This document shows positions 1 to 21,082 of a stretch of 21,082 nucleotides of DNA, in pieces (within the stretch, counting starts at the first letter, position 1; every line of letters starts with the position of its first letter). Both the position numbers and the translations under genes were made by a program. The stretch spans positions 1-21,082 of IMG/VR virus record IMGVR_UViG_3300046501_000382. One strand, given 5' to 3'. The notes below the pieces were generated by a model. It saw nothing but the letters and a program-made list of their open reading frames with translations. It ran no database searches and was not told where the DNA came from. This DNA comes from a virus.

Positions 1-1851
1 GTCGTCGCTGTACGACGGAATCGAAGTGCCGTCGATGAGCCCCACAAGCGCGCCAGGCTGCGCGAACTTCCCGAGCATGATCGGCGTGTAGCAGGCGAAC
101 GTCTCGTCCGGGGCCGTGCCGGTCCAGGTGATGGGCCCGGGCGCGGCGATGCTCGATACGGCGGTGTTGCCTGGGTTGTAGGATAGCGACTGGTCTCCCG
201 CGAACTGCGCCGTGCTGCGCGCCGACACGGGCATGTTGCCGCCATTCGGGAAGGCCAGCTTCGTCTTGATCCTGAAGGTGGCCAGATACGGCAGTTCGGT
301 AACATCGAATGCCGACACGGGCACGGTCTGCGCGCGAAGTTCGCCGGTGCCATCCGGAATGATCACCGCCTTCGAGTTCACATCGAACAGGAACTCCACC
401 ACCTTGCCGGTCGAGACCAATTCCATTGACAGGCCGCGCACGTCACCGTTGTTGCCGATGTTCTCGCTCAGGCCGGTGCTGGAATCTCGGGTCACGAACC
501 ATGACAGGCATGGGGTGATCTCTGTGACGCCCGGGCCGCCGGCGATCTTGTGCGTCACGCGCGACATGATCTCGCGACCTGGTGCAACCGGCACGGTCCA
601 GTAATTGACCGCGTTGAACTGCGTGACTGCCAGTGTAGGGTTGGCCTCCCGCACGCCGGCCAGCTCATTGGCCCAGGCCACGACACCAGCGCGCTCGCTG
701 TTCGTCAGTGCGCGGTTGATGATCAGCGCGCCCGACATATCGCCGGTGAGCGAGTACGTGTCCGTGATCGCTTGTTCGGTTAAGAACTCGGCGCCGAAGC
801 CAGGCACAATGCGAACAACTGTGCAGGCGCTGCCCAGCGCCTGAAGGAAGTCGACATTCAACGACAGACCTTCCGTCATGAACAGGTACTGGTCACGCGC
901 AATGGCACGCAGCCCATTGTTGCCCTGATATGCGTGGTTGCCGTAGACCGCGACGCACGTCAGGTTCTCCCAAGAGATACCACCGCTGCCGTTGTTCGCA
1001 CCCGCGATATACATCGGCGCGGTGGGCTGGACGTTGTCGGGAGCGCAGAAGTAGACCGGGCCGGTGAATCCGCGTGGCGGCCGGATGATCTGGTCATCGC
1101 CGATCTTGATGACGGGCTCAGTGTCGAAAGTGCCATCGTAGAACCCTTCCATCCGATACCACTGGCCAGCAACCCAGGCGGCCGCTGGATTGAGCTCGGC
1201 GCGGTCGAAGTTATTGCCTGTGCTGCCAGTGGCGTTCTTGGTCACCATGTTCGCGGAGACAGCGCCCTCTTTGGACTGATCCAGCCACAGGCCGACACCT
1301 TGACCAAGCTCCGACACCGGGCGGGTGCCGTCGCTGTACTGGCGCTGGGTGGCCAGATCCGCCGCCTCGAAGTAACTGCCCAGCGCGCCGCGCGCAAACA
1401 GCCCCGGCATACTGAACGGTCCAGGGTCATTGGCGACCACCGTGTTTGATCCGAATAGGCGCCAGGTGGTGCCGATGGCATAGGCCGGCACCGGCAAATC
1501 GCCCAAGTCGGTGACGAAGACCGTCTCGCGCGGGTGCGCCGCAGCCAGGTAAGTCGATTCAAGTTCGGCAACTGTCTTGGCTTCTGCGACAGGTGCGATC
1601 GCCACCTTGTTGGCAAAGAGCTTTCCGTCTTCGCCGACAGTCAGACCGTTTCCTGCGTCCTCGCTGACGAGCGTTTCGGGGGCGGACGCGCCGCCAAGGC
1701 TCGCAAGGAAATCTTCATAGCTACCGGTGTTGCCGTGGGCCAGCCATTCCTGATACGCCGACAGCCCGGGCGGGCCGCGCAGCTGGCCTCGCGTTTCGAT
1801 CACAAACGATTCTGCCGTGCCCATGCGGGTCGCCGTGGTCTTGATAGTCAA
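1..1851 (-). CDS. Large phage tail protein (tail tip/fibre-like), C-terminus beyond window
   Basis: An uninterrupted minus-strand frame runs off the left edge after 617 codons, so the C-terminus is missing. I chose a TTG start (1851-1849) that overlaps the TGA of the upstream gene and has a GGGGG stretch just upstream. An in-frame ATG nine codons later (1824) is the alternative. Residues about 26-52 read GPPGLSAYQEWLAHGNTGS followed by an acidic-Phe-Leu stretch. This GxSAYxxWLxxGNxG motif recurs near the start of phage tail fibre and tail tip proteins. The rest is Gly/Thr/Asn-rich and beta-strand-like, with no catalytic motif that I recognise. It is the last gene of the visible tail cluster, which suits an external tail component. 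A role in host-surface contact is inference. Confidence is high that it is a phage tail gene and low for its exact role. Confidence 0.75.
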   Translation of the reverse strand, partial: MTIKTTATRMGTAESFVIETRGQLRGPPGLSAYQEWLAHGNTGSYEDFLASLGGASAPETLVSEDAGNGLTVGEDGKLFANKVAIAPVAEAKTVAELESTYLAAAHPRETVFVTDLGDLPVPAYAIGTTWRLFGSNTVVANDPGPFSMPGLFARGALGSYFEAADLATQRQYSDGTRPVSELGQGVGLWLDQSKEGAVSANMVTKNATGSTGNNFDRAELNPAAAWVAGQWYRMEGFYDGTFDTEPVIKIGDDQIIRPPRGFTGPVYFCAPDNVQPTAPMYIAGANNGSGGISWENLTCVAVYGNHAYQGNNGLRAIARDQYLFMTEGLSLNVDFLQALGSACTVVRIVPGFGAEFLTEQAITDTYSLTGDMSGALIINRALTNSERAGVVAWANELAGVREANPTLAVTQFNAVNYWTVPVAPGREIMSRVTHKIAGGPGVTEITPCLSWFVTRDSSTGLSENIGNNGDVRGLSMELVSTGKVVEFLFDVNSKAVIIPDGTGELRAQTVPVSAFDVTELPYLATFRIKTKLAFPNGGNMPVSARSTAQFAGDQSLSYNPGNTAVSSIAAPGPITWTGTAPDETFACYTPIMLGKFAQPGALVGLIDGTSIPSYSDD

Positions 1852-2147
1852 ATAGGCATCCCCCGCTGCACGTTGATCGTCATGAGTTCAGTTGTGAACT
1901 TGTCGCCTGAGTCCGTGGTGTACCGGATCCCCAGCTGCACCAGCCTGAGTGGCCAGGCGCTGGTGTCAGGGTCAATGGAAAACTTGCCAGCCGCCCGATC
2001 GATCCACTCAATCGCAATCGGGAACCGCTCGGCCCCCTGGACGAATACCGCCGCCACCACGTCCCAATCGGTCATGTCCGCCGGCAGTTCATCCACCACA
2101 ACGGCAAAGGCGTACGGAAACGAATCACCGCGTGTTATCTGCAGCAT
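1848..2147 (-). CDS. Small phage structural-type protein, unknown function
   Basis: The frame can be extended to a TTG at 2165, but the ATG at 2147 has AGGTGA five bases upstream and gives a 99-aa protein starting MLQITRGDSFPYAF. The pattern ITRGDSF, a polar strand-rich middle, then FSIDPDTSAWP and TTELMTINV resembles the small Ig-like or BppU-N-like beta-sandwich proteins often encoded beside tail fibres. I infer that from the pattern and have no family match. The stop overlaps the TTG start of the large tail protein by two bases, so the two are probably translationally coupled. The start overlaps the end of the DUF1353 gene by 23 bases. No signal peptide or membrane segment is visible. A role as a small tail or baseplate accessory protein is inferred from position. 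Confidence 0.7.
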   Translation of the reverse strand: MLQITRGDSFPYAFAVVVDELPADMTDWDVVAAVFVQGAERFPIAIEWIDRAAGKFSIDPDTSAWPLRLVQLGIRYTTDSGDKFTTELMTINVQRGMPI

Positions 2148-2559
2148 CGCTTTCACCTGGTCCAAACGAAGAAAACCCCGAACTTGTCGGGGTCTGTGTG
2201 TACTGCTTCGCGCCGCCTATCCGGACGCCTGCCCAGAAGAGCCAGGCACGCCATCGCGCAACGCCCTCAGCGCGCAATGCCCGGTACAGGACAGCATCCG
2301 CCTGCTTGCGGGTCATCCGACCGCTTGTGTACAGAAGGTCGTGAACGGTCGCCGCGTAATTGCCGTAACCGGATACCAGCGCGAATAGCACGAACAGAAA
2401 GGCGTTGTGCAGCACCTTAATGCTGGCAAAGTCCGTGGTGAATCCAGCCGGCACGGTGATGACCTGTTCGACATCGTCAGCCAGCACCAGATCAGCTAGC
2501 AAGACGTGCGTCCACTTGCCGAGCTGCTCAGTTTTCAGGGTGGTGGTGAAACGGCTCAT
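2125..2559 (-). CDS. DUF1353 family phage protein
   Basis: This is a 144-aa protein that starts at the ATG at 2559, with GGAGAAGG directly upstream. A TTG 18 bases earlier is less likely. The core reads ITVPAGFTTDFASIKVLHNA, then GYGNYAATVHDLLYTSGRMT, followed by KQADAVLYRALRAEGV. This is the DUF1353 pattern: PxGFxTDFAS, an alanine- and His-Asp-containing segment HDxLY, then RxxADxxF/LxxAL. The family is common in the tail and lysis regions of phages, and its biochemical role is not established as far as I know. One hydrophobic stretch (NAFLFVLFALVSGYG) lies between the two motifs. The C-terminal 25 residues are Ser/Gly-rich and overlap the next gene. It is preceded by a stem-loop at 2582-2598. 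Confidence 0.8.
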   Translation of the reverse strand: MSRFTTTLKTEQLGKWTHVLLADLVLADDVEQVITVPAGFTTDFASIKVLHNAFLFVLFALVSGYGNYAATVHDLLYTSGRMTRKQADAVLYRALRAEGVARWRAWLFWAGVRIGGAKQYTQTPTSSGFSSFGPGESDAADNTR

Positions 2560-2579
2560 GGCCTTCTCCAAATGCAAGA

Positions 2580-2598
2580 AAGCCGCCCAGAAGGCGGC
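2580..2598 (-). terminator. Possible weak intrinsic terminator or RNA hairpin before the DUF1353 gene
   Basis: On the minus strand GCCGCC, a 5-base TTCTG loop, and GGCGGC form a perfect 6-bp stem, followed by TTTCTTGC. The T tract is short and interrupted, so termination would be partial. It follows the 2634-3095 lipoprotein gene and precedes the DUF1353 ribosome-binding site by a few bases. Confidence 0.5.
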
Positions 2599-2633
2599 CG
2601 TCAGCTAAAGCGAATAACTTATAAAATGAGCGG

Positions 2634-3095
2634 TTATTTAGGGCACCGCAACCCCCTGACCTTGGTAACTAAAGCCCCGGTCATGTCTCGCGCCAAACGC
2701 TCCCGGCCGCCCATGAAATTTATAACTCGGGTCTCCTGCCACACTTTCTTGGTGTCTTTATCACGGCATACCGCTGCGACAGTTTCATAAGCTTGATCGA
2801 GATTCAGAACCACCTCCACCAAGCCTGCGACGTTCGGGTTATACATTACCTGCTGACGCGCCTCAAATAGCGACAGGTCGTACGCTTTGGCATTCGAACC
2901 CAGCACATTCGCCACGTCCCTAGCCGCCCACGGAAATTCAGCATTGGAGATTACGATCACGGTGCCGGCTGGATAGTTGTTACCAGCCGTAAGACTGGAA
3001 GGTCTAGAGGCGTCCGGTACCTCCGGCTGAAAAGGCTCCGAGCCACAGCCAGTGAGCAAGGTAATAACTCCAAGACAGATAACGGCGTTGCGCAT
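2634..3095 (-). CDS. Predicted lipoprotein in the tail region (moron-like)
   Basis: The start is the ATG at 3095 with AAGGAACGAAAC upstream. Longer in-frame starts lie upstream but lack a signal. The 153-aa product begins MRNAVICLGVITLLTGCGSE, a short type II signal peptide with a lipobox LTGC. Cys17 would be lipidated, followed by Gly-Ser. The mature part has a proline-rich linker, then a compact domain including VIVISNAEFPWAARDVANVLG, a Tyr/Val-rich strand region and a final paired-Cys pattern (AAVCRDKD and GLRCPK). I do not recognise the domain. Membrane lipoproteins are not structural parts of virions, so this looks like an accessory gene expressed from the prophage or late in infection. 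Surface change or superinfection exclusion is a guess from its class and location. It has a candidate promoter upstream (3146-3151) and a hairpin downstream. Confidence 0.75.
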   Translation of the reverse strand: MRNAVICLGVITLLTGCGSEPFQPEVPDASRPSSLTAGNNYPAGTVIVISNAEFPWAARDVANVLGSNAKAYDLSLFEARQQVMYNPNVAGLVEVVLNLDQAYETVAAVCRDKDTKKVWQETRVINFMGGRERLARDMTGALVTKVRGLRCPK

Positions 3096-3145
3096 GTTTC
3101 GTTCCTTGAGGGCGGCAACCTGACTCCAGTTGCGGAGCCCAGGAG

Positions 3146-3151
3146 GATATA
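3146..3151 (-). promoter_or_regulatory. Candidate extended -10 promoter for the lipoprotein gene
   Basis: In the 93-base gap between two minus-strand genes, the minus strand reads TGCTATATCC. This is an extended -10 (TG, one base, TATATC) with no convincing -35. It lies about 50 bases upstream of the lipoprotein ATG, in a locally AT-richer stretch. An independent promoter would fit an accessory gene, but the match is partial. Confidence 0.3.
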
Positions 3152-3188
3152 GCAAACCGCCATTCTCAAGAAATCACTCTACAAGCAC

Positions 3189-3701
3189 TTACCCTACCAA
3201 TTCCAGTACCGGCAACTCTTCAAGGAATTCATCGACAGTCGGCCGGGCGCGATCGCCAGCCAATACCTTGGCCAACTGCTCATAGGCATACGCCCACACT
3301 AGCGAGCGCCAGGCGCGGAAGGCCTTCCCGTCATTCTGGAACTTCGGGACGGCGGGTTCTTCGGCGTAGCTGATTGCCGTTGAAACGCTGTCGTAACCGC
3401 GGCCCTGAGCGGCGCTATCGAGCTTGCCCTGAACGGCTTGCTCGAAGATCGATTTCAGCTGTACCTCCGTCGGCGGAACGATCATCCATCCCCGAATAAT
3501 ACGGTCACCGTCACGGCGCACATCTCCACCGTCGAGGCTTTCGCCCAGGCCGAGATCCGGCGTATGGTCGTATTCCAACAGGGCGTAACCAAGATCAAGC
3601 AGGTTTTCCGCGCTTATTTCAGGCGGAAAGCTGGTGTCGGGGAACTCGGCTTGCAGTTCGTTCCGATCGATAACTTCAAGAGTTTCAAGATTTGCAAACA
3701 T
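3189..3701 (-). CDS. Tail fibre assembly-like phage protein (DUF4376-like C-terminus)
   Basis: This 170-aa protein starts at ATG 3701, with GAGG eight bases upstream. The N-terminal half is acidic (YDHTPDLGLGE, then RGWMIVPPTEVQ). The C-terminal half reads LDSAAQGRGYDSVSTAISYA, then EPAVPKFQNDGKAFRAWRSL, then VWAYAYEQLAKVLAG. This matches the recurring phage pattern of ARxRGYDsixxaxsYA, vPKFqxEgxAfxxWRdavWayxyxxL, found C-terminally in DUF4376 and tail-fibre-assembly-like proteins. Such proteins are usually encoded just after the fibre and are thought to help fibre folding or joining. That matches its position directly after the DUF1566 and fibre genes. Chaperone function is inferred from family and location. 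Confidence 0.7.
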   Translation of the reverse strand: MFANLETLEVIDRNELQAEFPDTSFPPEISAENLLDLGYALLEYDHTPDLGLGESLDGGDVRRDGDRIIRGWMIVPPTEVQLKSIFEQAVQGKLDSAAQGRGYDSVSTAISYAEEPAVPKFQNDGKAFRAWRSLVWAYAYEQLAKVLAGDRARPTVDEFLEELPVLELVG

Positions 3702-3710
3702 TACCGATCC

Positions 3711-4364
3711 TCAAATTTTAATCATTCGAACAAGGCGAACTCTTTGACCAAGTGTTTTACTGTAATGAGTAAAATACCCAGTATACATATCCTGAACCCA
3801 CGCTTCGGTGGTAGGAAATTCGCTAGATGACCAATAATTGTTATTTAGATATGCCTCGGCGCCACCCGGCATAAAAGCAGCAACATCGGTTTGTACCGGG
3901 CTTGACGCGGTATAGGCCGGTGTATTTGGATCAGCATGTGCGTTGCTGGTTGTACCGGGGCCACCAGTGTTGTTGGCATCGGGGCCTGTTTTAAGATTGC
4001 GGTAAATCATTTCGTTCTGATATCTGGCCCCAATGAACCAGTCTGTGTAGCCGCCGATCCCACCTCCATTATTCACTTGCTGCATAAAGTCTGCAATTGG
4101 CGAAACCCCCGCCCCTAATGCTGCAAGAGCCGCACTATTGCTAGCACCATCCCAAGCACTCCCTGCACCGGATGTTGATAAATTACTACTCCTATAACTC
4201 AGGGCGCCGTTGAATTCGCCTTGGGCTTTTGGGGCAACGATCAAGGCATATTTGTTGCCATCACCCGGAGCCATTCGCCCAACATAAAAGCCGCCAGCAA
4301 AGGGAGTTCCGGGGATGGTGGGAACATTAAGACCGCCGCCCATTAGGGCCCATGCAAGTCTCAC
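3711..4364 (-). CDS. Phage tail adhesin-like protein with DUF1566 (C-type-lectin-like) C-terminus
   Basis: I chose a GTG start at 4364. Its GTGA overlaps the stop of the tail fibre by four bases, and AGGGG lies about eight bases upstream, giving about 217 aa starting MRLAWALMGGGLNVPTIPGT. An ATG at 4343 is the alternative. Residues near 20-45 hold PFAGGFYVGRM and YALIVAPKAQGEF. The C-terminus has AEAYLNNNYWSSSEFP, EAWVQDMYTGYF and a terminal GQRVRLVRMIKI. WSSSE, xAWVQDM and RVRLVR are the signature of the DUF1566/Lcl C-terminal domain, a C-type-lectin-like fold used for surface binding. Its place right after the fibre suggests a receptor-recognition tip. The region is AT-richer than the head genes, common for exchanged host-range genes. 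Specific binding is inferred. Confidence 0.75.
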   Translation of the reverse strand: MRLAWALMGGGLNVPTIPGTPFAGGFYVGRMAPGDGNKYALIVAPKAQGEFNGALSYRSSNLSTSGAGSAWDGASNSAALAALGAGVSPIADFMQQVNNGGGIGGYTDWFIGARYQNEMIYRNLKTGPDANNTGGPGTTSNAHADPNTPAYTASSPVQTDVAAFMPGGAEAYLNNNYWSSSEFPTTEAWVQDMYTGYFTHYSKTLGQRVRLVRMIKI

Positions 4365-5548
4365 GACCCAGCCCCTACACGACCAAACCATGCAGTGCCA
4401 TTCACAGTACTGAAAACATATTCTGTAATTTTACCTGCGGCTGGCGCTGGTGCGGCAACCCAGTTCGGTGTCAACCAGGTGATTCCGGGAAACCAGGTTA
4501 ATGCATAGGCCGTCGTACCTTGGCGAATGCGAACCACGATTGTTAATGTTTCACCAGCCAAGCTTGGTGAATTTGCAACGGATAGTGTTGTTGCTGTTGT
4601 TAACTGAAGATCAAAAACAGAGTAACTAGATAAATCCAATACTTGCGCAGCGGCAGCGGCAGCGTTAATTGATTTGTCGAGATATAAAGGAATGCTAAGA
4701 ATGTGGCTCCATACCTCACTCAAAGTATCCTCACTGGGGGTGAGTGGTCTGCGTTTCATACTGGTTTTATTGGGTCTGGTTAAATCCTGCCATGCACTCC
4801 AGACGCCACCGATATTAGATCGTAACCATACCTTAGCATAGCCATCAGAAAAGAATAATTGACTAATACGAGAATCGGCCTGAAAGGCTCTGCCGCTTAC
4901 AAGGATAGTACCCCAAGTTTCACCGGGGGGCTTGGTGCCGCTAGTACCAGTAGCCGAGATTGCATACCAGCCATTAGTGAGAGTTGTGAAATTATCCATA
5001 TCTGCAATGCTGGTCATTACTGCCGGGCCACCGCCGAGCAGACCGCGTGCAGCTACCGAAAGGTTATCGACAAGATTTAATCCAATGTCTGACTTGTTGA
5101 GAACAGGAGCACCAGTCTTGCCGTTGACACTAGTCACCGGCCCGCTCGCAATGCTATCGGCTGCATCTTGTGCCCGATTTGCCTGTGCAAGTGCAGTGCC
5201 CGCGCTATTGCTGGCAGCAGTGGCGCTACCAGCGGCGGCGTTCTTTGAAGTGTTGGCCGCCGTGGCCGAGGCGGCAGCATTGGTTTCGCTCGTTGCCGCA
5301 TTCGTCTTGGACGTATTGGCCGCCGTGGCCGAGTTTGCGGCGTTGGTTGCACTTGTCGCGGCGGTGGTAGCGCTGCCAGCCGCAGCATTCTTCGACGTGT
5401 TTGCCGCAGATGCGCTTGCATCGGCAGCGTTGGCCACCGTGTTGACCTCTTGGGAAAACGTAGGCAGCTTTTGCGCAAAGAACGTATCCACGTCGGTTTT
5501 GAACGTTGACGCTGTCCGGTCAAGCGCTGGAAGGGGAGTAACTGCCAT
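4361..5548 (-). CDS. Phage tail fibre with heptad repeats and pyocin-knob domain
   Basis: This 395-aa protein starts at ATG 5548, sharing one base (TAATG) with the previous stop, with GAGGG about ten bases upstream. Residues 1-40 are a conserved-looking attachment region (FKTDVDTFFAQKLPTFSQEV). Residues about 45-119 are some eleven 7-residue repeats of the type SATAANT/SKNAAAG, the phage-fibre heptad repeat expected to form a trimeric coiled-coil shaft. A short SVNGKTGAPV linker follows. Residues about 165-265 (DNFTTLTNGWYAISA, then WLRSNIGGVWSAWQDL) match the pyocin-knob type. The C-terminal 100 residues are a beta-rich domain ending in TAWFGRVGAGS. The knob domain is typical of R-pyocins and Pseudomonas phage fibres. 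It should be a distal, host-contacting tail part, working with the overlapping DUF1566 protein. Confidence 0.85.
   Translation of the reverse strand: MAVTPLPALDRTASTFKTDVDTFFAQKLPTFSQEVNTVANAADASASAANTSKNAAAGSATTAATSATNAANSATAANTSKTNAATSETNAAASATAANTSKNAAAGSATAASNSAGTALAQANRAQDAADSIASGPVTSVNGKTGAPVLNKSDIGLNLVDNLSVAARGLLGGGPAVMTSIADMDNFTTLTNGWYAISATGTSGTKPPGETWGTILVSGRAFQADSRISQLFFSDGYAKVWLRSNIGGVWSAWQDLTRPNKTSMKRRPLTPSEDTLSEVWSHILSIPLYLDKSINAAAAAAQVLDLSSYSVFDLQLTTATTLSVANSPSLAGETLTIVVRIRQGTTAYALTWFPGITWLTPNWVAAPAPAAGKITEYVFSTVNGTAWFGRVGAGS
5192..5416 (-). repeat. Heptad-coding repeat tract in the tail fibre gene
   Basis: The tract encodes about eleven Ala/Ser/Thr/Asn-rich heptads. At DNA level an exact 18-base block (plus strand ttggccgccgtggccgag) occurs at 5253-5270 and again at 5316-5333, a period of 63 bases or 21 residues. 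Near copies flank it. Such tracts can change length by slippage or recombination, altering shaft length. Confidence 0.8.
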
Positions 5549-6456
5549 TAGATAAGGCCCTCGATATCAAGCGAGCAGAGGTGGTATTCGGGATAGGTGA
5601 TGTCAATGTTGAAGCTGCTGAAAAAGCCGTAGATCAGCAACGGCTCATAGCCGACCTCCTCCGTGGCGATGTAGACGCAGGGCGTAGCCCGTAGCGCGGC
5701 CAGCGTTCGATAGATGCGGTTGAACGTACCCAGGGTGGTCAACATCGTGAAGCTGCCCTTCTTGCTGTAGGCACGCTCCAGAATCACCGTGTTGCCAAAC
5801 TCATCGCGCTCCTTGCGGCTGTAGTCGTCGATCCCCACCGAGGCACCGGCTTGGGTTTCCCCTAGGTCGCTGATCAGGCCAGGCTTGATCACACCTACCG
5901 AGACGGTTCCAATGGTGGACGTAAGGCTGACCGTCAGTTCAGCGCTCGCGTACTGGCCTGGCAGGTCCGTGATAACCACGTCGGTGCGCAGATCCAGCTC
6001 CGTGAAAAACCAGTCAAAGATCGTCTCGATGTCGGTGACTTCGAGGTCGATCCTGTTCTGATACACCACGGTGCCTCCCGCACCGTCCTTCATGGTCACG
6101 TCGACGTAACGCCCCGACAACTCAAACAGCGCCAGGCTGTCCGTGAACCCCGTGCGCAGAACGTACGTGAGTGGAGACGGCCCACTGGCCAATGTGCCAA
6201 CCACGTTGTCGAAAGGCGCCCAGCGCTTTGTCGGGCCTACATCAAGCCAAACTGCTGGGGTAGCCGCATCAACTTCGGGGGCAACAGTTCCCGCCCCCGC
6301 AACCAGCCGTTCATAGACCTTGTGAACGCTCAACCGGATGACCCTGGCGCCGACGGCGTAGGTGGTCCCTGACACCCACGCCGGGTAATCATTTTCGGCA
6401 ACAGTGGAACTCACCAACATCGAATCCATCATTTGATGCGGCTTGATAATCTTCAT
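5548..6456 (-). CDS. Phage tail tip/baseplate-type protein, 302 aa
   Basis: The start is ATG 6456, overlapping the tape measure stop as ATGA, with AAGGA eight bases upstream. The protein opens MKIIKPHQMMDSMLVSSTVA, a start I recall from proteins encoded just after the tape measure gene in Pseudomonas and related phages. Residues about 24-75 (YPAWVSGTTYAVGARVI, then KVYERL) resemble a small carbohydrate-binding module with the pattern W-x-x-GTxYxxGxxV, as in CBM5/12 domains. Later segments are strand-rich, including RYVDVTMKD and a C-terminal YPEYHLCSLDIEGLI. The position after the tape measure gene is where lambda encodes tail tip proteins, so a distal tail or adaptor role is likely. The carbohydrate-binding idea rests on a short pattern only. 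Confidence 0.7.
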   Translation of the reverse strand: MKIIKPHQMMDSMLVSSTVAENDYPAWVSGTTYAVGARVIRLSVHKVYERLVAGAGTVAPEVDAATPAVWLDVGPTKRWAPFDNVVGTLASGPSPLTYVLRTGFTDSLALFELSGRYVDVTMKDGAGGTVVYQNRIDLEVTDIETIFDWFFTELDLRTDVVITDLPGQYASAELTVSLTSTIGTVSVGVIKPGLISDLGETQAGASVGIDDYSRKERDEFGNTVILERAYSKKGSFTMLTTLGTFNRIYRTLAALRATPCVYIATEEVGYEPLLIYGFFSSFNIDITYPEYHLCSLDIEGLI

Positions 6457-9400
6457 GCCAGTTCCTTAGTGAGCATGGCGTTGCCACCGTCCGTGACCCG
6501 GTCTAAGAGCTTCACGATTTTTCCTCCGTTGAGCGCACCAGCTTTGGTTTCCGCCTGGATCATGTCGAGCCGCGCACCCAAGGCACGAATCTCGGCAGTC
6601 AATCCAGCGTTGGAGCCGACACCGTTGAGCATGCCCGCCGTCTGATTGGCGTTGTAGATTCGGCTAGGGCCGGTGACCTCCAGTTCTGGCCCGTTTTCAC
6701 CGACCAGGCGCAACCCACCGGCGAAGTCGCCGCCCGAGGCATAACCCGGGATCTTGATGGACTCGCCGTTCTTCCTGCCGGCCTTGATCAGTTCGGTCAG
6801 CAGCTGGTCATACGTAAGGGTTCCGTCTGACAAGGCATCGGTCCAGAACCTCAAACCACCTTCATCCGCGTCACGACCGAACGCGGTCTTATAAGCGGTG
6901 TGAACCAGGGCGGCGCTGTTTTCCCAGGTGTTAGCGACCGCACTTCCTGTGCCTGTCCCCGGCATTGCCGACAGAGCCGCTATCACCGCAGAGTTCATTT
7001 GCTGAATGGCCGCCGCCACCGACAGCACCGAAGTGTCGACGCCGTTAAGCGCATCGAGCTGGGATTGCGCGAACGCCAGTTGCGCATCGAACTGAGCGTT
7101 TTGCAGGTCAAAGGCCGCCTTGGCCCGATCGATCTGGTCTTCCAGACTTTTTTGCAGCGCCTGGGCAGCGGTCAGCTGCTTGCCGTTGACAGCCTCCAGA
7201 TCCGCGATCACCCCCGCTGTTCGCCCCTGGTCACGATTGAAGTCTTCCAGCGACGAATACAGGCTGGTGGTGTTGTTGCCGACCACATCCAAGGCGTCGT
7301 CCAACCCGCCAAAATTGGCCAGCGATCCACCCGCCCTTGCCGTTGCGAGTGCGTTTTGCAGCGTGGCCTGAGCCTGCGTGCGAAGCATCTGCACCGCTTT
7401 GCCAGAATCACCCCGCAGCGACTTGAGCGCGGCGCTCAAGCTGCTGCCCACCGAGCTCAGCCCGGACACGTTGTTCGCCGCCGTGCTGGCCATGTCATTG
7501 AGCGAAGCCGTGGTTGCGTTGTACGCATCCTCGACCGCTTTCTGCTGGGCATTGATCGCCCGCTGCACAGCGGAAAAGCTGTTGTTGACCGCCAATTTCA
7601 AGGCGGCCGTTACCGCCGCCGCTGCCTCGGTGGCAGCCTGAGTTGCGGCAGCAGCACTGGCCTCCATGACATCAAAAGCCGCGTCCGCATCGGTGGCCAG
7701 GCTTAGCAGGGAATTAAACAGCGACTTCCCTGCCTCGGTGGTTTGGTCGATAGCGGCCACCATCCCGACAAATCCCGCACGGCTGGACGGTAAGACTACG
7801 CCCAGGGCACCAAACTCCCGGCCCACTCGCGCCAGAGTGTCAGTTGCTTTATCGGTGTCTGTCGCAAACAGTCCGTAGTAGTTCGACCAGGCGCTGGCTG
7901 CGGCATTAGCTGCCGCTTGCGCCGCTTCCGATGCCGCCTGAGCCGCCTCACTGGCAGCCTCCGCCACTGCCTGAGCGCGCTTATCAACCTCCGTGTAATA
8001 GGAGTCCGCCGCCGTGGCCAATCCCATCATGGTGGCGAACATCGCCTGGCCGGCTGCTGTCGTGACGTCAATATCTTCGACCATAGACCGGTAAGCGGTG
8101 CGGGTATCTGGCAACGCAAACCCAAGCCCACCGAACGAGCTTTTCAAGTTGTTGGTCAGGTCGGCAAACTGCTCGTCTGCCGTGAAAAACGCCGAGTAAT
8201 AGCCGTTCACCAGGGTATTAAGCGCATCGACCTTATCTTTCGCCGTAGCTGTCTCGACATCCAAGTCGGCGAGCGAGGCCACGATGTTCAGAATCGCGTC
8301 AGACGCGATCATGCCGGTCTGATCCAGTTTCAGGTTGGCAACGTTGATTTGGCTCAGCGCGGCGTTCACGCCATTGAATCGAGTAAACACCCCTTCAATC
8401 GCCTTGATCACTTCGTCAGCGGTGGTATCCCAGTCGCTGGCAAAGGCAGTGAACTGCGCCTTGAAATACTCGGGCAGCGACTTGGAACTGACGATGGCCT
8501 TGGCCAGGAACGTGCCCATGACGTTATCGTAGTTTTCAGTCAGCGCGGCCGCTACGTCATCGGCGTTGAACTGTTGATGCTCCTCCAGCACGCTGCGGTC
8601 ATCCAGCCGCGAGCCCAACGTTGTGGAATACTTGCCGGAGGTCTTACGCACCTGCAACAAGTTGTAAGCCACCACGTCAGCGCCGTTGCCGATCGTGTCG
8701 TAGAGCATCCCCAGCGTGGTGCTGAATTGCTGCACCACCGACGACATCTGCGCATCGGCAGCCGCACCATACTTCGGCGCCTTGGTTTGCCAGCCCTGCT
8801 GAATGCCGGTGTCGGTGTACTGGCCGTTGACATAACGACCCGTAGCCGAGGTGCTTTGGTCCGGGTATTTCTCCCCGCTGGAAAACAGCTTTCCGGCGCC
8901 CAAAGCACCCAGCGTTGCGCCAATGGCAAATCCAACCGCCGTCCCGATCGGTCCAACAAACGAGCCAATGTAAGCACCGGCCGCCGCGAGCCCGCCGGTC
9001 ACTGCGGCCCCCTTCAGCCCATAGGACTGAAAGCTTTGGAAGATGGTGTAAACACCCTGGATATATCCCAGCACGCTGCTAAGCGTGGCCAGGCCGCTGC
9101 TTGCCGCCGAGGCCGATGCGCTGGCAGCACCCTCAAATGAGACGTTTCCGGCTGCCGCGCTGAACTGTGATGCGTAAGTTGCCGTGCTTTGGCTGATCGA
9201 CGCGGCAATGCTCTCCGAGGTCAGAGTGGCCGTGGAAGCCGCTGCCGCTGATCCAGTGGTGAACGCGCTGGTGATCGCACTCTTGACGTAATCAGCGCCG
9301 TTCGAGAATGCGCCCTCAATACCGTTGCTACTCCAGCCGGACGTAATGGCCTGGCCAAAGTTGCGGCCCGCTACCGTGATGACATTCTTCACGCTGCCCA

Positions 9401-12347
9401 GCAGGCCAGTGATGCCCCCATTGCCACCAAGAGACGACAACAGGCCGCCCCCGCTGTCGCTCGCCGCCAAGCCACCAACGCCAAGCGCGGAGCCGATCTG
9501 AACGATGATCGGTTTGGTGATCGCCATGTGAAGCATTTCAGCCAGGAATTGTTTGAAACTGTTCTTGAGCGTGTCCATGAAGTTGCCGGATTTGCTCAGC
9601 ACTGACTCCCACATGTTCGCAAACGCTTCGTCGATGCGATCGACCGCGCCTTCGGTGAACTTGCCCCATGTTGTTGCGGCGTTCTGGTTCTGCTCATACT
9701 CGACGCCCAGGCGCTGGAGAGCAGCCCGGTATTCACCGGCGCGCTCGGGGTAGAGTTCCATGGCCGCGTTCAGGGCGTTCTGGTCTTCGGTGTAGTCCTT
9801 GAGCAGTTTGGATTGCGGATACAGGCGGTCCATAATGCCGCCAGAGGCGCCCGCCTGCAGAGCCAGCCTGACAGCCTGCTGCTGGGCTTCGTTCGCCGCC
9901 AAGAGCTGCCGATACTCCTCGCTGCCCACCTCGATATTCTTGCCTGCCAGGGCGACGGTCAGCGCTTTCTGCGTGTTGTACGCGGCCAGCGCATCGGCCC
10001 CCATCAAGGTCGCCTTGGCTTGGGCGATCACATCCGCCGTTTCCTTGCCGAGGTCATACGCCGCCTTGCTGACCGCCAGCTTGTCCTGGGCGTCCTGCTG
10101 ATCGTTGATCGCTTTGGTGACAGCAGCGCGAGTGCCCGCGCCGGACTTCAACAGCGCTTCCTCGACCTTTTGCTGCAGCGCAAATTCGCGCGACTTGTCA
10201 GTGCCCAGCAGGTACGCGGCGGCCAGACCGTTCGCGGAAGAAATGGCAATATCGGCCTGTGCCTTAAGGTCACTAAGCGCCTTGGCCTGGTTCTTTGCTT
10301 CGGTCGCCGCTTCCTTTGCAGCACTGGTCCCCCGCTGGGTTTCAGCGGTAGCAGCCTTGTCCGCCTCTTTTTGCTCGTCTATCGCCTTGGCGCGCGCCCG
10401 GATTTGCTGGGCCAGCTCGCCTTCGGAATCAATTTTCTGATCCGTGATCTGCCGTTCTGCAGCCTCGGCGGCGGTTTTATCCTTGAGCGCCGCATACTGC
10501 TTGTCGAGCTGGTCAAGGTACTTCTGGCCCGCCGCATCGGCCGCAGCTTTTGCAGCATTGTTTTGCAACTGAGCATTTGTATTGGTGTTGGTCGCGCCGC
10601 TGAGCTGATCGAAGACCTGCGTTTGCTTGGCCAATGTATCGGAAAGATCAGAAACCGTGATCTGCCCTTGCTCAACCGCCTGGGCCATTTGCTCAGTTAC
10701 GCCTGGAATGGCGCGCAGCTGGTCGGCTACGGACTTCCAATCGACGGAAATGCCGCTGGCGGAATCCTTCGAAGCCTGGCGAACCAGATCCAGGGCGTGC
10801 TGAGCGTCATCCGGCAACGACACCAGACCGGCCATGAAACCGTCTGCGCCAGCAGCTCCCATGTTCCGCAAATCGCTTTCAAACTTGTCAGCGATACCGC
10901 CCGAAACTTGACCCAGCTTTTCTTTGGTGCTGTCGATTTCGGTGCGCAATTCACGAAGCGTCACCGACTGTGTGGCGCGGTTGAGCTTATCGAAACGATC
11001 GATGAGCTTTTCCATTGGATCGGCCAGGTCGCCGAGTTTCTTTTCAAGCGTGCTTGTGTTGTCGCGAAGCGTGAGAAAAGCAGTTGCCGCGCCGACGGCG
11101 AGCATGGCGATACCAACTGGACCACCCAACAAGCCAAGCAACGTGCGGCCCGTTCCGACGATTCCCGCCTGAGCAGCCGCCACAGCATTGGTGGCGCGAG
11201 TTTCCGCAAGACGCGCCTCGGCCAATTGCAAAGAGAGCTGGGTTTGAACCGCAGTGCCCTTGGCTGCAACGGCTTCTTTTTCAGCGAGGAATACTACGGT
11301 TTGCGCTTTCTGCTGTTCCGCTTGCGCAGCAATGAGAATAGCAGTGGCCTGAGCGCGTCGAGCCAGAGCGTCCTCAATAGACGCCTTGGTCGCCAGTACA
11401 GAGCCGGCGACTGAGACAGCCATGCCTCGGGCGTATACCGCGAGAGCACCCGCCGCAGCGACGCCGGCCACTTCGGCAAGTGTTCCGAAATTGTCCGCGA
11501 GAACGGCAATCCCTGACGCAAGAACCCCGGTCCCATCAGTGCTTTCGTTTAGCTGGCCGACATACACCGTAAACGCATTGTTCAGCGCAACCAGCGCATC
11601 ACGAACCGCAACACCCATGCTGTCAGCGAGAAGGCCGTTGGCCGCCGCGCTTTTCTGCAAACCGTCAGTGAGAACTTCAAGGCTCAGCTGGCCCTGGGCG
11701 CCCAAACTCTTGAGCTCTTCGGCTGACCGGCCAGTGGCTTCTGCCAAGGTTGCAACAATAGTCGGCATGGCAGCTAAAATGGCTTGCCACGAATCCGCGT
11801 CTACCTTTCCTGTTTGGAGGGATTTGGAATAAGCATCAATGGCCGAACTGGCTTTGTCAGCAGACGCCGAGTTTGTCACCAGCAGGTAGCTGAAGCTGTC
11901 CATGACATCCATAGACTGGCCCGCGCTAAGCCCCATCGACCGCAGACTGTCAGAGGTGCGGATGTAAAGTTCCTGCGCCTCCTCTAGCGGACGATAAGTG
12001 CGGTTCGCCGTTGCCAGCAATCGCTCCTGGACGGTGTTGTATTCGCCGAAGCTTTTGGTAGCCTGCCCGATGCGATCAGACATTTGTGAATATGAGTCAG
12101 CGGTCTTGATAACAGTGGCGATAGAGGCCGCACCGATTGCAGCCGCCAACGCGCCTTTGATGAGACCGCCAGCGCTTTGAGCGCTCGCACCTGCGCGATC
12201 AAATGCTGTGTCGATACGGCCAAGGCTGGAATCCATTTTTCCGGCCGATTGCGCGACCGCAGCTTCGCCTCGGGCGATCTCTTGGCGAAGCTGCGCTGTT
12301 GTCGCCTCGATGCGAATCAACATGCCTTGCACGTCAGCGTCAGCCAT
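6453..12347 (-). CDS. Tail tape measure protein
   Basis: This 1964-aa protein starts at ATG 12347 with GGAGAAAGTA upstream. It spans the tail tube lumen, sets tail length and takes part in DNA ejection. Residues 1-260 match the tape-measure N-terminal domain (YSQMSDRIGQATKSFGEY, then RTYRPLEEAQELYIRTSDSL). Hydrophobic stretches lie near residues 60-80, 400-425 and 1109-1152. Between them are long Ala/Gln-rich coiled-coil segments. A conserved helix block is at about 889-955 (FTEGAVDRIDEAFANMWESV). Two related segments at about 1397-1451 and 1502-1557 form an internal duplication. Near the C-terminus is a DUF4214-like stretch (TAFGRDADEGGLRFWTDAL, about 1812-1856), then LVGENGPELEVTGPSRIYNA, the usual tape measure C-terminal motif. 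It is more than twice the length of lambda gpH. Its neighbours are the accessory cassette upstream and the tip gene downstream. Confidence 0.95.
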   Translation of the reverse strand: MADADVQGMLIRIEATTAQLRQEIARGEAAVAQSAGKMDSSLGRIDTAFDRAGASAQSAGGLIKGALAAAIGAASIATVIKTADSYSQMSDRIGQATKSFGEYNTVQERLLATANRTYRPLEEAQELYIRTSDSLRSMGLSAGQSMDVMDSFSYLLVTNSASADKASSAIDAYSKSLQTGKVDADSWQAILAAMPTIVATLAEATGRSAEELKSLGAQGQLSLEVLTDGLQKSAAANGLLADSMGVAVRDALVALNNAFTVYVGQLNESTDGTGVLASGIAVLADNFGTLAEVAGVAAAGALAVYARGMAVSVAGSVLATKASIEDALARRAQATAILIAAQAEQQKAQTVVFLAEKEAVAAKGTAVQTQLSLQLAEARLAETRATNAVAAAQAGIVGTGRTLLGLLGGPVGIAMLAVGAATAFLTLRDNTSTLEKKLGDLADPMEKLIDRFDKLNRATQSVTLRELRTEIDSTKEKLGQVSGGIADKFESDLRNMGAAGADGFMAGLVSLPDDAQHALDLVRQASKDSASGISVDWKSVADQLRAIPGVTEQMAQAVEQGQITVSDLSDTLAKQTQVFDQLSGATNTNTNAQLQNNAAKAAADAAGQKYLDQLDKQYAALKDKTAAEAAERQITDQKIDSEGELAQQIRARAKAIDEQKEADKAATAETQRGTSAAKEAATEAKNQAKALSDLKAQADIAISSANGLAAAYLLGTDKSREFALQQKVEEALLKSGAGTRAAVTKAINDQQDAQDKLAVSKAAYDLGKETADVIAQAKATLMGADALAAYNTQKALTVALAGKNIEVGSEEYRQLLAANEAQQQAVRLALQAGASGGIMDRLYPQSKLLKDYTEDQNALNAAMELYPERAGEYRAALQRLGVEYEQNQNAATTWGKFTEGAVDRIDEAFANMWESVLSKSGNFMDTLKNSFKQFLAEMLHMAITKPIIVQIGSALGVGGLAASDSGGGLLSSLGGNGGITGLLGSVKNVITVAGRNFGQAITSGWSSNGIEGAFSNGADYVKSAITSAFTTGSAAAASTATLTSESIAASISQSTATYASQFSAAAGNVSFEGAASASASAASSGLATLSSVLGYIQGVYTIFQSFQSYGLKGAAVTGGLAAAGAYIGSFVGPIGTAVGFAIGATLGALGAGKLFSSGEKYPDQSTSATGRYVNGQYTDTGIQQGWQTKAPKYGAAADAQMSSVVQQFSTTLGMLYDTIGNGADVVAYNLLQVRKTSGKYSTTLGSRLDDRSVLEEHQQFNADDVAAALTENYDNVMGTFLAKAIVSSKSLPEYFKAQFTAFASDWDTTADEVIKAIEGVFTRFNGVNAALSQINVANLKLDQTGMIASDAILNIVASLADLDVETATAKDKVDALNTLVNGYYSAFFTADEQFADLTNNLKSSFGGLGFALPDTRTAYRSMVEDIDVTTAAGQAMFATMMGLATAADSYYTEVDKRAQAVAEAASEAAQAASEAAQAAANAAASAWSNYYGLFATDTDKATDTLARVGREFGALGVVLPSSRAGFVGMVAAIDQTTEAGKSLFNSLLSLATDADAAFDVMEASAAAATQAATEAAAAVTAALKLAVNNSFSAVQRAINAQQKAVEDAYNATTASLNDMASTAANNVSGLSSVGSSLSAALKSLRGDSGKAVQMLRTQAQATLQNALATARAGGSLANFGGLDDALDVVGNNTTSLYSSLEDFNRDQGRTAGVIADLEAVNGKQLTAAQALQKSLEDQIDRAKAAFDLQNAQFDAQLAFAQSQLDALNGVDTSVLSVAAAIQQMNSAVIAALSAMPGTGTGSAVANTWENSAALVHTAYKTAFGRDADEGGLRFWTDALSDGTLTYDQLLTELIKAGRKNGESIKIPGYASGGDFAGGLRLVGENGPELEVTGPSRIYNANQTAGMLNGVGSNAGLTAEIRALGARLDMIQAETKAGALNGGKIVKLLDRVTDGGNAMLTKELA
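7675..8155 (-). repeat. Internal protein duplication in the tape measure gene
   Basis: Two segments of about 55 residues align without large gaps. The first reads FGGLGFALPDTRTAYRSMV then IDVTTAAGQAMFATMMGLAT. The second reads FGALGVVLPSSRAGFVGMV then IDQTTEAGKSLFNSLLSLAT. They are separated by an Ala-rich helix. The DNA is diverged, so the duplication is old or kept by selection for the protein pattern. Confidence 0.75.
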
Positions 12348-12362
12348 TACTTTCTCCAGGCA

Positions 12363-12385
12363 TAAAAAAACCCGCCGAGGCGGGT
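12363..12385 (-). terminator. Intrinsic terminator after the lipoprotein gene, before the tape measure gene
   Basis: On the minus strand ACCCGC, loop CTCG, GCGGGT, then a run of Ts (TTTTTT) and ATG. The stem is six GC-rich pairs and the T tract is uninterrupted. It sits between the lipoprotein stop (12404) and the tape measure ribosome-binding site. It would end the lipoprotein message and would require read-through or antitermination for late transcription. Confidence 0.8.
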
Positions 12386-12403
12386 CATGGTGAAATTATT
12401 GAA

Positions 12404-12751
12404 TTAGAAAATTGCTAGATCCAGTGCGCGCCAGATATTTTTACCTGCGGTCTTTTGCATCACTACTGTGTAGTGATTCCTAACTGTCCCGCCAAAGCCG
12501 TTCTGAGCATCGACGTATGCGCTTATGAAGTGCCTGCACTCAGTAAACGGCCTCTGCTGTTCTGCCTTTACCCCCACATCATTGATGTAGGGAAAAGATG
12601 CTGTCGATGGCGATTTCAGCCGTTGTTTAACAAAGTTCTGTGACATCACAAATGCCGTGGTGGTGTTGTTGCATGCTGCGGCTTCCTTTTCTTCCGGTGA
12701 ACTACAGCCGGATAAAGCCATGGCAAAACATAGCGCGCTAATTCCTTTCAT
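12404..12751 (-). CDS. Small predicted lipoprotein upstream of the tape measure gene (moron-like)
   Basis: The start is ATG 12751 with GGGGAAGCGGT upstream. An earlier GTG at 12805 is unlikely because it would bury the signal peptide. The 115-aa product begins MKGISALCFAMALSGCSSPE, a type II signal peptide with lipobox LSGC; Cys16 is the lipidation site. The mature domain contains FVKQRLKSPSTASFPYIN and later YVDAQNGFGGTVRNHYTVVM, ending in IWRALDLAIF. This KSPSTAxFP plus SYVDAQNxFG pattern occurs, from memory, in small exported proteins of proteobacteria and prophages. I do not know its function. It is the last gene of the accessory cassette, carries its own downstream terminator and has a candidate promoter upstream. 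That architecture fits a moron gene expressed independently of the late operon. Confidence 0.75.
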   Translation of the reverse strand: MKGISALCFAMALSGCSSPEEKEAAACNNTTTAFVMSQNFVKQRLKSPSTASFPYINDVGVKAEQQRPFTECRHFISAYVDAQNGFGGTVRNHYTVVMQKTAGKNIWRALDLAIF

Positions 12752-12776
12752 ACCGCTTCCCCTGTTGGTCAGCGGC

Positions 12777-12805
12777 AATCTACCACCATCAACAGGAAGC
12801 GGCAA
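12777..12805 (-). promoter_or_regulatory. Candidate sigma-70 promoter for the 12404-12751 lipoprotein
   Basis: The minus strand has TTGCCG (12805-12800), a 17-base spacer, and TAGATT (12782-12777). Each hexamer matches consensus at four of six positions. Predicted transcription would begin about 20 bases before the ATG. With the terminator at 12363-12385 this would make a self-contained unit. The hexamers are only moderate, so this is tentative. Confidence 0.35.
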
Positions 12806-13016
12806 AACCCAGCTCAGACGGGGGCTTTGTCTGCAAATGGTCAGATGACGTCGAGTGGCCTACTACGTCAGCGCTCCGATGAATACGACCTGGGGAACCT
12901 CCCGAAATCCTACGATATTTTCGTATCAATGCAGAAAGCCCAGTGCGGGGCAGGGTTCCATCTCGAAATTGGGAACGTAACAGTCAAAACACGCGGCGCA
13001 GGTCTGTGATTGGACA
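12806..13016. other. Gap between lipoprotein and DUF4236 genes, with a doubtful short plus-strand ORF
   Basis: No convincing gene is seen. On the plus strand a 60-codon frame runs from a TTG at 12827 to 13009 after a GGGGG stretch. It would encode a soluble-looking peptide (RQRSDEYDLGNLPKSYDIF in the middle). I have no family match and the start is weak. A short palindrome (tacgatattttcgta) lies near 12912-12926. Confidence 0.3.
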
Positions 13017-13298
13017 TCATTTGAAAATCAACACCAGAACTATCCCAATTATCATCCACGTCACGACATGAGCCCAAATAGGGGGCTTGGCTCCTGCTGC
13101 TGCGCCTCTTTTGTTAGGCCTATAAGTTTTGGAAGCAGACAACCCAGTACCAACGAGGCTAGTTGTGACTTTGGTCCCGCGCTTACTTAGATTGGCTGTA
13201 ACGCCTTTTCCGCCAATCGAGGTACTAATGCCGCTCTTGCTGACATTGAGTCGCAAGCCTGGGGCAACTTTAAAACTCTTTCTAATTCGCAGCGCCAT
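13017..13298 (-). CDS. DUF4236 family small membrane protein
   Basis: This 93-aa protein starts at ATG 13298 with CAAGGA about ten bases upstream. The N-terminal 50 residues read MALRIRKSFKVAPGLRLNVS, then KSGISTSIGGKGVTANLSK and GTGLSASKTY. This is the DUF4236 signature (RxRKSxKxAPGxRxNxSKSGxSxSIG, then GTGLS). A basic linker (YRPNKRGAAAG) leads to a C-terminal transmembrane helix (WAHVVTWMIIGIVLVLIFK), so it should be anchored in the inner membrane. The family has no firmly established biochemical role that I know of and is found in bacterial chromosomes and mobile elements. It is transcribed away from the plus-strand hydrolase-like gene. This suggests that the two share the intergenic control region. 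It is not a tail gene, so it belongs to the accessory cassette. Confidence 0.8.
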   Translation of the reverse strand: MALRIRKSFKVAPGLRLNVSKSGISTSIGGKGVTANLSKRGTKVTTSLVGTGLSASKTYRPNKRGAAAGAKPPIWAHVVTWMIIGIVLVLIFK

Positions 13299-13338
13299 TT
13301 CTCGAGTCCTTGAGGTGAAGGAGTGTCACTTCGCTAGC

Positions 13339-13367
13339 ATCGTACCCCTGAGAATATCCCTAGCCAA
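13339..13367 (-). promoter_or_regulatory. Candidate promoter driving the DUF4236 gene
   Basis: In the 160-base divergent gap, the minus strand reads TTGGCT (13367-13362), 17 bases, TACGAT (13344-13339). The start of DUF4236 lies about 40 bases downstream. The match is partial. The same gap also holds a small inverted repeat, gcgac (13404-13408) with gtcgc (13415-13419), that could be an operator. No clear plus-strand promoter was found for the divergent gene. Confidence 0.3.
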
Positions 13368-13458
13368 GCTGTCTACACATACACGCTGGCTGAATGATCA
13401 GTGGCGACGATTCTGTCGCAGAGTTAGCGTTGCGCCTCCTAGTCACCACGGATCGGTC

Positions 13459-14100
13459 ATGTCTTCAATAATTTTTCTTCTTTCACCAGACCAGGCATTC
13501 ATTGCGACCGACACTTTGTCAGTCACTACGGATGGTACACCCCTTAATTTCACCACCAAGGCCTTCGTAGTCCCCCACCTTAAGCTTGTAATCGCGGGAA
13601 CCGGGCTGGCTGGCGTTTCGTCGGCATGGTTTAGGCGCATCAACGAGTCGATGCTTGTGTCGGACATCGATCACTTGAATCATCACACCCAGGTATCGCT
13701 GACTGAGCTCTGCAGTACTGAGTTCTCCAATATCGACGAAGATGAGATCTCCACCACGATCTACCACGTCGGAGTTGGTGCTGACGGCGATATCCACGGC
13801 TACTCCTACAGTTCGAGGTACGGCTTTGAGTCCAGACCGATTGAATACGGATTAAGCATGAAGCCAGGGGCTGGAGTTGAGCCAGACCCCGAATCGCCTC
13901 GCACTTTCATTGAGTTGATGGAGGCGCAGAAAGGTCTGCAGCAACAGGTAGATGCGCCGTCCCGCGTATATATTGGTGGTCAAGCCCAGGTCGTTTCGTT
14001 GGATAAAGCAGGGAATTTCCATATCTTCTATCAGGGAAATATTAGTGACTATGAGGACGACAAGGATGCGATGTACATGGCCTTCAAACGCACCAAGTGA
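13459..14100 (+). CDS. Predicted Ntn-hydrolase-fold protein (HslV/proteasome-beta-like), opposite strand
   Basis: This is the only convincing plus-strand gene here. The frame is open further upstream, but that part is antisense to DUF4236, so I chose ATG 13459 (weak GGATCGG before it), giving 213 aa. The product starts MSSIIFLLSPDQAFIATD. After Met removal, Ser1 aligns with Thr1 of HslV, FIATD with VIAGD placing Asp17 at the same spacing, TTK places Lys33 at the same spacing, and LVIAGTG matches VIAGFAG. A later strand (TTIYHVGVGADGDIHGYSYS) and YGLSMKPG fit the second half of the fold. The alignment to E. coli HslV is from memory. I infer an N-terminal Ser nucleophile hydrolase or a descendant that keeps its fold. 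No unfoldase partner is visible. Similar proteins are, as I recall, annotated as hypothetical in Pseudomonas prophages. Orientation marks it as an accessory gene. Confidence 0.75.
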   Translation: MSSIIFLLSPDQAFIATDTLSVTTDGTPLNFTTKAFVVPHLKLVIAGTGLAGVSSAWFRRINESMLVSDIDHLNHHTQVSLTELCSTEFSNIDEDEISTTIYHVGVGADGDIHGYSYSSRYGFESRPIEYGLSMKPGAGVEPDPESPRTFIELMEAQKGLQQQVDAPSRVYIGGQAQVVSLDKAGNFHIFYQGNISDYEDDKDAMYMAFKRTK

Positions 14101-14195
14101 ACTGATTCTTCACGCTCCCCCTTCGCGCTGAGCACGGCGTAATCCAGCGCAAACATCACAATGTTAGTATCGTGGGGGTTATCCGCGAGCGTGAC
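14101..14195. other. Convergent gap between the plus-strand gene and T
   Basis: The 95 bases separate the end of the plus-strand gene from the end of the frameshifted T region. An imperfect hairpin (gcgctg 14125-14130 with cagcgc 14145-14150, 14-base loop) is present, but without a T tract. No gene or firm terminator is seen. Confidence 0.4.
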
Positions 14196-14462
14196 TCAAT
14201 CCCTTTTCCTACTCATCGCTGCGACCCGAAACCCCATCCTTGCCTCTACGGCCACAGCCTTTTTGTCGACCTTCTCCTTATCCCCGCCTCCGCCGTACGG
14301 GTTCGTATCGATAAGGAACTGTCGCTTGGAATCCCAGGCCATCACGATCTCGACGACGCAGGCGTTCCATGCCTCACTGGGCGGCCAACCGAGCCAGCCG
14401 GTCGCGATGTTGAAAAGTTCGTCGACAATGGTGAGGCTCGGGTCCCGCTTTACTCGTTTCCC
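14196..14462 (-). CDS. Tail assembly chaperone T region, expressed as GT by -1 frameshift
   Basis: This frame lacks a good start of its own and lies -1 relative to G. It is entered at the slippery site G-GGA-AAC (14462-14456), three codons before the G stop ends. The added 86 residues include LTIVDELFNIATGWLGWPPS, EAWNACVVEIVMAWDSKR and a basic C-terminus ending MSRKRD. The GWPPxEAxNxxxxEIxxA pattern resembles T-type extensions in other siphoviruses. The fusion would be about 201 aa. In lambda, gpG and gpGT both bind tape measure and tube proteins during tail assembly, and GT is made at low ratio by the same mechanism. The tape measure gene follows only after the accessory cassette, which is unusual. 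Confidence 0.8.
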   Translation of the reverse strand, partial: GKRVKRDPSLTIVDELFNIATGWLGWPPSEAWNACVVEIVMAWDSKRQFLIDTNPYGGGGDKEKVDKKAVAVEARMGFRVAAMSRKRD

Positions 14463-14800
14463 GACTCAGCCTGCGCTTCAAGCTCGGCCTCAGTTTTGCC
14501 TGCTGGGTTCAGAAAGCCGGACAGGTAGGGGATTACCTGGCTGCCCACATCATTCAGGCCAGCCTCGAACACGGCTTCTTCGATCGGATCGAGCGCGCCT
14601 TTTTTAGCCAGGTTCAGCCCAGTACCAACGCCAATGATGAAGCACACCGAGGACAGGTTGGCCGAGCCCACCGATTGCATCGCAGGCAGGATCCCGCCGA
14701 AACGCCCTTCGATCGCTTTCATGGCTTTGAGAGTCGGTTTGAGAGTGAAAACGTCGTCGCCTAGGGTGACTTCAACGGTACCGTGATTGGTTTTGGACAT
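14450..14800 (-). CDS. Tail assembly chaperone G
   Basis: I chose ATG 14800 (MSKTNHGTVEVTLG) over an ATG four codons earlier because GAGA lies upstream at a suitable distance; 116 aa. The sequence GDDVFTLKPTLKAMKAIEGR followed by FGGILPAMQ resembles the GTA-type tail assembly chaperone family (Phage_TAC_11), where a short beta-strand start leads to a KPTxKAxxxIxxRFGG motif. The C-terminal tail is acidic (KTEAELEAQAESGNE). The role is to coat the tape measure protein and recruit tail tube subunits; the chaperone is absent from the finished tail in lambda. It lies between the tube gene and T, the canonical position. A fraction of ribosomes shift at GGGAAAC to make GT. Confidence 0.85.
   Translation of the reverse strand: MSKTNHGTVEVTLGDDVFTLKPTLKAMKAIEGRFGGILPAMQSVGSANLSSVCFIIGVGTGLNLAKKGALDPIEEAVFEAGLNDVGSQVIPYLSGFLNPAGKTEAELEAQAESGNE
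14456..14462 (-). promoter_or_regulatory. Programmed -1 ribosomal frameshift site GGGAAAC
   Basis: Read in the G frame the minus strand is TCG GGA AAC GAG TAA, giving the heptamer G-GGA-AAC, a canonical X-XXY-YYZ slippery sequence. Lambda uses GGGAAAG at the equivalent place. The G stop follows one codon after the heptamer, and the -1 frame is open for 86 codons. Confidence 0.85.
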
Positions 14801-14828
14801 GGGATATCTCATTTAAGAAAGGGAGAGC

Positions 14829-14856
14829 AAAAACGGCACCGTCAGTCGACGGTGCC
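14829..14856 (-). terminator. Intrinsic terminator after the major tail protein gene
   Basis: The minus strand forms a perfect 9-bp stem, GGCACCGTC with loop GACT and GACGGTGCC, followed by GTTTTTGC. It lies between the tube gene stop and chaperone G. It should cut most tube transcripts and so lower chaperone expression relative to the abundant tube protein. Confidence 0.8.
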
Positions 14857-14880
14857 AGGTGAGTCAATCAAGCGTCCAGA

Positions 14881-15354
14881 TCAAGCCGGCGCAGGCACTG
14901 CGTAGATCTCGGAGTTGATCCCGAGAGTTACAGTGCGCTTGAGCACGCCTTCAACGCTGATGCCGGTCTTTTTGTTGCTCATGACCTTGGCAGCGAAGTA
15001 GTCGATGTTGTTGTCGACGTACACGACCTTGATCGGATAATCGAAACGGGAGCGGTCAATGAAGGCCTGAACAATTGCCAGCTGGCCCGCATCGCCAGCA
15101 TCGAAGCCGATTGACAGCTCAGACGATCCCGCATCTGCCAAACCCTTGAGATGCTGCGCTCGACCGGCAGCCAGCCCCGCAAAGGTGACGTCGTTGATGG
15201 TGTCGCCATAGTCGCCGATGCTTTCAACCTCACCGACCTCGACGTAGGTGACCGCGGCTAGCAAAGTGATAGCAGCCGCAGAGGTCGCTGGAAGTTTGGC
15301 AGTGAGGCGAGGACCGATATAAATTCGGGTGCCAGCGCCGGTATTGATGGGCAT
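14881..15354 (-). CDS. Major tail (tube) protein
   Basis: The start is ATG 15354, with the strong AGGAGGACT just upstream, one of the best ribosome-binding sites in the window and fitting a highly expressed protein. The 157-aa product reads MPINTGAGTRIYIGPRLT, then VTYVEVGEVESIGDYGDT, GLADAGSSELSIGFDAGDAG and a final strand KRTVTLGINSEIYAVPAPA. The succession of YxxVGEVesIgdyGdt, a tube-type loop, and a GxxSELsIxFdxxDaGq segment is typical of siphovirus tail tube proteins (phage tail tube families). It polymerises as hexameric rings around the tape measure protein. It is flanked by stem-loops on both sides. The tail terminator precedes it and the G chaperone follows, as expected. Confidence 0.85.
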   Translation of the reverse strand: MPINTGAGTRIYIGPRLTAKLPATSAAAITLLAAVTYVEVGEVESIGDYGDTINDVTFAGLAAGRAQHLKGLADAGSSELSIGFDAGDAGQLAIVQAFIDRSRFDYPIKVVYVDNNIDYFAAKVMSNKKTGISVEGVLKRTVTLGINSEIYAVPAPA

Positions 15355-15383
15355 GAGTAGTCCTCCTGAGGACAGGTGATAAA

Positions 15384-15396
15384 GCCGCTTGGCGGC
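15384..15396 (-). terminator. Small stem-loop between tail terminator and tail tube genes
   Basis: Minus strand GCCGC, loop CAA, GCGGC followed by TTTATC. The stem has five pairs and the T tract is only three bases, so it is a weak terminator or a message-stabilising hairpin. Confidence 0.45.
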
Positions 15397-15403
15397 GATT
15401 CAA

Positions 15404-15787
15404 TTAGTGCTGGGTAACTATTCGGAGCGTGACGCTGCCCTGATAAGTAATTCCGTCGGGCTCTCGGCTGGTCTGTTTGCGCTCAACGCGGATAGACACA
15501 ACCCTGCCAGCCGCAAGCGGCATTGGCCTCTCATGAGTGGCTGCATCAATCTCAGCCATCAGGCGCTTCACCTCTTCCTGACCTTTGAAATCAGACCAGA
15601 CCGACAGGTAAAACAGTCGGATGTCACGGCGGCTCGCCAGCGGATCGTTATTACTGGAAACCTCGGAGTCGAGGGAGACATAAGGAAGTGGCGCATCCAT
15701 CGGCACGCTGTCATAAACCGGGCATGAAACCTCTGCCTCAAGCCGTTCGAACAGCGCGACCTGCAGCGCGAAGGATGGGTCAGCCAT
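15404..15787 (-). CDS. DUF3168 tail terminator/completion protein
   Basis: This 127-aa protein starts at ATG 15787, with GAGGAGCTAGG upstream. Its start overlaps the gp10-like gene by eight bases. The sequence VYDSVPMDAPLPYVSLDSE, then DIRLFYLSVWSDFKGQEEVK and GSVTLRIVTQH, matches the DUF3168 family (SPP1 gp17-like and HK97-like tail completion proteins). The hallmark is VYDxVPxdAplPYVslg, followed by a strand with xWSdxxGxxEV. The family caps the tail tube at the neck and allows head joining. Length is normal for the family. The position between gp10-like and tube genes agrees. Confidence 0.85.
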   Translation of the reverse strand: MADPSFALQVALFERLEAEVSCPVYDSVPMDAPLPYVSLDSEVSSNNDPLASRRDIRLFYLSVWSDFKGQEEVKRLMAEIDAATHERPMPLAAGRVVSIRVERKQTSREPDGITYQGSVTLRIVTQH

Positions 15788-16283
15788 TGCCTAGCTCCTC
15801 TGCCGCCCGTTTCAGTGTGTTGCTGACGGCGTGATTGATGCTGGCCAGGATGAATTCCTTGTTCACGTCGTAGGCAGGACGCAGCCATGGGTGTGCCGGG
15901 CGCGCAGGAATGTCTGGGTACTTCCCAAAGAAATGCGAGCCGTCTGACTTGTTTGCTACTCGCTTATTACGCCCTCCTGAACGCTTCCCATCGGCGTAAC
16001 CCTTGGTGCCATATTCAAGAAATCGAAGGTAAAAAAACCGCTCGTTCTGCTTTTTCCCGCGCAACCCAACCTGTGCGTCCAGCCCGCTCTTCGAAACGAA
16101 CGCCGTCAGGGCCGCAGCGCCATCGCCGGTATCCTTTGGGATCATCTGCTTCATGGTCGCAAGCAGTTTGTCGGCGGCCTCCTGCATAGCGGGCTTGAGC
16201 TCGTTTTCCAGCTGACCGTGAATGTTACGCAGCACCTTTCTCAGCTTGAAGTCGCCGGACATACGCGATCTGCGGGCTGCCAT
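15780..16283 (-). CDS. HK97 gp10-like neck/head-tail joining protein
   Basis: This 167-aa protein starts at ATG 16283 with AAGGAG upstream, three bases after the previous stop. It opens with a basic stretch and a helix (LENELKPAMQEAADKLLATM). It then has PKDTGDGAAALTAFVSK, FFYLRFLEYGTKGYADGK (EYGT at about 90-93) and PARPAHPWLRPAYD (about 126-139). EYGT followed by PARPFLRPA is the hallmark of the HK97 gp10 family (PF04883 type). A lysine- and glycine-rich insertion (about 98-120) sits between these motifs and is longer than in many members. The protein belongs to the tail-joining machinery; its exact location in the virion is inferred from family. Confidence 0.85.
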   Translation of the reverse strand: MAARRSRMSGDFKLRKVLRNIHGQLENELKPAMQEAADKLLATMKQMIPKDTGDGAAALTAFVSKSGLDAQVGLRGKKQNERFFYLRFLEYGTKGYADGKRSGGRNKRVANKSDGSHFFGKYPDIPARPAHPWLRPAYDVNKEFILASINHAVSNTLKRAAEELGNG

Positions 16284-16286
16284 GGC

Positions 16287-16484
16287 TTACTCCTTGGCGG
16301 CAGCCTGGGACTTCGCGGGCTTTTCCACCATTACGTCTTTTGCCGGGGCCGTTTCGGCGTCAACTGCCTCTACCCATTCGAGGCCGATCAACGTTTCAGC
16401 ATCCGTTGCGTTGAGAATGAACTCATCGCCCACAGCTTTATTACCCTGAGGGCCAGAGATACTGGCCAAGGCGCGTACTTTCAT
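16287..16484 (-). CDS. Small phage protein of the neck region, unknown function
   Basis: The start is one of two adjacent ATGs (16487 or 16484). The second has AAGGA at the better spacing, giving 65 aa beginning MKVRALASISGPQGNKAVGD. The first half has the pattern MKVxAlxxIsGPxGNkxxGdEF, then ADATxLIGLEWVEAV (approximate). Similar short proteins occur in head-tail regions of several phages, but I know no established role. The C-terminal half is low-complexity (Ala/Lys/Glu/Pro). It fits tightly between head-closure and gp10-like genes, which supports it being a real gene. Predicted cytoplasmic, no membrane segment. Confidence 0.7.
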   Translation of the reverse strand: MKVRALASISGPQGNKAVGDEFILNATDAETLIGLEWVEAVDAETAPAKDVMVEKPAKSQAAAKE

Positions 16485-16498
16485 CATGAGTTCCTTGA

Positions 16499-16819
16499 TT
16501 AAGAATTGACGACGTTCGAGCAAAGCAGCCGCAACATCGTACGGTCATTGTCAGGGAGCGCAGCCCCTATCAAATAGGTCTGGCGGCCGTGCACCAGGCG
16601 CATACCTGCAACAAAATCGGCCCGGTATCGAACTCGGATCTCAGCTGAAATCAAAGTTTGCAGCTGATCAGCGACTGCAGCGACTCGCCCAGTTGGGATA
16701 GCGATTTCCGCCCACACCTTTCTGAGGTCTAGCCACGACTCTGTAAACCCGCCGCCCGGGCGCGGGATTTGCTGCGCTTTTTGAACAGTGCACATGTGAC
16801 GCAATGGGCCAGCACGCAT
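16499..16819 (-). CDS. Phage head closure protein (Phage_H_T_join type)
   Basis: This 106-aa protein starts at ATG 16819, directly after the TGA of the connector gene, with a GGGGGG purine run about six bases upstream. It starts MRAGPLRHMCTVQKAQQIPR, followed by a GGGFTESWLDLRKVWAEI segment and a strand EIRVRYRADFVAGMRLVHG, ending MLRLLCSNVVNS. The pattern LRHxxxxQ, then a W at about 36 and VWAxI, then ixxRYRxdixxgmRix..g..y is that of the SPP1 gp16/HK97 gp7 type head-closure (stopper) family, PF05521. It closes the portal after packaging. Size and position, after the gp6-like connector, are canonical. Confidence 0.85.
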   Translation of the reverse strand: MRAGPLRHMCTVQKAQQIPRPGGGFTESWLDLRKVWAEIAIPTGRVAAVADQLQTLISAEIRVRYRADFVAGMRLVHGRQTYLIGAALPDNDRTMLRLLCSNVVNS

Positions 16820-17161
16820 TCAAACCCCCCAGCCGACACGGTATGGCGTCAGCAACGCGCGTGAGCCCATAGGCAGCTCGCTTGAAATGGTTCCGACGAC
16901 CACGTCTTCGCGATTGCCATAGAGATGCCCAAGGATCAACAGACAGGCAGCTCTTACCGACGGATTGATCAGGATCGGATCTACGCCAGCTGTTCCGGCC
17001 GAAACTGCCGTTGCCAGGGAATCAGCGTCCGCGTAGAAGCGGCGGTTGAGATATTGCTCGGCAGAGTCTTCTGCTGCTTCGAGCAACAGCTCGACATGCG
17101 AGATATCGTCCTCTTCCGCCCGCAGATGAAGCATCGCGACATCGAGCGAGATCGCCTTCAT
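16820..17161 (-). CDS. Head-tail connector (HK97 gp6-like)
   Basis: I chose ATG 17161, one base after the upstream TGA; the longer frame to 17272 is a shadow of that gene. The 113-aa protein starts MKAISLDVAMLHLRAEEDD. It then has helices including ELLLEAAEDSAEQYLNRRF, PSVRAACLLILGHLYGNRE and a C-terminal GSRALLTPYRVGWGV. The LKxHLRvxxdddd, then AxxxaExYlnRxl, then ailxLvghlYenRE, then gv..LL.pyR order is the gp6/gp15-like connector signature (PF05135 type). It assembles as a ring under the portal. The ribosome-binding site is weak, so translational coupling to the upstream gene is likely. Confidence 0.85.
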   Translation of the reverse strand: MKAISLDVAMLHLRAEEDDISHVELLLEAAEDSAEQYLNRRFYADADSLATAVSAGTAGVDPILINPSVRAACLLILGHLYGNREDVVVGTISSELPMGSRALLTPYRVGWGV

Positions 17162-17162
17162 G

Positions 17163-17558
17163 TCAGGACTTCGGCTTTTTATCGGTGGCCAAGCCGGCAG
17201 CGACCAATGAAACCGCATCGTGCTTCGGTGACTTGTAGCCCTTGCCACCCGCCCGGCGCACTTCTTTACCATCTAGGTAGCTTCGGAGTGGGTAGATGGT
17301 GACTTCGCCGGAATTTTCAGTGCTGTCGATCAGCACGTCTGCGTCGACAGCAGCAGAATCTGCACCGGTGCTGGTACCAAGCGAATTTTCGGTAACCGAT
17401 GCGGCAGCGGCAATCGCCGAGTCCGTGTGCGCTAGCGATTTATCACCGTCAACAATGCCCGGATCGACCTTGGCGGGCTCGGGCGCCGGCGCGGCAATTG
17501 GGAGCACAGCTTCTGCCACCACTGGTTTTGCCGGATCGTTCGAATTTGTACGTGCCAT
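17163..17558 (-). CDS. Small Ala/Pro-rich phage protein between capsid and connector genes
   Basis: This 131-aa protein starts at ATG 17558 with GGAG eight bases upstream; an earlier in-frame GTG is not favoured. Residues 1-80 are low-complexity and probably disordered (AVLPIAAPAPEPAKVDPG, then Ala/Ser/Thr-rich acidic sequence). Residues about 85-131 look folded: EVTIYPLRSYLDGKEVRRAG, GKGYKSPKHDAVSLVAAGLA. A similar ending (xxxYPLRSYxDxxxxxRAGG...H..xxLxxxGLA) occurs in small phage proteins at this position. I know of no experimental role. Possibilities are a capsid accessory or decoration protein, or an assembly factor. It abuts the connector gene by one base. Confidence 0.65.
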   Translation of the reverse strand: MARTNSNDPAKPVVAEAVLPIAAPAPEPAKVDPGIVDGDKSLAHTDSAIAAAASVTENSLGTSTGADSAAVDADVLIDSTENSGEVTIYPLRSYLDGKEVRRAGGKGYKSPKHDAVSLVAAGLATDKKPKS

Positions 17559-17579
17559 TTTTGAATCTCCAGAATCAGT

Positions 17580-17602
17580 GAGTCCGCCCGAAGGCGGCAC
17601 TC
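17580..17602 (-). ncRNA. UUCG-capped stem-loop after the capsid gene
   Basis: The minus strand reads GAGT, G bulge, CCGCC, loop TTCG, GGCGG, ACTC, so a nine-pair stem closed by the very stable C(UUCG)G tetraloop. It lacks a following T tract, so it is more likely a 3' end stabiliser or processing barrier in the capsid message than a terminator. It sits just after the capsid stop (17616). Confidence 0.55.
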
Positions 17603-17615
17603 TGTTACGAAGGGA

Positions 17616-18809
17616 TCAGGCGGCGGTCAGTTCGCCGGTGACAAACGCTTCTGGACGGTAAACCGCGAACGCCAGACGCTCTTCCGCGCGGATGGTGACC
17701 ATGTTGTTCTCGAAGTCCTTGTCATTCTCGGTCGAGACCAGAACTTCGATGCCCATCCGATCGTAGATCTGCGCAGCCAAGCTGAATGCGCCAACGAGGA
17801 ACTGGTCCTGAACGATTGCCTGGGTTTCAACAACGGGCAGGTTCCACAGACGCGGAGCGGTGCCGTCCTGAGGCTTGCCGATGATGTAACGGCCTTCGCC
17901 ATCCTTCAGCAGTTCGATGGCCGCCCAATCGATCGGGTTGAGCACGATGCCGGTAGACGGGAACTCGGCAAGCATGGCCTGCAGCAGAGCCAGACGGATG
18001 CGGTCAATACGCTGTTCGGCCTCGACCACGATACCTGCCGGCGGCGCATAGGCTTGAGCCTGAGGAATGATGCCCTTCAGGTTGTTCCCGGTGCCGTTGC
18101 CGTAGAGCAACTGCGCTTCTTCGGCCAGCAGCAGACCGTAGCGAGCACGCGCATCGATGTAGCTTTGCAGCGCCGCCGCATCGTCGAGGATCTGACGACT
18201 GCCTTTGAAGAGATGCGCGATGGTGCGCACGTTCGCGTTTTCGAGCGCGAAGGTCAGTTCGCTGTAGGGCTTGGCCAAACCTTCGCCGACAATCGCCGCG
18301 TTATTCGTGAAACCAGTTTCACGGACATACTCGACGGCATTGCTGCCAGTAGTGCCGGGTGCAACTAGGTCACGGATGGTCAGGCGGCGCTGAGGCGCCA
18401 GAATTACACCTACACGCTCCGTCTCGACCAGCGCACCACCGGAGGTCGGCACGGACGTGATGGCCGCACGGGGCACTTCAACGCGGCGCGAACCACGGAA
18501 GGAGCTGGTGACACCCTCTTCCGCCATTTTCGCTGCGACCAGATCACCCGCAGATTGCTGGACGCTCGGTTCATGTTGCTTATTGGCGTTGACCAGCGAT
18601 TGCTCGGCGCTCTGCATGCGCGCCTGCAACTCGCCCTGCTTCATCAGCAGTTCGTCGACCTTGGTGCGGGTCTCTGCCTGCATTTCACCGGAGGCTTTGA
18701 TCTCCTTCTCGGTGCGCTCGGCATAAGTCTTGATCTGATCGCCGACAGCTTTCAGGTCTGCTTGGGTCTGCTTCTGGGAAGCTTCAATTGCAGAAAGATC
18801 TTGAGGCAT
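17616..18809 (-). CDS. Major capsid protein (HK97 gp5-like fold)
   Basis: This 397-aa protein starts at ATG 18809, with AAGGACAACACC upstream. Residues 1-80 are charged, coiled-coil-like delta-domain sequence that acts as an internal scaffold. From about residue 115 it aligns closely to HK97 gp5: RRLTIRDLVAPGTTGSN, VEYVRETGFTNNAAIVGEG, DRIRLALLQAMLAEFPSTG, and ERLAFAVYRPEAFVTGE. By this alignment (HK97 sequence recalled from memory, offset +11) the cross-link lysine 169 is Lys180, the cross-link asparagine 356 is Asn369, and the catalytic glutamate 363 is Glu376. The maturation cleavage would be Arg114/Ala115. It follows the ClpP-like protease that should remove the delta domain. It is flanked by stem-loops, consistent with high expression. 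Confidence 0.93.
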   Translation of the reverse strand: MPQDLSAIEASQKQTQADLKAVGDQIKTYAERTEKEIKASGEMQAETRTKVDELLMKQGELQARMQSAEQSLVNANKQHEPSVQQSAGDLVAAKMAEEGVTSSFRGSRRVEVPRAAITSVPTSGGALVETERVGVILAPQRRLTIRDLVAPGTTGSNAVEYVRETGFTNNAAIVGEGLAKPYSELTFALENANVRTIAHLFKGSRQILDDAAALQSYIDARARYGLLLAEEAQLLYGNGTGNNLKGIIPQAQAYAPPAGIVVEAEQRIDRIRLALLQAMLAEFPSTGIVLNPIDWAAIELLKDGEGRYIIGKPQDGTAPRLWNLPVVETQAIVQDQFLVGAFSLAAQIYDRMGIEVLVSTENDKDFENNMVTIRAEERLAFAVYRPEAFVTGELTAA

Positions 18810-18829
18810 GGTGTTGTCCTTTCAGAAAT

Positions 18830-18852
18830 GAAAAAACCGCCTCATGGGCGGT
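18830..18852 (-). terminator. Intrinsic terminator between protease and capsid genes
   Basis: The minus strand forms ACCGCC, loop CATGA, GGCGGT, followed by TTTTT and CATTT. Six stem pairs and five Ts are a good terminator, yet it lies inside the late operon, 21 bases from the capsid start. It may act as partial terminator, or as a 5' stabiliser of the capsid message, with antitermination needed for full read-through. Confidence 0.7.
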
Positions 18853-18878
18853 CAATAGTCGGTTGCTGTCTCAGTCGT

Positions 18879-19742
18879 TTAGCCAGTCGGAAATAGATTC
18901 CGAAGAGCTGACGCCTGGAGTGCGGTTTCTTCAAACGCAGATACATCAAGGGCAGCGCGAGGCGTACCCGGCACGACAGCGCTAGGCGTGTCGCCGCCAA
19001 CAGCTTTACGCGTGCTGGTCTTGATTTCGGAAAGCAACTTTTTGCGCTCGGTACGCGTCATGCCTGACTTCGCCAGCGCCGCGTCGAGCTTGCGTGTTGC
19101 AAGGGCACTTGCCCGCTCAGGGTCTGCTTCTTCCGTAACTTCTGAGGCATTGATCAACCCTGTCGCGAAACCCTTTTCCACGGCATTGGAACCGTTCATA
19201 TAGGTTTCGGCGTCGAGCATTTTTTCAACGGCCTTTTCGTCCTGCCCGCTGGTGTCCGCATAGAGGCTGATCATGGCCCGATCAAACTCTTCCATGGTGT
19301 CGGCGAGCTCGCGAATCGCATGCCTGTTACCGGCGAAGTAAGTCCAGCAGTTGTGGATCATCAGGAACGCGGTCTTGGCCACCTCACGCTTGGCGCCAGC
19401 CATAGCAATGACTGATGCAGCCGACGCCGCCAGGCCAAGTACCTTCACGGTAACTTCCTGCGAGTGCTCGAGCAGTCGGTTGTAAATCGCGATCCCCTCG
19501 AACATGTCACCACCCGGGGAGTTGATATAAACAGTCACCGGCTTGTCACCGATGGCGCGCAGCGCCGCGTCAACGCGCTTGAGCGTCACTCCGTCGCCGT
19601 ACCAGTCCTCGCCGATGATGCCGTACATGGTGATGGTGTCAGTACCGGCCTCCAGCGCCGCGCGAAGATCAGGGTTCCAAAGATCAAGCGCGCGCGGGCT
19701 CAGATCACACTGGAAGCTGCGAGCATTGATATTCAGTGGCAT
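18879..19742 (-). CDS. ClpP-like prohead protease
   Basis: This 287-aa protein starts at ATG 19742, with AAGGAG upstream, two bases after the portal stop. It has the ClpP fold motifs: an oxyanion SPGG at 75-78, the nucleophile in VLGLAASAASVIAMAGA (Ser107, aligned with E. coli ClpP Ser97), and the histidine in FLMIHNCWTY (His130). The third catalytic position, Asp171 in ClpP, aligns with Glu179 in AETYM, a substitution common in phage members. It removes the capsid delta domain during prohead maturation and is then degraded, as in other ClpP-class phages such as Pseudomonas phage D3. The C-terminal 80 residues are Ala/Lys-rich and probably flexible. It lies between portal and capsid, the canonical order. 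Confidence 0.93.
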   Translation of the reverse strand: MPLNINARSFQCDLSPRALDLWNPDLRAALEAGTDTITMYGIIGEDWYGDGVTLKRVDAALRAIGDKPVTVYINSPGGDMFEGIAIYNRLLEHSQEVTVKVLGLAASAASVIAMAGAKREVAKTAFLMIHNCWTYFAGNRHAIRELADTMEEFDRAMISLYADTSGQDEKAVEKMLDAETYMNGSNAVEKGFATGLINASEVTEEADPERASALATRKLDAALAKSGMTRTERKKLLSEIKTSTRKAVGGDTPSAVVPGTPRAALDVSAFEETALQASALRNLFPTG

Positions 19743-19744
19743 GT

Positions 19745-21043
19745 TTACTCCTTCTGGCCGAGCCAGCTTTTAAGGGCTGCCTGCGCGGCCTGGCCATCGG
19801 TGGATTCGCCCAGCTTGTCGATTGGGGTCAAGTTGGTTTGAACAGTGAGCACACCAGCGTTGCCGCCGTGACGCGGAAGGTTTTCTTTAACGCGGCATTC
19901 GTCCCGGGTCATGATGCCGTTCTGGGTCATCTGGCTATACCAGGCAGAGCGGCCCGCGGTATCCGCTTTGAGGAAAGCTTCAAGCGAAAACTCGGCGTAG
20001 TACACCCGGCGCTCAACAGGGGTGATAAGCCGCTTGTTCACGCACTGCTGGATCTGGTTTGTGATCGAACTGATGCTGAAGGTCAGGAACGCAATCATCT
20101 GCTGTTCAAGGCCTGTCCCCCAGTTGCTGCCCGCATCTGTCTTGCCGACCATCCACGGCGGAACCCCAAACCAGCGGCAGACCTCCTCGACGCTGTAGCC
20201 TCTGGATTCGAGCAGCTGCGCATCGACCGGGTTGATACCGATGCTTTCCGGCGTGATGCCTTGCTCCAGCACCGGTGAGCGACCGGCGTTCAGCGCGCCC
20301 GAAACCTGTTTCACATAGTCGCGAAACTCTTCGCGCTGCTCCGGCTTAAGAACACGGTCAACCTTGAAGGCCACTGCTGGCAGCAATCCGTTTTTGAATG
20401 TGCCGTTTGCGGCGTCATCGGCCGACATCGCAGCGCCGAACACATCGGCGCCATATCGGATCGCCGATAGACCGACTCTCCCATCCAGGCTGAACGCGGG
20501 AATGTGCAGCATGTTGAGGCGGTTAATTTGACGGCGCGCGCCTTTACGAGGGCGGTACCAATAGGTGATCCGACCATCATCATCCAGATCCATATCAACG
20601 CGGCTGGGCAGCAGAAAGTCCAGCGCCACTATGCGGTTCCCGAGGCGCAAGATTTCCGCGAACGCATTACCGCGCAATAGCATTGAAGCGACCATCGCCT
20701 GCCAGAACTGGAAGGCAGTCATGTCCTCGTTGGGACTGGTGTGAATGACATCGTAAAGGGAGAAGTCCCGGGCATCCTTGCGGCCGCCGTCTGCCTCCCG
20801 TCGGTAGACACCCATGGGCAGGCCAGCAACCGACGTGGAGATGATCCGTACACACGACCACACTGCTGACAACTGCATTGCATTGTCGACGGTGACCCGC
20901 TTTCCTGAGCTTGAGTCACTTCCAAAGAATTGGCTCCAGAAGCCTCCATCGCTCAGGCTGATTGGCTTGCCCAGCCAGTTACCGATTGAGGCGCTGGGAC
21001 GTCGAGCCGCGCGACCGAGCACGGCTGATAAGGATTTAGTCAC
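19745..21043 (-). CDS. Portal protein (HK97 gp3-like)
   Basis: I chose the GTG at 21043, whose GTGA overlaps the end of the upstream frame, with AAGGGG nine bases before; 432 aa. The protein forms the dodecameric ring through which DNA enters and leaves the head. The sequence contains VDNAMQLSAVWSCVRIIS (about 52-69), YDVIHTSPNEDMTAFQFWQA and the later VEEVCRWFGVPPWMVG, features of the HK97 portal family (PF04860). The next motif, NWGTGLEQQMIAFLTF, is the clip/crown-region signature (xxEQqxxxFxxxtlxP). Length is near the family average. It is the first complete gene of the window, followed by protease and capsid. Confidence 0.93.
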   Translation of the reverse strand: MTKSLSAVLGRAARRPSASIGNWLGKPISLSDGGFWSQFFGSDSSSGKRVTVDNAMQLSAVWSCVRIISTSVAGLPMGVYRREADGGRKDARDFSLYDVIHTSPNEDMTAFQFWQAMVASMLLRGNAFAEILRLGNRIVALDFLLPSRVDMDLDDDGRITYWYRPRKGARRQINRLNMLHIPAFSLDGRVGLSAIRYGADVFGAAMSADDAANGTFKNGLLPAVAFKVDRVLKPEQREEFRDYVKQVSGALNAGRSPVLEQGITPESIGINPVDAQLLESRGYSVEEVCRWFGVPPWMVGKTDAGSNWGTGLEQQMIAFLTFSISSITNQIQQCVNKRLITPVERRVYYAEFSLEAFLKADTAGRSAWYSQMTQNGIMTRDECRVKENLPRHGGNAGVLTVQTNLTPIDKLGESTDGQAAQAALKSWLGQKE

Positions 21044-21082
21044 TGATCAGCCCCTTGCGCACAAATCCAGCGGTGAGAAGTA
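21036..21082 (-). other. Unassigned end of an upstream gene
   Basis: Two minus-strand frames enter the window from the right. One ends at the TAA at 21036-21038 (...LLTAGFVRKGLISD) and another at the TGA at 21040-21042, which would make a GTGA overlap with the portal start. Only about 13 residues are visible, too few to identify the gene. The large terminase subunit, or a short gene between terminase and portal, is expected here from gene order. Confidence 0.4.

What the first reader, a model, noticed from the sequence alone, without database searches (positions are those of the whole stretch)
13459..14100. Phage-borne HslV/proteasome-like Ntn hydrolase candidate with Ser nucleophile, on the opposite strand
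The plus-strand protein begins Met-Ser-Ser. After Met removal its residues align with E. coli HslV (recalled): Ser1 for Thr1, IATD for IAGD with Asp17, and Lys33, all at exact spacing. The same applies to the buried VIAG strand. In this fold these are the catalytic residues. A proteasome-type hydrolase encoded antisense inside a phage tail operon would be new to me. It could cleave host or phage proteins or peptides, or be an inactive fold used for binding.
Basis: partly seen in the sequence, partly recalled or inferred. Interest (0 to 1): 0.75.

Follow-up and report, generated by a model that had tools for sequence, protein, structure and literature searches.

The report
Phage-carried proteasome-like enzyme gene
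A small gene inserted among a phage's tail genes encodes a real, probably active relative of the proteasome's cutting subunit, part of a rare and mislabelled family passed around by phages and plasmids; phages were already known to carry such enzymes, but what this one does is not known.

Summary
The 213-aa plus-strand ORF (13459-14100) belongs to a rare mobile family (PHROG 13702, E 6e-47). In 11 distinct intact members (closest 34% identical to the window protein), residue 2 is always Ser (4) or Thr (7), and Asp18, Lys34 and Gly47-Thr48-Gly49 never vary. After Met removal these are Ser/Thr1, Asp17, Lys33 and the oxyanion-hole Gly. AlphaFold2 models of two members (pLDDT 84.6 and 82.2) match 20S proteasome subunits by Foldseek (best E 1.8e-8 and 2.2e-9, probability 1.00); Anbu is also among the matches of the second.

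Eleven related phages lack it there. Other copies sit on IncHI2 and IncX7 conjugative plasmids, in Lactobacillus prophages, and in one Firmicute locus beside Shedu and a type I restriction gene.

Phage-borne proteasome homologues are already published (PMC8665760), so this is not a new kind. The database label "terminase large subunit" is wrong. Most likely it is an active, stand-alone N-terminal-nucleophile hydrolase carried as accessory cargo. Activity, assembly and substrate are untested.

The parts
13459..14100 (+). Proteasome-like Ntn-hydrolase gene (213 aa, stop included)
   Evidence: PHROG 13702 E 6.1e-47; model pLDDT 84.6, Foldseek to 20S proteasome beta E 1.8e-8
13462..13464 (+). Ser codon, residue 2; N-terminal nucleophile Ser1 after Met removal
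   Evidence: Ser or Thr in 11 of 11 distinct members
13510..13512 (+). Asp18 codon (Asp17 of the mature protein)
   Evidence: Invariant in 11 of 11 members
13558..13560 (+). Lys34 codon (Lys33 of the mature protein)
   Evidence: Invariant in 11 of 11 members
13597..13605 (+). Gly47-Thr48-Gly49; Gly47 is the equivalent of the oxyanion-hole glycine
   Evidence: Invariant in 11 of 11 members; role inferred from the proteasome (PMC8665760)
13972..13980 (+). Ile172-Gly173-Gly174, family signature before the strand S10
   Evidence: Invariant in 11 of 11 members
12387..14197 (.). Variable cargo insert between the tail chaperone and tape-measure genes; holds three accessory genes
   Evidence: Eleven related phages align on both sides but not inside; GC 50.6% against 57.6% for the window
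13017..13298 (-). Small membrane-type DUF4236 protein (93 aa), divergent neighbour in the same insert
   Evidence: PF14020 E 7.3e-17
12404..12805 (-). Putative lipoprotein-like small protein (lipobox-like ALSGC), same insert
   Evidence: PHROG 13160 E 3.1e-15, function unknown; sequence
14450..14812 (-). Tail assembly chaperone-like gene, conserved left flank of the insert
   Evidence: PHROG 6454 and 2115; 60-90% identical in 14 related viral contigs
6453..12347 (-). Tape-measure gene, conserved right flank of the insert
   Evidence: PHROG 1107 E 2.4e-161

Best explanation
The gene encodes a proteasome-like N-terminal-nucleophile hydrolase carried as accessory cargo by a Pseudomonas-type siphophage, probably temperate. 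Host methionine aminopeptidase removes Met1 and exposes Ser1; no propeptide is present. Ser1 attacks a peptide or amide bond with help from Asp17 and Lys33, and the Gly46 backbone forms the oxyanion hole. No unfoldase gene is seen linked to it, so it most likely acts alone or as a small self-assembled complex on specific substrates (as BPH or connectase do), and not as a general degradation machine. Being in its own orientation inside a swappable insert, it is probably expressed independently of the late tail genes and serves the prophage or its host. Shown: sequence, family, fold by prediction, residue conservation, insert position, purifying selection in relatives. Inferred: Met removal, catalysis, expression, substrate and role. 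The confidence given is for the family, fold and conserved active site; for the full biological account it would be about 0.4.
For: PHROG 13702 match E 6.1e-47, and all 10 members scanned hit that family. Ser/Thr2, Asp18, Lys34, Gly47-Thr48-Gly49 invariant in 11 distinct members that are 22-34% identical to the window protein. AF2 models of the window protein (pLDDT 84.6, pTM 0.81) and of a Lactobacillus-type member (82.2, 0.82) match proteasome subunits by Foldseek at E 1.8e-8 and 2.2e-9, probability 1.00, with Anbu also in the second list. dN/dS about 0.13 between two Lactobacillus-family copies (0.058/0.43). Insert absent from 11 relatives with 77-86% identical tail-tube proteins. Carried also by IncHI2 and IncX7 plasmids, Lactobacillus phages and chromosomal loci.
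Against: No experiment. Model depth was only eight sequences and the other models of the first run scored lower (74 to 49 pLDDT). Side-chain geometry was not inspected; the tools give no coordinates. hhalign and hmmsearch found no significant sequence link to HslV. No promoter above chance was found upstream. Several copies are broken, so the gene is dispensable.
Confidence: 0.85

Rival explanations
1. It is a defence or superinfection-exclusion enzyme: the hydrolase cleaves a phage protein (or activates a partner toxin) during infection, protecting the lysogen or plasmid host.
For: One Firmicute copy lies directly downstream of Shedu SduA (PADLOC E 9.4e-149) with a type I restriction gene (REase_I E 1.3e-154) in the same 8-kb contig piece; the IncX7 copy is about 2 kb from AbiEii (E 1.4e-84) and another Firmicute copy is near a NERD protein. 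Rare, patchy, mobile, sometimes broken, as defence genes are.
Against: Only one strong defence-island context; plasmid and phage neighbours differ each time and no partner gene is conserved. PADLOC has no matching model. Accessory loci gather defence genes whatever else they carry.
Confidence: 0.25
2. It is a counter-defence or host-takeover protein: the phage or plasmid enzyme cleaves a host defence or regulatory protein on entry.
For: Carried by phages and conjugative plasmids, both of which must overcome host defence.
Against: In the window it is on the opposite strand to the late genes, and in Lactobacillus phages it lies before the terminase genes; neither is a typical early or leading-region anti-defence position. 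The chromosomal copy beside Shedu does not fit.
Confidence: 0.15
3. It processes or ligates one specific structural or surface protein of its own element, for example a moron-encoded lipoprotein or membrane protein, as connectase acts on one partner.
For: A neighbouring small membrane or lipoprotein gene recurs, though the proteins are unrelated (window, L016, L022, L027, L056). Another proteasome-like domain found with this profile is fused to a phage tail protein (P0013).
Against: No neighbour is homologous across loci of different elements, and plasmid copies have none that is obvious.
Confidence: 0.2
4. It is a catalytically dead proteasome-like fold used for binding.
For: Some proteasome subunits (alpha) are inactive; no activity has been measured here.
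Against: All catalytic positions invariant, including the residue after the start Met that would expose Ser/Thr1, in 11 divergent members.
Confidence: 0.07
5. It is a terminase large subunit, as PHROGs and the Lj928 and KC5a records state.
For: Database labels only.
Against: 213-230 aa, no terminase Pfam match in any of eight members, proteasome fold. In KC5a the true terminase large subunit is the separate orf35 (Terminase_6N E 1.4e-10), next to Terminase_2 and portal genes.
Confidence: 0.01

Closest known systems
Proteasome-like family (20S proteasome beta, HslV, BPH, Anbu; PF00227)
   Same: Predicted fold, N-terminal Ser/Thr nucleophile, Asp17, Lys33, oxyanion Gly
   Different: No significant sequence match to HslV or to PF00227; no propeptide; extra C-terminal helix; no linked AAA+ partner seen in the loci examined; mobile-element distribution
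PPH and AAH, phage-borne proteasome homologues (Fuchs, Alva and Lupas 2021, PMC8665760)
   Same: Proteasome-like hydrolases encoded by Caudovirales phages and spread by them
   Different: PPH is about 140 residues and lacks helix H2; group I (which holds both) lacks the C-terminal S12/H5 elements. This protein is 213 aa with H1, H2 and a C-terminal helix
GPH and FC1-FC5 clusters of the same paper (gammaproteobacterial and Firmicute group II proteasome homologues)
   Same: Host range (Gammaproteobacteria and Firmicutes); the profile finds a protein fused to a phage tail domain as described for FC4
   Different: Reference sequences could not be fetched, so identity with GPH or an FC cluster is untested; the paper lists no phage members for these clusters
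PHROG 13702
   Same: Same family; all 10 members scanned match it
   Different: Its label 'terminase large subunit' is a wrong annotation
Connectase (archaeal protein ligase)
   Same: Possible way of working: stand-alone proteasome-like enzyme acting on a specific target
   Different: Connectase lacks H1-H2 and has an insertion at S3/S4; the models here have H1-H2 and show no such helical insertion

Membership tests
Proteasome-like (Ntn hydrolase) family | Alpha-beta-beta-alpha sandwich of proteasome beta type | tested here: met
   Two AF2 models; top Foldseek PDB hits are 20S proteasome subunits, E 1.8e-8 and 2.2e-9, probability 1.00
Proteasome-like (Ntn hydrolase) family | Ser/Thr at mature position 1, Asp17, Lys33, oxyanion Gly near 47 | tested here: met
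   11 of 11 distinct members; Gly at mature 46 in the window protein
Proteasome-like (Ntn hydrolase) family | N-terminal nucleophile exposed and catalysis | not testable with these tools
   Needs mass spectrometry and assays
HslV proper | Sequence match to HslV / PF00227 and HslU partner | tested here: not met
   No Pfam match; no significant hmmsearch or hhalign match to HslV; no HslU-like gene seen in the window
[quoted passage not shown]
   213 aa; helices at 51-64 and 70-88 in the model
AAH / CPH / BPH (group I) | Compact subunit without C-terminal S12/H5 | tested here: not met
   C-terminal helix 198-212 in the model, and 212-223 in the second model; feature as described in PMC8665760
GPH or FC1-FC5 (group II) | Membership of the published sequence clusters | tested here: inconclusive
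   A tail-fused protein resembling the FC4 description is found by the family profile at E 1.6e-4; cluster sequences (e.g. WP_152342571.1) could not be obtained
Terminase large subunit (label of PHROG 13702) | Terminase ATPase/nuclease domains | tested here: not met
   None in eight members; true TerL is elsewhere in KC5a
Anti-phage defence system | Match to a known system or conserved defence neighbourhood | tested here: inconclusive
   No PADLOC match; one strong defence-island context

The most novel reading that the evidence does not exclude
A previously undescribed mobile subfamily of proteasome-like proteases, shared by Gram-negative phages, resistance plasmids and Firmicute prophages, that acts as a single-gene phage-defence or counter-defence enzyme by cutting a specific protein.
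Probability: 0.25. Interest if true: 0.75.

Novelty: new member of a known kind. Interest (0 to 1): 0.45.

Why it matters
It corrects a wrong label ('terminase large subunit') that covers a whole PHROG family, and shows that a family with the full proteasome active site travels on phages and on conjugative plasmids, including plasmids named for mcr-9 or NDM-1. If its target is found, it would give one of the first functions for the many uncharacterised proteasome homologues of PMC8665760, for which that paper found no genomic context suggesting a function.

Tried and rejected
Pfam, NCBIfam, PADLOC and PDB sequence searches with the window protein gave nothing. Direct pattern scans of viral contigs with the window protein alone found no relative. 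hhalign against an HslV alignment gave no alignment, also with the global flag; a sequence link to HslV was therefore not shown and the fold rests on structure prediction. A promoter scan found nothing above chance. Terminase identity was rejected. A conserved partner gene was looked for and not found. Assignment to PPH or AAH was rejected on size and helices; GPH/FC could not be tested. Relatives of the window genome could not be drawn because it is a virus record.

Full report
Observation. The frame is open from a TTG at 13129, but every homologue starts at the equivalent of the ATG at 13459. After Met removal, Ser is 1, Asp is 17 and Lys is 33, as in real HslV sequences taken from genomes. 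The VIAG glycine is at 46, one residue later than in those HslV sequences.

Family. No Pfam, NCBIfam, PADLOC or PDB sequence match exists, but PHROG 13702 matches at E 6.1e-47 and all ten members scanned match the same PHROG. Homologues were found on IncHI2 and IncX7 plasmids (about 32% identity, E 5e-27 to 7e-24), in Lactobacillus phages and prophages such as Lj928 and KC5a, in another siphophage-like contig (L016) and in Firmicute chromosomes. In deposited phages it is very rare: five records of 50,697, standing for two phages. In sampled genomes it is found in 2 of 398 from the first phylum, 3 of 398 from the second and 4 of 301 of one family (seed genomes included).

Active site. In 11 distinct intact members, residue 2 is Ser (4) or Thr (7); Asp18, Lys34, Gly47, Thr48, Gly49, Tyr102, Ser119, Phe123, Lys135, Pro136, Ile172, Gly173, Gly174 and Asp197 never vary. 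In the tree, the Ser forms (window, L016 and the two plasmid members) form a clade with 99/97 support; all Firmicute-type members have Thr. Between two Lactobacillus-family copies dN is 0.058 and dS 0.43, so the protein is under purifying selection. Some copies are broken: a stop codon in L020, frameshifts in L032 and in L049/L050, and a decayed copy in L046.

Fold. The AF2 model of the window protein on an eight-sequence alignment has pLDDT 84.6 and pTM 0.81. Foldseek against the PDB returns 680 matches at E up to 0.001, and the fifty best are all 20S proteasome subunits (best E 1.8e-8, TM about 0.6). A model of a Lactobacillus-type member (pLDDT 82.2) has helices H1-H4 and a C-terminal helix, and matches proteasome subunits and Anbu (best E 2.2e-9). 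The window protein has a shorter loop where H3 would be. Among viral models, Foldseek finds other phage proteins of 10-16% identity, one annotated HslV.

Position. The gene is not inside a tail gene. It lies in an insert (about 12387-14197) between the tail chaperone and tape-measure genes. Fourteen related viral contigs (60-90% identical chaperone) were found; in the 11 that were compared at DNA level, both flanks match and the insert does not. Some of these have only about 300 bp between the genes and others have different small genes. The insert has GC 50.6% against 57.6% for the window and also holds a DUF4236 protein and a lipoprotein-like protein. This is the usual look of a cargo ('moron') site, and explains the opposite strand. 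Separate expression is inferred only; the promoter scan showed nothing above chance.

Context elsewhere. One Firmicute copy sits directly after Shedu SduA and near a type I restriction gene. The IncX7 copy is about 2 kb from AbiEii. Another Firmicute copy is near NERD and HNH genes. No partner gene is shared across loci of different elements. Defence is thus a lead, not a result.

What is known. Fuchs, Alva and Lupas 2021 (PMC8665760) described 22 new proteasome homologues and showed that PPH and AAH occur in phages; they found no context pointing to function. This protein is not PPH (213 aa against about 140; H2 present), and its C-terminal helix does not fit the compact group I. It may belong to GPH or an FC cluster: the profile weakly but significantly finds a protein with a proteasome-like start fused to a phage tail domain (P0013, E 1.6e-4), as that paper says of FC4. 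The reference sequences could not be fetched, so this is open. The PHROG label 'terminase large subunit' is wrong: no member has a terminase domain, and KC5a's true large subunit is orf35.

Verdict. [quoted passage not shown] membership of a published subfamily is untested. Phage carriage is already known for relatives. Function is open; the likeliest mechanism is a stand-alone, S1-dependent hydrolase acting on a specific substrate.

Noticed in passing
PHROG 13702; L004 8001-8657; L007 6001-6657: The family is labelled 'terminase large subunit' in PHROGs and in the Lj928 and KC5a records; KC5a's real terminase large subunit is orf35.
   Followed up: yes
L108 1363-2718 (G1547): A 451-aa protein with a proteasome-like N-terminal half (MSS..., GADS, SGT, GIGG) fused to a phage tail-like C-terminal half, downstream of a probable capsid gene; resembles the published FC4 description.
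   Followed up: partly
L052 (G606 C103): A proteasome-like gene directly downstream of Shedu SduA and near a type I restriction gene; the contig is masked just after it.
   Followed up: partly
L020 10001-10684, L032 8001-8652, L046, L049/L050: Broken copies of the gene (stop codon, frameshifts, decay) in Lactobacillus-type phages and in chromosomes.
   Followed up: partly
L054 and L057 (G929): Two copies of the gene with equal scores, 40 kb apart in one genome, possibly two neighbouring prophages.
   Followed up: no
window 12387-14197 and L062, L066, L071, L073, L074: The tail chaperone/tape-measure junction is an insertion hotspot with different small genes (several lipoprotein- or membrane-like) in different related phages.
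   Followed up: partly
window 3711-4391: Protein of 226 aa with a weak Lcl_C domain match (below cut-off) next to the probable tail fibre gene; possibly a receptor-binding or variable tip protein.
   Followed up: no
L015: A genome labelled 'Clostridia bacterium MAG' holds an IncHI2-type enterobacterial copy at a contig end; probably contamination or a plasmid fragment binned wrongly.
   Followed up: no
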